Shown here: piece by piece, positions 1-64,000 of the stretch
How the letters are laid out: each line of letters opens with the position of its first letter
How positions within the stretch are numbered: the stretch's first letter is position 1
Assembly (NCBI RefSeq): GCF_001425785.1
Contig: NZ_LMDI01000007.1
Span: 1-64,000, forward strand
Origin: Rhizobacter sp. Root1221
Lineage (GTDB): Bacteria > Pseudomonadota > Gammaproteobacteria > Burkholderiales > Burkholderiaceae_C
Direction: 5' to 3'
Length of the DNA stretch: 64,000 nucleotides
The notes under the pieces: model-generated
The model's input: only the letters and a program-made list of their open reading frames with translations
What the model was told of the DNA's origin: nothing
Database searches by the model: none
Translations under genes and position numbers: made by a program

Positions 1-1
1 C

Positions 2-103
2 CACTTCTACAACTGGCACCGCCAGCACCACGGCATCAATCTCAAGTCGCCAATGAGCCGTCTCTCGACTTCACGAAAGAACCTCTTGACTCTTCACAGC
101 TAG
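2..103 (+). pseudogene. 3' end of an IS481-like transposase (cut by the window edge)
   Basis: The first 33 codons, open at the left edge and closed by TAG, read as the C-terminus of a DDE integrase-type transposase. They contain an N-W-H-R-x-H-x-G-I segment, then S-P-M-S-R-L and a short basic tail ending N-L-L-T-L-H-S. This pattern resembles the end of IS481-family transposases. Only the tail is visible, so it cannot be decided whether the element is intact to the left or a remnant. No terminal inverted repeat was found just downstream. Family assignment is an inference from a short stretch. Confidence 0.55.
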
Positions 104-113
104 CGGCTGGATT

Positions 114-138
114 TTCGCGTCAAACCCGACACCTTCGC
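114..138 (+). promoter_or_regulatory. Perfect PIP (hrpII) box, TTCGC-N15-TTCGC
   Basis: TTCGC at 114-118 and TTCGC at 134-138 are separated by exactly 15 bases. This is the canonical plant-inducible-promoter box bound by HrpX/HrpB-type AraC regulators of type III secretion. The best -10-like hexamer, TACAAC at 172-177, is 33 bases downstream and is a weak match to YANNNT. The first good gene downstream starts at 335, leaving a leader of about 150 bases. The box is seen directly; its use is inferred. Confidence 0.5.
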
Positions 139-334
139 CCGCCTCGGGTTCGGCCCCGAAAGCCGGCGTGCTACAACCTTGGGTCGTTCGCGCCACTGGC
201 ATTCAAGCGATGCCCTTCTTGCAGGGTGGAAGCCGCAGCCGCCGCATCGTGTCGCCTCCCGCGACGCTGCCTGCAGCAGCCGGCCATGGGCGAACCAGAA
301 GAAGAACCACCGCGTCGTTGCCGCCCCCGTCCTG

Positions 335-1885
335 ATGCACATTCCCCGCCGATCCCTTCCCCACGTCCTCGTCCCGTCCCTCCTGAGCCTCGCCGCGTGC
401 GCGGCGATGGGCGCCCCGGCAGACCCGGCGCCCCAGGGCCACGTCTTCCCGGAACGCCGTGAAGCCGCGCTCGAATTCAACTGGACACCGCTCGGGATGC
501 CCAACGGCGACCGCACGGCGCTGCTGGGCGGCACCTACATGGTCGCGGTCAACCCCGACTGGGGCTTCGGCCCGTCGGTGTATGCCGCGGCCCAGGGCGA
601 CTACGGCGGCCTGTTCACCGTCGGTGTCACGGCGCAACGGCGCTGGCGGCTCCTCTCGTCGCAGTGGCATCTCGCGGCAGGCCTCTACGCCGGAGCAGGC
701 GGGGGTGTCGGTTCGAAAAACGCGAACACCGGGGGCGGGCTCATGCTGCGCCCCGAACTGTCGTTGCGCCGCGCCTTCGGCCCGATGTACGCCGGCCTGG
801 GCGTGGCCCACGTGACCTTCCCGAGCGGCAACATCCGCGACACCCAGTGGACCGTCGTCGTCGGGCGGTCCCACAGCTTCCTCAGCTTCCTGCCCACGGA
901 CGCCGGCCTGCCGGGCCGGGCCGACGACCGCAGCGGCCTCAAGTTCGACGAGTTCGCGCTGAGCGCGGGCGCCGAGAACTTCCGCCACGGCAGCCGCAGG
1001 CGCAATGGCGTGCCACTGACCGGCCGCCTCGACAAGGCGGGCGCCGACCTGCGCCGCTACACGGCGCCGGGCCGCTGGTGGGGTCTCGAGGCCTCCGGCG
1101 CGGCCGGGGGCGGCGTGGACGGCTACATGGAGATCCTCGGCAATGCCGGTGCCGACTGGGGACTCTTCGGCGAACGCCTGCGCGTTGGCGCCCAGCTCTC
1201 GGCAGGCCTGGGCGGCGGCGGCAACGTCGACACGGGCAGCGGCTGGTTGCTGCGCGCCGGACCGACGCTGCGCTGGATCACCCCCTGGGGGCCCACGCTG
1301 CGCGCCGACGCGTCGTACCTGACGGCACCGGACGGCCACTACCGATCGGAACAGTTGCGCCTGTCGCTGTCGCTGCCGCTGGAAGACATGGCGCGCGCGC
1401 GCGCCCCGTATTCGGTCCTCACCGGCACCGTGCGCGAGACGGCCTGGTACCTCACCACGCCGCACTTCCACAAGCTCCACCTCAAGGACGGCAGCGAGGA
1501 CAGCGTGACCGGACTGGGCCTGTCCTTCAACCGCGACTTCGACCGCACCTGGTACGGCACCGCGCAGGCGGGAAGCGCTGCCTGGGGCAAGGCCGGGGCC
1601 TTCTCGTATGGCCTCGTCGGTGTCGGGGCGAAGACCCGGCGGATGAACGGCATGCGCCTGGGCATCGAAGGCCTGGCGGGCGCCGCTGGCGGCGGCGGCG
1701 TGGACGTGCGCGGCGGCGCGATCGCCAGCGGCGAGGTCTGGGCGCAATGGGAGGGGCTCGTGCCCAAGGACCGCCTGCGGGTGAAGGCCGGCATCGGGCG
1801 CATGCAGGCGCTGGGCGACGGCGGACGCGGCACCCCGGTCGCTTCGCTGTCCCTCGGCTGGGCCTTCGGCACGCTCACGCCCTGA
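335..1885 (+). CDS. Exported Gly-rich protein, probable outer-membrane beta-barrel
   Basis: Encodes 516 residues. I do not recognise a named family. The N-terminus is a signal peptide with two basic residues, a hydrophobic core and an L-A-A-C/A-M-G-A region, so either lipoprotein or type I processing is possible. The mature part alternates polar and aromatic residues like beta-strands. It carries at least four copies of an Ala/Gly-rich G-G-G-x-V-D or G-G-G-V-G motif, each followed by strand-like sequence, near residues 120, 270, 300 and 450. This suggests an internally repeated barrel. The frame is open further upstream, but the ATG at 335 is chosen because it begins the signal peptide. A perfect PIP box lies about 200 bases upstream. 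A secreted or surface role is inferred; function is unknown. Confidence 0.7.
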   Translation: MHIPRRSLPHVLVPSLLSLAACAAMGAPADPAPQGHVFPERREAALEFNWTPLGMPNGDRTALLGGTYMVAVNPDWGFGPSVYAAAQGDYGGLFTVGVTAQRRWRLLSSQWHLAAGLYAGAGGGVGSKNANTGGGLMLRPELSLRRAFGPMYAGLGVAHVTFPSGNIRDTQWTVVVGRSHSFLSFLPTDAGLPGRADDRSGLKFDEFALSAGAENFRHGSRRRNGVPLTGRLDKAGADLRRYTAPGRWWGLEASGAAGGGVDGYMEILGNAGADWGLFGERLRVGAQLSAGLGGGGNVDTGSGWLLRAGPTLRWITPWGPTLRADASYLTAPDGHYRSEQLRLSLSLPLEDMARARAPYSVLTGTVRETAWYLTTPHFHKLHLKDGSEDSVTGLGLSFNRDFDRTWYGTAQAGSAAWGKAGAFSYGLVGVGAKTRRMNGMRLGIEGLAGAAGGGGVDVRGGAIASGEVWAQWEGLVPKDRLRVKAGIGRMQALGDGGRGTPVASLSLGWAFGTLTP

Positions 1886-1892
1886 AAAGCCA

Positions 1893-2768
1893 TCACTGTC
1901 GAGTGCGGCTGATGAAGTCGAGCATCAGCGACGCGGCGGCGGCCGCATGCGTCTCGAGTAGCAGGTGGCCGGCGTCAAGGACATGGGCTTCCATCCTCGG
2001 GAGCGCGCGCATCCATGACATCACCTCGGCGAGATCGAAATAGATATCGTGCCGTCCCCAGACCATCAAGGCTGGGGGTTGCCAGCGCTCGAGGTACTTG
2101 GCGATGTCGGCGAAGCGGGCGGCGTAGTTCCCGTAGTCCCTGATCAGCGCTCGCTGCGTTTCCATGTGACCCGGGAGGTTCATCACCCGCCAATCCTCTT
2201 GCCAATGTTCGGAAGGGATCCGCTCGGCCACCTCCGGAGGGACGCCGGAGATGTACGTATCGCGCGTACCCTCCAAGGTCAGGTGCGCCGTGGCCAGCGC
2301 TTCGTTCTCCGCGTTCGGGTCCGACCAGTAGGCCCGCGTCGCGGCCCACCCGGATCCCCACCCCGTTCGATGCGCGTTGGCGTTCTGGACGATGAGGCCA
2401 AGGACCTGCTCGGGGGCCTGCATGGCGATCTGCAAGCCAACCGGCGCTCCCCAGTCATGCAGGTAGATGAATCGCCGCCCGATCGCCAGCCGGTCCAACA
2501 GTTCGGAGATCGCCTGACCGATGGCGGCGAACGAGACCCCCGGCAGCGCATCGGACCCGCCGTGACCAGGTAGATCGGGAGCGATGACATAAGCGGCCTG
2601 TGCCAGCGCTGCGGCAACCTGCCGGAACATCGACGCGGAGTTCGGTGTACCGTGCAGCAGCAGCACGGCGGGCCTGGATGCTTCGCCTGCAGTGAAGAAC
2701 GACAACTCGGTTCCCATGGACAGGGAAAGTCGTTGCCGGATGGCTGACGCAGCGTTTTCTTCCGCCAT
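1893..2768 (-). CDS. Alpha/beta hydrolase with Asp nucleophile (epoxide hydrolase/haloalkane dehalogenase-like)
   Basis: Encodes 291 residues with the alpha/beta hydrolase layout: oxyanion-hole motif H-G-T-P near residue 38, nucleophile elbow H-D-W-G-A-P near residue 110, G-R-H-D near 240, and the catalytic His in D-A-G-H near 270. The elbow carries Asp rather than Ser, as in epoxide hydrolases and haloalkane dehalogenases. Hydrolysis of an epoxide or carbon-halogen bond through an ester intermediate is therefore more likely than carboxylesterase activity. The substrate cannot be told. The start is the ATG just before the conserved domain; the frame extends upstream without homology. It lies 100 bases downstream of a co-directional methyltransferase gene and may be co-transcribed with it. 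Confidence 0.85.
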   Translation of the reverse strand: MAEENAASAIRQRLSLSMGTELSFFTAGEASRPAVLLLHGTPNSASMFRQVAAALAQAAYVIAPDLPGHGGSDALPGVSFAAIGQAISELLDRLAIGRRFIYLHDWGAPVGLQIAMQAPEQVLGLIVQNANAHRTGWGSGWAATRAYWSDPNAENEALATAHLTLEGTRDTYISGVPPEVAERIPSEHWQEDWRVMNLPGHMETQRALIRDYGNYAARFADIAKYLERWQPPALMVWGRHDIYFDLAEVMSWMRALPRMEAHVLDAGHLLLETHAAAAASLMLDFISRTRQ

Positions 2769-2868
2769 GGCATCTCCCGTTCGCATCACTCTGCGCAGTG
2801 CCCTGTCGGGCAAAGGACGTGCCCGGACGCTGACTGATTCTTGGCGCCCTATGCGAAAGCACCGCCCA

Positions 2869-3720
2869 TCACGCCACCCGCGCAACCACCAGGCGCGTGA
2901 CACCCCCCAGGCGATACAGGCCATCCGCGCCGCGATGCCGCCCTGCCTCGGCCAGCATGTCCCTCTGCCACGCCTTGCGCACCGACTCCGGCTGCTCGGC
3001 GAGTTCACGGGGGAGCCCGAAGGCAAGGCACCATTCGACCAAACCGCCGGGCGTTGCGGCTTCCATGAGCGGTGTGTCCAGTTCTTCCTCTCGGTCGAAC
3101 GAGAAGCCCGCGCCGGCCAGGTCAATGCGAAAAGCCTCTGACTTGGCGTAGCGGAAGGGACCCGGCGCCGTGCCATTGACCGGCGGCAGGCCGACGTGCC
3201 TTGCGAGGACTTCCCGGGGCATGGACCACCAAGGCACATGCTCGGGCGACGCCCACAACGCCGCGACCAGGGTGCCACCTGGCTTCAGGCGACGTCGTGC
3301 CGAGGCCAGCGCCTCGCCAGGGTGCTCGAAAAACATGAAACCCCAGCGGCACAACTCGGCGTCGAACGCCTGCTCCGGAACGCCGGCCAGGGCCTCGCCG
3401 CCAGTCACCACGATGGCCAGGTTCGTCACGGCCTCGGCGGCCACCCGTGCCCTGGCGAAATCCAGCATGTCGTCCGACACATCCGTCCCCACGACAAAAC
3501 CGTCCGGGGCCACCCGGGCCGCGGCACGCAGCGCCGGCTCGCCACGCCCTGTGGCGATGTCCAGCACCCGGGCCCCGGGCCGCAGGCCCGCAAGGTCGAG
3601 CATGCGCTCGCTGACGTGCGCCGACAGGCGCTGCTCGTCGTGGTCGTAGCGCCGCCAGGCGTCCACGATGGACACAGGGCGGCCGCGAGGCTCGGAGGGT
3701 GACACGTGGTCGCGTTCCAT
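2869..3720 (-). CDS. Class I SAM-dependent methyltransferase
   Basis: Encodes 283 residues. Motif I, V-L-D-I-A-T-G-R-G-E, lies near residue 51, followed by an acidic motif II (G-T-D-V-S) and a post-motif with L-K-P-G-G-T near 155. This is the usual methyltransf_11/25-type SAM-binding Rossmann fold. The methyl acceptor is not identifiable. The ATG at 3720 is the first in frame with a plausible N-terminus. Its product is unlike the second methyltransferase at 6278-7162 outside the SAM motifs, so the two are not a recent duplication. Confidence 0.85.
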   Translation of the reverse strand: MERDHVSPSEPRGRPVSIVDAWRRYDHDEQRLSAHVSERMLDLAGLRPGARVLDIATGRGEPALRAAARVAPDGFVVGTDVSDDMLDFARARVAAEAVTNLAIVVTGGEALAGVPEQAFDAELCRWGFMFFEHPGEALASARRRLKPGGTLVAALWASPEHVPWWSMPREVLARHVGLPPVNGTAPGPFRYAKSEAFRIDLAGAGFSFDREEELDTPLMEAATPGGLVEWCLAFGLPRELAEQPESVRKAWQRDMLAEAGRHRGADGLYRLGGVTRLVVARVA

Positions 3721-3842
3721 CTGGCACAGGATAGAACATCACCGCACTTCGCGCCGCCACGCCGGGGCGCGACGGACGCCCGGCCCTATAGACTCACCGG
3801 CTCCGGCGCGGAGCGCGCCGCCTTCCACCGAGGACCACATCC

Positions 3843-5399
3843 ATGTCAGAACAGATGCCGTCGCCTGGCGACGTGCTGGGATTTCCGATCGAACGAATCG
3901 GCCGGTTCGGGGCGTGCCAGGTCGTGGCCGCCGACGTCGAGAACCAGAAGGTCACGGTGGCGCTGCTGGACTGGACCGGCGAGCAGATGCCGACCCTGGG
4001 CGACGTGACCGAAGCGCCGCGCCTGGAGAAGAACTTCATGTTCTGGAAAGCGCAGGAGATGGTCAAGAACGTGCAGCTGCCCGCACCCTCACGATTCCGC
4101 GCGATTGGCAAGCTGCCTGTGCGTGGCACCACTGAATCGCGCAGCTATGGTGGCTGGGACTTCGACAATGACGTCGCCCGCCAGCGGTGGTGGAATACGC
4201 TGCCCACCGAGCTCACGGCGGCGTTCAAGGCCAGCCTCGACAGCGACGAGACCGTGTCCATCCCGGGGCTCGTGAACGAGCAAAGCGGCGAGCCCATGCA
4301 GACGCGCATTCGCACCGAGCGCTTCGGTGACGACGCGGCCTACCGCATTGCCAGCGACTTCCGCATGGCGTCACTGCGGGCCTGGCCGGCGCTGTACCAG
4401 GTCTTCCTGCACGCATGGCGCGAAGACCTGGTGCCCTTCCTGCGATCCGCGCCGCTGGTCTCGGAGCTGTCGCTGCTCGAACATGGCCAGCGCGAGATCG
4501 ACCTCTCGGGCACACACCTCGATCGGCTCGTCATCGACATCGACGGGCTCGAGCGGCTGGTGCTGCCGAAGAGCATGGCCACGCTGGTGGTGCACGGCAA
4601 AGGCGCGGTCAACACCGTCGGCGCCACCGATGCCCCCCTGCCCCTGCAGGTCGTGGCCGAACAGAACGGGCGCTGGATCTCGGTGCGGGCCACCGGTGCC
4701 GTGCCGCCGTTGCACGGGCTCGACCAGGCGCGAGGGCTGCGCATGGACAAGGTGAACACGCTTGACCTCGACGACGTGGCCCACACCTTCCCGAACATCG
4801 AGTATCTGCATCTGTTCGGCTCCCCCGGCACACTGACCGGACTGGCGTCATTGTCCAAACTGCCGAAGCTGGAATCGCTGTGGCTGTGTGACCTGTTCGG
4901 CTACGCCGCCCACGAGTTCCCCGCACCCGACACGCTTGCGACCCTGACGAGCCTGAGCCTGGACAGCGTGCCGGCGGAAGTCGCGGCCGCCGTACGCAAG
5001 GCTTACAAGAAGGTGCCGCGCGTGGATCTGTCGGTGAGCAAGCCGCGCAAGCCCGAATGGCTCGCGGAGAACCTCGACAACCCGCTGCGTCACTGGGATG
5101 GCCGCGAAGGCATTCCGGCCGCTGCGGTCAAGAAGACGCACACGGCCTACGTGGCTGCGCTGCGACAGGTGCGCGAGGCTGAAGCCGTCCGTGTGGACGA
5201 CGCCGCCTACGCCGATGTGGTCACCCGCGCGATCTCTGACTTCCTCGAGGTGATCGCCGGGCTGAACCGCAAGAACAGATTCCTCGACACGTTGGAACGC
5301 GACGAGGTGATCGATGCGGTGAACACGCTCACCGCGCAACTCCCCGCCGACGCGCGAGCCGCGCTGGAACCGTTGGTCGAGGACGCACTGGACGATTGA
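3843..5399 (+). CDS. Imm26-like N-terminus plus leucine-rich-repeat-like protein
   Basis: Encodes 518 residues with no signal peptide, so probably cytoplasmic. The first 60 residues contain P-G-D-V-L-G-F-P-I, then F-G-A-C-Q-V-V, which resembles the start of Imm26-type immunity domains (GD-hydrophobic-IP then G-x-G-x-V). Residues about 220-400 contain irregular leucine-rich strands such as L-S-L-L-E, I-D-L-S, L-x-L-D-D-V, Y-L-H-L-F and L-W-L-C-D. The remaining C-terminus is helical and charged. A protein-binding or immunity role is an inference from these resemblances. No polymorphic toxin gene is visible next to it. The neighbours are a divergent methyltransferase and a convergent HxlR regulator with only 4 bases between the stops. 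Confidence 0.6.
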   Translation: MSEQMPSPGDVLGFPIERIGRFGACQVVAADVENQKVTVALLDWTGEQMPTLGDVTEAPRLEKNFMFWKAQEMVKNVQLPAPSRFRAIGKLPVRGTTESRSYGGWDFDNDVARQRWWNTLPTELTAAFKASLDSDETVSIPGLVNEQSGEPMQTRIRTERFGDDAAYRIASDFRMASLRAWPALYQVFLHAWREDLVPFLRSAPLVSELSLLEHGQREIDLSGTHLDRLVIDIDGLERLVLPKSMATLVVHGKGAVNTVGATDAPLPLQVVAEQNGRWISVRATGAVPPLHGLDQARGLRMDKVNTLDLDDVAHTFPNIEYLHLFGSPGTLTGLASLSKLPKLESLWLCDLFGYAAHEFPAPDTLATLTSLSLDSVPAEVAAAVRKAYKKVPRVDLSVSKPRKPEWLAENLDNPLRHWDGREGIPAAAVKKTHTAYVAALRQVREAEAVRVDDAAYADVVTRAISDFLEVIAGLNRKNRFLDTLERDEVIDAVNTLTAQLPADARAALEPLVEDALDD

Positions 5400-5403
5400 G
5401 TCG

Positions 5404-6102
5404 TCACCTCTCCGCGCGGGACGCTTCCCGCGTATTGGCGAACGCACTGCGCCCGAGCCAGCGCCACAAATCGCGTGCGTCACGCGCGGCACCACGCACG
5501 CGCACCGCACGGCTTTCCACGGCGTCGAGGGCATCGCGGTCGCCGGTCCAGATCTCGGTGAGCGCCAGTACCGTGGACTCCACCACCAGGGTGGGTTCAG
5601 GCCCCGGGTCGTCGCGGCACAGGTCGGCGCTCCCGCCCTCGACGACGAGCCACCAGCGGCGCTCGCCGGCGTGCGCGTCGGTGAAGCGGAACTGGATGTG
5701 CACCGAACGGTCGCGCGGGAACTCGTCGAGATGCACGAAGCGGCGGATGTCCCACATCAGGAAGCCCGCGTCGAGTTGACCGCGCTTGAGGCGGCTGCCG
5801 ATCCAGCGCGCGCCCCACTCGCCCAGCGCCATGACCAGCGGGCGCAGCTCCTCGCCGGCGCCGGTCAGATGGTATTCGGCAGGCCCGCCGGCCGCACCGG
5901 CGACTCGCTTGACGACACCGGTCTCCTCGAGGCTGCGCAGCCGCTGCGTCAGCAGCGATGCCGACATGCGCGGCAGGCCGCGGCGAATGTCGTTGAAGCG
6001 CGTGCTGCCACAGAGCAGCTCGCGCACGACCAACGGCGTCCAACGTTCACCGAACACCTCCGCGCCGCGGGCGACCGTGCAGAACTGGCCGTAGTCGATC
6101 AT
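5404..6102 (-). CDS. HxlR-family transcriptional regulator with C-terminal ligand-binding-like domain
   Basis: Encodes 232 residues. The first 95 residues are a winged helix of the HxlR type: C-x-V-A near the start, then G-E-R-W-T-P-L-V-V-R-E-L and R-F-N-D-I-R-R-G-L-P, with the wing around residue 70. The C-terminal 130 residues resemble an SCP2/sterol-carrier-like pocket, a combination known in some HxlR proteins, which would sense a hydrophobic ligand. It is transcribed divergently from the methyltransferase at 6278. The 175 bases between the starts hold two similar dyads that are good candidates for its operators, so it probably controls itself and the methyltransferase gene. Confidence 0.85.
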   Translation of the reverse strand: MIDYGQFCTVARGAEVFGERWTPLVVRELLCGSTRFNDIRRGLPRMSASLLTQRLRSLEETGVVKRVAGAAGGPAEYHLTGAGEELRPLVMALGEWGARWIGSRLKRGQLDAGFLMWDIRRFVHLDEFPRDRSVHIQFRFTDAHAGERRWWLVVEGGSADLCRDDPGPEPTLVVESTVLALTEIWTGDRDALDAVESRAVRVRGAARDARDLWRWLGRSAFANTREASRAER

Positions 6103-6133
6103 GACCCAAGACTACAGGACGCAAGGCGGGTGC

Positions 6134-6205
6134 GCCAGTCCAGATTCTGGACTGGCCGTCGAGAGCGGGTGCGTAGTGCGCCAGGTGCAATTTCTGGACT
6201 GGCGC
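6134..6205. promoter_or_regulatory. Two repeated palindromic operators between HxlR and methyltransferase genes
   Basis: At 6134-6156 a perfect 10-base inverted repeat, GCCAGTCCAG and CTGGACTGGC, flanks ATT. At 6178-6205 a second imperfect dyad has outer arms GCGCCAG and CTGGCGC and the same inner TTCTGGACTGGC half. The two sites are direct repeats of one another with a period of 46 bases. Two like sites between divergent regulator and target genes are what an HxlR dimer would be expected to bind. Binding is inferred. Confidence 0.55.
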
Positions 6206-6277
6206 GACCGTCCGTCTGGAACCAAAGTTTCTCCATCCGCCGATACCCGGCGGGCTTCGACAACAGGAGACATCCAA

Positions 6278-7162
6278 ATGAGCACCGTACTGCAACCCTC
6301 CGCGCCGGCCGCGTTCGACGCAGAGAAATTCAAGACCACGACCCGCGCGCAGTGGCAAAACGCCGCCGAGGCGTGGCACCGGTGGGGCCCGTTCATCGGC
6401 AGCTGGCTGGCCGATGCCACCGAGGTGATGTTCGAGGTGGCGCGTGTGGGCCCCGGATGCCGCGTGCTCGATGTGGCCGCGGGGGCCGGCGAGCAGTCGC
6501 TCGCTGCGGCGCGCCGCGTGGGCGCTGGCGGCCACGTGCTCGCCACCGACATCGCACCGGCGCTGCTGGCGTATGCCGAGCGCGACGCGCAAGCTGCCGG
6601 CCTCGGCGGCATCGTCGCCACGCAGGAAATCGATGGCGAGGCGCTCACGGGCTTGCCGGCGGCATCATTCGACGCGGCCATCAGCCGCGTGGGACTCATC
6701 TACTTTCCCGACCAACAACGCGCACTCGCCGGCATGAAGCACGCGCTGAAGCCCGGCGGACGCGTCGCGGCGATTGTCTACTCGACGCCCGACTGCAATG
6801 CCTTCTTCTCGATCCCCGTGAAGATCATCCGCGAGCGCGCCCAGTTGCCGGCGCCCCTTCCGGGCCAGCCCGGGCCGTTCTCCCTGGGCGGCGCGGGCGT
6901 GCTCGAGGCCGCGTTCGCGAAAGCGGGATTCAAGGACATCGCGGTCCAGCGCGTCCCCTCGCCGGTGAAGCTGCCGAGTGCAGCCGAGTGCGTGCGGTTC
7001 GAGCGTGAGTCCTTCGGTGCGCTGCACCAGATGATGTCCGGGCTCGATGAGCATCAACGTGCGCAGGTCTGGCTGGACATCGAGGCGGCATTGACCCAGT
7101 TCGAGACGAAGGACGGCTTCGTGGGTCCGTGCGAGATGCTGGTCGGCGTGGGGACGGCGTGA
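6278..7162 (+). CDS. Class I SAM-dependent methyltransferase
   Basis: Encodes 294 residues. Motif I, V-L-D-V-A-A-G-A-G-E, lies near residue 64, A-T-D-I-A near 88, and L-K-P-G-G-R near 165. These are typical of SAM-binding methyltransferases of the UbiE/COQ5-like superfamily. The start at 6278 is preceded by the purine-rich AGGAGA; an open frame upstream runs through the operator region and is not used. The gene is divergent from the HxlR regulator. Because the regulator appears to have a hydrophobic ligand pocket, a detoxifying or small-molecule methylation role is possible, but the substrate is unknown. Confidence 0.82.
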   Translation: MSTVLQPSAPAAFDAEKFKTTTRAQWQNAAEAWHRWGPFIGSWLADATEVMFEVARVGPGCRVLDVAAGAGEQSLAAARRVGAGGHVLATDIAPALLAYAERDAQAAGLGGIVATQEIDGEALTGLPAASFDAAISRVGLIYFPDQQRALAGMKHALKPGGRVAAIVYSTPDCNAFFSIPVKIIRERAQLPAPLPGQPGPFSLGGAGVLEAAFAKAGFKDIAVQRVPSPVKLPSAAECVRFERESFGALHQMMSGLDEHQRAQVWLDIEAALTQFETKDGFVGPCEMLVGVGTA

Positions 7163-7244
7163 AACACCAGCGCGCGGCCGCCAAACGCACGCGTGCGGCG
7201 CGCGTGCATTCCGCCGGCACCTTCACCCCCAGTGTTTCGCGGAG

Positions 7245-7305
7245 TTCGTTCCGCGTGCCGCGGCTTCGCGCAGGATGAAACGCGACCCACGCCGTCGTGT
7301 ACCAA
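7245..7305 (+). promoter_or_regulatory. PIP/hrpII-type promoter of the YopJ-like gene
   Basis: TTCGT at 7245-7249 and TTCGC at 7265-7269 are separated by exactly 15 bases, matching the relaxed PIP consensus TTCGB-N15-TTCGB (hrpII box TTCG-N16-TTCG). Exactly 30 bases further is TACCAA at 7300-7305, a one-mismatch fit to the YANNNT -10 expected 30-32 bases after the box. The gene start is at 7342. A further TTCGC at 7236-7240 is not in register. Confidence 0.6.
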
Positions 7306-7341
7306 TCGCTCTGCTGCCTCCACTACCCCAACCGAAGAAGC

Positions 7342-8736
7342 ATGTTGAACCCCATCGGCCTCGGCAAGTCCACGTTCAAGGAACCGCGGCAAGAACAAGT
7401 GGATGCGCAAACCTCCAAGGCGCCTTCCTCGAGTTCCGGCGGACACCATGAGGGTGAACTCGCGGGGCTGAAACCCCGGACGCTGACGAGAAGTCCCGTA
7501 ATCCGAAGGAACGACAAAACCCGCGCCGAAAACCTCGGCATCCCGCCGACCGCTCGGGCGAGCGGGTCACGGCCGTCGACCAGCGTGGACGTTCCCAGCG
7601 CCCTGCCCTCTACCTCGCGGCCGCGCTCCAGCATGGTCACGGAGGGCAAGCAGGAGTTGCTCAGCAAACTCCAGACCATTCGGCAGCACTTCACCACGCT
7701 GCTTGCCGGGAACTGGTCGCCCGGGCCCATGGACGATGACTTTGACCACGCGATGTTGCCCATCATGGTCGCAGCGGAGAACAAGCGCACGCCGAATTTG
7801 AAGCTGACCGTGTTGCCCACCGGAACGGGACTCGTGCAATGGCTTGAAAACAAGCCGCAGCCGGAGCCCAAATGGTACGAAAAGGCGAAGCCCTACAACG
7901 AGCGGGTGATGTTCACCATGCCGGGATTTTCCGCCCACAAGGTCGTGGCCGATGTAATGCAAGACAGCAAGGGAAACGTTTCCGTGCTGGTGGTGGAGCC
8001 GCTCGGTTTCAAGGAGAACGCGCAGATAGCGATGCGTGACGTGGCGCTGCCGACAATATTGAAGGCCGTGCAGAACAGCCCCTTGGGAAAGAAGATTTCC
8101 GTGACGGTGCTGGCGCTCGACACGATGAAGTCCGACAACGACTGTCGCATCTTCGGATTGTCTGCCGCATCAAAGATGGCTGATCAACCCAAGTATTTCG
8201 AGGCCCTGCACGCGCAGAACATCAAGGGCCGAATGAAGGCGGCCAACGGGGGAACTGCACAAGTGCTGGCCGAACGGGGCGGCATCAAGATCATCGAGGG
8301 CAAGGACGTTCTGCCCTTTGGCTTCGTCAAGCACTCGCAGTCCGAGACCACCCTCAACCACTGGCGTGAAAAGAATCCGTCGGCAGCTGCCCATGCCGTC
8401 AACAAGAAGGGGCAGACATTGGCCGTGCGATATGCCGATCACAGGACCATTCGCCATGAGGATCCGGTCACGACACAGGGACGGCAGCGCATGGTTCGCG
8501 GAGTCCAGTCCAAAACGTCCCCCGTGAGTACGTCAATCGAGAAGAAGCGACTCGAGTACATCGATCGCACCATGCACTATCTCGCGAACCTGCCCGACAC
8601 GGATGTCCAGGAGTTCATTGCACCGTTTGACCACGCACTTCGATTTCAAGGAGTCCCTGAAGTGATCGACCCACTCTATTACAAGCGCACACTGGGACCA
8701 AACCCTGCTACGTTGCCGTTCATGGCGGACATCTGA
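7342..8736 (+). CDS. YopJ-family (C55) acetyltransferase, probable type III effector
   Basis: Encodes 464 residues. The catalytic triad of the YopJ/AvrRxv/HopZ family is visible: His199 in H-K-V-V-A-D, Glu219 in V-V-E-P-L and Cys268 in N-D-C-R-I-F-G-L-S-A-A. Spacings of 20 and 49 resemble YopJ (109/128/172). Downstream, L-P-x-G-F-V-K-H-S-Q-S, N-P-S, V-N-K-K-G-Q-T and S-I-E-K-K-R-L-E-Y match the conserved C-terminal half. Such proteins acetylate Ser/Thr/Lys of host kinases or immune regulators after type III injection. The first 100 residues are Ser/Pro/Arg-rich and unstructured, as expected of a secretion signal. Base composition is visibly less GC-rich than neighbouring genes, suggesting transfer. 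The start at 7342 leaves 36 bases after the candidate -10. No secretion gene or chaperone is adjacent. Confidence 0.85.
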   Translation: MLNPIGLGKSTFKEPRQEQVDAQTSKAPSSSSGGHHEGELAGLKPRTLTRSPVIRRNDKTRAENLGIPPTARASGSRPSTSVDVPSALPSTSRPRSSMVTEGKQELLSKLQTIRQHFTTLLAGNWSPGPMDDDFDHAMLPIMVAAENKRTPNLKLTVLPTGTGLVQWLENKPQPEPKWYEKAKPYNERVMFTMPGFSAHKVVADVMQDSKGNVSVLVVEPLGFKENAQIAMRDVALPTILKAVQNSPLGKKISVTVLALDTMKSDNDCRIFGLSAASKMADQPKYFEALHAQNIKGRMKAANGGTAQVLAERGGIKIIEGKDVLPFGFVKHSQSETTLNHWREKNPSAAAHAVNKKGQTLAVRYADHRTIRHEDPVTTQGRQRMVRGVQSKTSPVSTSIEKKRLEYIDRTMHYLANLPDTDVQEFIAPFDHALRFQGVPEVIDPLYYKRTLGPNPATLPFMADI

Positions 8737-8806
8737 CGGCGCATCGACAGATTGGCCGCGTTCGACCAAGGCAGGGTCTGAACGTTCAATGCACAGGTCA
8801 CCACGT

Positions 8807-9304
8807 TCAGGTCAACACACAGGCCGACACCACGATGCCGTCTTCGTCGGCGTAGAGCCAGTCGCCCGGGCGCACCCACACGCCCTGCACCTTCACGGCC
8901 ACGTCGCGCTGGCCTTCGTTGCGGCGCTCGGTGGGCAGCGGGATCAGCGCCAGCGCGCGGATGCCCACGTCGCACACCGCGAGTTCGGCGGTGTCACGCA
9001 CGCAGCCGTCCACCACCACGCCCGCCCACCCGTTCCTGGCCGCGGCCGCGCCGATGTTGCCGCCAATCAGCGCACGGCGCAGCGAGGCGCCACCGTCCAC
9101 CACCAGCACACGGCCGTCACCCGGGGACTCGAGTGCGGCCTTCACGAGCGAGTTGTCCTCGAAACACTTCACCGTGGTCACCTGCCCCGAGAACTTGCGG
9201 CGCTGCCCGTAGTCGTGGAACACGGGGGGCAGCACGCGGAAGGTGTCGTCCGAGGTGGCCTTGTGGGTGTCGCAGAAGTCGCAGGTCGCGAAGTTCGTGG
9301 TCAT
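8807..9304 (-). CDS. RraA-family protein (RNase E regulator / HMG aldolase fold)
   Basis: Encodes 165 residues, matching RraA length. It shows F-A-T-C-D-F-C-D near the N-terminus, V-K-C-F-E-D-N-S, V-L-V-V-D-G-G, G-N-I-G-A-x-A-A-R-N-G-W, V-V-D-G-C-V-R-D and R-P-G-D-W-L-Y-A-D-E-D-G. The G-x-V-R-D Arg and the Asp/Gly residues are shared by RraA and the class II 4-hydroxy-4-methyl-2-oxoglutarate aldolases, which are hard to tell apart. It follows the TPP enzyme by 59 bases on the same strand and probably belongs to the MFS/TPP operon. That context favours a small-molecule role over RNase E inhibition, though this is only an inference. Confidence 0.8.
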   Translation of the reverse strand: MTTNFATCDFCDTHKATSDDTFRVLPPVFHDYGQRRKFSGQVTTVKCFEDNSLVKAALESPGDGRVLVVDGGASLRRALIGGNIGAAAARNGWAGVVVDGCVRDTAELAVCDVGIRALALIPLPTERRNEGQRDVAVKVQGVWVRPGDWLYADEDGIVVSACVLT

Positions 9305-9363
9305 GCGATGGAGCCTTCCTGAGGATCGTTCGGAGACGTCGGTGGCATTGTAGGCATCGGGCC

Positions 9364-11079
9364 TCACCCCACCCGGCGGGCCTGCGCGGCCTGGCAAATG
9401 GCGGTGAGCGTGGTGCGGCTGGTGCTGACGTCGGCGTCGAGCCGCAGGTGCAGCAGCGTGGGCTGCCCGCTGGACAAGGCGGCGGCGAAGGCCGGTTCGA
9501 ACGCCGCAGTGGTGTCCAAGGTGTCGGCCCGCCAGCCGAATGCCCGGGCGAGCGCCGCGAAGTCGGGGTTGAACAGGTCGCTGCCACTCACGCGGCCGGG
9601 GTACTCGCGCTCCTGGTGCATGCGGATCGTGCCGTACGTGCCGTTGTCCACCACGATGCACACCAGCCGCCGTGCGCCGTAGCCAGTGGCCGTGGCCAGT
9701 TCCTGGCCGGTCATGAGGAAGTCGCCGTCGCCTGCGATGTTGACCACGGTGCGCTCCGGGTACAGCAGCGCCGCGGCCACCGCCGCCGGCACCCCGTAGC
9801 CCATGGCGCCAGCCGTGGGGGCGAGTTGCGTGCGGCCGTGGTGCTGCAGCCCGTGGTACCGCACGAATCGGTGCAGCCAGCCCGAGTAGTTGCCGGCGCC
9901 GTTGGTGTACACGGTGTCGGCCGGGGCCAGGCGCTGCACGGTTTTCATCACCACCGCCATGTCGAGCGGTTCGACGGCATGGGTGGCGTGGTTGGTTTCG
10001 TAGTCGGCATGGGCGGCGGCCGTCCAGTCGGCCCACGGCAGCGTCACCGGCGCCGCCAGGGTCTCCAGCGCCTTCGCGGCGTTCTGCATCGACGCCTGCA
10101 GCATCAGGTCGGCGGCGTACACCCGGCCCAGTTCCTCGGGGCCGGCGTGCACGTGGATCAGCTGCTGGTCGGGGCGCGGTGCCTTCAGCAGCGTGTAGCC
10201 GCCGGTGGTCATCTCGCCGAGCCGCGGCCCCACCGCGAGGATCAGGTCGGCCGCACGCACCCGTTCGGCCAGCCGCGGGTTGATGCCGATGCCCACGTCA
10301 CCCGCGTAGTTCGGGTGCCGGTTGTCGAACACGTCCTGGAAGCGGAAGGCACAGCCCACGGGCAACTGCCAGTTTTCCGCGAAACGTTCCAGGGCCTGGC
10401 AGGCGGGACCGTCCCAGCCGCTGCCGCCGGCGATCACGAACGGACGCTGGGATGCCAGCAGCAGGCGGCGCACGTCGCGCAGCGCACCCGGGGCGGGCCA
10501 CGCGGTGGCCGGTTCGGCGCGCGGCAGCACTGGCGCGGTGGTGAGGTGGGTCAGCATGTCTTCCGGCAACACCAGCACCACCGGGCCGGGCCGCCCCTGC
10601 ATCGCGGTGTGGAAGGCACGCGCCACGTACTCGGGCAGGCGGCCGGCGTCGTGCACCTCCCCCACCCACTTCGCAAACCCGAGCGTGCCGGGGCCGAACA
10701 CCTGGCGGTAGTCGAGTTCCTGGAAGGCCTCGCGGTCGCGCTGGTCACTGGCCACCTGGCCGATGAACAGCACCATCGGCGTGCTGTCCTGGAACGCGGT
10801 GTGCAGGCCGATGCTGGCGTTGGTGGCCCCCGGCCCGCGGGTGACGAAGCAGATCCCCGGACGGCCGGTCAGCTTGCCCTGGGCCTCGGCCATGAACGCC
10901 GCCCCACCCTCCTGGCGGCACGCCACGAAACGGATGCGGTCGCGGTGTTCATGGAAACCGTCGAGGACGGCGAGGAAACTCTCGCCCGGCACACCGAAGA
11001 CGGTGTCGATGCCCTGGGCGATCAAGGCCTCCACCAGGAGGTGGCCGGCCGGTCGGTTCAGCGGGGTGGCGTGTGTCAT
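9364..11079 (-). CDS. Thiamine-diphosphate-dependent enzyme, acetolactate-synthase-like
   Basis: Encodes 571 residues with the three-domain layout of the acetohydroxyacid synthase/benzoylformate decarboxylase family. The N-terminal pyrimidine-binding domain has V-F-G-V-P-G-E-S-F and the activating Glu in R-Q-E-G-G-A-A-F. R-G-P-G-A-T-N-A follows. The C-terminal diphosphate-binding domain has I-A-G-D-G-D-F-L-M-T-G then N-G-T-Y-G-T-I-R near residue 470. There is no neighbouring small regulatory ilvN subunit, so catabolic 2-oxoacid decarboxylation or carboligation is more likely than branched-chain synthesis. Its ATG overlaps the stop of the upstream MFS gene by 4 bases, indicating translational coupling and transport of its substrate. 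Confidence 0.85.
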   Translation of the reverse strand: MTHATPLNRPAGHLLVEALIAQGIDTVFGVPGESFLAVLDGFHEHRDRIRFVACRQEGGAAFMAEAQGKLTGRPGICFVTRGPGATNASIGLHTAFQDSTPMVLFIGQVASDQRDREAFQELDYRQVFGPGTLGFAKWVGEVHDAGRLPEYVARAFHTAMQGRPGPVVLVLPEDMLTHLTTAPVLPRAEPATAWPAPGALRDVRRLLLASQRPFVIAGGSGWDGPACQALERFAENWQLPVGCAFRFQDVFDNRHPNYAGDVGIGINPRLAERVRAADLILAVGPRLGEMTTGGYTLLKAPRPDQQLIHVHAGPEELGRVYAADLMLQASMQNAAKALETLAAPVTLPWADWTAAAHADYETNHATHAVEPLDMAVVMKTVQRLAPADTVYTNGAGNYSGWLHRFVRYHGLQHHGRTQLAPTAGAMGYGVPAAVAAALLYPERTVVNIAGDGDFLMTGQELATATGYGARRLVCIVVDNGTYGTIRMHQEREYPGRVSGSDLFNPDFAALARAFGWRADTLDTTAAFEPAFAAALSSGQPTLLHLRLDADVSTSRTTLTAICQAAQARRVG

Positions 11080-12329
11080 GCGGCCACTTTAAGCCCCCCG
11101 CGGCGGCGCGCCACCCCCGCCCCCACCAACGAGGCCGACAACACCCCGAGCGCCAGCGTCAGCGCCGAGCCGTAGAACACACCGCTCGCCGCCCCATGGT
11201 CCAGCAGCGAGCCGAAGATGGGCGCGGCCAGCGCGAATCCGAGGTCGAGGCCGGAGTAGACCGTGCCGTACACACGGCCGGTGGCCCCCGGGGGCGAGGC
11301 CTGCTTGATCAGCATGTCGCGCGACGGGCCCGCGAGGCCGGTGCCGAACCCGGCCACCGCGGCCACGCCGGCTGCCACCATGCCGGGCAACACGCCGGTG
11401 GCCACGAGGCACAGCAGCACGGCCGACGCCAGCAGGCACGAACCGATGATCTTCTCCAGGCGGTCCGCCCCGGCGGCCAGGAACCCGCCCACCACCATGC
11501 CGGCCGCACCGAACAGCATGTAGCCGGTCACCACGAACGCGGTGGCCTCGAACGGCAGGCCATACATGCTCTTGAGCGCCGGGCTCGCAAAGCTCTGGAT
11601 CGCGCTCAGGGCGCAGGTGGAGAAAAAGAAGAACGAGAAGCACAACCACACCGACGGCAGTTGCAGGAACGCGAGCGGGTGTTCGGTGCGCGCGGCGGCA
11701 CCGGCCTTCGCCCCACCCTCGTGGGCCCAGGCCCCTGCCCTGTCGTCGATGGCATCGCGGTTCCACCACAGGACGGCCATCACGAACACCGCCCAGCCGG
11801 CCATGCTGGCCGACGCGATGCGCCACGAACCGGTGGCCGCTGTCAGGCCCGCCAGGAACACCGGCGCGGCCGCCCACCCGAGGTTGCCGCTGATGCCGTG
11901 CACCGAAAACGCGTGGCCGAGCCGGGGCTGCGAGACCCGCTTGTTCAGGATCGTGAAGTCGACCGGATGGAAAGACGCGTTGCCGAGCCCGGCCAGGGCC
12001 GCGCCCAGGAACAGCCCCGGGTAGCCATTCGCCGTGGCCGTGGCGATGGCCCCGAGCACGAAGCAGCTCAGTGCAGCGAACAGGATGGGCCGCGCCCCCA
12101 CGCGGTCCACGAGGAAACCCGACAGCGCCTGGCCCACGCCGGAGATCACGAAGAAGGTGGAGACCAGCAGGCCCAGTTGGGCGTAGTTCAGCCCGAAGTC
12201 CCGGATGAACAGCGGGAACAGCGGCGGCAGCATCAGGTGGAAGAAGTGCGAGGACCCGTGCGCCAGGCCGATGAGGCCGATGGTGCGGGCATCCTGTCGC
12301 AAGGGGGCAGCGGTAGCGGAAGAGGACAT
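11076..12329 (-). CDS. MFS transporter (fosmidomycin-resistance-like)
   Basis: Encodes 417 residues with about 12 hydrophobic segments and MFS loop motifs (S-G-F-L-V-D-R-V-G-A-R near residue 75, R-D-M-L-I-K in the second half). The N-terminal G-L-I-G-L-A-H-G-S-S-H-F-F-H-L segment is typical of the Fsr-like MFS group. The ATG at 12329 is preferred over one 21 bases upstream because it opens directly before the first conserved part. It is the first gene of the operon with the TPP enzyme and RraA-like protein, and is divergent from an AraC regulator. Uptake of the operon's substrate or export of a toxic compound are both possible. Confidence 0.82.
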   Translation of the reverse strand: MSSSATAAPLRQDARTIGLIGLAHGSSHFFHLMLPPLFPLFIRDFGLNYAQLGLLVSTFFVISGVGQALSGFLVDRVGARPILFAALSCFVLGAIATATANGYPGLFLGAALAGLGNASFHPVDFTILNKRVSQPRLGHAFSVHGISGNLGWAAAPVFLAGLTAATGSWRIASASMAGWAVFVMAVLWWNRDAIDDRAGAWAHEGGAKAGAAARTEHPLAFLQLPSVWLCFSFFFFSTCALSAIQSFASPALKSMYGLPFEATAFVVTGYMLFGAAGMVVGGFLAAGADRLEKIIGSCLLASAVLLCLVATGVLPGMVAAGVAAVAGFGTGLAGPSRDMLIKQASPPGATGRVYGTVYSGLDLGFALAAPIFGSLLDHGAASGVFYGSALTLALGVLSASLVGAGVARRRGGLKVAA

Positions 12330-12392
12330 GCGAATGGTCGAACCAATCAAGGGGATTGCTGGACTCTAGGCGCCAGCGGCACGTCCGGGTTA

Positions 12393-12415
12393 CGATAACT
12401 CGTCAAGTTCTATCG
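12393..12415. promoter_or_regulatory. Possible operator dyad between MFS and AraC genes
   Basis: CGATA at 12393-12397 is inverted as TATCG at 12411-12415, with the inner halves AACT and AAGTT also roughly complementary. The site is in the 97-base gap between the divergent starts at 12329 and 12427. It could be the binding site of the adjacent AraC-type regulator, but the match is short. Confidence 0.3.
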
Positions 12416-12426
12416 AGATCCTGCCA

Positions 12427-13263
12427 ATGGCCCGCCCTGCCCCAGCCGACCGCCACCGCGCCAGCGTGCCACCGGTGGACCCGAACCAGTTCACCCCCAC
12501 GCGGGAGCACCCGGTGCGCGCGAAGAGCCGCAAGCTGCAGGCCGACACCCGGATCGACCCGCACCAGCACCCGTGGGCCCAGGTGGCGTTTTCGATGACG
12601 GGCGTGATCCGCCTGACGGCCGGCCGGGGCTCGTACATCGTGCCGCCGTCCCGGGCGGTGTGGATTCCCCCGGGCGTGGAACACGTGGTGAGCGTGCTGG
12701 AAGACGCCGAGCTGCGCACCATCTACCTGTTCCAGGACGAGCACCACTGCGGCCCCGACGGCCCCGCGGCACCCGACTCACCATGGCGCGAATGCCGGGT
12801 GCTGGAGGTGTCGAGCCTGATGCGCGAGCTGGTGATGCAGCTCACCGTGGAACCCGGCGAACGGGCACCCACCGACCGCGAATTCCACCTGAGCATGCTC
12901 GTGCTCGACGAACTGCGCCGCGCGCAGCCGGTGCCCCTCGGCGTGGATCTGCCGCACGACAAGCGCCTGCTGGCGTTGTGCGAGGCCGTCATCGACGACC
13001 CGTCGCGCTGGAGCACGCTCGACGAATGGGCGCGCAGCATCGGCGCCAGCCCGCGCACGGTGGCGCGGCTCTTCCGCAGCGAGCTGGGCTCCACCTTCCT
13101 GCAGTGGCGCCAGCAGGTGCTGCTGTCGAAGGCCCTCGCGATGGCCGCGCGCAAGCTGCCCATGGCGGTGATCTCCGCCGAACTGGGCTACGCGAGCCCC
13201 AGCGCGTTCACGGCGATGGTGCGCCGCTCCGTGGGCGCGCCACCCAGCCGATTCTTCAGCTGA
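12427..13263 (+). CDS. AraC-family regulator with cupin sensor domain
   Basis: Encodes 278 residues. The N-terminal half is a cupin: H-Q-H-P-W-A-Q near residue 42 and the following G-x-I-R-L-T and W-I-P-P-G-V-E-H. The C-terminal 90 residues hold the two helix-turn-helix motifs: S-T-L-D-E-W-A-R-S-I-G-A-S-P-R-T-V-A-R-L-F-R-S-E-L-G and the second, A-V-I-S-A-E-L-G-Y-A-S-P-S-A-F-T-A-M-V-R-R. It is transcribed away from the MFS-TPP-RraA operon and is the obvious candidate to control it. Its stop abuts the stop of the convergent MBL-fold gene with no spacer. Confidence 0.88.
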   Translation: MARPAPADRHRASVPPVDPNQFTPTREHPVRAKSRKLQADTRIDPHQHPWAQVAFSMTGVIRLTAGRGSYIVPPSRAVWIPPGVEHVVSVLEDAELRTIYLFQDEHHCGPDGPAAPDSPWRECRVLEVSSLMRELVMQLTVEPGERAPTDREFHLSMLVLDELRRAQPVPLGVDLPHDKRLLALCEAVIDDPSRWSTLDEWARSIGASPRTVARLFRSELGSTFLQWRQQVLLSKALAMAARKLPMAVISAELGYASPSAFTAMVRRSVGAPPSRFFS

Positions 13264-14361
13264 TCAGCGCCACCACGCCTGGCCCGCGGCGGGCGCAAGC
13301 AGGTCCAGGCGCTCGCCCATGCGCGGTGTGCTGACGGACACCCCCTTCTCCGCCGCCAGCGCGAGGATGCGCTCGAACGGTTCCGTCCACGGGTGCAGTG
13401 CCAGGTCGAAGGTGCCGTTGTGGATGGGCATCATCTGGCGCCCGCGCAGGTCGAGGTGGGCCTGCAGGCTCTGTTCCGGCTGCATGTGCACGTCGGGCCA
13501 GGCCTTGTCGTACGCGCCGGTCTCCACCATCGCGAGGTCGAACGGGCCGAAGCGGTCGCCGATGGCCTTGAACCCGTCGAAGTAGCCGCCGTCGCCGCTG
13601 AAGAAGACGCGGGCCTCCGGGGCGATCACGGTCCACGACGCCCAGAGCGTGCGGTCGCGGTCGGTCAGCCCTCGGCCGGAGAAGTGCTGCGCCGGGGTGG
13701 CCACCAGCTGCACGTTCCCGATCGTGACGCCCTGCCACCAGTCGAACTGCTCCACCTTCGCCGCCGGCACGCCCCACTCGACGAGCCGGTCACCCACGCC
13801 CAGGGGCGCGAGGAAGCGGCGCACCTTGGGCGCCAGCGCCAGCACGGCGTCGTGGTCGAGGTGGTCGTAGTGGTCGTGCGACAGGATCACCGCCTCGATG
13901 TCGGGCAGGTTCTCCAGCGCGATGGGCGGCGCGTGGAACCGCTTCGGCCCGGCGAACCCGACCGGGGACGCCCGCTCCGAGAACACCGGGTCGGTCAACC
14001 AGAACTTGCCGTCCAGCTTGAGCAGCATCGTCGAATGGCCGAGGCGCCACAGGCTGGCACCGGGCGCCGCCAGCAGATCGGCCTGGGTCAGTGGCAACAC
14101 CTGGATGGGACGGGCCGGGGCGGCATCGGCGGGTTTGTCCGTCATCAGGCGCCACACGATCTTCAGCGTGCCGCCGAACCCGGGCTGGGTGGTGGGCGCG
14201 AGGTTGTGGAACCGGCCGTCACCGAAGTGATCGGACGCGGCAGGGCCGTCGGCAGCAAGCGACGGGCGGCAGCAGGCGATGGAGAGGGCCATGAGCGTGG
14301 TGATCAGCAGGCTGGGCACGAGGACCCGGGTTTGACGGAGATTCGGCACGGGGCAATCCAT
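13264..14361 (-). CDS. Exported MBL-fold metallohydrolase (NAPE-PLD/UlaG-like)
   Basis: Encodes 365 residues. A hydrophobic N-terminal segment with S-I-A-C-C-R indicates export, possibly as a lipoprotein. The zinc site is S-H-D-H-Y-D-H-L-D near residue 170, followed by T-P-A-Q-H-F-S-G-R, F-F-S-G-D-G-G and M-P-I-H-N-G-T-F. The G-H-S-T-M-L-L-K-L-D-G and T-D-P-V-F-S pattern is that of the N-acyl-phosphatidylethanolamine phospholipase D-like/UlaG branch. A phosphodiesterase or lactonase acting on a lipid-like substrate in the envelope is likely. It is divergent from a TetR regulator with palindromes in between, so it is probably induced by a ligand of that regulator. Confidence 0.83.
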   Translation of the reverse strand: MDCPVPNLRQTRVLVPSLLITTLMALSIACCRPSLAADGPAASDHFGDGRFHNLAPTTQPGFGGTLKIVWRLMTDKPADAAPARPIQVLPLTQADLLAAPGASLWRLGHSTMLLKLDGKFWLTDPVFSERASPVGFAGPKRFHAPPIALENLPDIEAVILSHDHYDHLDHDAVLALAPKVRRFLAPLGVGDRLVEWGVPAAKVEQFDWWQGVTIGNVQLVATPAQHFSGRGLTDRDRTLWASWTVIAPEARVFFSGDGGYFDGFKAIGDRFGPFDLAMVETGAYDKAWPDVHMQPEQSLQAHLDLRGRQMMPIHNGTFDLALHPWTEPFERILALAAEKGVSVSTPRMGERLDLLAPAAGQAWWR

Positions 14362-14365
14362 TAAT

Positions 14366-14404
14366 TACACTGCACAGTGTAGTTTACTCGCGAAGAAAGT
14401 AAAC
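14366..14404. promoter_or_regulatory. TetR-type operators
   Basis: A perfect 16-base palindrome, TACACTGCACAGTGTA, occupies 14366-14381. It is followed directly by a second inverted repeat, GTTTACT (14382-14388) and AGTAAAC (14398-14404), with 9 bases between. Both lie in the 65-base gap between the divergent MBL and TetR genes, overlapping where both promoters must be. Repression of both genes by the TetR protein is inferred. Confidence 0.65.
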
Positions 14405-14426
14405 TCACCCGTGTAGAATTTTTGGC

Positions 14427-15095
14427 ATGTCTTCTGAGTCCCCCTCGAGCCCTGCCCCCGCCCGCCTCACCGACCGCAAGCGCGAGGCCATCGTGCAGGC
14501 CGCGATCGACGAGTTCCGGCAGCACGGGTTCGCTGGCACCAGCATGGACCGGCTCGCCGCCGTTGCCGGGGTCTCCAAGCGCACGGTCTACAACCACTTC
14601 CCGAGCAAGGACGAGCTCTTCGCCGAGATCCTCCACCAGCTGTTCGAGCACAGCCAGGCGGTGACCGGCGTGGCCTACAGCCACACCCGCCCGTTGCGCG
14701 ATCAGTTGCGAGAGCTGATGGCCCAGAAGATGGCCTTGCTGAACGACGCCACGTTCATCAGCCTGGCGCGCGTGGGCATTGCCGAGGTGATGCACGCCCC
14801 CGAACGGGCGCTGGCCATCGTGGGCCGCATGGCCGAGAAGGAGGAAGCGCTCGTCACCTGGCTGCGAGCGGCCCAGGCCGACGGGCGGCTGCGCGCCGTC
14901 GATCCCGCGTACGCCGCCCAGCAGCTGCAGGGGATGGTGAAGGCCTTTGCCTTCTGGCCGCAGCTGACCCTGGGCCAGCCACCGCTGTCCGCCGCCGAAC
15001 AGACCCGCGTGCTCGACGACTGCGTCGACATGTTCCTCGGATTCCACGACACGGGGCCGTCCGCCAATTCCTGGAAACCCGCCCCCTACCTTTGA
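14427..15095 (+). CDS. TetR/AcrR-family transcriptional regulator
   Basis: Encodes 222 residues. The N-terminal DNA-binding domain is clear: I-V-Q-A-A-I-D-E-F, then G-F-A-G-T-S-M-D-R-L-A-A-V-A-G-V-S-K-R-T-V-Y-N-H-F-P-S-K-D-E-L-F (split here as T-S-M-D and V-Y-N-H-F). The C-terminal helical domain begins with a Pro/Leu-rich stretch near residue 90 and resembles the AcrR C-terminal type TetR_C_7. It is divergent from the MBL-fold hydrolase gene with operator-like palindromes between, and is most simply its repressor. Confidence 0.88.
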   Translation: MSSESPSSPAPARLTDRKREAIVQAAIDEFRQHGFAGTSMDRLAAVAGVSKRTVYNHFPSKDELFAEILHQLFEHSQAVTGVAYSHTRPLRDQLRELMAQKMALLNDATFISLARVGIAEVMHAPERALAIVGRMAEKEEALVTWLRAAQADGRLRAVDPAYAAQQLQGMVKAFAFWPQLTLGQPPLSAAEQTRVLDDCVDMFLGFHDTGPSANSWKPAPYL

Positions 15096-15171
15096 TTGCA
15101 GATGGGGGGTACCCAGCCCTCGGCCGGTGTGACATATTGCTCGGAAGCCAGCCCTGTGCAAAGGACACACC

Positions 15172-16422
15172 ATGCTCTCATCCCTCTTCGGCGACCTGCG
15201 TGCCAACCGGGGTCACCGCACCGGCGGCGCCGATGGCGAGGAACACGGCTTTGCGGCCACCACGCTGATGGAAAGCACGGCCACCGAGGTCAACGACCAG
15301 GGCCAGATGATCGACAACCAGCAGCGCGACCTGGTGGTCGTGGGCTCGCCGGCCCAGGCCATCCGCGACCACTTCGCCACCACCCGCGCCGACCTCGACA
15401 CCGCCAACCGCCAGATCACGCTGGTGGACCCCACCGGGGTGTGGGCCCCGTCGGTCATCAAGGCGCTGTCCGACGCCACCGGGCGCGCGGTCGAACGCCT
15501 GCACTTGCGCGAGCAAGGCACCTTGCGCACGCTGGCCGTCATCGAACGCACCACGGTCGACCGGCGCAACGAAAACACGCTGCGCATCTACCACGCCGCG
15601 GTGCGGGCCCCGGGCTCCGCCAACGCCGCCATCCCCACGGCCCTGATGGAACGCAGCCACATGACGGCCGTGATCGTGGGCGCCATGTCGCCCCACGACA
15701 TCGACGACCTGCTCGTGAACCTGCAGGAAGCGGTCCAGGAACCCAACTGGCGCTGCCCCACGCTGCTGTTCATGCTGCCGCCCAACGCCGTCTGGATCGC
15801 CAACAAGATCGCCATGTACGACTGGCCGGCGGCACTGAAGGTGCAGGTGCTGAACGAGGCCCTGACCAGTGCATCGGCCGTGTGGAACTCGCTGCTCGGC
15901 ATCTGGAACCGCGTCAAGGCGGTGCCCCCGTGGCAGCCGCCCCAGGCGCCCAACGAACACGGCATCGAGGGTTACCCCATCAAGGTCGCCGACCTCGACC
16001 GCCCTGACTCGCCCCCCGCCGTGCTGGTGGAAGGCCACATCGGCCGCGTGCCGCTGGCCGTCGAAGCTGCCGACCGCGCGGTGGCCGCCATGCTCGGCAT
16101 CGAAGGGCTGCTCGGCTGCGCGGTGGTCGACGCCGCCACCGGCTTCACCCTCGCCCGCCAGAGCCGTGAAGGCGAACCGGTGCACCTCGAACTCGCTGCC
16201 GCCGGCAGCGCCCAGGTGCTGCGCGCCCACCAGCAGGCGTCCACCAGCATGGGCCTCGACCACGACATCGAGGAAATCATGACCAGCGCCGGCGGCCGCC
16301 ACCATGTGCTTCGCACCGTGTCGCGGCACAAGGGGTTGTTCCTGTTCGCGCTGCTCGACAAGAAGCGGGCGAACCTGGCCTTGGCCCGCTACAAGCTGAT
16401 GGAGGCGGAGCAGGCCCTCTGA
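15172..16422 (+). CDS. Two-domain protein with C-terminal roadblock/LC7-like domain (paralogue 1)
   Basis: Encodes 416 residues with no signal peptide. I know no characterised homologue. Residues about 50-270 form an alpha/beta domain with strand segments (D-L-V-V-V-G-S, Q-I-T-L-V-D, T-A-V-I-V-G, L-L-F-M-L-P). Residues about 285-410 look like a roadblock/LC7 fold: L-L-G-C-A-V-V-D, then A-G-S-A-Q-V-L-R-A-H, then L-F-L-F-A-L-L-D-K-K-R-A-N-L-A-L-A-R-Y. The same order of segments recurs in the protein at 29019-30284, including L-D-K-x-x-A-N-L-x-L-x-R, so the two are paralogues. Roadblock proteins usually act as dimers with Ras-like GTPases; none is visible here. It follows the TetR gene by 76 bases but need not be related to it. 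Confidence 0.6.
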   Translation: MLSSLFGDLRANRGHRTGGADGEEHGFAATTLMESTATEVNDQGQMIDNQQRDLVVVGSPAQAIRDHFATTRADLDTANRQITLVDPTGVWAPSVIKALSDATGRAVERLHLREQGTLRTLAVIERTTVDRRNENTLRIYHAAVRAPGSANAAIPTALMERSHMTAVIVGAMSPHDIDDLLVNLQEAVQEPNWRCPTLLFMLPPNAVWIANKIAMYDWPAALKVQVLNEALTSASAVWNSLLGIWNRVKAVPPWQPPQAPNEHGIEGYPIKVADLDRPDSPPAVLVEGHIGRVPLAVEAADRAVAAMLGIEGLLGCAVVDAATGFTLARQSREGEPVHLELAAAGSAQVLRAHQQASTSMGLDHDIEEIMTSAGGRHHVLRTVSRHKGLFLFALLDKKRANLALARYKLMEAEQAL

Positions 16423-16453
16423 GGGTCGCCCAACCGGCCCCCGGGTGGGGGCA

Positions 16454-17095
16454 TCAGCGGCCCGTCGACTTGACGATGCCTTGCGCCAGGCCGTCGACGG
16501 TGTTGCCCGCAGCGTCCGTGGCCTGCGGATCGGCACCTTGCGACTTCAGCGTGTTCAACACTTCCAGGCGGCCGAAGAGGGCCGCGTACATGGCGGGGGT
16601 CTGGCCGGAAGCATTCCGGTGGTCGGGATCGCATCCGGCTTTCATCAGGAGTCGCGCCACCCCGATCTCGGCCTTGAAGATGGCGCCCATCAGCGCCGTG
16701 TTGCCGCGGAGATCCTCGGCGCACGGGTTCGCACCCGCAGCGATGAGCAACCGCACCGCGTTCTCATGACCGTGGTAGGCCGAGAGGATGAGCGCGGTGT
16801 AGCCCTTCTCGTCACGCGTGTCGAGGTCGTAGCGCGCAGCGACGAACTCCTTCAGGATGGCTTCGTTGCCACTGCGTGCGGCGTCGAACAGGTAGGCATG
16901 CAGCTTTCGTGACACGGCGTCGGCATCGAGGGAGGTGGCGCCGGCCGGGGCCGGTACCACCTCGCTGCGGTAGCCCCCGGCCGAGGCAGCAGGTGCCTCG
17001 GCCGGGGATGCCATGGGCTCCGCGAGCGCGCCGCCGGCCCACAGCGTGACCGACAACACCGCCGCGACGGTCTTCGAGAAACGGTAGTGGCCCAT
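16454..17095 (-). CDS. ankB: Periplasmic ankyrin-repeat protein, AnkB-like
   Basis: Encodes 213 residues. The N-terminus is a signal peptide (K-T-V-A-A-V-L-S-V-T-L-W-A-G-G-A-L-A) followed by a Pro/Ala linker. From about residue 70 there are four ankyrin-type repeats: G-Y-T-A-L-I-L-S-A-Y, G-N-T-A-L-M-G-A-I-F, G-Q-T-P-A-M-Y-A-A-L and a final degenerate one. It lies 23 bases downstream of a periplasmic catalase gene. This mirrors katB-ankB of Pseudomonas aeruginosa, where the ankyrin protein is needed for full activity of the exported catalase. The start at 17095 is chosen for the signal peptide; an in-frame ATG at 17113 is an alternative. Confidence 0.8.
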   Translation of the reverse strand: MGHYRFSKTVAAVLSVTLWAGGALAEPMASPAEAPAASAGGYRSEVVPAPAGATSLDADAVSRKLHAYLFDAARSGNEAILKEFVAARYDLDTRDEKGYTALILSAYHGHENAVRLLIAAGANPCAEDLRGNTALMGAIFKAEIGVARLLMKAGCDPDHRNASGQTPAMYAALFGRLEVLNTLKSQGADPQATDAAGNTVDGLAQGIVKSTGR

Positions 17096-17118
17096 GGCTG
17101 CGCTCCGGAGCATCGCGC

Positions 17119-18654
17119 TTACTCGCTCAGGGCGGCAGCAAGCCGCTGCACGCGGCCCGCATCCGCCTTCACCGCCTGCGCCACGGCCGCACCGTATTGG
17201 CTGTCGGCCTTGTAGAAGTGCGACAGCATCGTGTACTTGGTGGTGTCGTCCTTCACCTTGCCAAGGTCTCCGGCGAGGTTGGCAACGAGGTTGGCCTGGT
17301 CTTGCTTGGACAGCGAACGGTAGAACTCACCGGCTTGGCGGAAGTTCAGCGTCTTGGCGATGCGCGCCTGCTGCGTGCTGCCCGCGAGTGCCGAGCTGCT
17401 GTAGCGCACGGCGGCATCCTGCGGCTTCGGCGCGATGCGGGACGGCTCGTAGTTCACCGTGCCGTTGCGGGCCGCGGAGTTCGATTCCCCGTCCTGGTTG
17501 TTGTTGTTCGACGTGCCCTTGGGCGCGTTGATCGGCAGCTGGAACACGTTCGTGCCGACCCGGTAGAGCTGCGTGTCGTTGTAGCTGAACACGCGCCCCT
17601 GGAGCAGCCGGTCTTCCGACGGTTCGATCCCCGGAACCAGGTTGCCTGGCGCGAAGGCGGCCTGCTCGGTCTCCTGGAACACGTTGGCCGGGTTGCGATT
17701 GAGCGTCATCGTGCCGACCTTGGTTTCAGGCACGCCGTTCCAGACCTTCGTGGCATCCAGCGGGTTGAAGTCGAAGCCGTCGAGCTGGTCGGGGCGGAGC
17801 GTCTGCACGTACAGGTCCCACTTCGGGAAATCGCCTTTCGAGATGGCTTCGATCAGGTCCTCGGACGCGTGGTTGAACGTCTGGCCTTGCACGGTGGACG
17901 CTTGCGCGCCGGTCAGGTTCTTCTGGCCTTGCAGGCTCTTCCAGTGGAACTTGACGTAGGTGGTCGCGCCGCGTGCGTCGACGAACTTGTAGGCATGCAC
18001 GCCGTTGCCGTCCATCGTGCGATAGCTGGCCGGGATGCCGAAGTCGGAGTACACGCGCGTCAGCATGTGCGTGGCTTCCGGCACGTGCGAGAAAAAGTCG
18101 AAGACGCGGTTCGGGTCCTGCACGTTGGTGTCGGGGCCGGGCTTCAGGCTGTGGACCATGTCGGGGAACTTGATCGCGTCGCGGATGAAGAAGATCGGCA
18201 GGTTGTTCCCCACCAGGTCCCAGTTGCCCTCCGAGGTGTAGAACTTGGTGGCGAACCCGCGCGGATCGCGCAGCGTCTCGGGCGAATGGTTGCCGTGGAT
18301 GACCGTGGAGAAGCGCACGAACACCGGGGTCGTGGTGCCCGGCACGAAGACCTTCGCACGCGTGAAGGCCGAGATGTCAGCGGTGGCGATGAACTGGCCA
18401 TGCGCGCCGGTACCTCGTGCGTGCACCACGCGTTCGGGGATGCGTTCGCGGTCGAAGCGTTGCAGCTTCTGGATCAACTGCACGTCTTGCAGCAGCACCG
18501 GCCCGCCGGGGCCGGCGGTCTGCGAGTTCTGGTTGTCGCCCACCGGCGCGCCGTTGTCACGCGTGAGCCCCTGCTGGGCCCACACGGGCACCGAGACCGA
18601 GACGCACACAGCGGCGCACACCGCCGACGATGCCAGTTTGAGGGAATTCTTCAT
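17119..18654 (-). CDS. katB: Exported heme catalase, KatB-like
   Basis: Encodes 511 residues. A signal peptide (A-A-V-C-V-S-V-S-V-P-V-W-A) precedes a clade-type monofunctional catalase. The distal His78 lies in E-R-V-V-H-A-R-G-T-G-A, Arg/Phe/Ser in V-R-F-S-T-V, and the proximal heme Tyr in R-V-F-S-Y-N-D-T-Q. It converts hydrogen peroxide to water and oxygen in the periplasm. A reader should note that the stop is followed after 23 bases by the ankyrin gene, giving a two-gene operon. A 12-base perfect inverted repeat sits between 7 and 40 bases upstream of the ATG and may control it. OxyR is encoded 2.8 kb away. Confidence 0.9.
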   Translation of the reverse strand: MKNSLKLASSAVCAAVCVSVSVPVWAQQGLTRDNGAPVGDNQNSQTAGPGGPVLLQDVQLIQKLQRFDRERIPERVVHARGTGAHGQFIATADISAFTRAKVFVPGTTTPVFVRFSTVIHGNHSPETLRDPRGFATKFYTSEGNWDLVGNNLPIFFIRDAIKFPDMVHSLKPGPDTNVQDPNRVFDFFSHVPEATHMLTRVYSDFGIPASYRTMDGNGVHAYKFVDARGATTYVKFHWKSLQGQKNLTGAQASTVQGQTFNHASEDLIEAISKGDFPKWDLYVQTLRPDQLDGFDFNPLDATKVWNGVPETKVGTMTLNRNPANVFQETEQAAFAPGNLVPGIEPSEDRLLQGRVFSYNDTQLYRVGTNVFQLPINAPKGTSNNNNQDGESNSAARNGTVNYEPSRIAPKPQDAAVRYSSSALAGSTQQARIAKTLNFRQAGEFYRSLSKQDQANLVANLAGDLGKVKDDTTKYTMLSHFYKADSQYGAAVAQAVKADAGRVQRLAAALSE

Positions 18655-18660
18655 GAGGCC

Positions 18661-18694
18661 ACGCTCCACCGAGGTTGTTGATTCGGTGGAGCGT
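18661..18694 (-). promoter_or_regulatory. Long perfect inverted repeat in the katB leader
   Basis: ACGCTCCACCGA at 18661-18672 is inverted perfectly as TCGGTGGAGCGT at 18683-18694, with a 10-base spacer. It begins 7 bases upstream of the katB start codon, so in the mRNA it would form a 12-pair stem covering the ribosome-binding region. As DNA it could equally be an operator. No U-run follows, so it is not an intrinsic terminator. Confidence 0.55.
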
Positions 18695-18877
18695 AGGGGG
18701 AGCGGCTTGGGGCCGGAAGTCGATAACTTCAATTCAACCCATTGAGAATGCCGATGACCGGCGAGCGTTCAAACACCCGCTTGGCCGGCTCCAATTCAAA
18801 ACACGACAAGACCCCATCGCGTTACCAGCCCCCAACCGGCGAAACGGCAGAGCAAGGCCGAAAGGCCTTGCCACGCA

Positions 18878-19600
18878 TCACCACTCGAGCGGTGCCGTCG
18901 TGATGGCGTCCAGGGCCGACTCCGCAACGACCTGGCCGGCACTGTCCGTGTGCCGGAAGCGAATGACGCCGAAGCCCTTGGCGAACCAGAGCGTCGACGG
19001 CCCATCTGTGGTGTTGCCGGCCTCGACCACCCGGATCTTGCAGGTATTCGCGAATGTGTGGCCCCCCAGGGTCTGCGCCTCGAAGCCCTCTAACGTCCAG
19101 GTTTCCTGCCGTGCGATCGTCTGGGTCTGGCCCGCATTGCTGCCACTCAGCTCGGACACCGTGTCGACATAACTCATCGTGGCGGCCTGCCCGGCCTGCA
19201 GGTCCAGCGGCAGCAGGAAGCCGTCTGAGTGCACGACCTTCGTCTCGGCCACACCGGCCTGGTCATAGCGGATGAAACCCCAGAAGCGGATGCCGCTGGA
19301 TTGCTGCGACCAGTACGTCGCCGTGGTGCGGAGGTTGGTCGCGTCTTCCAGGTCCACCATGGCGCCGCGCGTCGCGCCCTCGAAGGGTTCCTCAAGCATC
19401 CGGACGCCGTCGGAGGGGCCCCCCTCGGGATCGGTCATGGTGTATGCCACACCGGCGGTGATGCCGAGGCAGCTGGCCAGCGTGGGCGCGGCAGGCGCCG
19501 TGGGGCTGCTTTCGCCGTCGTCATCGCCGCCGCCGCAAGCGGCCAGGGCGGCGCACACGGCCGTGGTGAGCAGGAGGGTCTTGGTCCGGGGGAACTTCAT
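18878..19600 (-). CDS. Putative lipoprotein of unknown function
   Basis: Encodes 240 residues. The N-terminus is a lipoprotein signal with the lipobox L-A-A-C followed by G-G-G-D-D-D, a typical surface tether. The mature part is rich in Thr, Ser, Gly and aromatic residues and probably all beta. It has three further Cys residues, at S-C-L-G, N-T-C-K and the lipid Cys. No family was recognised. The ATG at 19600 is preferred over one 12 bases upstream because it begins the charged n-region (K-F-P-R-T-K). It is followed by 220 bases without a gene before katB. Confidence 0.7.
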   Translation of the reverse strand: MKFPRTKTLLLTTAVCAALAACGGGDDDGESSPTAPAAPTLASCLGITAGVAYTMTDPEGGPSDGVRMLEEPFEGATRGAMVDLEDATNLRTTATYWSQQSSGIRFWGFIRYDQAGVAETKVVHSDGFLLPLDLQAGQAATMSYVDTVSELSGSNAGQTQTIARQETWTLEGFEAQTLGGHTFANTCKIRVVEAGNTTDGPSTLWFAKGFGVIRFRHTDSAGQVVAESALDAITTAPLEW

Positions 19601-19956
19601 GGGATCAGGCACGTACAGTGTTGGGGAAAATCACGACCGCGCGCAGCTACCGCGGCACGAGGCGTTCGGCGCCCAGGTTGGCGGGCGAGACCATTCGGGT
19701 CCGAGCCGCAGAGTAGACGGCCTTCGCGGCCGGTACGCTGCCCCAAAGGCCTCCGTTCGCTGACGCACCTGTGAACGTTCGCCCCTGCACCAGCCGTGTT
19801 GCGCAGCACACACAAGGCCCAGTGAAGGCACGTTGCCGACGGTTCTGGCACCCGCCCGCCATCGAGCCGTGATCGCTTCCTGGTGATTTTTGGCTACCGA
19901 TCTCTTATCCTGCTGTCGTCGCCAAGGCATGCCCAAGCCCTCCCCGCCATCAAACC
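19601..19956. other. Intergenic stretch without a recognisable gene
   Basis: These 356 bases separate the divergent lipoprotein and AraC genes. They contain five scattered TTCG words, none with the 16-base spacing of an hrpII box. Short open frames here show no recognisable product. The right end must hold the promoter of the AraC gene at 19957. Confidence 0.5.
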
Positions 19957-20997
19957 ATGAACACCCTCCCTCCCGACGAAAGAACGCAGGAAGTCTGGAC
20001 CACTACCGCCTTGCGGCCCGATCGCCAGTTCGAGGCTTGGCGCGAGGTGATCGTCGATGCGCACCTGAGCTGGGACATTCCGAAGATCGACTGCGAGAGC
20101 TTCCCGGCCTCCATGCGCCAGCACCGCCTCGGCGGACTGCGGCTGACGGACTGCACGGCGCCCACACGTGTGACCGGCATGCGCGGCCGAGCGCAGATCG
20201 CGCGCGACGATGAGGCTTATCTCACCGTCGTGATGATCGCCGAAGGCAGCGAAACCTTGGGGCTCGGCGACCACGAGGTGCATCTCACCGAAGGCATGTT
20301 CATGCTGTGGGACAGCACTCGCCCGATGGCCTTCGCAACCGGTGAACACCTGCGTCAGATGTCGCTGCTGATCCCCGAGGCCGAGTTGCTGCGCCGCATG
20401 CCGCGGGTGCGCGACCTCGTCGGCCGCCCGATGGGCGGCCTGCACGGGGCCGGCGGCCTGTTCATGGATCACTTCCGTTCGCTGATACGGCGCTTCGACG
20501 AGTTACCGGCAGCCAGCCGCGAGCCGGCACTGCATGCCACGCTCGACCTGCTCGGCGTGTGCCTCGGCGGGCAACCCGAGTTGCCACCGCCCCGGCTGCG
20601 GCAACTCATGCACCAACAGGTGCAGAGCCACATCGAGAAACACCTCGCGGACCCCGCACTGGGCATCGCCTCACTGGCGGGCCACTTTCGCATGTCCGAA
20701 CGCAACATCCACAAGCTGTTCGCAGGCACCGGCACCACGGTATCCGCCCACATCCGCGACCGGCGCCTCGCCATGTGCCGGCGAGACCTGATCAGCTGCT
20801 CGCTGAGAGCCCGGCATGTCTCCGAGATCGCCCATCACTGGGGCTTCACCGACCTCAGCCACTTCAGCAAGGCCTTCCGCGCCGCCTACGGGATGTCGCC
20901 GAGCGAGTGGCGTGCGCAAACCCCGGTTGACGCAGCACCGGGAGCGGATCAAATTCCCGGTATGCAGGGAGGTGTCCATGTCACAAGACAATCGTGA
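19957..20997 (+). CDS. AraC-family regulator (AraC-binding-like N-terminal domain)
   Basis: Encodes 346 residues. The N-terminal 190 residues resemble the AraC_binding_2/FeaR-type sensor: R-Q-F-E-A-W-R-E-V-I, T-V-V-M-I-A-E-G-S and F-M-L-W-D-S-T-R-P. The C-terminal 100 residues carry both helix-turn-helix motifs: L-A-G-H-F-R-M-S-E-R-N-I-H-K-L-F and V-S-E-I-A-H-H-W-G-F-T-D-L-S-H-F-S-K-A-F. The last 20 bases overlap the start of the SnoaL-like gene, so the two are co-transcribed and probably functionally linked. The inducer is unknown. Confidence 0.87.
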   Translation: MNTLPPDERTQEVWTTTALRPDRQFEAWREVIVDAHLSWDIPKIDCESFPASMRQHRLGGLRLTDCTAPTRVTGMRGRAQIARDDEAYLTVVMIAEGSETLGLGDHEVHLTEGMFMLWDSTRPMAFATGEHLRQMSLLIPEAELLRRMPRVRDLVGRPMGGLHGAGGLFMDHFRSLIRRFDELPAASREPALHATLDLLGVCLGGQPELPPPRLRQLMHQQVQSHIEKHLADPALGIASLAGHFRMSERNIHKLFAGTGTTVSAHIRDRRLAMCRRDLISCSLRARHVSEIAHHWGFTDLSHFSKAFRAAYGMSPSEWRAQTPVDAAPGADQIPGMQGGVHVTRQS

Positions 20998-21442
20998 ACT
21001 GGCTCGGCGATGGATGGACGAGGTCTGGAACCAGCGACTGGAGCCGACCATCGGCGACATGCTCGCACCGAACGTCATCGGACACGCCGAAGGCAACGTC
21101 GACATCCGCGACGTGCCCGGGTTCCGGGCGTACCGGAGCGCTCTGTTGAACGCCTTCCCGAACCTGCGGATCGAGGTGGAGGACGTGATCAGCAGCGGCG
21201 ATGACGTCGCCGTGCGGTGGCGTGTCTGCGGAACACACGACGGCGACGGATTGGGCATCGCCGCAACCGGCCAACCCGTCGAGTTCTGGGGCATGACGTG
21301 GTTGCGCTTCTCCGACGGGCGCATCGTCGAGGGTTGGGATGCCTGGAACCAAGGCGGCGTGGTGCAGCGGCTGCAGACGGGGTGGGCGGCGTCCCGGGCG
21401 CCTGCCAGCCCTGGGGTTCATGCCGCCAGCCGCACGCCCTGA
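20978..21442 (+). CDS. SnoaL-like (NTF2-fold) ester cyclase/isomerase family protein
   Basis: Encodes 154 residues. The pattern W-M-D-E-V-W-N-Q, then V-I-G-H-A-E-G, G-F-R-A-Y-R-S-A-L-L-N-A-F-P, V-A-V-R-W-R-V-C-G-T-H and V-E-F-W-G-M-T-W-L-R-F is the SnoaL-like polyketide cyclase fold, a small cone-shaped pocket. Catalysis is not certain: many members only bind ligands. The ATG lies inside the end of the AraC gene with GGGAGG a few bases before it. The 3' end overlaps the convergent oxyR gene by 25 bases, so the last residues share sequence with the end of that gene. Confidence 0.78.
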   Translation: MSQDNRELARRWMDEVWNQRLEPTIGDMLAPNVIGHAEGNVDIRDVPGFRAYRSALLNAFPNLRIEVEDVISSGDDVAVRWRVCGTHDGDGLGIAATGQPVEFWGMTWLRFSDGRIVEGWDAWNQGGVVQRLQTGWAASRAPASPGVHAASRTP

Positions 21443-22326
21443 GGAGGCGCCTCCCGCAGGCTCGCGCAAAGCTGCCGCAGTTCATCCGTCATGGCGTGCC
21501 CGGTGGGCCACACCATGCCGATGCGACGGCACTCGCCCGACGCCAGCGGCCGGATCACGAGACCGGCACCGCCGAGGTAGCCGACCGCGAGCGCGGGCAG
21601 GAGCGTGCAGCCGAGACCCGCGGCCACCAGGTGGCGCAGCGTTTCGAGGCTGGTGGCACGGCAATCGGCGGAATCGTCCTGGGCCGACTCCAGCTGCCCG
21701 CAGGCGGCGAGCGCCTGCCCGCGCAGGCAATGCACGTCGGTCAGCAACATCAGGCGCAGTCCACTCAGCACATCGGTGCCGACGACCGACGCCGGCGCGA
21801 TCGGGTGATCGGGCGGACATGCCACGAAAAAGGGTTCATCGAACAAGGGCTGCTCCACGAGCTTGCCCGGGTTCGATGCGGGCAGCGCAACGAAGGCCGC
21901 GTCGATGAGGTGGTCGTCCAGCTTTTCCTCGAGGCGCCGCGTCGTGTCTTCATGGATCACGAGATGGAGCCGCGGGTAGCGTGACCGCAGCTCAGGCAGC
22001 AGCCACGGAAGGAAGTACGGCGCCAACGTCGGGATCACCCCGATGTTGAGCGCGCCCTGCAGCGGTCCGCGGCGCAGCCGCGTGAGCCGCAGGATGTCGT
22101 CGGCCTCGGCAAGCAGCCGGCTGGCCCGCTCCACGATCTGCTCCCCGAGCGGCGTGGGCACCGGCTGCTTGCCGCTGCGGTCGATCAAGGTCATGCCGAG
22201 ATAGGCTTCGAGTTTGCGTACCTGGGCGCTCAGCGTCGGCTGTGTGACGTTGCAGGCCTCTGCCGCACGCCCGAAATGGCGATGTTCGGCGATCGCGACC
22301 AGATAGCGGAGTTCACGCAGGGTCAT
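21418..22326 (-). CDS. oxyR: OxyR-type LysR-family hydrogen-peroxide sensor
   Basis: Encodes 302 residues. The LysR helix-turn-helix occupies residues 1-60 (R-Y-L-V-A-I-A-E-H-R-H-F-G-R-A-A-E-A). Cys200 and Cys209, in H-C-L-R-G-Q-A-L-A-A-C, reproduce the Cys199-Cys208 redox pair of Escherichia coli OxyR with identical spacing. Oxidation by peroxide forms a disulfide and activates defence genes. L-L-T-D-V-H-C and T-S-L-E-T-L-R-H-L-V-A-A-G-L-G also match OxyR. Likely targets in this window are the exported catalase (17119-18654) and perhaps bcp, though no OxyR site was proven. The 3' end overlaps the convergent SnoaL-like gene. Confidence 0.88.
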   Translation of the reverse strand: MTLRELRYLVAIAEHRHFGRAAEACNVTQPTLSAQVRKLEAYLGMTLIDRSGKQPVPTPLGEQIVERASRLLAEADDILRLTRLRRGPLQGALNIGVIPTLAPYFLPWLLPELRSRYPRLHLVIHEDTTRRLEEKLDDHLIDAAFVALPASNPGKLVEQPLFDEPFFVACPPDHPIAPASVVGTDVLSGLRLMLLTDVHCLRGQALAACGQLESAQDDSADCRATSLETLRHLVAAGLGCTLLPALAVGYLGGAGLVIRPLASGECRRIGMVWPTGHAMTDELRQLCASLREAPPQGVRLAA

Positions 22327-22455
22327 GGTGTTCTGTCGAGTGCCGGGGAAAATTGCCGGGAAAAGCGGCAGAACCCGGGACGGTCCGCTCGGACACGCCC
22401 CGGGTTGGGTCCATCGAACGCAGGATCAGCCCGAGGACTGCGCCTGCGCTTCAAC

Positions 22456-22890
22456 TCACCACGGCGATCCGATGAAGTTCACGCCATTGCCGATGGCGCA
22501 ACGGAACGAGACCTGGTTGACCTGGGCGTAGTCGGGCAGGCTCAAGGTCGTGGACGTGAAGGCGATGGAGCCATCGGGCTTGACCCGGTACCGCAACACC
22601 TGCTGGAGCGGTTTGTTGTCGGCGGAAACGGCCACGACGCTGTCCGAGAACGCCAGCGTCGAGTCCGCCAGGACGCGGTAGGAGCCGATCGTCAGGCCGC
22701 CCTTGGTCTGCGAAGGCTGGCCGGTGCCCTCCGGCGTGCAACGGCTGAGGTCGATCACCGCGGAGACACGATGTCCGGCATCGAGCGAGCGCTGGATGGA
22801 GGCCAGGTCGTTCAGTGGCGGGCTGGCATGGCTGGCCGTTCCGAAAGCCAAAGCGGCGCAGGGCAAGAGATGCTTGAGTTTGATTTTCAT
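22456..22890 (-). CDS. virK: VirK-family secreted protein
   Basis: Encodes 144 residues. A signal peptide ([16 protein letters not shown]) is followed by a domain matching the VirK family: [21 protein letters not shown]-x-I-G-S-Y-R, [17 protein letters not shown] and F-R-C-A-I-G-N-G-V. VirK was first seen as part of the plant-induced vir regulon of Agrobacterium and recurs in plant-associated Xanthomonas and Ralstonia; its biochemical role is not settled. AGGAGG lies 6 bases before the ATG. A PIP-type promoter with a good -10 lies upstream, so HrpX/HrpB-like control is likely. It reads toward oxyR, 129 bases away. Confidence 0.85.
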
Positions 22891-22936
22891 TTTGGATCCT
22901 CCTTGAAGATGGCAGCGGGCTTCTGCTGCACGGCGC

Positions 22937-22997
22937 ACCTTACAGAAAGATCCTCGGCAGACCGGTGACAAAACGAAGCAGTGTCCGGAATTCCGAA
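22937..22997 (-). promoter_or_regulatory. PIP/hrpII promoter of virK
   Basis: On the minus strand TTCGG (22997-22993) and TTCGT (22977-22973) are separated by exactly 15 bases, fitting TTCGB-N15-TTCGB. Exactly 30 bases downstream is TAAGGT (22942-22937), a full match to the YANNNT -10 expected at 30-32 bases. The virK start is a further 46 bases on. This is the best formed of three such sites in the window. Confidence 0.7.
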
Positions 22998-23093
22998 ACA
23001 GGAAACGCCAGATACCCTGCCGCGCGGCGATTCCCGCGCTCGGCTAACATCGACCCGTGGCGGACACCGTGCCCGCCTGTCGGTTGCCGAGCC

Positions 23094-24200
23094 ATGAGCC
23101 AAGTTCTTTTCGATTACACCAAGCAGGATTCGAGCGGGGAAAGCTGCACCGCCCACGCGTGGGCCAAGGTGCCCGAGCCGCTGACGCCAGACCGGCGTGA
23201 GGCGCTGAAGGCCCGCGCCAAGGCGCTGCTGAAGGAGCGCAACGCGGTGCTCGTGGCGCACTACTACGTCGATGGCGACCTGCAGGACCTCGCGCTCGAG
23301 ACCGGCGGCTGTGTGGCCGACTCCCTCGAGATGGCCCGCTTCGGCCGCGACCACGCCAGCACCACGCTGGTGGTCGCCGGCGTGCGGTTCATGGGTGAAT
23401 CGGCCAAGATCCTGAGCCCCGAGAAGCGGGTGCTGATGCCCGACCTCGACGCCACCTGCTCGCTCGACCTGGGCTGTCCGGCCGACGAGTTCGCGCAGTT
23501 CTGCGACGCCCACCCCGACCGCGAGGTGGTGGTGTATGCCAACACCAGCGCCGCCGTGAAGGCCCGTGCCGACTGGATGGTGACCAGCTCGTGCGCACTG
23601 GCCATCGTGCAGAGCCTGAAGGACCAGGGCAAGAAGGTGCTGTGGGCACCCGACCGCCACCTGGGCCGCTACATCCAGGAGCAGACCGGCGCCGACATGC
23701 TGATGTGGAACGGTGCGTGCATCGTGCACGACGAGTTCCGCGGCCTCGAACTCGACCTGCTCAAGGCGCAGTACCCCGACGCGAAGGTGCTCGTGCACCC
23801 CGAGTCACCGAAAAGCGTGGTGGAGCAGGCCGACGTGGTGGGCTCCACGTCGCAGATGCTGAACGCCGTGGTGCAGATGGACGCGCAGACCTTCATCGTG
23901 GCCACCGACAACGGCATCCTGCACCGCATGCGCCAGCTGGCGCCCACCAAGACCCTGATCGAGGCGCCCACCTCCGGCAACAGCGCCACCTGCAAGAGCT
24001 GCGCGCATTGCCCGTGGATGGCCATGAACGCGCTGCAGGGCGTGGTCGACTGCCTGGAACAGGGCACCGGCGAGATCTTCGTGGACGAACCCATCCGCTC
24101 GCAAGCGCTCGGCTGCATCGACCGCATGCTCGACTTCGTCAAGAACAACCCGGCCAGCGTGCAGAAGCCCGGCTTCGTCAAAAACATCGGCGCCGCCTGA
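23094..24200 (+). CDS. nadA: Quinolinate synthase
   Basis: Encodes 368 residues. NadA condenses iminoaspartate with dihydroxyacetone phosphate to quinolinate, using a [4Fe-4S] cluster. Visible signatures are V-A-H-Y-Y-V-D near residue 55, [32 protein letters not shown] and the C-terminal [16 protein letters not shown]. Cluster-binding Cys residues are present. The ATG at 23094 is chosen over an open upstream extension that crosses the virK promoter. nadC begins 17 bases after the stop; nadB, which supplies iminoaspartate, is 2.9 kb further right on the other strand. Confidence 0.95.
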
Positions 24201-24217
24201 ACGGCCGCCCCACCCCC

Positions 24218-25084
24218 ATGTTCGACTACAACGAAACCCTCGAGCAGGCGCGTGCGCGCAACATCCGCGATGCGCTGATGGAAGACATCGGCCGCCAGGA
24301 CTGGACCGCCCGGCTGGTGCCCGCCGGCCAGCGCGTGCGCGCCCGGGTGCTGGTGCGCGAGGACGCCGTGCTGTGCGGCCGCGACTGGTTCGACGGCTGT
24401 TTTGCCGCCATCGACCCGGCCGCCCGCATCGACTGGCACGTGGCCGAAGGTGCCCGCATGGCCGCCGACACACTCGTGTGCCACATCGAGGCCGACGCGC
24501 GCGCGTTGCTCACTGCGGAGCGGCCCGCGCTGAACTTCCTGCAACTGCTGTCGGGCACCGCCTCCATCACGCGCCAGCACGTCGAGGCGATGGGCAACGC
24601 GTCCACCAACCCGAACGGCTGCGCCGTGCTCGACACCCGCAAGACCCTGCCCGGCCTGCGCCAGGCCCAGAAGTACGCGGTGCGCACCGGCGGCGGCCAG
24701 AACCAGCGGCTGGCGCTGTGGCACGGCATCCTGATCAAGGAAAACCACATCGCGGCGGCCGGTGGCGTAGCCGCGGCGCTGCGCAACGCGCAGGCGCTCG
24801 ATTCGGGCGTGGACATCCAGGTGGAGGTGGAATCCATCGACCAGCTGCGCGAGGCGCTGGGCGCCGGGGCGCGCAGCGTGCTGCTCGACAACTTCACGCC
24901 GCCCATGATGGTGGAGGCCGTGGCCGTCACCGCCGGGCGGGCGCTGCTCGAGGTGTCGGGCAACGTCAAGATCGACCAGATGGCGGCCATCGCCGCCACC
25001 GGCGTGGACCGCATCTCGATCGGCCGCCTCACGAAAGACGTGCGGGCCACCGATTACTCGATGCGGGTGCTCGAACGCCTCTGA
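24218..25084 (+). CDS. nadC: Nicotinate-nucleotide pyrophosphorylase
   Basis: Encodes 288 residues. NadC converts quinolinate and PRPP to nicotinate mononucleotide. Conserved pieces are E-D-I-G-R-Q-D-W-T near residue 18, E-R-P-A-L-N-F-L-Q-L-L-S-G-T-A, L-D-T-R-K-T-L-P-G-L-R, A-V-R-T-G-G-G-Q-N-Q-R-L, I-K-E-N-H-I and V-E-V-E-S-I-D. Length fits the family. It is the second gene of a nadA-nadC operon. Confidence 0.95.
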   Translation: MFDYNETLEQARARNIRDALMEDIGRQDWTARLVPAGQRVRARVLVREDAVLCGRDWFDGCFAAIDPAARIDWHVAEGARMAADTLVCHIEADARALLTAERPALNFLQLLSGTASITRQHVEAMGNASTNPNGCAVLDTRKTLPGLRQAQKYAVRTGGGQNQRLALWHGILIKENHIAAAGGVAAALRNAQALDSGVDIQVEVESIDQLREALGAGARSVLLDNFTPPMMVEAVAVTAGRALLEVSGNVKIDQMAAIAATGVDRISIGRLTKDVRATDYSMRVLERL

Positions 25085-25196
25085 GACGCTGAGCCCGGCG
25101 CCGGCGTGGCAGCCGTCACGCTTTTGCGCCCCCTCGCGCCGGCCGGCAGGCCTACAGTGGAAGGCACCAGCCCGTCCAGGGCGCGAGGTGCCTGCC

Positions 25197-25487
25197 ATGA
25201 GTTCGTCCGACTTCGAATCCATCCACAACTTCCACGAGCGCGCGGTGCTGGACGCGGTGGTCGCGGCCCTGCCCGACTACCCGCACCTGCAAGGCAGCGA
25301 GCTGCTCGCCGACATCGCCTGCGTGGCGTTGAACCGCCTGCCGCCACGGTACATCCGCCACAGCGTGGACTTCTCGTTCTACCTGAGCGAGAAGGAACGC
25401 CACGAGATGGACGTGGCGATCCGGGAGTCGGTGTCGTACGCGTTCCAGTTCGTGCAGGCGCGCGCGGCGATGCGCGCGCGGTCCTGA
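25197..25487 (+). CDS. ComFB-family protein
   Basis: Encodes 96 residues. The core A-C-V-A-L-N-R-L-P-P-R-Y-I-R-H-S matches the diagnostic A-L-N-x-L-P-P-R-Y of late-competence protein ComFB, preceded by a helical N-terminus with E-R-A-V-L-D-A-V-V. ComFB proteins have been reported as cyclic-dinucleotide receptors in cyanobacteria. In proteobacteria their role is unclear. The Cys residues that bind zinc in Bacillus ComFB are not obvious here. GAGGTG precedes the ATG. It follows nadC by 112 bases on the same strand. Confidence 0.8.
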   Translation: MSSSDFESIHNFHERAVLDAVVAALPDYPHLQGSELLADIACVALNRLPPRYIRHSVDFSFYLSEKERHEMDVAIRESVSYAFQFVQARAAMRARS

Positions 25488-25523
25488 CGCGAAAGCGGCG
25501 CCCCTGCGCGCGCTTGCGGTGCG

Positions 25524-26912
25524 TCAGCGGCTCTGCTGCCCCAGTTTGCCCACCCCTGCGTTGGCCTTGACTGTGTCCGGCACGTTGGACGCCGAGTAAG
25601 CCTTGACGATCGAGGCCTTGTACGGCTTCATCGCGTTCAGCACGGATGAGTCCTGCTTGAGGTAGTTCTGCGCCGGCGCCGGGGTCACGGCGTTGCCGGT
25701 GCAGATGCGGCCCAACGCGGCCGTGCAGCTCGACTGGGAAGCCGCCGTCTGCTGGTAGATGCCGTAGACCTGGCCATGAGGCTGTTCGATCGGATAGGGC
25801 ATGTTCTTGAAGTAGTTCCCCTCGACCAGGACCTTGACGCCTTCGCCGGTTTCAAGCGCGTGCCCGGACGTGCCGCCATCCTCGAAGAAGTTGTTGACGA
25901 GGTGGACCTGCAGGCCACTGCCGCCCGAATTCAACTTCGGTGCACGCCCGGTGGTGTGATGGAACCAGTTGCCGGCGAGCGTCATCTGGCCATTGCCGGC
26001 CAGCAACACGTTCCAGTAGTGCCGGCCGTCACAACCGAAATCGGTGCGCCCGTCGAACTCGTTGTTCGAGATCGTCACGTCGTCGACGGTTTCCTTCGCC
26101 GAACCGCTGCCGCTGACGATCATCTGGCGGGCGATGCGCGAAAAGTAGTTGTGATCGATCCACACGCGGCTGACTTCGCCGAGCGTGATCGCGTCCCCAC
26201 CGAAGACCTTGCCGGCGTTGATGTCCGTGATCTTCAGGTTGCGGATGATGACGTTGTTGGCGCCGGTCCAGAGGCGGAAGCCCTTGCCCTTGACCCCCGA
26301 GTTCGCGCCGATGCCCACCACCGTCTTGTTCGCGCCCACGGTCATGCCCTGCAGGCCGGCCTTCGAATACGTGTACTTCGCAAAGCCGGGCTTGTTGGTG
26401 CAGCGGTACCGTTCGCTCTCGGAGATCAACAGCGTGACCTCGTTCCGGGCTTTCGGATCGGCGCAAGCCGTGGCATAGCAACCGTCGACGGACGGCGAAC
26501 CTTCCGAGCCGGTGAGGTCGATGATGCCCTCGATCTCGATGATGCGCGGCTCCTTGTCCAGGCAAAGGTTGCCGTCCGTGCCTCTCCGATCGTTGCAAAG
26601 CGCATTCTTCAGGTCGTCCGCGTTCTTCACGCGCACCGTCTTGCCGCCCGCGCCGCCCGTCACCCCGGCCCCGAAGCCCACCGGCTTGCTGGAGACAGCG
26701 ACCACCGCGGCCATCTCGACCCCGGGTTCGGCGCTGGCTTCCGACTGGGCCTCGGCCTGCACCCCTGCCGTCGGCTCCTCCCCCGCATCCCCAGAGCCAC
26801 CGCAGGCTGCCAGGATCGAGCTCAAGCCCACGGCAGCGAGTCGCGCCACCACGGCGGGTCCGAACCATGGGTCGCGCTGTGCCGGGAGGGGACGGTCGAA
26901 AGAGTGCTTCAT
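25524..26912 (-). CDS. Secreted pectate lyase (PL1-like), lipoprotein
   Basis: Encodes 462 residues. A lipoprotein signal with L-A-A-C-G-G-S-G precedes an acidic linker and a right-handed beta-helix. V-W-I-D-H-N-Y-F-S-R near residue 250 is the calcium/substrate-site signature of PL1 pectate lyases, and T-T-G-R-A-P-K-L-N with the catalytic Arg follows near 330. It cleaves de-esterified pectin by beta-elimination. Several Cys pairs (L-C-N-D, N-L-C-L, Y-A-T-A-C, Y-R-C-T) suggest extracellular disulfides. The ATG at 26912 begins the signal peptide. Two 23-base direct repeats lie 60-120 bases upstream and may be regulatory. Context with virK and the YopJ-like gene supports interaction with plants. 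Confidence 0.88.
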   Translation of the reverse strand: MKHSFDRPLPAQRDPWFGPAVVARLAAVGLSSILAACGGSGDAGEEPTAGVQAEAQSEASAEPGVEMAAVVAVSSKPVGFGAGVTGGAGGKTVRVKNADDLKNALCNDRRGTDGNLCLDKEPRIIEIEGIIDLTGSEGSPSVDGCYATACADPKARNEVTLLISESERYRCTNKPGFAKYTYSKAGLQGMTVGANKTVVGIGANSGVKGKGFRLWTGANNVIIRNLKITDINAGKVFGGDAITLGEVSRVWIDHNYFSRIARQMIVSGSGSAKETVDDVTISNNEFDGRTDFGCDGRHYWNVLLAGNGQMTLAGNWFHHTTGRAPKLNSGGSGLQVHLVNNFFEDGGTSGHALETGEGVKVLVEGNYFKNMPYPIEQPHGQVYGIYQQTAASQSSCTAALGRICTGNAVTPAPAQNYLKQDSSVLNAMKPYKASIVKAYSASNVPDTVKANAGVGKLGQQSR

Positions 26913-26975
26913 GTTGAGTCGCTCATCAGGGTGATTGGAGGTGAGCGAATCTTCAACCAGCAGTGCCCCCGCGGT

Positions 26976-27030
26976 CATGATGGATTCTTGACCTTGCGAG
27001 CCAAGGGCATGATGGATCCTTGACCTTACG
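26976..27030 (-). repeat. Pair of 23-base direct repeats upstream of the pectate lyase gene
   Basis: The segments 26976-26998 and 27008-27030 are the same sequence apart from two mismatches (CATGATGGAT-T/C-CTTGACCTT-G/A-CG), with a 32-base period. The period is close to three helical turns, so two regulator molecules could bind on one face. They lie 64-118 bases upstream of the pectate lyase start. Confidence 0.6.
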
Positions 27031-27087
27031 TTCGGTTGCACGGCGGTGCACGCCGAGCCATTCGGCAAGGCCGGGTGGGCACGGGGT

Positions 27088-28755
27088 TCAGTTCCCCCAA
27101 CCCGACAGCAACCCGTCGGGGCGTTTCCCCGACGTGGACAGGTGTGCGCCGCTGGCGGCGGGCCGCACGAGCACCGTGGGGAAACTCACCGGCAGGGTGA
27201 GCGGGAAGTCGCGGCTGTAGTGCAGACCGCGGCTCTCGTGGCGCATCAGTGCTGAACGAACGATCAGCTCGGCGCAGTCGACGAGGTTGCGCAACTCGAG
27301 CAGGTCGCGGCTGACGCGGAAGTTGGCGTAGTAGTCCTGGATCTCGCTGCGCAGCAGCAGGATGCGGTGCAACGCCCGCTCCAGGCGTTTGGTGGTGCGC
27401 ACGATGCCCACGTAGTTCCACATCAGCAGCCGCAGCTCGTCCCAGTTGTGGGCGATGACCACCTGCTCGTCGGCGTTCTCCACCTTGCTTTCGTCCCACG
27501 CCGGCAACGCCGGGTGCGGGCCGGTGCGGCGCGACAGGATGTCGCCCGCGCAGGTGCGGCCGAACACCACACATTCGAGCAGCGAGTTGCTGGCCAGCCG
27601 GTTCGCGCCGTGCAGCCCGGTGTACGTGGCCTCGCCCACCGCGTAGAGCCCCGGCAGGTCGGTGCGGCCCAGCAGGTCGGTGACGACACCGCCGCAGGTG
27701 TAGTGCGCCGCCGGCACCACGGGGATGGGCTGGCGGGCGATGTCGATGCCCAGCTGCAGGCACCGCGCGTGGATGGTGGGGAAGTGTTCCTTCAGGAAAG
27801 CTTCACCCAGGTGGGTGGCGTCGAGCAGCACGTAGTCGACCCCGTGCTTCTTCATCTCGAAGTCGATGGCACGCGCCACGATGTCGCGCGGGGCCAGCTC
27901 ACCCCGTTCGTCGTGCGCGGGCATGAACCGCGTGCCATCGGGCAGCAGCAGCCGGCCGCCCTCGCCGCGCAGCGCCTCGGTGATGAGGAAGCTGCGCTCC
28001 TGCGGGTGGTACAGGCACGTGGGGTGGAACTGGATGAACTCCATGTTGCCCACCCGGCAGCCCGCGCGCCAGGCCATCGCGATGCCGTCGCCGGTGGAGG
28101 TCTCCGGGTTCGTGGTGTAGCGGTACACCTTGCCGGCGCCACCGGTGGCCATCACCACGGCGGACGCGGCCAGGGTCTCGACCCGCTGCGTTTCGATGTC
28201 GAGGGCGTAGATGCCGTAGCACCGCGCCGGCTCCTCGCGCTTGAGGTGGCGCGACGTGATGACGTCGAGGGCCATCCAGCGCTCCAGCAGGCGGATGTTC
28301 GGGTGGCGGCCCACCTCGGCGAGCAGCACGTCGTGGATGGCCTTGCCGGTGGCATCGGCCGCGTGGGCGATGCGGCGCACCGCGTGGCCGCCTTCGCGCG
28401 TGAGGTGCAGGCCGAGCGGGCCCTCGGGATCGGGGGAAAACGGCACCCCGCGCGCCACCAGCCACTCGATGACCTCGGCGCTGTGCTGCGCGATGAAGCG
28501 GGCGGTGTGTTCGTCCACCAGGCCGGCGCCGGCCTCCTGGGTGTCTCGCACGTGGGATTCGATGCTGTCGTCGGTGCCCAGCACACCCACGATGCCGCCT
28601 TGGGCCCACGCCGTGGCCGCCTCGTTCAGGCCGCGCTTCGCCAACACCACGACCGGCCGGTGTTCGGCCAGGTGGAGCGCCACCGTCAGGCCCGCCAGCC
28701 CGGCCCCCACGATCACCACGGGCAGGGCGGACAGGTCGGCTTCGTTCGAGGACAT
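27088..28755 (-). CDS. nadB: L-aspartate oxidase
   Basis: Encodes 555 residues. NadB oxidises L-aspartate to iminoaspartate with FAD, feeding NadA. The FAD-binding [11 protein letters not shown] is at residue 14. [31 protein letters not shown] and Y-T-C-G-G-V (substrate/FAD-covering loop) follow. [14 protein letters not shown] closes the flavoprotein domain. Length fits. The gene is separated from nadA-nadC by the ComFB and pectate lyase genes and is in the opposite orientation. Confidence 0.95.
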
Positions 28756-29018
28756 GGCAGGGAAGCCGCCCGGAAAGCCGCTTCGGAGTTCAGTGAATCG
28801 CTGATTCTATCGACGTAGGCGTTTTGTGACAGCCGCCCCGTGTCCGCGGGATTTTCGTGTCGGGCGCCGCATGAAACGATCCAGCCCGGCAGTCACATCC
28901 TGAAACAATCAGCGATACTGCCCACAAGGCCTGTGTGCGGAGGCGGTGGGTCTGTGGCGCGGGAAATGCAACAGGCCACCTGCACCGCACCGGACACAAC
29001 AAGAAGGGGGAAGGATCC

Positions 29019-30284
29019 ATGGCAGTGACAATGACCGGCCAAGCCGGCACACCGACCGCCGCCGGGCCGGAGGCGTGGCAGGCGACGCGGACGCAGACCA
29101 ACATCGCCACCCAGTTCCTGGGCGACGAAAACGACTACCTGGCCGCCAAGTCCGACGCGGGCAACATCGGCCGGCACGTTGGCGGGGACCAGCACGAGTT
29201 GTTCGTCTCGTGCGACGCCGCCGAGGCCATGCAGCAGCAACTTGACCACCTGCGGCCCGACTACATCGCGCTGCACGACCTGGGCACCACGTCCTCGCAC
29301 AAGCTGCTCACCGGGGTGGCCGCGGCCACGCAACGGTCGATGCAGAAGCTCGTGATCCGCCGCCAGGGCTACGGCACACCGCTCGCCACGCTCGAGTTCC
29401 TCGACCTGCCCACCGGCGACGGCACCGCGTTGCGCCTGTACACCACCGAATGCGACGCCGACAGCCACACCCGCCAGGGCATCGCCAAGGTGCTGCTGGC
29501 CTACAGCCGCCTGGGTGTGCTGATGGTGGGCGACCTGCCTCCGCACTTGCTGAAGTCGTCGCTGGAGTCCCTGCACGAAGCGATGGTGGTGGGGCCCTGG
29601 TTCAACCGCAACCTGTTGCTGCTGCCCCTCGCGTCATCCGCCACGCTCGCGCATGAGGGCCTGTCGCTCGGGCGCGGCACCGGTGTGCAGGTGCGCACCA
29701 CGCCGCAGGTCACCCGGCCGGCAGACGCGTGGTCGTTTGTCAGCGGCACGTGGAACAAGCTGCGCGAACAGTGGAAGCCGGCCACCCCGCCCGCAGCCGC
29801 GGCCGCCGCACCCGCGCCCGCACCAGTCCAGCCTCCCCCGCCACCGCCGCCCGTGGCCCCTCGGCCGATGACCCCGATGCCGGTGCCACGGCATGCCATG
29901 GTGGTGCCCCCGGTGGAATCCACGCTCGGCCGGTATGTGCGCCTGCTGGCCGACCTGCCGGGCATGGTGAGCTGCTGCGTGTTCGACGTGTCGAACGGCC
30001 GCCCGCTGGTGCACGCCGGCGCACGCCCGGGCCCCGAGGAACTGGCCACCCATGGCAGCACGATGCTGGCCGCGCTGGGCAACGCGAGCCGGGCCCTCGG
30101 CCTGGGTCACGCGTTGCCGGAGGCCGCCATCACGCTGGGCTCGCACCACCTGCTGCTGCGCGGGGTGCCCAAGCATCCCGGCGTTGCGTTGCACGCCGTG
30201 CTCGACAAGACCCACGCAAACCTGACGCTGACACGCCTGCAGATCGGGCGCATGGACACCCTGTTCGACGAACCCACGAGCTGA
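29019..30284 (+). CDS. Two-domain protein with C-terminal roadblock/LC7-like domain (paralogue 2)
   Basis: Encodes 421 residues with no signal peptide; GAAGGGGGAAGG precedes the ATG. The N-terminal alpha/beta domain (about residues 50-230) has the same segment order as the protein at 15172-16422: L-F-V-S, R-R-Q-G/R-E-Q-G, A-L-R-L-Y, G-V-L-M-V-G with P-P-H, and L-L-L-L-P. A Pro/Ala-rich linker with eight consecutive prolines near residue 275 follows. The last 110 residues are roadblock-like: M-V-S-C-C-V-F-D, then G-S-T-M-L-A-A-L-G-N-A-S and A-V-L-D-K-T-H-A-N-L-T-L-T-R. Function is unknown. It may form dimers with its paralogue or with an unseen GTPase. Confidence 0.6.
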   Translation: MAVTMTGQAGTPTAAGPEAWQATRTQTNIATQFLGDENDYLAAKSDAGNIGRHVGGDQHELFVSCDAAEAMQQQLDHLRPDYIALHDLGTTSSHKLLTGVAAATQRSMQKLVIRRQGYGTPLATLEFLDLPTGDGTALRLYTTECDADSHTRQGIAKVLLAYSRLGVLMVGDLPPHLLKSSLESLHEAMVVGPWFNRNLLLLPLASSATLAHEGLSLGRGTGVQVRTTPQVTRPADAWSFVSGTWNKLREQWKPATPPAAAAAAPAPAPVQPPPPPPPVAPRPMTPMPVPRHAMVVPPVESTLGRYVRLLADLPGMVSCCVFDVSNGRPLVHAGARPGPEELATHGSTMLAALGNASRALGLGHALPEAAITLGSHHLLLRGVPKHPGVALHAVLDKTHANLTLTRLQIGRMDTLFDEPTS

Positions 30285-30292
30285 CCCCAACG

Positions 30293-31138
30293 TCAGCCCG
30301 GCGCCGCCTGGCGGAATCCTGCCGGAGACACCCCCGCCCACCGCCGGAACTGCCGGCTGAAGTGGGCCACGCTGGAGTAACCCAGGCGCTCGCTGACCTG
30401 CCCCACGCTCAGTGCGGCGTCGAGCAGCAGCAGTTTCGCGCGGCGCAGTTTCAGCATCGACCGGTACTGTTGTGCCGAGAGCCCGTAGACCTGGCGGAAC
30501 AGCGTGTTGCCGTGCCCCGGCGTGTACCCGAGCCGGCGGATGGCCGCTTCGATGGGGGTCTCGGCCCCCTGCTCCACCTCGCGTTCGATCAGCGTGGCCA
30601 GCCGCTCGGCGGTCTGCAACGCCGCCTGCGGCAAGGCGGGCGCGCGGGCCGGGCCCTGCGCCAGCGCGGCAAACAGCGCGTACAGCGACGCGCACACCTC
30701 GAGGCGCCACGCGAGCGCCGGGACGGCCGCAGGATTGGCACGCCCCATGCGCTCGAGCACCGGGGTCACGTGGCGCAGCACCTCGTCGCCCGCGCTGAAC
30801 ACCCTGGACCCCATCAGGCACAGCACGCGGCGCAGCTCGATGTCGTCCACGTCGAAGTGCAGGCAGTAGAAGGCCGAATCGGCCGGCGCCATGGCGCCGT
30901 GCGCCTCGAACGGCGTCAGGAAGATCAGGTCGCCCGGCCGCTGCACCAGCGTGCGCCCGGTGAGCCGGGTGTGCTGTTCGCCGTGCAGCAGCAGGCCCAG
31001 CTCGAAATGCGGGTGGTCGTGCCGCCCGTACTGCCAACCCGCCGGCACGTGGGCCGTGTGGGCGCCCGTCAGCATCAGCGCGGCGCGCAGTTCGGGTTGC
31101 GGGTAGAGGGTGGGCTCCAGGGGGCGGTGTGCGGACAT
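30293..31138 (-). CDS. AraC-family regulator, likely controls the GH52 xylosidase
   Basis: Encodes 281 residues. The N-terminal cupin-like domain has R-H-D-H-P-H-F-E-L-G-L-L-L-H-G-E-Q and R-P-G-D-L-I-F-L-T-P-F-E-A-H-G. The C-terminal helix-turn-helix pair includes L-G-Y-T-P-G-H-G-N-T-L-F-R-Q-V-Y-G and L-G-Y-S-S-V-A-H-F-S-R-Q-F-R-R-W-A-G-V-S-P. It is divergent from the beta-xylosidase gene with 111 bases between the starts and is the natural candidate to regulate it in response to a sugar. Its stop is 8 bases from the stop of the convergent roadblock-like gene. Confidence 0.85.
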   Translation of the reverse strand: MSAHRPLEPTLYPQPELRAALMLTGAHTAHVPAGWQYGRHDHPHFELGLLLHGEQHTRLTGRTLVQRPGDLIFLTPFEAHGAMAPADSAFYCLHFDVDDIELRRVLCLMGSRVFSAGDEVLRHVTPVLERMGRANPAAVPALAWRLEVCASLYALFAALAQGPARAPALPQAALQTAERLATLIEREVEQGAETPIEAAIRRLGYTPGHGNTLFRQVYGLSAQQYRSMLKLRRAKLLLLDAALSVGQVSERLGYSSVAHFSRQFRRWAGVSPAGFRQAAPG

Positions 31139-31249
31139 CTCCGCCGAGCATGCCCGAAAATCGTGGGTTTGGGCAACTGGGCCCGCCCTTTGGGGATCGT
31201 GCTGCGGTGCGCGGCCACGAAAAATGGGCGGGTCGTCCACGGAGCCCCC

Positions 31250-33433
31250 ATGTCGAACATCTTCTTCAACACCCAGCACGCGCCCATCGGCGCCCACGCC
31301 AGCCTGACGCTCGGCTTCCCCGGCGCCCGCGGCGGGATGGACCTCGAACTGTGCCGCGCGCCGAATCAGTCGGTGCTCGTGGCAGTGGAATCGCGCACCC
31401 AGCCGAACCTGTTCGAGGCGCTGCCGTTCTCGGATCTCCCCGACCCAGCCGAGCGCCGCAAGTTCGTCAACGAGGAGCTGATGACCCACGTGGGCGAAAC
31501 CCGCCCGTTCGACCGCGCCGCGGTGTCGCGCGACTTCCACCTCACCACCGACACCTGGCGCGCCGGCGACCTGCGCTACACGCTGTACACCCCGGTGCGC
31601 GACCTGCCCGACCTGGACCGCGACCTGCCCACCCGCGACGCCGACGCGCGGCGGGCGCTGGTGCCCGCGGTGCGCGGTGAGATCACCGTCGACAACCGGC
31701 GCGGCGAGTTCACGCGGCGCGTGGTGGTGGGCCTGTCCCGCATCGACCCGGTGCGCGGCCTGCGCCACGTGCGGCAGGACGGCCTCGTGGGCATCGGTGA
31801 CGGGCTCGACCTGGGGCTGTTCACCGACGCCGAGGGCGCCTGGTCGTGCATCGGGTTCGATCCGCTGTCGGTGCTGAACGACCCGCACCCGTCGAACCGG
31901 CACGCGATGCTCGGCAACTGGGGGTCGCTCGTGTTCGAGGTGCCGGCGGGTGCGCTGCGCACGTTCCGCGTGGCCTACTGCTTCCATCGTCCCGGCGTGG
32001 TCACGTCGGGCCTGGCGGCGCGCTACTTCTACACGCGCTGGTTCGACTCGGTGGAATCGGTGGCCGCCTTCGCACTCTCGGAGTTCGACGAGGCCGTGGA
32101 CGCCTGCCGCGCCGCCGATGCCGCGCTGGATGCCCGGGGCCTGAGCCCGGAACAGCACTTCACCGTGGCCCATACCACCCGCTCGTACCTGTACTCCACG
32201 CAGATGCTGGCGCACGACGGCCGCGCGCTGTGGGTGGTCAACGAGGGCGAGTTCAACATGATGAACACGCTCGACCTCGCCGCCGACCATGCGCTATACG
32301 AGGTGCAGCACCACCCGTGGACGGTGCGCAACGTGCTGGAGCAATACGCCGAGCGGTTCGCCTACGTGGACCGCCTGCACTTCGCCGCCACGGGCCTCGT
32401 GTGCGACGGCGGCGTGACCTTCCCGCACGACATGGGCATCAACGGCCACTTCGCCCTGCCCGGCCGGTCGGCGTACGAAATGGCGGGCCTGACCGGCTGC
32501 TTCTCGTACATGGCCACCGAGGAGCTGCTGAACTGGATCCTGTGCGCGGGCCTGTACGTGCAACACGCCAATGACCTGGCATGGGCCACGTCGTACGCCA
32601 CGCTGCTGGAGCAGTGCCTGCAGAGCCTCGAACAGCGCGACCACCCCGACGACACCCAGCGCATCGGCGTGCCCCGTGCCGACAGCAGCCGCTGCGAAGG
32701 CGGCCGCGAGATCACCACCTACGACTGCCTCGACCCGTCGCTGGGCCAGGCGTCGGGCAACACCTACATCGCCGGCAAGGCGTGGGCGGCCGGCGTGATC
32801 CTGCGCCATGTGTTCGAGCGCATCGGCCTGCCCGGCCCCGCCCGGCGTGCGCACCTGCAGGCACGGCGGGCCGCGGCCACCGTGCGGGCAAGCGCGCGAT
32901 CCGACGGCCGCATCCCGGCGCTGCTCGACGGCGGTGGCGACGCGGTCATCCTGCCGGTGATCGAGGGCCTCGCGTACCCCTGGTTCGCCGGCTGCCGCGA
33001 CGCGCTGGACCTCGACGGCGAATACGGCCCGTACCTGCGCACCTTGAAGCGCCACCTCGAGGAGCACGTGTTGCGCGAGGACACGTGCCTGTACCCCGAC
33101 GGCGGCTGGCGCATCACGTCGAGCAACAGCAACACGTTCCCGGCGAAGGTGTACGTGTGCCAGTTCGTCGCCAGGGAGATCCTGCGTTCACCGCTGGGCG
33201 CCGTGGGCGACCGGGCGGACGCCGCCCACATGGCGTGGCAACTGCACCCGGAGCACAGCGCCGGGTGCTGGACGGAGCAGGTGGACAACGGCATCGCCCA
33301 CACCGCGAAGTACTACCCGCGTGGGGTGTCGAGCAACATCTGGCTGACCGAGAAGGCACCGCGGCGAAGGCCGGGGTCTCCAGCGTTGTCCAGTGCACCG
33401 TCGGTGGAGGTGTCTGGCGAAGGCGGTCGCTGA
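31250..33433 (+). CDS. GH52 beta-xylosidase with repeat-derived C-terminal tail
   Basis: Encodes 727 residues; GH52 enzymes are usually about 700. Family signatures run the length: F-F-N-T-Q-H-A-P-I-G-A-H-A-S, T-L-G-F-P-G, Y-F-Y-T-R-W-F, W-V-V-N-E-G-E, F-P-H-D-M-G-I, E-I-T-T-Y-D-C-L-D, S-L-G-Q-A-S-G-N and Y-L-Y-P-D-G-G-W. Glu332 and Asp492 correspond to the nucleophile and acid/base of Geobacillus XynB2 (335 and 495), with the same spacing of 160. It hydrolyses xylo-oligosaccharides with retention. There is no signal peptide, so it is cytoplasmic and needs oligosaccharide uptake. The last ~25 residues (after W-L-T-E-K-A) are unlike GH52 and come from repeat DNA. It is divergent from an AraC regulator. 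Confidence 0.92.
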   Translation: MSNIFFNTQHAPIGAHASLTLGFPGARGGMDLELCRAPNQSVLVAVESRTQPNLFEALPFSDLPDPAERRKFVNEELMTHVGETRPFDRAAVSRDFHLTTDTWRAGDLRYTLYTPVRDLPDLDRDLPTRDADARRALVPAVRGEITVDNRRGEFTRRVVVGLSRIDPVRGLRHVRQDGLVGIGDGLDLGLFTDAEGAWSCIGFDPLSVLNDPHPSNRHAMLGNWGSLVFEVPAGALRTFRVAYCFHRPGVVTSGLAARYFYTRWFDSVESVAAFALSEFDEAVDACRAADAALDARGLSPEQHFTVAHTTRSYLYSTQMLAHDGRALWVVNEGEFNMMNTLDLAADHALYEVQHHPWTVRNVLEQYAERFAYVDRLHFAATGLVCDGGVTFPHDMGINGHFALPGRSAYEMAGLTGCFSYMATEELLNWILCAGLYVQHANDLAWATSYATLLEQCLQSLEQRDHPDDTQRIGVPRADSSRCEGGREITTYDCLDPSLGQASGNTYIAGKAWAAGVILRHVFERIGLPGPARRAHLQARRAAATVRASARSDGRIPALLDGGGDAVILPVIEGLAYPWFAGCRDALDLDGEYGPYLRTLKRHLEEHVLREDTCLYPDGGWRITSSNSNTFPAKVYVCQFVAREILRSPLGAVGDRADAAHMAWQLHPEHSAGCWTEQVDNGIAHTAKYYPRGVSSNIWLTEKAPRRRPGSPALSSAPSVEVSGEGGR

Positions 33434-33478
33434 CTGGCGGTCATCGGTGGAGATCCCGGCCTGCGCCGGGATGACCGC
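33361..33478. repeat. REP-like palindromic repeats at the 3' end of the xylosidase gene
   Basis: At 33453-33472 ATCCCGGC and GCCGGGAT flank CTGC, extended by outer arms GCGGTCATC (33437-33445) and GATGACCGC-like bases ending at 33478. A degenerate copy of the same core, GGCGAAGGCCGGGGTCTCC, lies at 33363-33381 inside the coding region. This type of CCGGG palindrome with GATGACC ends is a widespread intergenic repeat in proteobacteria. The right-hand copy sits between convergent genes and could act as a weak bidirectional terminator. Confidence 0.55.
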
Positions 33479-33495
33479 GGTGGGGCGACACGCCG

Positions 33496-36090
<2,595 letters not shown>

Positions 36091-36138
36091 GGGAACAATC
36101 CTCCGATTGCCCATCATGTGAGGAGACACGCCCGGAAT

Positions 36139-36534
36139 TCAAGCGGAACCGAACCACCCCCGGGCCATCGCCGCCCCCAACGCCGCGAAACCCAACGCCC
36201 CCAGCACGTGGGCCAGCGTGTGGGCCAGGGCCCAGCCGAAGGCGCCGCGTTGCAGCAACGCCAGCGATTCGCCGGAAAACGCCGAGAACGTGGTCAGCCC
36301 GCCCAGGAAACCGGTGACCAGCAGCAGCCGCAGCATCTCGTTCGGCACCCGCGCGAACGACACCAGCGCGATGCCGATCAGCAGCCCGCCCACGCAGTTG
36401 ACCAGCAAGGTACCGAGCGGCAGCGCCGCGCCGGGGGTGTTGAACCACACGCCGGCCAGCCAACGGAGCACGGCCCCCACGGCGGCGCCCACGGCCACCG
36501 CCACCATCTGCCACCACGGGAAAGCACCGGTCAT
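36139..36534 (-). CDS. crcB: Fluoride channel FluC/CrcB
   Basis: Encodes 131 residues with four hydrophobic segments. G-A-A-V-G-A-V-L-R-W near the start, L-L-V-N-C-V-G-G-L-L-I-G and G-F-L-G-G-L-T-T-F-S-A-F-S-G-E contain the Asn and Phe/Thr/Ser residues that line the fluoride pore of dual-topology dimers. It protects against cytoplasmic fluoride. Its ATG overlaps the moaE stop by 4 bases, so it is the tail of the moe/moa operon. No fluoride riboswitch is seen before it, as expected for an internal operon gene. Confidence 0.93.
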   Translation of the reverse strand: MTGAFPWWQMVAVAVGAAVGAVLRWLAGVWFNTPGAALPLGTLLVNCVGGLLIGIALVSFARVPNEMLRLLLVTGFLGGLTTFSAFSGESLALLQRGAFGWALAHTLAHVLGALGFAALGAAMARGWFGSA

Positions 36535-37007
36535 GGGCCGGCGTTCCCGCTGTCGAGGCCCCAGCGCCGCAGCGCCTCGTCGTCGGTGGTGCGGGCATCC
36601 ACCCAGTGGGCGCCCTCGGGCGTGTGTTCCTTTTTCCAGAACGGGGCCTGGGTCTTGAGGTAGTCCATGAGGAATTCGCAGGCCTGGAAGGCCTGGCCGC
36701 GGTGGGCGGACGACACGGCCACCAGCACGATCTGGTCGCCAGCCTCGAGCGCGCCCACGCGGTGGATGATGCGCACGGCGCGCAGGTCGAACCGGGCCTC
36801 GGCCGCGCCGATCATGGCCTCGATGGACGCCTCGGTCATGCCGGGGTAGTGCTCGAGTTCCATGCGCAACACGCCCTGCCCCGCGCTCACATCGCGCACG
36901 GTGCCGACGAAGCTCACCACCGCGCCCACCCCGCCGTCACCCCGGCGCAGCGCGGCCACCTCGGTGGAGAGGTCGAAGTCGGCGGCCTGGACAGTCACAC
37001 GGGCCAT
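36531..37007 (-). CDS. moaE: Molybdopterin synthase catalytic subunit
   Basis: Encodes 158 residues. V-S-F-V-G-T-V-R-D near residue 32, L-E-H-Y-P-G-M, H-R-V-G-A-L-E-A-G-D, H-R-G-Q-A-F-Q-A-C and the catalytic K-T-Q-A-P-F-W-K-K-E are all present. MoaE, with the thiocarboxylated MoaD, adds two sulfurs to cyclic pyranopterin monophosphate to make molybdopterin. It starts 3 bases after the moaD stop. Confidence 0.95.
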   Translation of the reverse strand: MARVTVQAADFDLSTEVAALRRGDGGVGAVVSFVGTVRDVSAGQGVLRMELEHYPGMTEASIEAMIGAAEARFDLRAVRIIHRVGALEAGDQIVLVAVSSAHRGQAFQACEFLMDYLKTQAPFWKKEHTPEGAHWVDARTTDDEALRRWGLDSGNAGP

Positions 37008-37010
37008 GGA

Positions 37011-37262
37011 TCAGCCTCCGGTGACCGGCGGGAAAAACGCCAGTTCGGCGCCGTCGGTGACCGCCGTCGACTCGGGGCACAGCGTCTGGTTGAGCGCACA
37101 ACGCAGCGCCCGCCCGCTGGCAAGGGCCTGCGCATGGACGTCGTCTCGTGCCTGCAGCAAGCGCCGCACGTCGGCCACCGTGGCGCCGTCGGGCACTTCG
37201 AGCAGACCGCCGGCCCCCAGGGCCTCGCGCAGCGAGGCAAAGAATTTCAGCGTCACCTTCAT
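37011..37262 (-). CDS. moaD: Molybdopterin synthase sulfur carrier subunit
   Basis: Encodes 83 residues of ubiquitin-like fold: V-T-L-K-F-F-A-S-L-R-E at the start and the C-terminal G-G that is thiocarboxylated for sulfur transfer. Both C-terminal glycines are present (P-P-V-T-G-G). The start overlaps the moeA stop by 4 bases. Confidence 0.94.
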   Translation of the reverse strand: MKVTLKFFASLREALGAGGLLEVPDGATVADVRRLLQARDDVHAQALASGRALRCALNQTLCPESTAVTDGAELAFFPPVTGG

Positions 37263-38503
37263 GCGAACCACTCCGAAAACGGCACGTAGCGCACAGTGTC
37301 ACCCTGGCGGATGGCGGTCTGCGCCGGGTTGTCGACCAGCCCGTCGCCCCACACGGCCGAGGTCAGCACGCCCGAGCCCTGGTTCGTGAACAGGTCGAGC
37401 CCGCCCTCGGCGTTGCGGCGCACCCGCAGGAACTCGCGGCGGCGGTCGGCCGGCCAGTCGAAGTGGGCGGGCAGCATCAGCGGGGCCGGCAGGTCGGCGC
37501 TGGCCCCCTGCAGGCGGCGCAACACCGGCCGTGCAGCCAGCAGGAACGTGACGAAGCTCGACACCGGGTTGCCGGGAAGCCCGATGAACCAGGCGTTGCC
37601 GCCGCCTGCGCGGCGCACGCTGCCAAACGCCAGCGGCTTGCCGGGTTTGACGGCGAGTTGCCAGAGGTCGAGCGCCCCTTCGGCCAGCACGGCCGGGCGC
37701 AGGTGGTCTTCCTCGCCCACCGACACCCCGCCGCTCGTGACGATCAGGTCGTGCCCGACGGCTGCGCGGCGCAGCGCGTCGCGGGTGGCGTCCAGGCGGT
37801 CGGGCACGATGCCAAGGTCGGTGCACTCGGCGCCCATGGCCTGGATCAGCGCGCGCAGCGTGAACCGGTTGGAGTTGTAGATGGCGCCGGGTTTCAGCGC
37901 CTCGCCTGGCATCGCCAGCTCATCGCCCGTGGAAAAGAGCGCCACACGCGGGCGGCGCACCACGTCCAGCGACGCTGCACCGACAGACGCCGCCAGCCCC
38001 AGCGCCTGCGGCGTGAGCCGCGTGCCGGCCGGCAGCACCACGCTGTCGCGGCGCACGTCCTCGCCACGGCGGCGGATGGCGAGCCCCGCATCGGGCACGA
38101 TGCCCACCCGCACGGCGCCATCGAGCGCCTCGCACTGCTCTTGCATCACCACCGCGTCGGCACCGTGGGGCACCGGGGCGCCGGTGAAGATGCGCGCCGC
38201 GGTGCCGGGCTGCAGCGCGGCGCCCACGTGACCCGCTGCCACGCGCTGGCTGACGGGCAGCACGGTGCCGGCGGCCGGCACGTCGGCGCGGCGCATCGCA
38301 TAGCCGTCCATCGCGCTGTTGTCGGCGGGGGGCACATCCACGAGCGCCACTACATCGCGGGCGAGCACTCGGCCCAGGCCGTCGAAGGTGGAAACCGTCT
38401 GCACCTCGGTGGCCGGCAGCGGCGACACGGCGTCGCGCAGCCGCGCCAGCGCGTCATCCAGCGGCAGCAGCGCCGGGCGGGAAGTCGGGGAAGGTGTACT
38501 CAT
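37259..38503 (-). CDS. moeA: Molybdopterin molybdenumtransferase
   Basis: Encodes 414 residues. N-S-A-M-D-G-Y-A near residue 65, R-I-F-T-G-A-P-V-P-H-G-A-D, S-T-G-D-E-L near 195, N-S-N, T-S-G-G-V-S-V-G-E-x-D and F-I-G-L-P-G-N-P-V-S define MoeA. It inserts molybdate into adenylylated molybdopterin. The ATG at 38503 lies inside the 3' end of mobB, giving a 50-base overlap in another frame. Alternative later starts would cut before the conserved domain, so the overlap is likely real. Confidence 0.94.
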   Translation of the reverse strand: MSTPSPTSRPALLPLDDALARLRDAVSPLPATEVQTVSTFDGLGRVLARDVVALVDVPPADNSAMDGYAMRRADVPAAGTVLPVSQRVAAGHVGAALQPGTAARIFTGAPVPHGADAVVMQEQCEALDGAVRVGIVPDAGLAIRRRGEDVRRDSVVLPAGTRLTPQALGLAASVGAASLDVVRRPRVALFSTGDELAMPGEALKPGAIYNSNRFTLRALIQAMGAECTDLGIVPDRLDATRDALRRAAVGHDLIVTSGGVSVGEEDHLRPAVLAEGALDLWQLAVKPGKPLAFGSVRRAGGGNAWFIGLPGNPVSSFVTFLLAARPVLRRLQGASADLPAPLMLPAHFDWPADRRREFLRVRRNAEGGLDLFTNQGSGVLTSAVWGDGLVDNPAQTAIRQGDTVRYVPFSEWFA

Positions 38504-39005
38504 AGCGGTCGGGGTCGGAAAGCAGGAAGGCCGCCACCGCGGGCGCGTCGCCCAGGTCCAGCAGCGGCAGGCCCGTGCGCTCGGGCAACCGGGCGGGGTC
38601 GTCGGTGGCAATGGCCACGATGTAGGGATCAACCGGATATTGCACCGGATGCCCGGTTTCCGCTCGCCAGACCTCGATTTTCGGAAGGTCGGCGTGCTTG
38701 AAACCTTCGACCAGCGCCCAATCGCACACCGACAGCTCGGCGAGCATCTGGTGCACGCCGGTGTCCACCTCGACCTCGTACTCGCGCACGATGGCCAGGC
38801 GCCGGCTGGATGCCACCACGGTCTCGAACGCACCGGCCTTGCGGTGGCGGTAGGAGTCCTTGCCGGGGTGGTCGATGTCGAAGTCGTGGTGGGCGTGCTT
38901 GAGCACCGAGACACGCTGGCCCGCGGCCCGCAGGGCCGGGATCAGCTGCTCGATCAGCGTGGTTTTTCCGGAACCCGACCGGCCACAGAAACCGATGACC
39001 TTCAC
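38454..39005 (-). CDS. mobB: Molybdopterin-guanine dinucleotide biosynthesis adaptor
   Basis: Encodes 183 residues. The P-loop G-R-S-G-S-G-K-T-T-L is at residues 8-17, and K-H-A-H-H-D-F-D-I-D-H-P-G-K-D-S and L-V-E-G-F-K-H follow. MobB is a GTP-binding accessory protein for MobA. The start overlaps the thrC stop by 4 bases, so the threonine and cofactor genes form one transcription unit. The C-terminal tail is Pro/Ala/Gly-rich and overlaps moeA. Confidence 0.92.
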   Translation of the reverse strand: MKVIGFCGRSGSGKTTLIEQLIPALRAAGQRVSVLKHAHHDFDIDHPGKDSYRHRKAGAFETVVASSRRLAIVREYEVEVDTGVHQMLAELSVCDWALVEGFKHADLPKIEVWRAETGHPVQYPVDPYIVAIATDDPARLPERTGLPLLDLGDAPAVAAFLLSDPDRYEYTFPDFPPGAAAAG

Positions 39006-40417
39006 GCGTGTTCAGCGATGAACCGCTTGATGCGTTCGGCGTCGGCCGGCATGGCCTCGAACCGCTTGGGCAGTTGTTCGATGCCCACGAGCGCGGCGGG
39101 GCGGTCGGGCTCGCGCCCCAGGGCCTCGACGATCGTGTCGGCGAACTTCACCGGGAGCGCCGTCTCGAGCACGATCATGGGCACGTCCGCCTCGGCGAAA
39201 TCGTGCGCCACCTTCAGGCCATCGGCCGTGTGGGTGTCGATCATGGTGCCGAAACGCGCGAAGGTGTCGCGGATGGTGGCCAGGCGGTCGGCGTGGGTGC
39301 TGTGGCCCGACTGGAAGCCGTACGCCGCGATGCGCTCGAACTGCTCGGGCGCCAGCGTGAAGTGGCCGTGCTGCTCCAGCTGGGTCTTGAAGAGGTCGCG
39401 GGTGACCGCACCGTCGCGCCCCAGCAGGTCGAACACGAAACGCTCGAAGTTCGAGGCCTTCGAGATGTCCATCGACGGGCTCGAGGTTTCGTACGTCTCG
39501 GCGCTGGCGCGCGGGCGGTAGGTGCCGGTGCGGAAGAACTCGTCGAGCACGCGGTTCTCGTTGGTGGCCAGCACCAGGTGCTTGATGGGCAGGCCCATCA
39601 TGCGGGCCACGTGGCCGGCGCAGATGTTGCCGAAGTTGCCAGAAGGCACTGCGAACGTGACGCGCTCGCCCTCGCCCTTCGTGGCCTGGAAGTAACCGGC
39701 GAAGTAGTACACCACCTGGGCCAGCAGGCGGGCCCAGTTGATGGAGTTGACCGTGCCGATCTTGTGCTGGCGCTTGAACGCCAGGTCGTTCGAGACGGCC
39801 TTGACGATGTCCTGGCAGTCGTCGAACACCCCCTCGACGGCGAGGTTGTGGATGTTGGCGTCCTGCAGGCTGAACATCTGCGCCTGCTGGAACGGGCTCA
39901 TGCGCCCGAGTGGCGACAGCATGAAGACGTTGACGCTCTTCTTGCCCCGCATGGCGTACTCGGCCGCGCTGCCGGTGTCGCCCGACGTGGCGCCCAGGAT
40001 GTTCAGCGTTTCGCCGCGGCGGCCCAGTTCGTACTCGAACAGGTTGCCGAGCAACTGCATCGCCATGTCCTTGAAGGCGAGCGTGGGACCGTTCGACAGC
40101 GCCTCCAGGTGCAGGCCCGGCTGCAGCGTCTTCAGCGGCACGATGGCGTCGGTGCCGAACACCTCGCGCGTGTAAGTCTTCCTGGCGATGGCACGCAGGT
40201 CGTCCGCGGGGATGTCGTCGATGAACAGCGACAGGATCTCGAAGGCGAGGTCGGCGTACGGCAGGTTGCGCCACTGCGCGAGCGTGGCCTTGCCGATGAC
40301 AGGATAGTGCGTGGGCAGGTACAGCCCGCCGTCGGGCGCCAGGCCCTCGAGCAGGATGTCGGAGAACCCGCGCGGGGTCTGTTCGGCCGCGGGGCTGCGG
40401 GTACTGATGTATTTCAT
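39002..40417 (-). CDS. thrC: Threonine synthase
   Basis: Encodes 471 residues, PLP-dependent. The cofactor Lys is in S-N-G-P-T-L-A-F-K-D-M-A near residue 110, then L-G-A-T-S-G-D-T-G-S-A and V-P-S-G-N-F-G-N-I-C-A-G binding the phosphate. It converts O-phosphohomoserine to threonine. R-G-F-S-D-I-L-L-E-G-L at the N-terminus is typical. It lies 15 bases after hom. Confidence 0.96.
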   Translation of the reverse strand: MKYISTRSPAAEQTPRGFSDILLEGLAPDGGLYLPTHYPVIGKATLAQWRNLPYADLAFEILSLFIDDIPADDLRAIARKTYTREVFGTDAIVPLKTLQPGLHLEALSNGPTLAFKDMAMQLLGNLFEYELGRRGETLNILGATSGDTGSAAEYAMRGKKSVNVFMLSPLGRMSPFQQAQMFSLQDANIHNLAVEGVFDDCQDIVKAVSNDLAFKRQHKIGTVNSINWARLLAQVVYYFAGYFQATKGEGERVTFAVPSGNFGNICAGHVARMMGLPIKHLVLATNENRVLDEFFRTGTYRPRASAETYETSSPSMDISKASNFERFVFDLLGRDGAVTRDLFKTQLEQHGHFTLAPEQFERIAAYGFQSGHSTHADRLATIRDTFARFGTMIDTHTADGLKVAHDFAEADVPMIVLETALPVKFADTIVEALGREPDRPAALVGIEQLPKRFEAMPADAERIKRFIAEHA

Positions 40418-40432
40418 GTCAAGGCCGCCAGG

Positions 40433-41743
40433 TCAGCTCAGCTCTTCCTTGCGGATGCGCACGATCGGGGCGAGCACCGTGGGCAGCGCCTGCATCGCGG
40501 CGATGGCCTGGTTCATGTCGCCCTCGCGGGTGTCGTGCGTGAGGATGATGACGTCGGTCTTGGACTCACCTTCGGCCGACTCGCGCTGCAGCAGCGCGTC
40601 GATCGAGATGTTGCGCTCGCCGAGGATGCCGGTGATGCGGGCCAGCACGCCGGCCTGGTCGGCCACCTGCAGGCGCAGGTAGAACGCCGTGACCACGTCT
40701 TCCATGGGCAGGATGGGCGTGTTGGCCAGCTCGTCCGGCTGGAAGGCCAGGTGCGGCACGCGGTGGTCCGGGTCGGCGGTGTGCAGGCGGGTGATGTCCA
40801 CCAGGTCGGCCACCACGGCGGATGCCGTGGGTTCGCTGCCGGCGCCCTTGCCGTAGTACAGCGTGGTGCCCACGGCGTCGCCGTGCACCACCACCGCGTT
40901 CATGGCCCCTTCGACGTTGGCGATGAGGCGCTTGGCCGGCACGAGCGTGGGGTGCACGCGCAGCTCGAAGCCCGTGTCGCGGCGCTTCGTGATGCCCAGC
41001 AGCTTGATGCGGTAGCCCAGCTGTTCGGCGTAGGTGATGTCGGCGGCGGCCAGCTTCGTGATGCCTTCGACGTAGGCACGATCGAACTGCACCGGGATGC
41101 CGAACGCGATGGCGCTCATCAGCGTGACCTTGTGGGCCGCGTCGATGCCTTCGATGTCGAACGTGGGGTCGGCTTCGGCGTAGCCGAGGCGTTGCGCTTC
41201 CTTGAGCACGACGTCGAAGTCGAGGCCCTTGTCGCGCATCTCCGACAGGATGAAGTTGGTGGTGCCGTTGATGATGCCGGCGAGCCACTGGATGCGGTTG
41301 GCCGTGAGGCCTTCACGCAGCGCCTTGATGATGGGGATGCCGCCGGCCACGGCCGCTTCGAACGCCACCATCACGCCCTTGGCCTGCGCCGCGGCGAAGA
41401 TCTCGGTGCCGTGCACCGCGAGCAGCGCCTTGTTGGCGGTGACCACGTGCTTGCCGGCCGCGATGGCTTCCATCACGAGCGCCTTGGCGATGCCGTAGCC
41501 GCCGATCAGCTCGACGACGATGTCGATCTCGGGGTTGGCGATGACCTGGCGGGCATCCGACACCACTTCGACGTCGGTGCCGACGACGGCGCGGGCCCGG
41601 GCGGTGTCGAGGTCGGCCACCATCGCGATGCGGATGCTGCGGCCCGCGCGGCGGCGGATCTCTTCCTCGTTGCGAAGGAGCACGTTGTACGTGCCGCTGC
41701 CGACGGTGCCGATGCCCAACAGGCCGACTTGGATGGGTTTCAT
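40433..41743 (-). CDS. hom: Homoserine dehydrogenase
   Basis: Encodes 436 residues. The NAD(P)-binding G-L-L-G-I-G-T-V-G-S-G-T is at residue 8; T-A-N-K-A-L-L-A-V-H-G near 105; G-I-I-N-G-T-T-N-F-I-L near 170; and F-D-I-E-G-I-D-A-A-H-K near 210. A C-terminal ACT domain (from ~355, Q-V-A-D-Q-A-G-V-L-A-R-I-T-G-I-L) gives threonine feedback inhibition. It is not fused to aspartokinase. Confidence 0.96.
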   Translation of the reverse strand: MKPIQVGLLGIGTVGSGTYNVLLRNEEEIRRRAGRSIRIAMVADLDTARARAVVGTDVEVVSDARQVIANPEIDIVVELIGGYGIAKALVMEAIAAGKHVVTANKALLAVHGTEIFAAAQAKGVMVAFEAAVAGGIPIIKALREGLTANRIQWLAGIINGTTNFILSEMRDKGLDFDVVLKEAQRLGYAEADPTFDIEGIDAAHKVTLMSAIAFGIPVQFDRAYVEGITKLAAADITYAEQLGYRIKLLGITKRRDTGFELRVHPTLVPAKRLIANVEGAMNAVVVHGDAVGTTLYYGKGAGSEPTASAVVADLVDITRLHTADPDHRVPHLAFQPDELANTPILPMEDVVTAFYLRLQVADQAGVLARITGILGERNISIDALLQRESAEGESKTDVIILTHDTREGDMNQAIAAMQALPTVLAPIVRIRKEELS

Positions 41744-41795
41744 GGTCAGACCGGCCTCGTGGGCCGCAGTAAAAAGCTCGAAGCGGAGCGGGAAA

Positions 41796-43028
41796 TCAGA
41801 GTGCCAGGCGTTTGCGGTAGCCGTGCAGGAACCGGGCGATGCGGCCGATGGCTTCGGTCAGGTCGTCGGAGTTGGGCAGGAACACCAGGCGGAAGTGGTC
41901 GGGGTGGATCCAGTTGAAGCCCGTGCCCTGCACGATCAGCACCTTTTCCTCGGCGAGCAGGTCGTAGGCGAACTGCTGGTCGTCGGTGATGGGGTAGACC
42001 TTCGGGTCGAGCCTCGGGAACATGTACAGCGCCCCCTTCGGCTTCACGCACGTCACCCCGGGGATGTCGGTGAGCAGCTGGTGCGCCAGGTCGCGCTGGC
42101 GGCGCAGCCGGCCGCCCGGAGCCACCAGGTCGTTGATGCTCTGGTAGCCGCCCAGGGCCGTCTGGATGGCCAGCTGCCCGGGGGTGTTGGCACACAGGCG
42201 CAGCGAGGCCAGCATGTTCAGGCCCTCGATGTAGTCCTGCGCGTGGCGCTTGTCGCCGGACACCACCATCCAGCCCGCGCGGTAGCCACAGGCACGGTAG
42301 TTCTTCGACAGGCCGTTGAAGGTGACGAACAGCACGTCGTCGGCGAGCGAGGCGATGCTGGTGTGCTGGTGGCCGTCGTACAGCGTCTTGTCGTAGATTT
42401 CGTCGGCGAACACGATCAGCTGGTGCTCGCGGGCGATCTGGACGATCTCGAGCAGCAGGCTGTCGGGGTACAGCGCGCCGGTGGGGTTGTTCGGGTTGAT
42501 GACGACGATGCCCTTCGTGCGGGGCGTGACCTTCGCGCGGATGTCGGCGATGTCGGGCATCCAGTCGGACTGTTCGTCGCAGATGTAGTGCACCGGCGTG
42601 CCGCCGGACAGCCCTACCACGGCGGTGTGCAGCGGGTAGTCGGGGGACGGGATCAGCACCTCGTCGCCGTCGTTGAGCAGTGCATTCATGCTCATCGCGA
42701 TGAGCTCGGACGCCCCGTTGCCCAGGTACACGTCGTCGACCGAAACGCCCGCCACGTTCTTCTGCTGCGTATAGTGCACCACCGCCTTGCGCGGGGCGAA
42801 CAGGCCCTTGCTGTCGGTGTAGCCGGCGGCCACCGGCGACGGCAGGTTGCGGATCATGTCCTGCACGATCTCGTCGGGCGGCTCGAGGCCGAACGCGGCG
42901 ACGTTGCCGATGTTCAGCTTGATGATCTTGTGGCCCTCTTCCTCCATCAGGCGGGCCTTGTCGAGCACAGGCCCGCGGATGTCGTAGGCGACGTTGGCCA
43001 GCTTGCCGGACTTGAGGATGGGCTTCAA
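41796..43028 (-). CDS. alaA: Alanine-type PLP aminotransferase (AlaA-like)
   Basis: Encodes about 410 residues of the class I aminotransferase fold. Y-L-G-N-G-A-S-E-L-I near residue 98, P-N-N-P-T-G near 180, D-E-I-Y-D-K and the Schiff-base Lys in N-G-L-S-K-N-Y-R-A-C-G near 240 are present. It is closest in pattern to E. coli AlaA/YfbQ (glutamate-pyruvate aminotransferase). No ATG is available: K-P-I-L-K-S-G-K is preceded by TTG at 43028 or GTG at 43031. The TTG is chosen because homologues begin M-K-P-I-L-K-S. GGGAGA lies just upstream. hom starts 52 bases downstream. Confidence 0.88.
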   Translation of the reverse strand: MKPILKSGKLANVAYDIRGPVLDKARLMEEEGHKIIKLNIGNVAAFGLEPPDEIVQDMIRNLPSPVAAGYTDSKGLFAPRKAVVHYTQQKNVAGVSVDDVYLGNGASELIAMSMNALLNDGDEVLIPSPDYPLHTAVVGLSGGTPVHYICDEQSDWMPDIADIRAKVTPRTKGIVVINPNNPTGALYPDSLLLEIVQIAREHQLIVFADEIYDKTLYDGHQHTSIASLADDVLFVTFNGLSKNYRACGYRAGWMVVSGDKRHAQDYIEGLNMLASLRLCANTPGQLAIQTALGGYQSINDLVAPGGRLRRQRDLAHQLLTDIPGVTCVKPKGALYMFPRLDPKVYPITDDQQFAYDLLAEEKVLIVQGTGFNWIHPDHFRLVFLPNSDDLTEAIGRIARFLHGYRKRLAL

Positions 43029-43101
43029 CACGGGTCTCCCGGAGGGGTCTATGGTGCACGAGATCTGGCGCGCACCTGCGGAAAACCTACAATTTAACCA
43101 T

Positions 43102-43482
43102 ATGAAACTGCATGCCGACCGCCTCGAAGGCGTCAACGCCGTGTTCGGGCACGGCCCGGGCGAGATCTCCATCAACAACACGGTGTTCCGTCACAGTGTG
43201 ATCGTGCCGTGGCAAGGTGCCATCCTGCCGTGGGACGTGGCCGCGTTCGAATCGCTCACCGCGGCCCATTTCCAGCAGGTGGCCGACCTGAAGCCCGAAC
43301 TCGTGATCTTCGGCAGTGGTGCCCGCATCCGCTTCCCCGCGGCGGCCCTGCTGCGGCCGCTGATCGAGCGTGGCATCGGCGTGGAGACCATGGACACGGG
43401 GGCCGCGTGCCGCACGTACAACGTGCTGGCGGGCGAGGGACGCCCGGTGGTGCTGGCCGCCGTGCTGACGCCCGCCGCGTGA
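43102..43482 (+). CDS. Mth938-domain protein
   Basis: Encodes 126 residues. The small alpha/beta Mth938-like domain is visible as V-F-G-H-G-P-G-E-I-S-I-N, W-x-G-A-I-L-P-W, L-V-I-F-G-S-G-A-R-I-R-F-P and G-V-E-T-M-D-T-G-A-A-C-R-T-Y-N-V-L-A-G-E-G-R-P-V-V. Homologues in alpha- and betaproteobacteria are uncharacterised; mammalian AAMDC shares the fold. There is no Shine-Dalgarno sequence: TACAAT at 43088-43093 would place transcription start within a few bases of the ATG, so it may be leaderless. It is divergent from alaA with 73 bases between starts. Confidence 0.85.
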   Translation: MKLHADRLEGVNAVFGHGPGEISINNTVFRHSVIVPWQGAILPWDVAAFESLTAAHFQQVADLKPELVIFGSGARIRFPAAALLRPLIERGIGVETMDTGAACRTYNVLAGEGRPVVLAAVLTPAA

Positions 43483-43597
43483 GCTCGCGCTATCCCCCTA
43501 AGTGATGACCGGGTTGCACGGGGATCGATAACGGCGCAGGGCTTATAATCTCGGGCTACGCCTCTGCACCAAGGGCGCAACTTCCCCGAAATTCTTC

Positions 43598-44074
43598 ATG
43601 ACGCCAGCCCTCAACAAACCCCTCCCGGAATTTGAAGCGCTCGCAACCGGTGGCGTGAAGTTCACGCCGCAGGCTTTCGCCGGGCAAACCGTCGTTTTGT
43701 ACTTCTACCCGAAAGACAATACTCCCGGATGCACCACGGAAGCCATGCAATTCCGTGATCGCCACAAGGATTTCGTGAAAGCCGGCGCCATCGTGTTCGG
43801 CGTCTCGCGCGACAACATGAGTTCGCACGACAAATTCAAGCAAAACCTTGAATTGCCGTTCGAGCTGATTGCCGATACCGAGGAAAAGCTCTGCCACATG
43901 TTCGGCGTGGTCAAGAACAAGATCATGTACGGCAAGAAGGTCAAGGGCATCGAGCGCAGCACGTTCCTGATCGACGGCGCCGGTGTGCTCCGGGCGGAAT
44001 GGCGCGGCCTGAAGGTGGCCGGGCACGTCGACGAGGTGCTCAAGGAAGTCAAGGCGTTGAAAAAAACCGCTTGA
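43598..44074 (+). CDS. bcp: Thiol peroxidase Bcp/PrxQ
   Basis: Encodes 158 residues. The peroxidatic Cys45 is in D-N-T-P-G-C-T-T-E. The position of the usual PrxQ resolving Cys, five residues later, is Met50 here, so the enzyme cannot form that disulfide and probably works as a 1-Cys peroxidase or uses Cys in E-K-L-C-H. It reduces hydroperoxides with thioredoxin. TATAAT at 43544-43549 is a likely -10. A strong terminator follows at 44103. Confidence 0.93.
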   Translation: MTPALNKPLPEFEALATGGVKFTPQAFAGQTVVLYFYPKDNTPGCTTEAMQFRDRHKDFVKAGAIVFGVSRDNMSSHDKFKQNLELPFELIADTEEKLCHMFGVVKNKIMYGKKVKGIERSTFLIDGAGVLRAEWRGLKVAGHVDEVLKEVKALKKTA

Positions 44075-44102
44075 TTTTTCCCGCCTCGGGACCGCTTCCA
44101 GC

Positions 44103-44128
44103 AAAAAGCCGGCATTGCCGGCTTTTTT
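44103..44128 (+). terminator. Intrinsic terminator after bcp
   Basis: GCCGGC, a 3-base ATT loop and GCCGGC are flanked by an A-run (44103-44107) and six Ts (44123-44128). The symmetry of A- and T-tracts makes it bidirectional in principle. It begins 28 bases after the bcp stop. Confidence 0.85.
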
Positions 44129-44154
44129 CATTTCCATGCCGCCGGTGGCGCTGC

Positions 44155-44182
44155 TTGAGCAGCAATCCAACTTGTGCATAAT
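44155..44182 (+). promoter_or_regulatory. Sigma-70-type promoter upstream of the PhoH-like gene
   Basis: TTGAGC at 44155-44160 and CATAAT at 44177-44182 are separated by 16 bases. Transcription would begin near 44189, leaving a leader of about 90 bases before the ATG at 44279. Confidence 0.55.
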
Positions 44183-44188
44183 CAATTC

Positions 44189-44254
44189 ATGTTTGTGAGC
44201 CGTGATACCCCGCAACCCCCTCCGAAGCCGCACGGGCGACTGTGCGGCTTTTTT
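44189..44254 (+). ncRNA. Short terminated leader: attenuator or small RNA
   Basis: Between the promoter and the PhoH-like ATG an intrinsic terminator is formed by AAGCCGCAC (44225-44233) and GTGCGGCTT (44242-44250) followed by Ts to 44254. CCGTG at 44200-44204 can pair with CACGG at 44231-44235, which would break the 5' arm. The leader thus has two exclusive folds, as in transcription attenuation. It may alternatively be an independent ~65-base RNA. No known riboswitch motif was recognised. Confidence 0.5.
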
Positions 44255-44278
44255 GTTTCCCAGCCCACCTGAACGCCC

Positions 44279-45931
44279 ATGCCACTGCCCAAGCCGCCTG
44301 CCAAACGTGCCAGTCTCCTGACCCCCGCCGATTTCGACTCGCAGGCCGCGCCCAAACCGGGCAAACGGACCACCCAGAAACACCCCGCCGCCGAGCCCGC
44401 CTCCGCCGCGCTCGATCTCTATGAGCCGCCTCGGGAAGCCGCCCCGGTGATCGCCCCGGTGCTTGCGCGCCCTGCCCCGGTGGCGCAACGCCCGGCCGCC
44501 CAGCCCAAGGCGCGCAAGCCGCGCACCGCCGGCCCGGCCAAGCTCTTCGTGCTCGACACCAACGTGCTGATGCACGACCCGATGTGCGTGTTCCGCTTCG
44601 AGGAACACGACGTCTACCTGCCCATGATCACGCTCGAGGAACTCGACGATCACAAGAAGGGCATGTCCGAAGTGGCGCGCAATGCCCGCCAGGTGAGCCG
44701 CGACCTCGACGCGCTGGCCGCCAGCCTCACCGACAACCCCGGCGCCGACATGGCCGACGGCCTGCCGATCGCCCACACCGGCCACCGCGAAGCCGGCGGC
44801 AAGCTGTTCTTCCAGACCACGTTGCTCGACGTCGACCTGCCCCGCGGGCTGCCGCAAGGCAAGGCCGACAACCAGATCCTCGGTGTCGTGAAGGCCCTGC
44901 GCGACCAGCACACCGGCCGCGAGGTGGTGCTGGTGTCGAAGGACATCAACATGCGCATCAAGGCCCGCGCCCTGGGCCTGGCCGCGGAAGACTACTTCAA
45001 CGACAAGACCCTCGACGACGGCGACCTGCTCTACACCGGCGTGCAGTCGCTCCCGTCCGACTTCTGGGACTTGCACGGCAAGACCATGGAAAGCTGGAAC
45101 CAGGGCGGCCTCACGTACTACCGCATCAGCGGCCCGCTCGTGCCGTCGCTGCTGATCAACCAGTTCGTATTCCTTGAAGCCCCGGGCGCCACGCCGCTGT
45201 ACGCCAAGGTCACCGAGATCACCGGCAAGACGGCCGTGCTGCGCACGCTGCGCGAGTACACCCACCAGAAGAACGCCGTGTGGGGCGTCACGGCACGCAA
45301 CCGCGAGCAGAACTTCGGCCTCAACCTCCTGATGGACCCCGACTGCGACTTCATCACGCTGACCGGCACCGCCGGCACCGGCAAGACGCTGATGACCCTC
45401 GCCGCCGCGCTGTCGCAGGTGATGGACGACCGCCGCTACACCGAGATCATCGTCACCCGCGTGACCGTGCCGGTGGGCGAGGACATCGGCTTCCTGCCAG
45501 GCACCGAGGAAGAGAAGATGTCGCCGTGGATGGGCGCCCTCGACGACAACCTGGAAGTGCTGTCGAAGACCGACGGCGCCGCGGGTGAATGGGGCCGCGC
45601 GGCCACCAACGACCTGGTGCGCAGCAAGATCAAGATCAAGAGCCTGAACTTCATGCGCGGGCGCACGTTCCTGAACAAGTTCGTCATCATCGACGAAGCC
45701 CAGAACCTGACACCCAAGCAGATGAAGACGCTGATCACGCGCGCCGGCCCCGGCACGAAGATCGTGTGCCTTGGCAACCTCGCGCAGATCGACACCCCGT
45801 ACCTCACCGAAGGCAGCTCCGGCCTCACCTACGCAGTGGACCGGTTCAAGGGTTGGCCGCACAGCGGCCACGTCACCCTGGCCCGCGGCGAACGCTCCCG
45901 GTTGGCGGACTTCGCTTCCGAAGTGCTCTGA
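44279..45931 (+). CDS. PIN-PhoH fusion protein (PhoH2-type)
   Basis: Encodes 550 residues. After a Pro/Ala-rich basic N-terminus, a PIN RNase domain starts near residue 88 (L-F-V-L-D-T-N-V-L-M-H-D, acidic E-E-L-D-D-H and D-N-Q-I-L-G). A PhoH-type ATPase domain follows from about 350, with Walker A G-T-A-G-T-G-K-T near 365 and Walker B F-V-I-I-D-E-A-Q-N-L near 485. PhoH2 proteins are ATP-dependent RNA helicases/ribonucleases. The gene lies after a terminated leader and ends just before a strong terminator, so it is a single-gene unit. bcp-phoH adjacency is common in Burkholderiales. Confidence 0.92.
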   Translation: MPLPKPPAKRASLLTPADFDSQAAPKPGKRTTQKHPAAEPASAALDLYEPPREAAPVIAPVLARPAPVAQRPAAQPKARKPRTAGPAKLFVLDTNVLMHDPMCVFRFEEHDVYLPMITLEELDDHKKGMSEVARNARQVSRDLDALAASLTDNPGADMADGLPIAHTGHREAGGKLFFQTTLLDVDLPRGLPQGKADNQILGVVKALRDQHTGREVVLVSKDINMRIKARALGLAAEDYFNDKTLDDGDLLYTGVQSLPSDFWDLHGKTMESWNQGGLTYYRISGPLVPSLLINQFVFLEAPGATPLYAKVTEITGKTAVLRTLREYTHQKNAVWGVTARNREQNFGLNLLMDPDCDFITLTGTAGTGKTLMTLAAALSQVMDDRRYTEIIVTRVTVPVGEDIGFLPGTEEEKMSPWMGALDDNLEVLSKTDGAAGEWGRAATNDLVRSKIKIKSLNFMRGRTFLNKFVIIDEAQNLTPKQMKTLITRAGPGTKIVCLGNLAQIDTPYLTEGSSGLTYAVDRFKGWPHSGHVTLARGERSRLADFASEVL

Positions 45932-45946
45932 TTCGTCATGCGCCCG

Positions 45947-45977
45947 AAAAACGCCCGGCCTGGCCGGGCGTTTTTTT
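45947..45977 (+). terminator. Intrinsic terminator after the PhoH-like gene
   Basis: ACGCCCGGCC and GGCCGGGCGT form a 10-base-pair stem with a minimal loop (45951-45970), preceded by As and followed by seven Ts (45971-45977). It ends 16 bases after the stop region and insulates the copper-oxidase operon downstream. Confidence 0.9.
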
Positions 45978-46174
45978 GCCGCCTGCGCGGTCGCGCCACA
46001 CGGCCTGCGCGTGAGAACTTCACGCTTGTGCGAGATTGATCAAACTAATCCATTTTTCGTCATCGATTGGTCATCGGGCGATCATGAGTAGCAGCGCGCA
46101 GCCTCGACACTGAATGCCGACAGGGCCCCCGCGCACCGCAAGCGGGGGGCAAACAGGTTCTCGGAAGGTATTCC

Positions 46175-49100
46175 ATGCAAGTACGACTGCTGCGCTGCGG
46201 TGCGGCAATGATGACGCTCGGCCTGCTGGCCAGCTGCGGGGGAGGAGACGACACGGGCGAACCGGCCCCGATGACATCCAGCCGAAAGACGGTGCTCAGC
46301 ATGGCGGCTCCGATGCAGGCCCAATGGTCCGAGCCGATCCCGCTGTCGCTGGTGCCGGCCGCCGCCGCCAACCTGCCCGACGGCAAGCTGCTCTTGTGGT
46401 CGGCACAGGCGCGTTTCAGTTTCAAGACGGCGCCGGGCAGCACCTATACCGCGGTGTTCGATCCGGCCACGGGCGAAAGCGTCGAACGGCTGGCCACCGA
46501 GAACAACCACAACATGTTCTGCCCGGGCACGGCGAACCTCCCGGACGGCCGCCTGCTCGTCAGCGGCGGCTCCAGCAGCGGGGCCACCAGCATCTACGAC
46601 CCGGTGCTGGGCACCTGGACCAGCGCCTCGGCGATGAACATCGGGCGCGCCTACCATGCCAGCGTGCCACTGGCCGACGGCTCGGTGTTCGCACTCGGCG
46701 GCTCGTGGAACGGTGGGCAGGGCAACAAGCACGCCGAAGTGTGGACCGCTGCCGGCGGCTGGCGGCGCCTGACCGGCGTGCCCGTGGACCCGATGGTCGG
46801 CCCCGACCCGGCCGGCGTCTACCGCGGCGACAACCACATGTGGCTGATCCCGACCGGCAACGGCCGCGTCCTGCATGCCGGCCCGAGCAGCGACATGCAC
46901 TGGATCGACACCCGAGGCAACGGCGCCATCACGCCGGCAGGAACGCGCGGCGACGACACCTACGCGATCAACGGCTCGACCGTGATGTACGACGCCGGCA
47001 AGATCCTGAAGACGGGTGGCGCGGCGGCTTACGAAAACGCCGACGCCACCGCCACGACCTACCTGATCGACACCACCGGGGGCAGTGCCAGCGTGCGCCG
47101 GCTCGCGCCGATGGCCTATGCGCGCGCCTACCACAACAGCGTCGTGCTGCCCAACGGACAAGTGATGATCGTCGGCGGCATGAGCTACCCGGTGCCCTTC
47201 TCCGACAGCCGCTCGGTGCTCGTGCCCGAACTGTGGGACCCCGTCACCGAGACCTTCACGCCGCTGCCGGCGATGAGCGTGCCGCGCAACTACCACAGCA
47301 CCGCGTTGCTGCTGCCCGATGGGCGGGTAGCCTCGATCGGCGGCGGCCTGTGCGGCAACGGCTGTTCCGGCAACCACGCCAATCTGCAGATCTTCACGCC
47401 GCCCTACTTGCTTGACGCCCAGGGCCAGCCGGCCGTGCGGCCCGTCATCACCGAGGCCGCGGCCGAAGCGGGCTACGGCACGCACATGACGGTGGCCACG
47501 GACTCGGCCGTCAACGCGTTCGCACTCGTGCGCCTGTCGTCGACGACGCACACCGTCAACAACGACCAGCGCCGCATCGCGCTCACGTCCACCCCGCTCG
47601 GCGACAACCGCTACGCGCTCGCCATCCCGAGCAACCCCGGCATCGCGCTGCCCGGCATGTACATGCTGTTCGCGCTCGATGCCGCCGGTGTCCCTTCGGT
47701 GGCCAGGACACTGCGCATCGCCGGCGAGAAAACGCCGCTGCTGACCGCCCCCGGCGACCAGACCTCGGTGGCGGGCAACAACACATCGCTGCAGCTCATC
47801 GCCTCCGGTGCCGGAACGATCGCCTATGGTGCCATGGGCCTGCCCGACGGCCTGACGCTCGACAGTGCCAGCGGCATCATCGCCGGCACCCCGACAACGC
47901 CCGGCAGCCACCCCGTCAAGCTGACGGCTGTCAATGCGAATGGCGCCGTCAGCACCAACCTGGTCTGGACGGTGCAGCCCTCCGGCACGGTCGCCACACG
48001 CTACGTCAAGTTCGAGGCGCTGTCAGAAATGCAGGGTCGCCGGTGGACGTCGGTGGCCGAGTTCAACCTGCTCGACCCGGGCGGCGCCATCATCCCGCGC
48101 GACGGCTGGAAGATCAGCGCCGACAGCCAGGAAACGCGAGGCGAGTACGCGCCGGCGGGCAACGCGATCGACGGCAACACCGCCACCTATTGGCACACCC
48201 AGTGGCAGAACGGGAACCCGGCGCCGCCACACACGCTGGTGATCGACCTCGGCGTCGCCCGGCCGATCGGCGGTTTGCGCTACCTCGCGCGGCAGCGCTC
48301 CGACCTCGGGCACATCGCCAAGTGGCGGCTGCACGTCAGCAGCGACGGCGTGAACTGGCGCGCGGTGGCCTCGGGCACCTTCCTGAAAGACGCCGCCGAC
48401 ACAACCGTCTACCCGATCGACACCGGCGCTGCGAACGCCTGGCCCGAATTGCAGGCGCCCGCGAACCCGACCGTCACCGTGGGCGACGCGGTGACGCTGC
48501 CGCTCGCCGCGAGCGATGCCGACGGCGACACGCTGAGCCATGCAGTGTCCAACTTGCCGCCAGGGCTGACGGTCAACGCCGTCACCGGCCTGGTCAGCGG
48601 CACGCCCACAGCCACCGGCGTCTTTTCCTCGACCGTGCTCGCCAGCGACGGACGCGGCGGCACGGCCACGGCACCGCTCACCTGGACGGTGCTCAAACGC
48701 AGCGTCACCATCGACCCGGTCGCCGCTGCACCGTCGGGCGCTGGCAAGACCGTGACTTACAGCGCGAGCGCGAATGGCGGCCTGGGCGCAACCTGGGCCT
48801 GGGACTTCGGTGACGGCACCGCGATCGACACCTCGAGCCACGCCACCGCCACCCACACCTACACCACGTCCGGCCTGTACACCGTCACCGTGGCGGTCAC
48901 CGACGCCAGCGGCGCCCGGACGGTGCGCCAGTTCACCCAGGCCGTGTACGGCGCGCCATCGAACACCCTGCGTGCGACGCAGTCGGGCAAGGTCGCGTGG
49001 GAGACCCCGGCCAGCGGCAACCCACGCGTGTGGGTGGTCAACGCCGACGGCGACACGGTCAGCGTCTTCGATGCCGTCTCGCTCACCAAGCTCGGCGAAG

Positions 49101-51235
49101 TGGCGGTGGGCACGGCGCCTCGCAGCGCGGCGCTCGCACCGGACGGCCGGCTGTGGGTGGTCAATCAAGAGGGTGCCAGCCTCAGCCTCATCGACACCAG
49201 GACGCTCACGGTCGCGCGGACAATTCCCCTGCCGCGCGCGAGCCAGCCGCATGGCATCGCCTTCGCGCCGAATGGCAGTGCGGCCTACGTCGCACTCGAA
49301 GCCAGCGGCCAACTGCTGAAGCTCGACGCCTCCACCGGCACGACGCTGGCAACGCTGGCCGTCGGCCCCCACCCGCGGCACTTGGCCGTGACGCCCGACA
49401 GCGCCCGCATCCTGGTGTCGCGGTTCATCACACCGCCACAGCCCGGCGAGGGAACCGCCCGCGTCGCAACGCAGCGCGACGGCGCCAGCGTGGGCGGCGA
49501 AGTCCTGGTCGTCGCGGCCGCATCGTTCGCGATCGAACGCACGGTGGTACTGCAGCACAGCGCCAAGGCCGACAGCACGACGCAGGGCCGCGGCGTGCCG
49601 AACTACCTCGGCGCACCGGTCATCTCGCCGGATGGTGCGAGCGCCTGGGTGCCGTCCAAGCAAGACAACATCCAGCGCGGCACGCTTCGCGACGGACAGA
49701 ACCTGGACTTCCAGAACACCGTGCGGGCGATCAGTTCACGCATCGACCTGGCGAGCCTCGCGGAGGACCACGCGTCACGCATCGACCACGACAACGCGGG
49801 GCTGGCCAGCGCGGCGGCGTACCACCCGACCGGCGCCTACCTGTTCGTCGCGCTGCCGACGAGCCGGCAGGTGGCGATCGTCGATCCGTTCAAGCAGCTG
49901 GAGGTGGCGCGCATCGAGGTGGGCCGCGCACCCGACGCGCTGCTGGTCTCGAACGACGGCATGCGCCTGTTCGTCTCGAATTTCATGGACCGCACGCTTC
50001 AGGCGATCGACCTCTCGCGCCTGGTGGGCTACGGCGAATGGCACTTCGCGACGCTGGCCACGCTGCCGGCGCAGGCGATCGAGCGGCTCGGCGCACAGGT
50101 ACTGATCGGCAAGCAGCTCTTCTACGATGCGCGAGACCCACGTCTCGCCCGCGATGGGTACATGAGCTGCGCCAGCTGCCACGACGGCGGCGGCCATGAC
50201 GGCCGCGTCTGGGACATCACCGGCCTGGGCGAAGGCCTGCGCAACACGATCAACCTGCGCGGGCGTGCAGGCATGGGCCACGGCCGGCTGCACTGGAGCG
50301 GCAACTTCGACGAAGTGCAGGACTTCGAGGGGCAGATCCGCAGCCTGGCTGGCGGCACGGGCCTGTTGAGCGACGCGCTCTTCAACACCGGCACGCGCAG
50401 TCAGCCGTTGGGCACGGCCAAGAAGGGCCAGGGCAATGACCTCGACGCGCTGGCGGCCTACGTGGCCTCGCTGAACGCGACGGCCGCAAGCGTGGATCGC
50501 ACGGGCGCGGGTGCGCTGACCGCCGCCGCCAGCGCGGGCCGAGGCGTGTTCATCGCGCAGCAGTGTGGCAGTTGCCACGGAGGCACCACGTTCGCGAACA
50601 GCGGCATGCTGCTGGTGGACATCGGCACGATCAAGCCGGGCAGCGGCAAGCGCCTGGGTGCTGCCCTCCCCGGGATCGACGTGCCGACGCTGCGCGACGT
50701 GCACGGCACCGCACCGTATCTGCACGACGGCTCGGCTGCCACGCTCGGCGCGGCGGTGCTCGCGCACCGTGGCGTCGCGCTGGGCAGCGAGGACTTGTCC
50801 AACCTGGTCGCCTACCTCGATCAGATCGGCAGCGAGGAAGCCGCTGCGCCGGTCGGCCTGCCCCAGGACGCGGTGCACTGCGCAGCGGAGCGTGGCACCT
50901 GCACGCTTCCCGCGGGCACACCGGCCACGGTGTACTACGGCGCCAAGGACCAGTGGTTCAGCCGCTCGGCGATGCGTGGTGCGGTCGCGTGCAGCAACGC
51001 CACCTTCAGCGACCCGCTGTACGGCACCACCAAGGCCTGCTACTACGTGCCGGCGGTGAAGTGCTCGGACGAAGGTGGCAACTGCACGGTGCCCGCGGGC
51101 AGCAGCGCCAGCATCCTGTACGGCACGAACGGTTCGTACTACCAGCGCACCGGGGTCCAGGGGGACATCGCGTGCAGCAACGCGATCTTCGGCGACCCGC
51201 TGTTCGGATCGGCCAAGGCGTGCTGGCGCCAATGA
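46175..51235 (+). CDS. Galactose-oxidase-type copper radical oxidase fused to a di-heme peroxidase-like domain (lipoprotein)
   Basis: Encodes 1686 residues. Lipobox L-L-A-S-C puts the lipid on Cys21. Residues ~50-515 match galactose oxidase closely: Cys116 (M-F-C-P-G) and Tyr160 (R-A-Y-H) are the thioether pair, Trp178 (G-G-S-W) the stacking Trp, Tyr373/His374 (N-Y-H-S) and His459 (T-T-H-T-V-N) the copper ligands. Then come an Ig-like domain (~518-602), an F5/8C discoidin domain (~605-750), a cadherin-like domain (~755-840), a PKD domain (~842-925, W-D-F-G-D-G), a YVTN propeller (~945-1295) and a MauG/cytochrome-c-peroxidase-like region (~1305-1545). The last has hemes at C1332-A-S-C-H and C1464-G-S-C-H and P-T-L-R-D-V-x-G-T-A-P-Y-L-H-D-G-S. 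Two ~60-residue Cys-rich repeats end the protein. GGAAGG precedes the ATG. The stop overlaps the next gene by 4 bases. Confidence 0.88.
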   Translation: MQVRLLRCGAAMMTLGLLASCGGGDDTGEPAPMTSSRKTVLSMAAPMQAQWSEPIPLSLVPAAAANLPDGKLLLWSAQARFSFKTAPGSTYTAVFDPATGESVERLATENNHNMFCPGTANLPDGRLLVSGGSSSGATSIYDPVLGTWTSASAMNIGRAYHASVPLADGSVFALGGSWNGGQGNKHAEVWTAAGGWRRLTGVPVDPMVGPDPAGVYRGDNHMWLIPTGNGRVLHAGPSSDMHWIDTRGNGAITPAGTRGDDTYAINGSTVMYDAGKILKTGGAAAYENADATATTYLIDTTGGSASVRRLAPMAYARAYHNSVVLPNGQVMIVGGMSYPVPFSDSRSVLVPELWDPVTETFTPLPAMSVPRNYHSTALLLPDGRVASIGGGLCGNGCSGNHANLQIFTPPYLLDAQGQPAVRPVITEAAAEAGYGTHMTVATDSAVNAFALVRLSSTTHTVNNDQRRIALTSTPLGDNRYALAIPSNPGIALPGMYMLFALDAAGVPSVARTLRIAGEKTPLLTAPGDQTSVAGNNTSLQLIASGAGTIAYGAMGLPDGLTLDSASGIIAGTPTTPGSHPVKLTAVNANGAVSTNLVWTVQPSGTVATRYVKFEALSEMQGRRWTSVAEFNLLDPGGAIIPRDGWKISADSQETRGEYAPAGNAIDGNTATYWHTQWQNGNPAPPHTLVIDLGVARPIGGLRYLARQRSDLGHIAKWRLHVSSDGVNWRAVASGTFLKDAADTTVYPIDTGAANAWPELQAPANPTVTVGDAVTLPLAASDADGDTLSHAVSNLPPGLTVNAVTGLVSGTPTATGVFSSTVLASDGRGGTATAPLTWTVLKRSVTIDPVAAAPSGAGKTVTYSASANGGLGATWAWDFGDGTAIDTSSHATATHTYTTSGLYTVTVAVTDASGARTVRQFTQAVYGAPSNTLRATQSGKVAWETPASGNPRVWVVNADGDTVSVFDAVSLTKLGEVAVGTAPRSAALAPDGRLWVVNQEGASLSLIDTRTLTVARTIPLPRASQPHGIAFAPNGSAAYVALEASGQLLKLDASTGTTLATLAVGPHPRHLAVTPDSARILVSRFITPPQPGEGTARVATQRDGASVGGEVLVVAAASFAIERTVVLQHSAKADSTTQGRGVPNYLGAPVISPDGASAWVPSKQDNIQRGTLRDGQNLDFQNTVRAISSRIDLASLAEDHASRIDHDNAGLASAAAYHPTGAYLFVALPTSRQVAIVDPFKQLEVARIEVGRAPDALLVSNDGMRLFVSNFMDRTLQAIDLSRLVGYGEWHFATLATLPAQAIERLGAQVLIGKQLFYDARDPRLARDGYMSCASCHDGGGHDGRVWDITGLGEGLRNTINLRGRAGMGHGRLHWSGNFDEVQDFEGQIRSLAGGTGLLSDALFNTGTRSQPLGTAKKGQGNDLDALAAYVASLNATAASVDRTGAGALTAAASAGRGVFIAQQCGSCHGGTTFANSGMLLVDIGTIKPGSGKRLGAALPGIDVPTLRDVHGTAPYLHDGSAATLGAAVLAHRGVALGSEDLSNLVAYLDQIGSEEAAAPVGLPQDAVHCAAERGTCTLPAGTPATVYYGAKDQWFSRSAMRGAVACSNATFSDPLYGTTKACYYVPAVKCSDEGGNCTVPAGSSASILYGTNGSYYQRTGVQGDIACSNAIFGDPLFGSAKACWRQ

Positions 51236-51672
51236 CCTCGCGCACGACCACGGGCCTTGCCGCGCTGGCCCTGTTCAGCGCCATGTTGCAGGGTGCCTGG
51301 GCGCAGGGTGATGGCGCCCTCGGTGCGCAGCTGTTCGACGGCCGCGCGGCCCTGCCCGCACAACTCACCGGGCGGGGCCTGGCGCTGCCAGTCACCGCGA
51401 GCCGTTGCGCGAACTGCCATCGCCGCGACGGCCCCGCGACCGCGGCACCGGCCGCGCCCAGCTTCGGCCCGCCGCTGACGGCCGCGTCCCTGCGCAAACG
51501 CCAGCCGCGGCGCGGCGGCCCGGCATCGAACTATGACAACGCCTCGTTCTGCCGGCTGCTGCGCACCGGCATCGACCCGGCCTTCGTGCTCATTGACGAG
51601 CGCATGCCTCGCTACACGGCGACCGACGCACAGTGCGCGGCGCTCTGGGTCTACCTCGGCGGTTCGTCATGA
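51232..51672 (+). CDS. Exported mono-heme cytochrome c
   Basis: Encodes 146 residues. A signal peptide ends near A-W-A-Q; the single heme motif is C59-A-N-C-H63, and Met125 in D-E-R-M-P-R-Y is the likely axial ligand. Two extra Cys (S-F-C-R, A-Q-C-A) could form a disulfide. The ATG overlaps the upstream TGA (ATGA), so it is translationally coupled to the oxidase fusion. It is the likely electron donor to, or acceptor from, the di-heme domain of the fusion protein. Confidence 0.82.
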   Translation: MTSRTTTGLAALALFSAMLQGAWAQGDGALGAQLFDGRAALPAQLTGRGLALPVTASRCANCHRRDGPATAAPAAPSFGPPLTAASLRKRQPRRGGPASNYDNASFCRLLRTGIDPAFVLIDERMPRYTATDAQCAALWVYLGGSS

Positions 51673-52217
51673 AGCGCCGGCACCTGCTGGCTGCGCTCGC
51701 GTCCGCGCCGTTCGCGGCACGCGGGCATGATCCCTTCGGCCGTGTCGACCCGCCGAAGCCCGCGCCGCGGCTGCCACTGCGATGTGCCGACGGCTCGCTT
51801 CGCGACTTCGGCGAACGGCTGCGGGGGCACACCACCGCGGTCCAGCTGATGTTCACGACGTGCAGCGCCGTCTGCCCGATCCAGGGGGCGCTCTTTGCTG
51901 CCGTCGCGGCTCAACTCCAGGGCGGCGACGCGCGCCTGCTCTCGCTGAGCATCGACCCGCTGAACGACGACCCACGGGCCCTTGCCGCGTGGCTCGCACG
52001 CTTCGGCGCCGCACCCGCCTGGCAGGCCGCGGCGCCACGCCTCGCCGACGTCGACCGCTTGTTCGACCTGCTCAATGGCCGTGCCCCGGGGCCCGACCGC
52101 CACAGCACCCAGGTCTATCTGTTCGATCGCCGGGCGCGACTGGTGTACCGCACGCCCGAACTGCCGAAGGTGGCACATGTGGTCGAGATGCTGCGCGAGG
52201 TAGCGCGCACCTCTTGA
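51669..52217 (+). CDS. Sco1/SenC-type copper chaperone
   Basis: Encodes 182 residues. A signal peptide with an R-R motif precedes a thioredoxin-like fold. The copper site is Cys65 and Cys69 in F-T-T-C-S-A-V-C-P with His145 in R-H-S-T-Q-V-Y-L-F-D, the classical Sco C-x3-C...H set. L-S-I-D-P-L-N-D-D matches Sco S-V-D-P-x-x-D. Sco proteins usually metallate cytochrome oxidase CuA; no such gene is here. The ATG overlaps the stop of the cytochrome gene, so the likely client is the copper radical oxidase of the same operon. Confidence 0.85.
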   Translation: MKRRHLLAALASAPFAARGHDPFGRVDPPKPAPRLPLRCADGSLRDFGERLRGHTTAVQLMFTTCSAVCPIQGALFAAVAAQLQGGDARLLSLSIDPLNDDPRALAAWLARFGAAPAWQAAAPRLADVDRLFDLLNGRAPGPDRHSTQVYLFDRRARLVYRTPELPKVAHVVEMLREVARTS

Positions 52218-52311
52218 GGCCCGCACCGGCCGGCCGGGCCCAGGTTTGCATTCCGACCAGCTCGTTGAACTCGGGTGGACCAGCATCTACGGATGCCGGG
52301 TCCATCGAGGA

Positions 52312-52908
52312 CTAGAGCCCGTCTGCAAATTCAGTGAACGTAGCCCCAGGGCAACGCCCACTTGAACCACTGTCTTCGTAGTAGTTCCAACGGTATGCCA
52401 TTTCTGTGTTGTCCCGACAAGCCACACCTTCGTACAACTTGCCATAGGTGGCCCTGGCACCCGAGGATGATCGAAAGCTGTCCTTCTCTTCAACCACCAG
52501 CACGCCGTTTTCAGGATAAACCCTCAACATACCATAAGACGCATTGCTCGGAATGTCGTAAACGACATACAGCGCGTTCCGCTCAGCATCCGGGTACATG
52601 CGGGTTATCAATATAAAAACAGCCTGTTGTTGCGAAACCAGCTCTTGCTGCGTCAGGTGGACAAATGATCGGGATTGGACTTTTGCGCTGAATTTCAGTG
52701 CTGGACCCAGCACCAGCAACGGCTTCCGCTCCCCCTTGTCAGCAGCGTTGAACCGATGCAGAAGCGACTTTTTGAACTTGCCGACAACAGCCGAGAGAAT
52801 TTCATCATCGCTGAACCGTTGGTGCTGAAGCTCCAAAGCGCATACAGGACTTGCAGCACACAGCAGCATTACCGCTATTAATTTTTGCACGCTCAAATAC
52901 ATCGTCAT
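52312..52908 (-). CDS. Exported protein of unknown function, low-GC
   Basis: Encodes 198 residues. A signal peptide (L-I-A-V-M-L-L-C-A-A-S-P-V-C-A) is followed by a domain with mixed charge, E-I-L-S-A-V-V-G-K-F, L-V-L-G-P-A-L-K-F and Y-V-V-Y-D-I-P-S-N. Two Cys (V-A-C-R, R-C-P-G) near the C-terminus may be disulfide-bonded. Base composition is close to 50% GC, far below all neighbours, a sign of recent transfer. No family was recognised, and the neighbours (Sco chaperone, prpE) give no functional hint. An ATG two codons in is an alternative start. Confidence 0.65.
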   Translation of the reverse strand: MTMYLSVQKLIAVMLLCAASPVCALELQHQRFSDDEILSAVVGKFKKSLLHRFNAADKGERKPLLVLGPALKFSAKVQSRSFVHLTQQELVSQQQAVFILITRMYPDAERNALYVVYDIPSNASYGMLRVYPENGVLVVEEKDSFRSSSGARATYGKLYEGVACRDNTEMAYRWNYYEDSGSSGRCPGATFTEFADGL

Positions 52909-53053
52909 TCAGCTGATAAAGCAAGCTGCCACAAAATAATTAAAGGGAATTGTACGGCCTTGGCCGGCTGTTTTTTGGGGTGAATCGGGCGGGCGCGGCG
53001 CACCGTCCAAACCGACAAAGCGCCGGTACACGGGGCCCTCGCGGGCCGCCGCC

Positions 53054-54949
53054 TCATGCGTCGGAGAGGTGGTCCCTGATCTGCTGCAGCGCCGCCGGGT
53101 CCTCCATCGTGGTGAGGTCGCCCGGATCCCGCCGCTCGCACACGGCCTGGATCGCGCGGCGCAGCAGCTTGCCCGAGCGGGTCTTCGGCAGCGCCGTCAC
53201 GAACCGCACGCGCGCAGGCCGTGCGAGGCTGCCGAGGTGCTGGTCCACCGTCTTCATGATGTCGGCTTCGAGTTCGGCCGCGCTGGCCGCGCCCACGTGC
53301 TTCGGGTCCTTCAACACCACGAACGCCACCGCCACCTGCCCCTTCACCGCATCGGCCACGCCCACCACCGCAGCCTCGGCAACGGCGTCGTGCCGGGCGA
53401 TGGCCTCCTCGATCTCGCGCGTGCCGAGGCGGTGGCCCGCGACGTTGATCACGTCGTCGGTGCGGCCGAGGATGTAGTAGTAGCCGTCCTCGTCGCGCAC
53501 GCCCCAGTCGAACGTGCTGTAGATGAGGCGCCCCGGCACCGTCTTCCAGTACGTGTTGACGAAACGCGCGTCGTCGCGCCACACGGTCTGCATGCACCCG
53601 GGCGGCAGCGGCCCTTCGATCGCGATCACGCCCTTCTGGTTGGCACCGGTCAACTCGGCGCCGGTGTTTTCGTCGAGCAGCTTCACGTCGTACCCGTACA
53701 TGGCCATGCCGGGGCTGCCGAACTTGCTGGGGGCAGCCTCCACGCCGTTGGCGATCGACAGGATGGGCCAGCCCGTCTCTGTCTGCCAGTAGTTGTCGAT
53801 GACGGGTTTGCCGATGGCGCCGGCGATCCACTGCGCGGTGGGTTCGTCGAGCGGTTCGCCCGCCAGGAACAGCGCACGCAACGACGACAGGTCGTGCGCA
53901 TGCAGGTACGACGCGTCGTGCTTCTTCAGCACCCGCACCGCGGTGGGTGCGGTGAACATGACGGTGACCTTGTACTTCTCCACCAGCTGCCACCAGATGC
54001 CGGGGTCCGGCCGCACCGGCAGGCCTTCGTACATCAGCGTGGCCATGCCGGCGATCAGCGGACCGTAGACGATGTAGCTGTGCCCCACGACCCAGCCGAT
54101 GTCGCTGGTCGAGAAGTAGGTCTCCCCCGCGTTGCCCTGGTAGATGTGTTTCATGCTCGCGGCGAGCGCCACCGCATAGCCGCCGGTGTCGCGCTGCACG
54201 CCCTTCGGCTTGCCCGTCGTGCCACTCGTGTAGAGCGTGTAGCTCGGGTGGGTGGCCTCCACCCACACACAGGGCACCGCCTCGTCGAGGTGGGCTGCGC
54301 GTTGCGTCGCGTAGTCCTCGTCCCGCCCGGCCACCGCCGGCGCCGGGGCCAGGCCGCGATCCACCATCAGCACCCGCGACGGCTTGTGGGTCGCCAGGCG
54401 GATGGCCTCGTCGAGCAGGGGCTTGTACGGGATCACCTTGCCGCCGCGGCTGCCCGCGTCGGCGCTGACGATCACCCGGGGGGCGGCATCGTCGATGCGG
54501 TTGGCCAGGCTGCCACTCGCGAACCCGCCGAACACCACCGAATGGATGGCCCCGAGCCGCGCGCACGCCAGCATCGCAAACGCGGCCTCCGGAATCATGG
54601 GCATGTAGATCAGCACCCGGTCGCCCTGGCGCACCCCCAGGCCCAGCAGGATCGCCGCCATGCGCTGCACCTCGGCGTGGAGTTCGCGGAAGCTGTAGAC
54701 GCGCTCCTGGCCGGTCTCGGTGGAGACCCAGATCAACGCGTTCTGGTCGGCCCGCGCGGCCAGGTGCCGGTCGACCGCGTTGTGGCACAGGTTGAGCCGC
54801 CCCCCGGCGAACCACCGCGCCATGGGCGGCCGGCTGTAGTCGCAGACCTGGTCGAACGGGCGGTGCCAGTCGACCAGCGCGGCCTGCTCGGCCCAGAAGG
54901 CCTCGCGGTCGGTGATCGAGCGCCGGTGGAAGTCGGCATACCGGGTCAT
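53054..54949 (-). CDS. prpE: Propionate--CoA ligase (PrpE-like, AMP-forming)
   Basis: Encodes 631 residues, close to PrpE (~628) and shorter than acetyl-CoA synthetase (~650). ATP-binding Y-T-S-G-T-T-G-K-P-K-G near residue 238, Y-W-Q-T-E-T-G-W near 385, Y-Y-I-L-G-R-T-D-D near 498 and the acetylatable Lys in P-K-T-R-S-G-K-L near 592 are present. P-L-P-P-G-C-M-Q-T-V-W is typical of PrpE. The start at 54949 (M-T-R-Y-A-D-F) has no competitor with homology. No other methylcitrate-cycle gene is adjacent. Confidence 0.88.
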   Translation of the reverse strand: MTRYADFHRRSITDREAFWAEQAALVDWHRPFDQVCDYSRPPMARWFAGGRLNLCHNAVDRHLAARADQNALIWVSTETGQERVYSFRELHAEVQRMAAILLGLGVRQGDRVLIYMPMIPEAAFAMLACARLGAIHSVVFGGFASGSLANRIDDAAPRVIVSADAGSRGGKVIPYKPLLDEAIRLATHKPSRVLMVDRGLAPAPAVAGRDEDYATQRAAHLDEAVPCVWVEATHPSYTLYTSGTTGKPKGVQRDTGGYAVALAASMKHIYQGNAGETYFSTSDIGWVVGHSYIVYGPLIAGMATLMYEGLPVRPDPGIWWQLVEKYKVTVMFTAPTAVRVLKKHDASYLHAHDLSSLRALFLAGEPLDEPTAQWIAGAIGKPVIDNYWQTETGWPILSIANGVEAAPSKFGSPGMAMYGYDVKLLDENTGAELTGANQKGVIAIEGPLPPGCMQTVWRDDARFVNTYWKTVPGRLIYSTFDWGVRDEDGYYYILGRTDDVINVAGHRLGTREIEEAIARHDAVAEAAVVGVADAVKGQVAVAFVVLKDPKHVGAASAAELEADIMKTVDQHLGSLARPARVRFVTALPKTRSGKLLRRAIQAVCERRDPGDLTTMEDPAALQQIRDHLSDA

Positions 54950-55180
54950 GGGCTCACTCCTGAAACACGGCGCACGGCGCCGAAATTGCGTCCATTTGTG
55001 TCGGGAAGACACAGCGCGCCGACGCATTGCAGTCCTGGCGACTGACTCGTCACTGACGCGTGCCCCCCGGGAAAACGCGAAACCCCAGCCGATCCGATCA
55101 ATTCCAAAGCATCAAAAAGACGCGCTAAGTGCCCGTTCCACAAAGGATTTCCGGGTTGACGCCCCGCACGGCCTTCCCCT

Positions 55181-55903
55181 ATGCTCGCCGCCATGCTGTT
55201 GCCAGACCGTTCCATCCGCCGCTCCCTGGGCCTCGCGCTCGCGGGTGCCTTGCTGTGTGCCGCCGTCCACGCGTCACCGCAAGCGTCGGCCGACCCGGTC
55301 GCGTCGTTGTTGCAGGAGCGGGGCATCACGCCCGCACCGCTGCCGGCCACGCCACAAGCCACCCCGCATGCCCCGAGCTTCGTCGAGAAGGTCCGCGACT
55401 CCGCTTCGGGCATGGCGGTCTCGGCCATGAACTTCCTCGGCGTGCGCTACGTCCGAGGCGGCAACAACGCCGAAGAAGGTTTCGACTGCAGCGGCTTCAC
55501 CCGCTACATCTTCGAGAACAGCCTCGGCCTCATCCTGCCCCGCCGGGCCGACGAACAAGCCGCCGACCCCGGCCTCGTGAAGGTCAAGCGCAACGAACTC
55601 CAGCCCGGCGACCTCGTGTTCTTCAACACGCTGCGCCGCACGTTCTCGCACGTGGGCATCTACGTCGGTGAAGACAAATTCATCCATGCCCCGCGCGCCG
55701 GCGGCAACGTGCGCGTCGAGAACATGAAGATCTCCTACTGGGCCAAGCGCTTCACCGGCGCACGCCGTGCGCCTGGCGCCGAAGCCCCCGAGTCGCGGCA
55801 GAACGCGCTGGCCGCCCCCGCGGCGCCAGCTCCTGCACCCGCCGCGGCGGCGCCAGCAGCCCCCGCCCGCCAGGCCGTCGGCACCGAGCCAGCCTACAAC
55901 TGA
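55181..55903 (+). CDS. NlpC/P60 family peptidoglycan endopeptidase
   Basis: Encodes up to 240 residues. A signal peptide ends near V-H-A-S. The NlpC/P60 domain (about 85-195) has catalytic Cys in G-F-D-C-S-G-F, His in F-S-H-V-G-I-Y-V-G and the third polar residue His in F-I-H-A-P-R. It cleaves D-Glu-mDAP-type peptides in the cell wall. The C-terminal 45 residues are a Pro/Ala-rich tail. ATGs at 55181 and 55193 are both possible starts. It is followed by moaA on the same strand after 43 bases. Confidence 0.87.
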
Positions 55904-55946
55904 CCCGCGCCAGCGCCGCCGCCCCGCGGCAGGCACAATAGGCGCC

Positions 55947-57062
55947 ATGGCCGCCAAAGTGATTCCGCTCGCCGACCACCGCCTGCTGGCGAGCGCCCCC
56001 CTCCTCCCTGCCGATGACACGCCGTTCAGCGGCCCGCTCCTCGACACGCTCGGCCGCCCCCTGCACGACCTCCGCATCTCGGTCACCGACCGCTGCAACT
56101 TCCGCTGCAGCTACTGCATGCCGAAGGAGATCTTCGACAAGAACTACCGGTTCCTGCCCCACGACGCGCTGCTGAGCTTCGAGGAGATCGCCCGCACCGC
56201 ACGGGTGTTCGTGGACCTGGGCGTGCGCAAGATCCGCCTGACCGGCGGGGAGCCGCTGCTGCGCAAGAACCTCGAGCGCCTCGTCGAGATGCTCGCCAAC
56301 CTGCCCACGCCGGACGGCCGCCCGCTCGACCTCACGCTCACCACCAACGCCTCGCTGCTCGCCCGCAAGGCGCAGGCCCTGAAGGATGCCGGCCTGCAGC
56401 GCATCACGGTGAGCCTCGACGCCCTCGACGACACCACGTTCCGCCGCATGAACGACGCCGACTTCCCCGTCGCCGACGTGCTCGGCGGCATCGAGGCTGC
56501 CCACCGCGTGGGCCTCGGCCCCGTCAAGGTGAACATGGTCGTCAAGCGTGGCACCAACGACCACGAGATCCTGCCCATGGCACGGCACTTCCGCGGCACG
56601 CCGGTGGTGCTGCGGTTCATCGAGTACATGGACGTAGGCGCCACCAACGGCTGGCGCATGGACGAGGTGCTGCCGTCGGCCGACGTCATCGCACGCCTGA
56701 ACGCCGAATTCCCGCTCGAAGCCATGGCCGCGTCGCAATCGGGTGAAACGGCGGCGCGCTGGCGCTACCGCGACGGCCAGGGCGAGGTGGGCGTGATCTC
56801 CAGCGTCACGCAGGCCTTCTGCCGCGATTGCAACCGTGCGCGCCTGACCACCGAAGGCCGGCTGTTCCTGTGCCTGTTCGGCACGCAGGGCCACGACCTG
56901 CGGGCATTGCTGCGCGGCGACCGCACCGACCCGCAGGTGGCGCACGCCATCGCGGCCATCTGGCGCGGCCGCGGTGACCGCTATTCGGAACTGCGCGCGG
57001 CGCTGCCGCCAGCGCCGGCCGATGGCGCGCGCCGGGTCGAGATGCACTACATCGGCGGATGA
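55947..57062 (+). CDS. moaA: GTP 3',8-cyclase (radical SAM)
   Basis: Encodes 371 residues. The radical-SAM motif C-N-F-R-C-S-Y-C near residue 52 binds the first [4Fe-4S] cluster; the second uses [10 protein letters not shown] and L-C-L-F near residues 290-310. L-T-G-G-E-P-L-L and S-L-D-A-L binds SAM. It makes the first intermediate of molybdenum cofactor. The C-terminus ends with Gly-Gly, the G-G end needed for activity. The start at 55947 is preferred over a long open extension. It overlaps mobA by 4 bases. Confidence 0.95.
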
Positions 57063-57646
57063 TCCCGCGCGAGCAGATCACCGGCCTGGTGCTCGCCGGC
57101 GGCATGGGCCGCCGGATGGGGGGCGCCGACAAGGGCTTGCAGCTGCTGCACGGCCAACCCCTCGCCCGCATCGCACTCGACCGCCTCGCGCCCCAGGTGG
57201 GCCCCCGACTGGTCTCGGCCAACCGCCACCTGGCCACGTACGAAACCTTCGGCGTGCCGGTGCTGGCCGATTCACTGCCTGGCCATCCCGGCCCGCTCGC
57301 CGGCCTGCTCGCCGGCCTGCAGCGCTGCACCACCGGCTGGCTGCTGTCGGTGCCCTGCGATTCCCCGCGGTTTCCTGCCGACCTGGCCGAACGCCTGGCC
57401 GCGGCCGCGGAACCGGCCGGCCTCGCGATGGCCGCCACCCGCAACGAGGACGGCACCCTGCAGCACCAGCCGGTGTTCTGTCTGCTGCGGCGTTCGCTGG
57501 CACCGAGCCTGGCCGCATTCGTGGCCGGCGGTGGCGCCAGCCCGTGGGCCTGGGCTAGCCACGAAGGTGTGGTGCTGGTGCCGTTCGACGACACCACGGC
57601 GTTTGCCAACGCCAACACCCTCGACGATCTGCAGCGCCTGCGCTGA
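57059..57646 (+). CDS. mobA: Molybdenum cofactor guanylyltransferase
   Basis: Encodes 195 residues. The nucleotide-binding [15 protein letters not shown] near residue 12 and P-C-D-S-P-R near 97 identify MobA, which adds GMP to Mo-molybdopterin to make the bis-MGD form. Its ATG overlaps the moaA stop. The stop directly abuts the stop of the convergent RND gene. Confidence 0.94.
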
Positions 57647-60600
57647 TCAGTGCGCCCCGCCAGGCGCCTCGAGTGCCACCTCGGCGATCTCGCCCGGCAC
57701 CTCCCGGCGCGCCAGCAGCATGTACATCGTGGGCACCACGAAGATGGTGAGCAGCGTGCCCACCGTCATGCCCCCCACGATCACCCAGCCGATCTGCTGG
57801 CGGCTCTCGGCACCGGCGCCCGACGCCAGTGCCAGCGGCAGCGCCCCCAGCACCATGGCGCCGGTGGTCATCAGGATGGGCCGCAGGCGCAGCGACGCGC
57901 CCTGCACCACCGCCTCCAGCGTGTCGAGCCCCTGTTGGCGCAGCTGGTTCGAGAACTCCACGATGAGGATGCCGTGTTTCGTGATGAGGCCCACGAGCGT
58001 GATGAGCCCGATCTGCGAGTACACGTTCAGCGTGCCACCGGACCACTGCAACGCACCGAGCGCCCCGAGCATCGACAGCGGCACGCTCAGCATGATCACG
58101 AACGGGTCCACGAAACTCTCGAACTGCGCGGAGAGCACGAGGAAGATGAACACGAGCGCGAGCACGAACACCAGGCCCAGCGCACCACTCGAAGACCGGT
58201 ACTCACGCGACACCCCGTTCAATTCGGTGGAGTAACCCGGCTTGAGCAACTGGGCCGCGGTGGCATCCATGAACTCGAGCGCCTCGCCCAGCGAATAGCC
58301 CGGTGCCAGGTTGGCCGTCAACGCCACCGACCGCCGCTGGTTGAAGTGGTTCAGCTCGCGCGGGCTCACCGATTCCTTCACGGTGACCAGCGACGACAGC
58401 GGGATCATCGCGTCACCACGGCCGCGCACGAAGATGCGGTCGATGTCTTCCGGCGTGGTGCGCCCGCGCCCTTCGGTCTGCACGATCACGTCGTACTGCT
58501 CGGCCTCGCGCTTGTAGCGCGTGACATTGCGCCCGCCCAGCATGGTCTCGATGGCACGGGCCACCTGGTCCACCGCCACGCCGGCATCGGCCGCGCGGTT
58601 GCGGTCCACCTGGATGAAGATCTCGGGCTTGTTCAGGCGCAGGTCGGTGTCGGGCTGCACGAGGCCCGGGTTCTTGTTCATCTCGGCCAGCACCTGCTGC
58701 GACACCCGCGACAGGTTCTGGTACGAATCGGACGTGACGATCACGAAGTTGATGGCCCGCTCGCGGAACCCCTGGCCGAGCGACGGCGGGGTCACCGGGA
58801 ACGCGTTGACACCCGGCAGGTTCGCGAACTTCGGCAGCATGTCGCGCGCGAGCCATTGGGTGGTGCGCGTGCGCTGCGTCCAGTCGGTGGTGCGCATGAA
58901 CGCCACCCCCTGCGACACCGTGGGGTTGCCCGTGACCACGAACACCCGGTCGAACTCGGGGTACTGCATCCCCACCTTCTCGATCTCGCGCATGTAGCGC
59001 TCGGTGTAGGCCATCGTGGCCCCGTCGGGTGCGTTGACGGTGGCCAGGATCACACCGCGGTCTTCCAGCGGTGCCAGTTCGCTCTTGGTGGTCCGGAACA
59101 GCCACACACTCGCCACTGCCGACCCGGCCATCACGAGCAGCACGAGCCAGCGGCGCCCCAGCACCCAGCGCAGCGCCAATTCGTAGCGGCCCGTCAGCGC
59201 CACGAGCCACGACTCCATCAGGCGGTCGAAACGGTTCGGGTTCGGGTTGTGGCGCAGCAGCTTGCTGCACATCATGGGCGTGAGCGTCAGCGCCGTGAAG
59301 CCGGACACGATCACCGCCCCCGCCAGCGTCAGCGCGAACTCGACGAACAGCCGGCCGGTGCGGCCCGGCGTGAATGCAAGCGGCGCGAACACCGCGGCGA
59401 GCGTCATCGTCATCGCGAGCACGGCAAACGCCACTTCCTTCGACCCCTTCAGTGACGCCTGGAACGGCGAGAGCCCCTCCTCGATGTGCCGGAAGATGTT
59501 CTCGAGCATCACGATGGCGTCGTCCACCACGAGGCCGATCGCCAGCACGAGCGCGAGCAGCGTCAGCGTGTTGATGGTGAAACCGGCCAGCGCCATCATG
59601 CCGAACACGCCGATCAGGCTCACGGGGATGGTCACGAGCGGGATGATCGACGCCCGCAACGTGCGCAGGAACACGAACACCACCAGCGCCACCAGCACCA
59701 CCGCCTCGAAGATGGTGTGGTACACGGACTTCACCGACCGGTCGATGAAGACCGAGTTGTCATTGGCCTGCTGCACCCGCACGCTGTCGGGCAGGTCCTG
59801 CTGGATCTTCGGCAGCACCTCGTACACGCCGGCCGACACCTCGAGCGGGTTGGCCGTGGCCTGGCGGATCACGCCCATCGACACCGCCGGCCGCCCGTTG
59901 AGGCGCACGCTCGAGCGTTCGCTGGCCGCCGCCTCCTCGATGCGCGCCACGTCCCGCAGGCGCACCGAATAGCCGTTGACGGTCTTGAGCGCCACGTCGC
60001 CGAACTGCACCGGCGTGGCGAGGTCGGTCTGCGCGGTGACGCTGAACTCACGCTGCTGGCTCTCGATGCGGCCCGCGGGCACCTCGAGGTTCTGGCGGCG
60101 CAACGCGTCTTCCACGTCCTGCACCGTGAGCCGGTACGACGCCAGCTTGTCGGGGTCCACCCAGATGCGCATCGAGAACTTGCGGTCGCCGTTGATCTGC
60201 ACGTCGGCCACGCCGGGCACGGTCTGCAGCCGCGGCTTGACGATGCGGTTGATCAGGTCGGTGATGACCAGCGGCGACAGTGTGTCGCTGCTGAACGCGA
60301 GCCAGATGGTGGGCGTGGCGTCGGCCTCCACCTTCGCGATGACGGGCTCGTCGATGGCATCGGGCAGCTTGGCCCGCACGCGGGAGACGCGGTCGCGCAC
60401 GTCGGCGGCGGCGTCCTCCGGGCTCTTGGTGAGCTTGAACCGTGCGGTGATCTGACTCTGTTCGGCCCGGGACACCGACGTGATGATGTCCACGCCCTCG
60501 ATGCCCGCGATGGAGTCCTCGAGCACCTTCGTGACCTGCGATTCGATCACCTCGGACGAGGCACCGGTGAGCCGCGTGGTGACGTTGACCACCGGTTCGT

Positions 60601-60721
60601 CGATGCGCGGGTACTCGCGCACCTGCAGCCGCATGAAAGAGACCGCCCCCACCAGGATGATGAGCAACGACATCACGGTGGCGAACACCGGGCGCCGGAT
60701 CGAGGTTTCGGAGATCTTCAT
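57647..60721 (-). CDS. RND multidrug efflux permease (HAE-1 type)
   Basis: Encodes 1024 residues with the duplicated 12-helix RND layout and two large periplasmic loops. The N-terminus I-R-R-P-V-F-A-T-V-M, proton-relay G-L-V-V-D-D-A-I-V-M-L-E-N near residue 405 and G-L-I-T-K-H-G-I-L-I near 920 are typical. It exports drugs across the envelope with the adaptor encoded 6 bases upstream and an outer-membrane channel that is not in the window. The substrate range is unknown. Confidence 0.93.
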   Translation of the reverse strand: MKISETSIRRPVFATVMSLLIILVGAVSFMRLQVREYPRIDEPVVNVTTRLTGASSEVIESQVTKVLEDSIAGIEGVDIITSVSRAEQSQITARFKLTKSPEDAAADVRDRVSRVRAKLPDAIDEPVIAKVEADATPTIWLAFSSDTLSPLVITDLINRIVKPRLQTVPGVADVQINGDRKFSMRIWVDPDKLASYRLTVQDVEDALRRQNLEVPAGRIESQQREFSVTAQTDLATPVQFGDVALKTVNGYSVRLRDVARIEEAAASERSSVRLNGRPAVSMGVIRQATANPLEVSAGVYEVLPKIQQDLPDSVRVQQANDNSVFIDRSVKSVYHTIFEAVVLVALVVFVFLRTLRASIIPLVTIPVSLIGVFGMMALAGFTINTLTLLALVLAIGLVVDDAIVMLENIFRHIEEGLSPFQASLKGSKEVAFAVLAMTMTLAAVFAPLAFTPGRTGRLFVEFALTLAGAVIVSGFTALTLTPMMCSKLLRHNPNPNRFDRLMESWLVALTGRYELALRWVLGRRWLVLLVMAGSAVASVWLFRTTKSELAPLEDRGVILATVNAPDGATMAYTERYMREIEKVGMQYPEFDRVFVVTGNPTVSQGVAFMRTTDWTQRTRTTQWLARDMLPKFANLPGVNAFPVTPPSLGQGFRERAINFVIVTSDSYQNLSRVSQQVLAEMNKNPGLVQPDTDLRLNKPEIFIQVDRNRAADAGVAVDQVARAIETMLGGRNVTRYKREAEQYDVIVQTEGRGRTTPEDIDRIFVRGRGDAMIPLSSLVTVKESVSPRELNHFNQRRSVALTANLAPGYSLGEALEFMDATAAQLLKPGYSTELNGVSREYRSSSGALGLVFVLALVFIFLVLSAQFESFVDPFVIMLSVPLSMLGALGALQWSGGTLNVYSQIGLITLVGLITKHGILIVEFSNQLRQQGLDTLEAVVQGASLRLRPILMTTGAMVLGALPLALASGAGAESRQQIGWVIVGGMTVGTLLTIFVVPTMYMLLARREVPGEIAEVALEAPGGAH

Positions 60722-60727
60722 GGCCGG

Positions 60728-61900
60728 TCAGCGTTGTGCCGCGGCGCTGCCGGCGGCCGCCACGCGAGGCGCCGACGCCGGCACGGACGCCGCGGCCTCG
60801 CCCACCTGCACCACCTTCACCGGCAGGCCGTCGCCGCGCATCAGGCGCGCCTGGCCCGCCGTCACCACCAGGTCGCCGGCCTGCAGGCCCTGCAGGATTT
60901 CCACCTTGCCAGGCACCCGAAGGCCCAGTTTGGCCTCCAGGCGCTGGCTGGTGGGGCCGGCCGGGCCGTCGGTGACCTTGACGAGGAACTGGCGTCCGCC
61001 CTGCGGCACCAGCGCCTCCTCGGGCACCACGACGGCCTCCTCGCGGGTCGAGAACACGAGCCGCGCCCGGGCGAACATGCCGGGGCGCAGCACCCCTTCG
61101 TCGTTGGCGATGCTGGCGCGCACGAGCAGCGAGCGGCCGTTGGCGTCCAGCTGGGAGTCGAACGCCTCGACCCGCCCCTTGAACGAGCGGCCCGGCAGGC
61201 CGTCGAGGGTCACGTCCACGGACTGGCCGGCCTTCAGGCGCGACAGCACCCCCTCGGGCAGCCGGAAGTCCACGTACATGGCCGCCACGTCGTCGAGGTT
61301 GACGAGGTCGGCCCCGTCCTTGACGTAGTCGCCGACGTTGACGAGGCGGATGCCCGCCACGCCATCGAACGGGGCCAGCATGCGCATGCGCACCAGTTGC
61401 GCCTGGGCCAGTGCCACCTGGGCCTCGGCCACCTCGAGCGCCGCGGCGCTCTGGTCGACCGCGCTCTGGCTCACGAAATTCTGCGAGGCGAGGTCGCGGT
61501 TGCGCTGGAGGTTGGTGCGCGCGATGCTGGACTGGGCCTTGGCCTGCGCCAGCTGGGCGCGCTGCAGGGTGTCGTCCAGCTGCACGAGCAGCTGGCCGCG
61601 GCGCACGCGGGCGCCGTCGGCGAACCCGAGCCGCGACACACGCCCGCTGGTTTCGGGCCGGAGCACCACCCCTTGGCGCGACCGCAACGACCCCACCGCC
61701 AGGGTTTCGTCCAGCAGGCGCATCGAACTGGCACGCGCCACCTCGACCGCAGCAGGGCCTTCCGGCCCTGCGCGGCCCGGCGCGGCGCTGGACGCCGCGC
61801 GCTGCCCGCTGCCGTCCTGGCGCTGGTACACCCACGCCGCGGCGCTGATGCCCACGAGCCCCACCACTGCCACGAGGGCGTGAAACTTCTTGATCGTCAT
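60728..61900 (-). CDS. RND periplasmic adaptor (membrane fusion protein)
   Basis: Encodes 390 residues. An N-terminal membrane anchor (V-A-V-V-G-L-V-G-I-S-A-A-A-W-V) precedes a lipoyl/hairpin region. V-L-R-P-E-T-S-G-R-V and G-Q-L-L-V-Q-L-D-D-T-L near residues 80-110 and the coiled coil (~110-165) are typical of the AcrA/MexA type. V-V-P-E-E-A-L-V lies in the beta-barrel. It bridges the RND permease and outer-membrane channel. There is no local regulator gene. Confidence 0.9.
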   Translation of the reverse strand: MTIKKFHALVAVVGLVGISAAAWVYQRQDGSGQRAASSAAPGRAGPEGPAAVEVARASSMRLLDETLAVGSLRSRQGVVLRPETSGRVSRLGFADGARVRRGQLLVQLDDTLQRAQLAQAKAQSSIARTNLQRNRDLASQNFVSQSAVDQSAAALEVAEAQVALAQAQLVRMRMLAPFDGVAGIRLVNVGDYVKDGADLVNLDDVAAMYVDFRLPEGVLSRLKAGQSVDVTLDGLPGRSFKGRVEAFDSQLDANGRSLLVRASIANDEGVLRPGMFARARLVFSTREEAVVVPEEALVPQGGRQFLVKVTDGPAGPTSQRLEAKLGLRVPGKVEILQGLQAGDLVVTAGQARLMRGDGLPVKVVQVGEAAASVPASAPRVAAAGSAAAQR

Positions 61901-61961
61901 TGAAAAAATGCTCCGGCGTTCACTCTAGAGGAACGCCTTCCCCTGCGCATGAGGGCGATCC

Positions 61962-62414
61962 TCAGCCTTCGCTGCGTGACTTGGTGGCCAGGGCCTTGTT
62001 CGCCAGCGCATCGGCCCGTTCGTTGTACACGTCGCCGTTGTGCCCGCGCACCCACCGTGTCGTGACTTTCCTGGCATCCGCGGCCGCAAACAGCTGCTTC
62101 CACAGCGCGAGGTTGGCCACCTGCTCGCCCTTCGAGTTGCGGTACCCCTTGCGTTCCCAGCCGGCGCGCCATTCGGTCAGGCCCTTCAGCACGTACTGGC
62201 TGTCCGACACCAGCTCGACCGCATCACCCGCGGGCACCCGCGTGAGACCCTCGAGTGCCGCCGTCAGTTCGGCGATCTGGTTGGTGCCGGGCCCGATGAA
62301 ACCGTAATGGTCGGTTTCGGTGCGGCCATCGGGGGCGATCAGCACGGCACCCCACCCTGCCGGGCCCGGGTTGGAGGGCGCGCAGGCCCCGTCTGTGTAA
62401 GCGACCCATTTCAT
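61962..62414 (-). CDS. rnhA: Ribonuclease HI
   Basis: Encodes 150 residues. Catalytic acids are Asp in Y-T-D-G-A-C, Glu in I-A-E-L-T-A-A, Asp in V-S-D-S-Q-Y-V and Asp in N-E-R-A-D, with His in R-G-H-N-G-D. It removes RNA from RNA-DNA hybrids. It follows the methyltransferase gene by 55 bases on the same strand. Confidence 0.95.
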   Translation of the reverse strand: MKWVAYTDGACAPSNPGPAGWGAVLIAPDGRTETDHYGFIGPGTNQIAELTAALEGLTRVPAGDAVELVSDSQYVLKGLTEWRAGWERKGYRNSKGEQVANLALWKQLFAAADARKVTTRWVRGHNGDVYNERADALANKALATKSRSEG

Positions 62415-62469
62415 CGTGTCGTGTATCCCGTGTGTTCAAAGAGGAAGCGGAGTGTCGCCGATGATGCTG

Positions 62470-63297
62470 TCAGTCCTTCGTGCGATGGTGGCTCACCACC
62501 GCCTGCGCCGCCTTGACCGCCATGCGGTGCTGCCGCGCCAGGCCCACGAGCCGCATGCCACGCACCCGCTTGACGGCCACCACGCAATAGACCGCGCCGA
62601 ACACCGGCCACCAGCGCTCGCCCACGCGCTCGGCCCAGTCGAACCGGGCAAGCCAGCGCTCGGACCGCAGCGGCGGCGCGTAACACCCGAACCGCCCGGA
62701 CTCCACCTCGAAGCTCAGCAGGCGCAGCCAGTCGCGCATGCGCCGGTACCCGAGGAACTCGCCTTCGCTGGGCAGGAACAGGGCCTCGCGCGGGCGAAAC
62801 CCCATCTGCCGCCACAGGCGCCCGAGCCGCTGGCGAATGCCCCAGAGGCTGCGAGGGTTGAAGCCGAGGATCACCGCCTTGCCCTCCGGCATCAGGACCC
62901 GCTCCACCTCGCGCAGGGCGAGATGCGGGTCCCGGGCGAGTTCCAGCGCATGGGGCAGCACCACCAGGTCGAGGCTCTGGCTGTCGAACGGCAGCGCGTC
63001 GAAATCGCATTGGAGCACCACCTGCGCCCTGGGGTAACCTTGGCGGCTCGCCGGAGAGGGAACTTCGGCACCTCGCGGCGGCTCCATCGGGGCCTCCGGG
63101 GCGCCAGCGGCGAGCCACCGGTGGGGCATGCGGTTGTCCCGCAGGGCATCCAGTTCAGGAAGCCCGAGCTGCAACGCGTGAAATCCGAAGATGTCGGCCA
63201 CACTGCGATCGAGCTGCGCCTGCTCCCAGGCCAGCAGGTAGCGCCCGGGCGGTGTTTCGAGCCATTCCGCCAAACTTATAATGACGAGTTCTGTCAT
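62470..63297 (-). CDS. SAM-dependent methyltransferase, type found next to rnhA/gloB
   Basis: Encodes up to 275 residues. The visible core is A-L-P-F-D-S-Q-S-L-D-L-V-V-L-P-H-A-L-E and R-V-L-M-P-E-G-K-A-V-I-L-G-F-N-P-R-S-L-W-G, typical of a methyltransf_11 protein of the gloB-rnhA region in betaproteobacteria. The glycine-rich motif I is replaced by a weaker V-A-D-I-F-G-F-H-A segment. The ATG at 63297 overlaps the divergent gloB ATG by 2 bases; a TTG at 63273 (then A-E-W-L-E-T-P-P-G-R) is an alternative start that would free the promoter. Confidence 0.8.
   Translation of the reverse strand: MTELVIISLAEWLETPPGRYLLAWEQAQLDRSVADIFGFHALQLGLPELDALRDNRMPHRWLAAGAPEAPMEPPRGAEVPSPASRQGYPRAQVVLQCDFDALPFDSQSLDLVVLPHALELARDPHLALREVERVLMPEGKAVILGFNPRSLWGIRQRLGRLWRQMGFRPREALFLPSEGEFLGYRRMRDWLRLLSFEVESGRFGCYAPPLRSERWLARFDWAERVGERWWPVFGAVYCVVAVKRVRGMRLVGLARQHRMAVKAAQAVVSHHRTKD
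63277..63282 (+). promoter_or_regulatory. Perfect -10 hexamer just before gloB
   Basis: TATAAT at 63277-63282 would start transcription near 63289, only about 7 bases before the gloB ATG at 63296. TTTCGA at 63255-63260 is a weak -35 with 16-base spacing. gloB mRNA would have a very short or no leader. Confidence 0.45.
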
Positions 63298-64000
63298 GAA
63301 CCTGCTTGCACTGCCTGCCTTTGCCGACAACTACATCTGGATGCTCCACGATGGCCGGCAGGCGCTCGTCGTCGATCCGGGCGACGCCGCCCCGGTGCAC
63401 CAGGCGTTGGATGTGCACGGGTTGGCCCTCGCGGCAATTCTAGTGACTCACCACCACAACGATCACGTCGGCGGCCTCGCCGGGCTTCGAGAACGCCTGC
63501 AGGGCCCCGTGTTCGCCCCTGCGCGTGAAACCATTCCGCAGCCCACCGTGCCCGTGACGGGGGGTGACACCGTCCAGGCGCTCGGCTGCGCGTTCGAGGT
63601 CATCGACGTGCCCGGCCACACCGCGGGCCACATCGCCTACGTGCACCGGCCCGCACACGGCGCCCCGATCCTCTTTTGCGGCGACACGCTTTTTTCGGGC
63701 GGCTGCGGCCGCCTGTTCGAAGGCACGCCGGCCCAGATGCACCAGTCGCTCACGCAACTGGCGCAACTGCCCGCCGACACCCGGGTCTGCTGCGCCCACG
63801 AATACACCTTGTCCAACCTTAAATTCGCCCGAGCGGTCGAACCTCACAACACCGACCTGCTCGACTACACGTCCCGCTGCGAAAATCTGCGCAGCCGGGG
63901 CTTGCCCACCTTGCCCGGTTCCATCGGCCAGGAACAACGCATCAACCCGTTCCTCCGCTGCGGCCAGCCGGCCGTCGTGGAGGCTGCCCGCCGCCACGGT
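63296..64000 (+). CDS. gloB: Hydroxyacylglutathione hydrolase (glyoxalase II), 3' end outside window
   Basis: The first 235 codons are visible and open to the right edge; full-length GloB is ~250. The metal motif is T-H-H-H-N-D-H-V-G-G near residue 53. The later ligands are in V-P-G-H-T-A-G-H, F-C-G-D-T-L-F and C-C-A-H-E-Y-T. It hydrolyses S-D-lactoylglutathione to D-lactate and glutathione, completing methylglyoxal detoxification. The N-terminus M-N-L-L-A-L-P-A-F-A-D-N-Y-I-W matches GloB, fixing the start. Confidence 0.93.
   Translation, partial: MNLLALPAFADNYIWMLHDGRQALVVDPGDAAPVHQALDVHGLALAAILVTHHHNDHVGGLAGLRERLQGPVFAPARETIPQPTVPVTGGDTVQALGCAFEVIDVPGHTAGHIAYVHRPAHGAPILFCGDTLFSGGCGRLFEGTPAQMHQSLTQLAQLPADTRVCCAHEYTLSNLKFARAVEPHNTDLLDYTSRCENLRSRGLPTLPGSIGQEQRINPFLRCGQPAVVEAARRHG

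Follow-up and report, generated by a model that had tools for sequence, protein, structure and literature searches.

The window analysed here, a stretch of 64,000 nucleotides from Rhizobacter sp. Root1221, carries on its forward strand a cluster of three overlapping genes. The first (46175..51235) is a fusion gene of 1686 codons with zero internal stops in which, as a preliminary description had claimed, a single open frame joins an AA5 copper radical oxidase to a YVTN propeller and a diheme region. The domain order of the 1686-aa product is AA5 copper radical oxidase, Ig, CBM32, Ig, PKD, YVTN propeller, diheme and C-terminal repeats. Its translation begins with a signal sequence (residues 1–21; 46175..46237) that contains the lipobox LASC at residues 18–21, and the product is predicted to be a secreted lipoprotein; a lipobox, under a loose pattern, is located N-terminal to AA5 in 70 of 89 distinct fusions. 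The galactose-oxidase (AA5) Kelch and E-set domains occupy residues 45–516 (46307..47722), as assigned by Pfam, PDB matches and alignment, and are followed by an F5/8 type C (CBM32-like) domain (residues 647–740; 48113..48394; Pfam and PDB sequence matches) that matches binding modules of hyaluronidase and sialidase in a PDB sequence search. Pfam also places an Ig-like linker at residues 761–839 (48455..48691), the better of two He_PIG stretches, and a PKD domain at residues 855–919 (48737..48931). The YVTN beta-propeller (residues ∼937–1290; 48983..50044; NCBIfam search and predicted structure) precedes the diheme domain (residues ∼1305–1555; 50087..50839; Pfam, alignments and predicted structure), and a C-terminal tandem of Cys-containing repeats, read from the translation, completes the protein (residues 1565–1686; 50867..51232); same-genus orthologs possess other C-terminal parts in place of this repeat pair. 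The lipobox, the CBM32-type domain, the Ig and PKD linkers and the C-terminal repeat pair are features additional to those listed in the preliminary description.

The fusion gene is followed by genes for a mono-heme cytochrome c (146 aa; 51232..51672, forward strand) and a Sco-type copper chaperone of 182 aa with a CxxxC motif and a His (51669..52217, forward strand), each joined to the gene before it by an ATGA overlap, so that the gene succession originally described is borne out. Pfam cut-offs are passed across the locus by GO-like E-set, Kelch, He_PIG, F5/8 type C, PKD, YNCE, CCP_MauG and SCO1-SenC, the last at 40.1 bits against a cut-off of 22.8; the small cytochrome falls under the Pfam cut-offs, and a CxxCH motif and one Met are found in 35 of 35 relatives. 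A search for regulatory signals gave no promoter-like site at the operon and no terminator-like site at its ends. An inverted repeat followed by a T run is visible by eye near 45950.

A join of two genes during assembly, named at the outset as grounds for abandoning the fusion, is ruled out by same-genus orthologs and by many other genomes, and a chimera or frameshift was likewise rejected given the intact frame, the same-genus orthologs and the one-frame relatives elsewhere. Among 11 genomes of the genus that were searched, orthologs with 57–58% identity are present in four of the ten others and match query residues 7 to ∼1556–1560. A family-wide search of 200 genomes gave 24 with matches at E ≤ 1e-30, and reading of the loci located an AA5-YVTN-diheme frame in 15 of the 200 (one locus, L030, standing for genome G003); in a further genome, G078, the pieces lie on two short contigs and possibly represent one more fusion, and G171 carries an additional copy (L071), divided between two frames. 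A scan of one genome each from 84,980 species, using the patterns NFDExQDF (diheme) and PGx[YW]MLFA[LM] (E-set), returned at least 556 confirmed relatives among at least 587 stretches, of which the best 80 gave 79 loci; the ranking favours full-length matches, and these loci are the most window-like members and not a sample. The preliminary description had proposed a domain-wise search for the same order with a linked Sco gene, and in 76 of these 79 best loci AA5, YVTN and diheme do lie in one frame, the remaining three (L151, L153 and L160) starting at a contig edge. Among the 76 are four in which AA5 is cut by a contig edge (L110, L116, L133 and L136). They also include, unmended, L120, for which a natural split between diheme and oxidase was considered and rejected, as it has an in-frame TAG within one frame. 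By record names, many of them metagenome assemblies, 66 of the 79 loci belong to Pseudomonadota (48 Betaproteobacteria, nine Gammaproteobacteria and nine without class), ten to Verrucomicrobiota, and one each to Planctomycetota and Myxococcota. The distribution of the module is patchy, since a phylum-wide draw detected it in only three of 398 genomes at E ≤ 1e-60, including the window's own, a yield too small to supply controls.

The AA5 domain matches galactose oxidases in the PDB by sequence (9g43, E 1.4e-172; 1gof, E 1.3e-132) and contains the features of the family, namely the Cys-Tyr pair, the axial Tyr, two His, and the Kelch propeller with E-set. The residues named in the preliminary description, C116, Y160, W178, Y373, H374 and H459, are all at their stated positions and, in a hand-read alignment to 1t2x, correspond to C228, Y272, W290, Y495, H496 and H581 of fungal galactose oxidase, of which C228, Y272, Y495, H496 and H581 are its copper-site residues. 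By this alignment the putative copper site is intact. Conservation was assessed in 89 distinct fused AA5 domains, drawn from 95 of sufficient length (66 from scan loci, the other 23 from the window's own genome and related genomes): Tyr272, Tyr495, His496 and His581 are each kept in 89 of 89 and Cys228 in 88, the sole domain without it being that of L097, a metagenome assembly that also lacks the second-heme His discussed below. Trp290 is kept in 40 of the 89, and its presence serves here to define the galactose-oxidase-like clade. Of the seven galactose-oxidase pocket residues tabulated in the available text of PMC11267884 (F194, W290, Q326, Y329, R330, Q406 and F464), five are kept in the same hand-read alignment, as F83, W178, Y216, R217 and F342, and two are substituted (Q326 by A213 and Q406 by E287). 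An extracellular sugar, as first suggested, is a plausible substrate for the predicted enzyme.

The diheme region contains the two CxxCH motifs (C1332–H1336 and C1464–H1468) and the PTLR...APYLHDGS signature previously noted, together with an inter-heme Trp (W1374), which aligns with the inter-heme Trp of diheme peroxidases, and H1531 at the position of the Met that ligates the second (E) heme in those enzymes. Judged by these motifs, a two-heme module of propeller and diheme is intact in the same chain as AA5. Across the 93 distinct diheme domains compared, each letter of the two heme motifs is kept in 98–100% and Trp1374 in 91, and the H1531 column has His in 85, with five more having a His a few residues on, Asn in one (L097), and two sequences ending before the column. 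Because the scan pattern itself selects in part for residues 1377–1384, their conservation was set aside as evidence. The catalytic Glu of the peroxidases falls opposite a gap (against 1eb7) or A1392 (against 9qdt) in alignments that are weak. The predicted model of the diheme domain alone (pLDDT 77.3) is weaker than that of propeller and diheme together (pLDDT 91.5), in which residues 1368–1382, including H1373–W1374, are below pLDDT 50. The earlier designation of this region as MauG/peroxidase-like is in part upheld by the CCP_MauG match, the CxxCH pair, the signature and the fold, but its likeness to hydrazine synthase beta-gamma is about equal, and canonical peroxidase function appears doubtful since His replaces the second-heme Met and no residue clearly corresponds to the catalytic Glu. 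The AA5-diheme fusion looks old and maintained, because a quickly built tree of 102 modules requires only five changes of partner type.

Gene linkage was examined at the 71 of 89 distinct fusions flanked on either side by 1.5 kb or more of sequence (32 of the Trp290 clade and 39 others). Of the 32 loci in the Trp290 clade, 30 have a Sco gene and 29 the cytochrome no more than 1.5 kb away; in the clade without W290, Sco is nearby in 14 of 39 loci and the cytochrome in none of 39. The other 18 fusions have shorter flanks, and a Sco gene was seen at seven of them. The Sco proteins of fusion loci retain both Cys of CxxxC and the distal His, the ligand residues of Sco chaperones, in 51 of 51 cases. 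Where present, Sco follows the fusion gene in the same orientation at 32 loci, precedes it in the same orientation at 10 and lies upstream on the opposite strand at 2. Linkage to Sco survives rearrangement, as on the module tree its arrangement (absence counted as a fourth state) changes 12 times and its presence alone six times. No Sco was detected near 15 distinct AA5-less module proteins (eight with both sides available and seven, L020, L021, L054, L055, L057, L166 and L169, mainly with the downstream side, which for L055 amounts to only ∼300 bases), nor near four AA5 proteins without the module (L029 and L058–L060), using a profile whose members were the linked Sco proteins and which a remote Sco could escape in both the control and the fusion sets. 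The oxidase, diheme, cytochrome c and Sco parts of the preliminary description, and their linkage, are thus supported by comparative data, and architecture, conservation and linkage can be regarded as established at the sequence level.

In common with galactose oxidase (1gof, 9g43), the window protein has Kelch and E-set domains, copper-site residues, the stacking Trp, a CBM32-like domain and most of the tabulated pocket, but the CBM32-like domain is N-terminal to the catalytic domain in 9g43 and C-terminal to it here, and the fused YVTN-diheme, the predicted lipoprotein nature and the linked Sco and cytochrome c set the window protein apart. Hydrazine synthase beta-gamma (5c2v) shares the order and fold of the YVTN-diheme part, which is about as close to it as to peroxidases, although a beta-propeller followed by a diheme fold is common to other proteins also and hence not distinctive. 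Membership of hydrazine synthase was rejected, as the window protein reaches 67 bits against the cut-off of 1250 for NCBIfam NF052342. Hydrazine synthesis was likewise rejected, since the gamma-subunit residues Cys165 and Asp168, to which an active-heme role is ascribed in the available text of PMC12758564 and PMC12607021, are replaced by T1395 and L1398 (in a weak alignment) in a protein that is, moreover, fused to AA5. The two CxxCH motifs, inter-heme Trp, PTLR-PYxHDGS signature and fold are common to diheme peroxidase, MauG and MbnH, and the Shewanella peroxidase 3o5c is the top match of the module both by Foldseek and by sequence; the window protein nevertheless differs from bacterial diheme peroxidases in the second-heme Met, in the catalytic Glu, which was not found, and in the propeller preceding the diheme. 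MauG has a Tyr at the second-heme position, and membership of that family was rejected at 47 bits against a cut-off of 443.85 (NCBIfam TIGR03791). Two further systems likewise pair a copper radical oxidase with a heme enzyme. In the Streptomyces GlxA system, as the available sections of PMC4736821 describe it, an AA5 oxidase, Sco and a heme peroxidase act jointly, but from separate genes and with a DyP-type single-heme peroxidase, DtpA. A fungal alcohol oxidase is paired in tandem with an activating heme peroxidase (available text of PMC9770985), but these are two separate secreted proteins, the peroxidase is of class II, and the word 'cytochrome' is absent from the main text of that paper. 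GlxA membership was rejected at 152 bits against a cut-off of 800 (NCBIfam NF052501). No RoxA chain (RoxA-type rubber oxygenases) occurs among the structural matches listed, an absence that does not count against such a relationship.

A copper radical oxidase whose radical has been reduced is inactive and depends on an external oxidant. For the fusion, the preliminary description had allowed either consumption of its own peroxide or a passage of electrons to the cytochrome chain. The explanation tentatively placed first, though in our judgement with somewhat less than an even chance of being correct, is that the fusion is a secreted copper radical alcohol oxidase with a built-in diheme partner, linked to cytochrome c, whose tasks are to maintain the radical and to deal with peroxide. 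Copper delivery, the peroxide reaction, the direction of electron flow and the substrate are what we infer in the following scheme. Sco would load copper, whereupon the Cys116–Tyr160 crosslink can form, and the oxidase would convert a primary alcohol, perhaps belonging to a glycan held by the CBM32-like domain, to an aldehyde and O2 to H2O2. The diheme module would react with H2O2, and the oxidising equivalents would regenerate the active radical from the inactive Cu(II)-tyrosine form, a step modelled on the separate heme peroxidase that serves a fungal copper radical oxidase; surplus peroxide would be reduced by the diheme with electrons of the linked cytochrome c. This built-in redox partner is ranked first because in three precedents heme chemistry accompanies a copper radical oxidase: the fungal tandem peroxidase activates its oxidase, with EPR supporting a one-electron oxidation (PMC9770985); glyoxal oxidase is reactivated by peroxidase systems (available text of PMC10928124); and GlxA maturation under low copper requires both Sco and DtpA (PMC4736821). 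The heme partner is not strictly needed for GlxA, however, since added copper rescues maturation without DtpA (PMC4736821). Nor is peroxide chemistry by the diheme assured, given the His at the second heme and the want of a clear equivalent of the Glu. Counted in favour of the built-in partner were the kept copper-site and heme motifs, the linkage and motifs of Sco and cytochrome, the inter-heme Trp and the few changes of partner type on the module tree, and counted against it were the AA5-less LVIVD proteins considered next and the W290-less clade, with its complete lack of the linked cytochrome and its sparse Sco genes.

A rather unlikely alternative is a copper radical dehydrogenase, in which the diheme would take electrons from the reduced copper site and pass them via cytochrome c to the respiratory chain, with O2 minor and little peroxide formed. 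Within the genus, AA5-less LVIVD proteins with the same module adjoin a PQQ-type sugar dehydrogenase gene at six of six loci, and since PQQ-type sugar dehydrogenases are, to our knowledge, not known to make peroxide, plain electron transfer is favoured; AA5-less module proteins also adjoin GMC oxidoreductase genes at two of two loci in the genus. The cytochrome c linked at 29 of 32 galactose-oxidase-clade loci, the lack of a clear counterpart to the peroxidase catalytic Glu and the second-heme His, which resembles the His/His gamma-II heme of hydrazine synthase, point the same way. That gamma-II heme is the proposed contact with cytochrome c (PMC12607021), and other oxidoreductases use built-in cytochrome domains as electron mediators (available text of PMC6472588). 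Extended further, with a probability we hold to be similarly low, this alternative would make the fusion the first respiration-wired galactose-oxidase-type enzyme and the hydrazine-synthase-beta-gamma-like diheme a general plug-in, used also with PQQ-type and perhaps flavin enzymes, that passes electrons from extracellular alcohol or sugar oxidation to a dedicated cytochrome c. The copper-site residues, however, are those of an oxidase that uses O2, copper and heme are kept apart by Ig, CBM32 and PKD linkers, the two GMC proteins have no obvious signal peptide (by eye), and beyond the genus neither of the two neighbour genes was found at L084 and L085. We also know of no copper radical dehydrogenase.

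It is improbable that the diheme is a peroxide sink only, that is, a cytochrome c peroxidase clearing the H2O2 made by the oxidase without acting on the copper site. The CCP_MauG match above its Pfam cut-off, the Shewanella peroxidase as top match in both searches, the inter-heme Trp and the linked cytochrome c would fit such a role, but the His in place of the second-heme Met and the lack of a clear catalytic Glu do not; a sink would also spend cytochrome electrons, and the module is retained in AA5-less proteins. That last point, and the fact that the crosslink of fungal galactose oxidase forms with copper and O2 alone, speak against a MauG-like single oxidation of the neighbouring oxidase that forms its Cys-Tyr crosslink or first radical. 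Such a maturase, which we consider the least probable of the readings weighed here, would accord with MauG and MbnH among the structural matches, with the low-copper dependence of GlxA on a heme peroxidase and Sco (PMC4736821) and with the joint loss of the AA5 Cys and the second-heme His in L097, though the latter is a single case from a metagenome assembly.

A literature search of titles and abstract openings, mostly without subscription papers, gave no description of an AA5-YVTN-diheme fusion among the matches listed. In fungi and Streptomyces separate heme peroxidases assist the oxidase; here oxidase and heme module lie in one chain, in many bacteria. A purified fusion could reveal the maturation, upkeep or cytochrome wiring of copper radical oxidases, and the same protein could show the role of environmental hydrazine synthase beta-gamma relatives; a self-activating or electrode-wired galactose oxidase would serve biocatalysis. 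The link between Gox and sco genes is not itself new, since their co-occurrence in certain Burkholderia species is already noted in PMC4736821, and AA5 fusions as such are already known, since PMC11267884 cites a fusion of a bacterial AA5 with an inactive CE3 domain.

The module formed by the YVTN propeller and the diheme domain is also found in proteins that have no AA5 domain. In the genus, LVIVD propeller proteins carry the module, and the gene for such a protein adjoins either a glucose/sorbosone dehydrogenase gene (six of six loci: L031, L035, L036, L038, L020, and L021) or a GMC oxidoreductase gene (two of two loci: L028 and L037). The module is possibly an electron module common to the AA5 fusions and these dehydrogenase- or GMC-associated proteins. 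An additional AA5-less frame containing the module (L166:1-3306), the upstream part of which matches mutarotase-type models, forms a long branch in the module tree.

Among the 89 distinct fused AA5 domains, only that encoded at L097:2275-7080 lacks the crosslink Cys (Cys116 in the window protein); the second-heme His is also missing from this fusion, and the two losses together hint at joint decay. At L075:1118-10918, three AA5 genes lie in tandem and the module is fused to the last of them. A single frame at L076:4798-12462 joins AA5 to two consecutive YVTN-diheme units with four heme motifs, a doubling that may be a repeat created by assembly.

The genome that contains the window encodes a second fusion (L027:4633-9382), in which an AA5 domain without Trp290 is joined to the module; its own Sco gene comes next, and no linked cytochrome was found at this locus. 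The third AA5-like protein of the genome (L029:4805-9130) contains a DUF1326 domain and no CxxCH motif.

Upstream of the operon in the window are a peroxiredoxin PrxQ-like gene (43598-44074) and, between it and the operon, a PhoH-family gene (44279-45931), both assignments being below the NCBIfam cut-off. The fusion protein itself terminates in a Cys-containing tandem repeat (50867-51232), for which no Pfam family was detected at E 0.1 and which has matches in other proteins from the same genome (C76, C12, and C14). In same-genus orthologs this repeat is replaced by a different part that, by eye, is similar to the end of the L031 dehydrogenase protein.

What the first reader, a model, noticed from the sequence alone, without database searches (positions are those of the whole stretch)
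46175..52217. Copper radical oxidase fused to a di-heme peroxidase-like domain, in an operon with a cytochrome c and a copper chaperone
Seen: one open frame joins a galactose-oxidase domain with all active-site residues (Cys116, Tyr160, Trp178, Tyr373, His374, His459) to a YVTN propeller and a region with two CxxCH motifs and the MauG/peroxidase P-T-L-R...A-P-Y-x-H-D-G-S signature. It is followed by a mono-heme cytochrome c and a Sco chaperone, each joined by an ATGA overlap. Known: galactose oxidase makes H2O2 while oxidising primary alcohols of sugars, and di-heme peroxidases reduce H2O2 with electrons from cytochrome c. Inference: the system oxidises an extracellular sugar and either consumes its own peroxide or passes electrons to the cytochrome chain. 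I know of no characterised protein with this combination.
Basis: partly seen in the sequence, partly recalled or inferred. Interest (0 to 1): 0.92.

Follow-up and report, generated by a model that had tools for sequence, protein, structure and literature searches.

The report
Copper-radical oxidase wired to c-hemes
A secreted bacterial galactose-oxidase-type copper enzyme is built in one chain with a two-heme redox module and goes with its own cytochrome c and copper chaperone; if the parts are electrically coupled it would be the first copper-radical enzyme known to me with an on-board heme partner.

Summary
One 1686-residue frame (46175-51235) carries a galactose-oxidase-type copper radical oxidase (CRO) with all active-site residues, a YVTN propeller and a two-heme CCP/MauG-type domain; a monoheme cytochrome c and a Sco follow with ATGA overlaps. 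It is no assembly join: the 120 best-listed relatives all carry both halves. The PKD-YVTN-diheme chassis occurs fused to CROs or an LVIVD propeller, or alone. CRO and chassis trees disagree, so different CROs sit on related chassis. Sco neighbours only CRO-fused chassis (17 of 31 against 0 of 33 with enough flank). The cytochrome c (E<=1e-20) is in exactly the 16 of 299 family genomes that hold the window's fusion type. The bCcP/MauG distal Gln-Pro-Glu is absent by alignment and the second heme looks bis-His. Best reading: a CRO with an in-cis heme partner that exchanges electrons with a dedicated cytochrome c, most likely to consume or exploit CRO-made H2O2; a cytochrome-linked CRO remains open. 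No activity is shown. I found no description in the searches made.

The parts
46175..51235 (+). CRO-YVTN-diheme fusion, 1686 aa, with a probable lipoprotein signal (LLASC)
   Evidence: the 120 listed best relatives all carry both the CRO and the diheme domain
46310..47722 (+). copper radical oxidase (galactose-oxidase type) kelch domain plus E-set, residues 46-516
46520..46522 (+). Cys116 (expected Tyr-Cys cross-link partner)
   Evidence: 121/121
46652..46654 (+). Tyr160 (expected Tyr-Cys cofactor)
   Evidence: 121/121
46706..46708 (+). Trp178 (expected stacking Trp of galactose oxidase)
   Evidence: 118/121; other residues in the CRO-I and CRO-II types
47291..47296 (+). Tyr373-His374 (expected Cu ligands)
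   Evidence: 121/121
47549..47551 (+). His459 (expected Cu ligand)
   Evidence: 121/121
48113..48394 (+). discoidin (F5/8 type C) domain, residues 647-740
48737..48931 (+). PKD domain, residues 855-919, start of the conserved chassis
49010..50041 (+). YVTN beta-propeller, residues 946-1289
   Evidence: chassis model pLDDT 92.1, pTM 0.93; Foldseek first hit hydrazine synthase beta 3.4e-19, next a YVTN surface-layer protein 2.8e-18
50075..50842 (+). diheme CCP/MauG-type domain, residues 1301-1556
50168..50182 (+). first heme motif CASCH, residues 1332-1336
   Evidence: 121/121
50291..50296 (+). His1373-Trp1374, present in all 94 modules compared (CRO-fused, LVIVD-fused, standalone)
50564..50578 (+). 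second heme motif CGSCH, residues 1464-1468
   Evidence: 121/121
50765..50767 (+). His1531, aligned with the Met of AVxxM in solved bacterial peroxidases (recalled to be their axial ligand); probable bis-His second heme
   Evidence: alignment; H in 52 of 55 CRO-fused modules
50852..51226 (+). two C-terminal Cys-rich repeats, accessory
   Evidence: 113 to 115 of 121 rows have gaps here; similar stretches elsewhere in the genome
51232..51672 (+). monoheme cytochrome c, 146 aa, probable His/Met (CANCH, MPRY)
   Evidence: co-occurs with the window's fusion type in 16 of 16 genomes
51669..52217 (+). Sco/SenC copper chaperone, 182 aa

Best explanation
A surface or periplasmic copper-radical alcohol/sugar oxidase carrying its own heme redox partner in cis. 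Sco loads copper; the Tyr-Cys radical site oxidises a primary alcohol and passes two electrons to O2, making H2O2 (known galactose-oxidase chemistry, not shown here). The YVTN/diheme chassis, whose kin include peroxidases and hydrazine synthase, exchanges electrons with the dedicated cytochrome c through the C-terminal, probably bis-His, heme. It uses the N-terminal heme to reduce the enzyme's own H2O2 and/or, once oxidised, to return the copper site to its active radical state. Shown by sequence: the parts, the intact CRO residues, conservation of the fusion, use of related chassis by different CROs, and tight co-occurrence with Sco and cytochrome c. Inferred: that hemes and copper are electrically coupled, the direction of flow, and the substrate. 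My confidence that CRO and chassis are functionally coupled is about 0.8; the number below is for the peroxide-handling or activating role.
For: CRO residues intact in 121 of 121. Cys, Tyr, Tyr, His, His kept in 54 of 55 fused CROs of a wider set (38 loci incl. the window and 17 of the same 121; L018 lacks the Cys). Cytochrome c at E<=1e-20 in 16 of 299 family genomes, the same 16 that hold the window's fusion type (p about 1e-26 if genomes were independent, which they are not). Sco adjacent in 13 of 16 window-type loci with at least 1.5 kb on each side, 0 of 28 LVIVD-type. Different CROs on related chassis: all fused CROs as one clade rejected, p-AU 0.015; CRO-I plus CRO-III rejected, p-AU 0.006; the same union not rejected for the chassis, p-AU 0.93. 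In hydrazine synthase gamma a surface bis-His heme is proposed to take electrons from a cytochrome c and pass them to the active heme (PMC12607021 passages); bCcP runs likewise (general knowledge). CRO-peroxidase partnership is known: a tandem peroxidase activates a fungal CRO (PMC9770985 passages); DtpA and Sco are needed for GlxA maturation under low copper (PMC4736821 passages).
Against: The distal Gln-Pro-Glu described as conserved in bCcP, MauG and BthA (PMC6405878 passages) is not found: by the alignment to 9qdt, Gln falls on F1384, Pro in a gap, Glu on A1392 (low identity there). The chassis occurs on LVIVD propellers without any CRO (31 of 78). CRO-I and CRO-II fusions lack this cytochrome c (0 of 11 and 0 of 4). 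Unfused CROs exist: 11 of 38 E-set matches in 18 chosen genomes lie in frames under 1100 codons, and 4 unfused rows fell inside the fused type III group of the first CRO tree.
Confidence: 0.42

Rival explanations
1. Electron-sink rival: the copper-radical site is reoxidised by the diheme domain instead of (or as well as) O2, and electrons go to the dedicated cytochrome c and the respiratory chain. The enzyme would be a cytochrome-linked alcohol or sugar dehydrogenase.
For: Dedicated cytochrome c; probable bis-His second heme; no canonical peroxide pocket by alignment; within 2.5 kb of LVIVD-type chassis genes lie GSDH (5 of 28), GMC oxidoreductase (4 of 28) and a DeoC-type aldolase (9 of 28), against 0 of 31 CRO-type loci for each. 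GSDH and many GMC enzymes give electrons to acceptors other than O2 (general knowledge).
Against: I know of no CRO reoxidised by heme; CRO-I and CRO-II fusions lack this cytochrome c; GSDH and GMC neighbours are a minority of the LVIVD loci and come from a few close lineages.
Confidence: 0.3
2. Maturation rival: the diheme domain acts once per molecule, MauG-like, to help form the Tyr-Cys cofactor or radical, with Sco supplying copper, as argued for the mtoX-SCO1-mauG and GlxA-Sco-DtpA systems.
For: A Cu enzyme with Sco and a MauG-like gene is a known trio (PMC5739008 passages); GlxA maturation needs Sco and DtpA under low copper (PMC4736821 passages); Sco goes only with CRO-type chassis (plus the truncated L178).
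Against: LVIVD-type chassis branch outside the CRO-type ones in the module tree as rooted at the midpoint, so the chassis probably predates its CROs; galactose oxidase forms its cross-link with copper alone (general knowledge); MauG distal residues missing by alignment.
Confidence: 0.18
3. Scaffold rival: a large surface protein in which CRO and diheme domain sit together for display or attachment but work on different substrates.
For: Discoidin, Ig and PKD spacers of variable number between the halves; lipobox-like motif in 104 of 121 by a simple pattern.
Against: Strict co-occurrence with one cytochrome c, Sco limited to CRO-type, and different CROs on related chassis.
Confidence: 0.1

Closest known systems
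Galactose oxidase (AA5 copper radical oxidase)
   Same: kelch plus E-set domain, all six active-site residues
   Different: those known to me have no heme domain; here it is one half of a longer chain
Streptomyces GlxA with Sco and the DyP peroxidase DtpA (PMC4736821, abstract and passages seen)
   Same: CRO, copper chaperone and a heme peroxidase in one pathway
   Different: separate proteins and a DyP monoheme peroxidase; the heme module here is fused and diheme, with a cytochrome c
Fungal tandem peroxidase-alcohol oxidase (PMC9770985, passages seen)
   Same: heme protein paired with a CRO and activating it
   Different: class II peroxidase, separate genes, fungal
Methanethiol oxidase operon mtoX-SCO1/senC-mauG (PMC5739008, passages seen)
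   Same: copper oxidase, Sco and MauG-like diheme protein together; some Sco-MauG fusions
   Different: the oxidase is SBP56, not a CRO, and is not fused to the diheme protein
Hydrazine synthase beta and gamma subunits
   Same: propeller plus diheme of CCP/MauG type; first Foldseek hit for the propeller; gamma sequence match 2e-9
   Different: NCBIfam beta-gamma fusion model scores 67 against a cut-off of 1250; other reaction; no CRO
AA5 alcohol oxidase fused to an inactive CE3 domain (Mazurkewich 2023; only its title seen, in a reference list; the paper is not held)
   Same: bacterial AA5 fused to another domain
   Different: by its title the partner is an inactive CE3 domain, not a redox domain

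Membership tests
AA5 copper radical oxidase (galactose-oxidase type) | kelch domain plus GO-like E-set | tested here: met
AA5 copper radical oxidase (galactose-oxidase type) | Cys and Tyr of the cofactor, axial Tyr, two His, stacking Trp | tested here: met
   C116, Y160, Y373, H374, H459, W178
AA5 copper radical oxidase (galactose-oxidase type) | Cu, Tyr-Cys thioether and alcohol oxidase activity | not testable with these tools
   needs protein
bCcP/MauG diheme family (PF03150) | two CxxCH with PTLR...APYxHDG and a Pfam match over the cut-off | tested here: met
   (35 against 25.6 bits)
bCcP/MauG diheme family (PF03150) | distal Gln-Pro-Glu of the peroxide-binding heme | tested here: not met
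   alignment to 9qdt: F1384, gap, A1392; low identity in this stretch; feature from PMC6405878 passages
bCcP/MauG diheme family (PF03150) | second-heme axial Met (bCcP) or Tyr (MauG) | tested here: not met
   His1531 at that column; that the column is the axial ligand is recalled
hydrazine synthase beta-gamma | NCBIfam equivalog-type score | tested here: not met
   67 bits against 1250
hydrazine synthase beta-gamma | propeller fold of the beta subunit | tested here: met
hydrazine synthase beta-gamma | third Cys binding heme gamma-I | not tested
   feature from PMC12607021 passages
SCO1/SenC copper chaperone | Pfam match over the cut-off and CxxxC | tested here: met
mtoX-SCO1-mauG system | SBP56/MtoX copper oxidase | tested here: not met
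   the oxidase of this operon is a CRO

The most novel reading that the evidence does not exclude
The first cytochrome-linked copper-radical enzyme: the Cu/Tyr-Cys site passes electrons from a surface sugar or alcohol through a hydrazine-synthase-like diheme chassis to a dedicated cytochrome c, making CRO chemistry a respiratory, partly O2-independent process. The chassis would be a portable electron acceptor used with CRO, PQQ-type and flavin sugar/alcohol oxidoreductases.
Probability: 0.28. Interest if true: 0.88.

Novelty: new variant of a known kind. Interest (0 to 1): 0.74.

Why it matters
How CROs are kept in their active radical state, and what becomes of their H2O2, has so far been answered with separate peroxidases. 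A natural fusion with hemes, a private cytochrome c and a copper chaperone makes the question testable in one polypeptide. It also shows a two-heme chassis with hydrazine-synthase kinship as an exchangeable part in what looks like extracellular sugar or alcohol oxidation, and could offer a ready-made wired enzyme for biosensors and biocatalysis.

Tried and rejected
Assembly join or chance: rejected. Plain bacterial cytochrome c peroxidase: doubted, distal residues not found. Hydrazine synthase itself: score far below cut-off. CROs fused only once: rejected by AU tests, with caveats: the groups were named after a first tree had been seen, the L011 outgroup is a long branch, and one search used 49 of the 98 rows. 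Among the rows left out are four unfused ones (P0124, P0130, P0169, P0172) that fell inside the fused type III group, and two unfused CROs of L133 that fell inside type I. P0124 is a named partial and three of the four sit on contigs under 5 kb, but P0130 is on a 151 kb contig, so unfused or split members exist. In the chassis tree CRO-III appeared nested in CRO-I with FastTree but not clearly in the IQ-TREE search (49 of 94 rows), so I claim only that the CRO-I and CRO-III chassis can form one clade while their CROs cannot. The standalone modules are placed differently.

VIA-align and Foldseek on the chassis model were filled by propellers, so the diheme fold was barely tested. PDB codes 9G43 and 9G8H gave no paper. 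Of 80 loci I used L012-L039 (28); the other 52 matched mostly the PKD part of the query and were left out. Of 2864 homologues I examined the 120 listed. In the Sco/cytochrome counts 14 of 78 chassis proteins with under 1.5 kb on either side were dropped; among them Sco was present beside L144 (CRO-I), L016 (CRO-III) and L178 (truncated), and the cytochrome c beside L016. Literature searches were listings: one paper held all terms and 11 of 11 were listed, but searches listed only 10 to 15 of many.

Full report
OBSERVATION. The frame 46175-51235 is open for 1686 codons and is followed by a 146-aa cytochrome c (51232-51672) and a 182-aa Sco (51669-52217), each overlapping the gene before it by ATGA. 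Domain order from Pfam and profile hits: lipobox, galactose-oxidase kelch and E-set (46-516), Ig (He_PIG) and discoidin spacers, PKD, YVTN propeller (946-1289), diheme CCP/MauG-type domain (1301-1556), two Cys-rich repeats. The CRO part aligns end to end with solved galactose oxidases. In the 121-row alignment (window plus the 120 listed best hits, out of 2864 found) the active-site Cys, Tyr, Tyr, His, His are invariant, Trp is 118/121, and both CxxCH are invariant. All 121 carry both the CRO and the diheme domain.

THE CHASSIS. The same genome encodes two further proteins with this PKD-YVTN-diheme chassis. One (58% identical there, but only 32% in the CRO) joins it to another, GlxA-like CRO and overlaps a Sco gene. 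The other joins it to an LVIVD-like propeller with LamG domains and lies 16 bases from a GMC oxidoreductase gene. Outside, at E<=1e-30, 8 of 300 genomes of the order and 30 of 299 of the family have the chassis. I examined 28 of 80 loci from genome contigs and stretches from those genomes. In the resulting 78 chassis proteins, one from each of 78 loci, 39 are fused to a CRO (14 type I, GlxA-like; 6 type II, from Verrucomicrobiota and Gammaproteobacteria MAGs; 19 type III, window type), 31 to LVIVD, and 8 stand alone. Of those 8, L029, L156 and L178 are cut by contig ends and L028 has a separate LVIVD gene beside it. The type names are mine.

TREES. On CRO domains, type III sits among unfused bacterial galactose oxidases, types I and II elsewhere. 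Four unfused rows (P0124, P0130, P0169, P0172) fall inside type III and two unfused CROs of L133 inside type I; they were not. Holding all fused CROs together is rejected (p-AU 0.015), as is types I plus III (p-AU 0.006). For the chassis, I plus III held together is not rejected (p-AU 0.93), nor are all CRO-type chassis (p-AU 0.63). So different CROs have been combined with related chassis: replacement, or more than one joining. In the 200 family genomes, 13 had a match to a galactose-oxidase-type query at E<=1e-60, and 14 of 14 matches lay in long frames of 1648-2101 codons. Unfused CROs of other kinds do occur: in 18 genomes chosen because they have the chassis, 11 of 38 E-set matches lie in frames under 1100 codons.

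PARTNER GENES. With at least 1.5 kb on both sides (64 of 78), Sco is within 2.5 kb in 13 of 16 type III, 4 of 11 type I, 0 of 4 type II, 0 of 28 LVIVD and 0 of 5 standalone. The window's cytochrome c family is there in 13 of 16 type III and 0 of all others. Fisher tests CRO against non-CRO: Sco p=1.9e-7, cytochrome c p=1.6e-5; shared ancestry is not corrected for. The pair comes in three arrangements (downstream, upstream, divergent), which speaks against mere inheritance of gene order. In 299 family genomes the cytochrome c (E<=1e-20) is in 16, and these are exactly the 16 with a type III fusion; in G501 the CRO is incomplete and the type rests on the chassis tree. In G373 the cytochrome c lies about 490 kb from the fusion on the same contig but still beside a Sco. 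In G464 both the fusion and the cytochrome c-Sco pair lie at contig ends, the pair next to a discoidin-bearing fragment, so they may well be neighbours. In G501 the pair is on another short contig, and the G341 contig is too short to show a Sco. Two weak matches (G572, G264) are longer, different proteins, also beside Sco genes.

MECHANISM. Shown by sequence: an intact CRO, two c-heme motifs, conserved fusion, pairing of related chassis with different CROs, a private cytochrome c and a Sco. Inferred: functional coupling (about 0.8). For the mode, hydrazine synthase gamma is proposed to feed electrons from a cytochrome c through one heme to a small-molecule-reducing heme (PMC12607021 passages), as bCcP does (general knowledge), and CROs make H2O2 and can be activated by peroxidases (PMC9770985 passages; PMC4736821 passages). 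So peroxide handling or activation leads (0.42). The missing distal triad, and the company that LVIVD-type chassis keep (GSDH 5 of 28, GMC 4 of 28, DeoC 9 of 28, against 0 of 31 for CRO-type), favour a general electron acceptor (0.3). A one-time maturation role (0.18), as argued for mtoX-SCO1-mauG (PMC5739008 passages), and mere co-display (0.1) are the others.

KNOWN OR NEW. I found no paper on a CRO fused to hemes in the searches; most were capped listings, and that library lacks most subscription journals and all preprints. Single parts are known kinds; the combination is a new variant. Function, substrate and localisation are untested.

Noticed in passing
L011:5020-10130 (G000:C5): A GlxA-like CRO fused to DUF1326, beside a PpoB2-type (PF09948) copper chaperone gene: another CRO with its own chaperone in the same genome.
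   Followed up: partly
L010:4155-11693 (G000:C32): LVIVD-LamG-YVTN-diheme protein between a DeoC-type aldolase and a GMC oxidoreductase; some similar LVIVD proteins elsewhere neighbour GSDH, GMC or DeoC genes.
   Followed up: partly
L132 (G402:C1:311000-330000): One 2554-aa frame with a single detected CRO and two complete PKD-YVTN-diheme modules in tandem.
   Followed up: no
L018:1393-6393: A CRO-chassis fusion of a Thiotrichaceae MAG that seems to lack the cofactor Cys (Ala in the alignment; DLFAAH in the sequence).
   Followed up: no
L197 and L198 (G572, G264): Distant relatives of the window's cytochrome c inside proteins of about 510 aa, beside Sco genes (in L198 a 520-aa frame with a Sco domain); L197 also has a 645-aa YVTN protein.
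   Followed up: no
L170 (G454:C1:4944500-4961500): A window-type fusion whose diheme part is split over two frames in the chassis match; described only.
   Followed up: no
window 50702-50704: Residue 1510 is His in the window where nearly all relatives have Trp (31 of 34 type III, 15 of 15 type I, 29 of 31 LVIVD).
   Followed up: no
window 50852-51226: The two Cys-rich C-terminal repeats are rare in this family but similar stretches occur in other proteins of the genome (C76, C12, C14).
   Followed up: no
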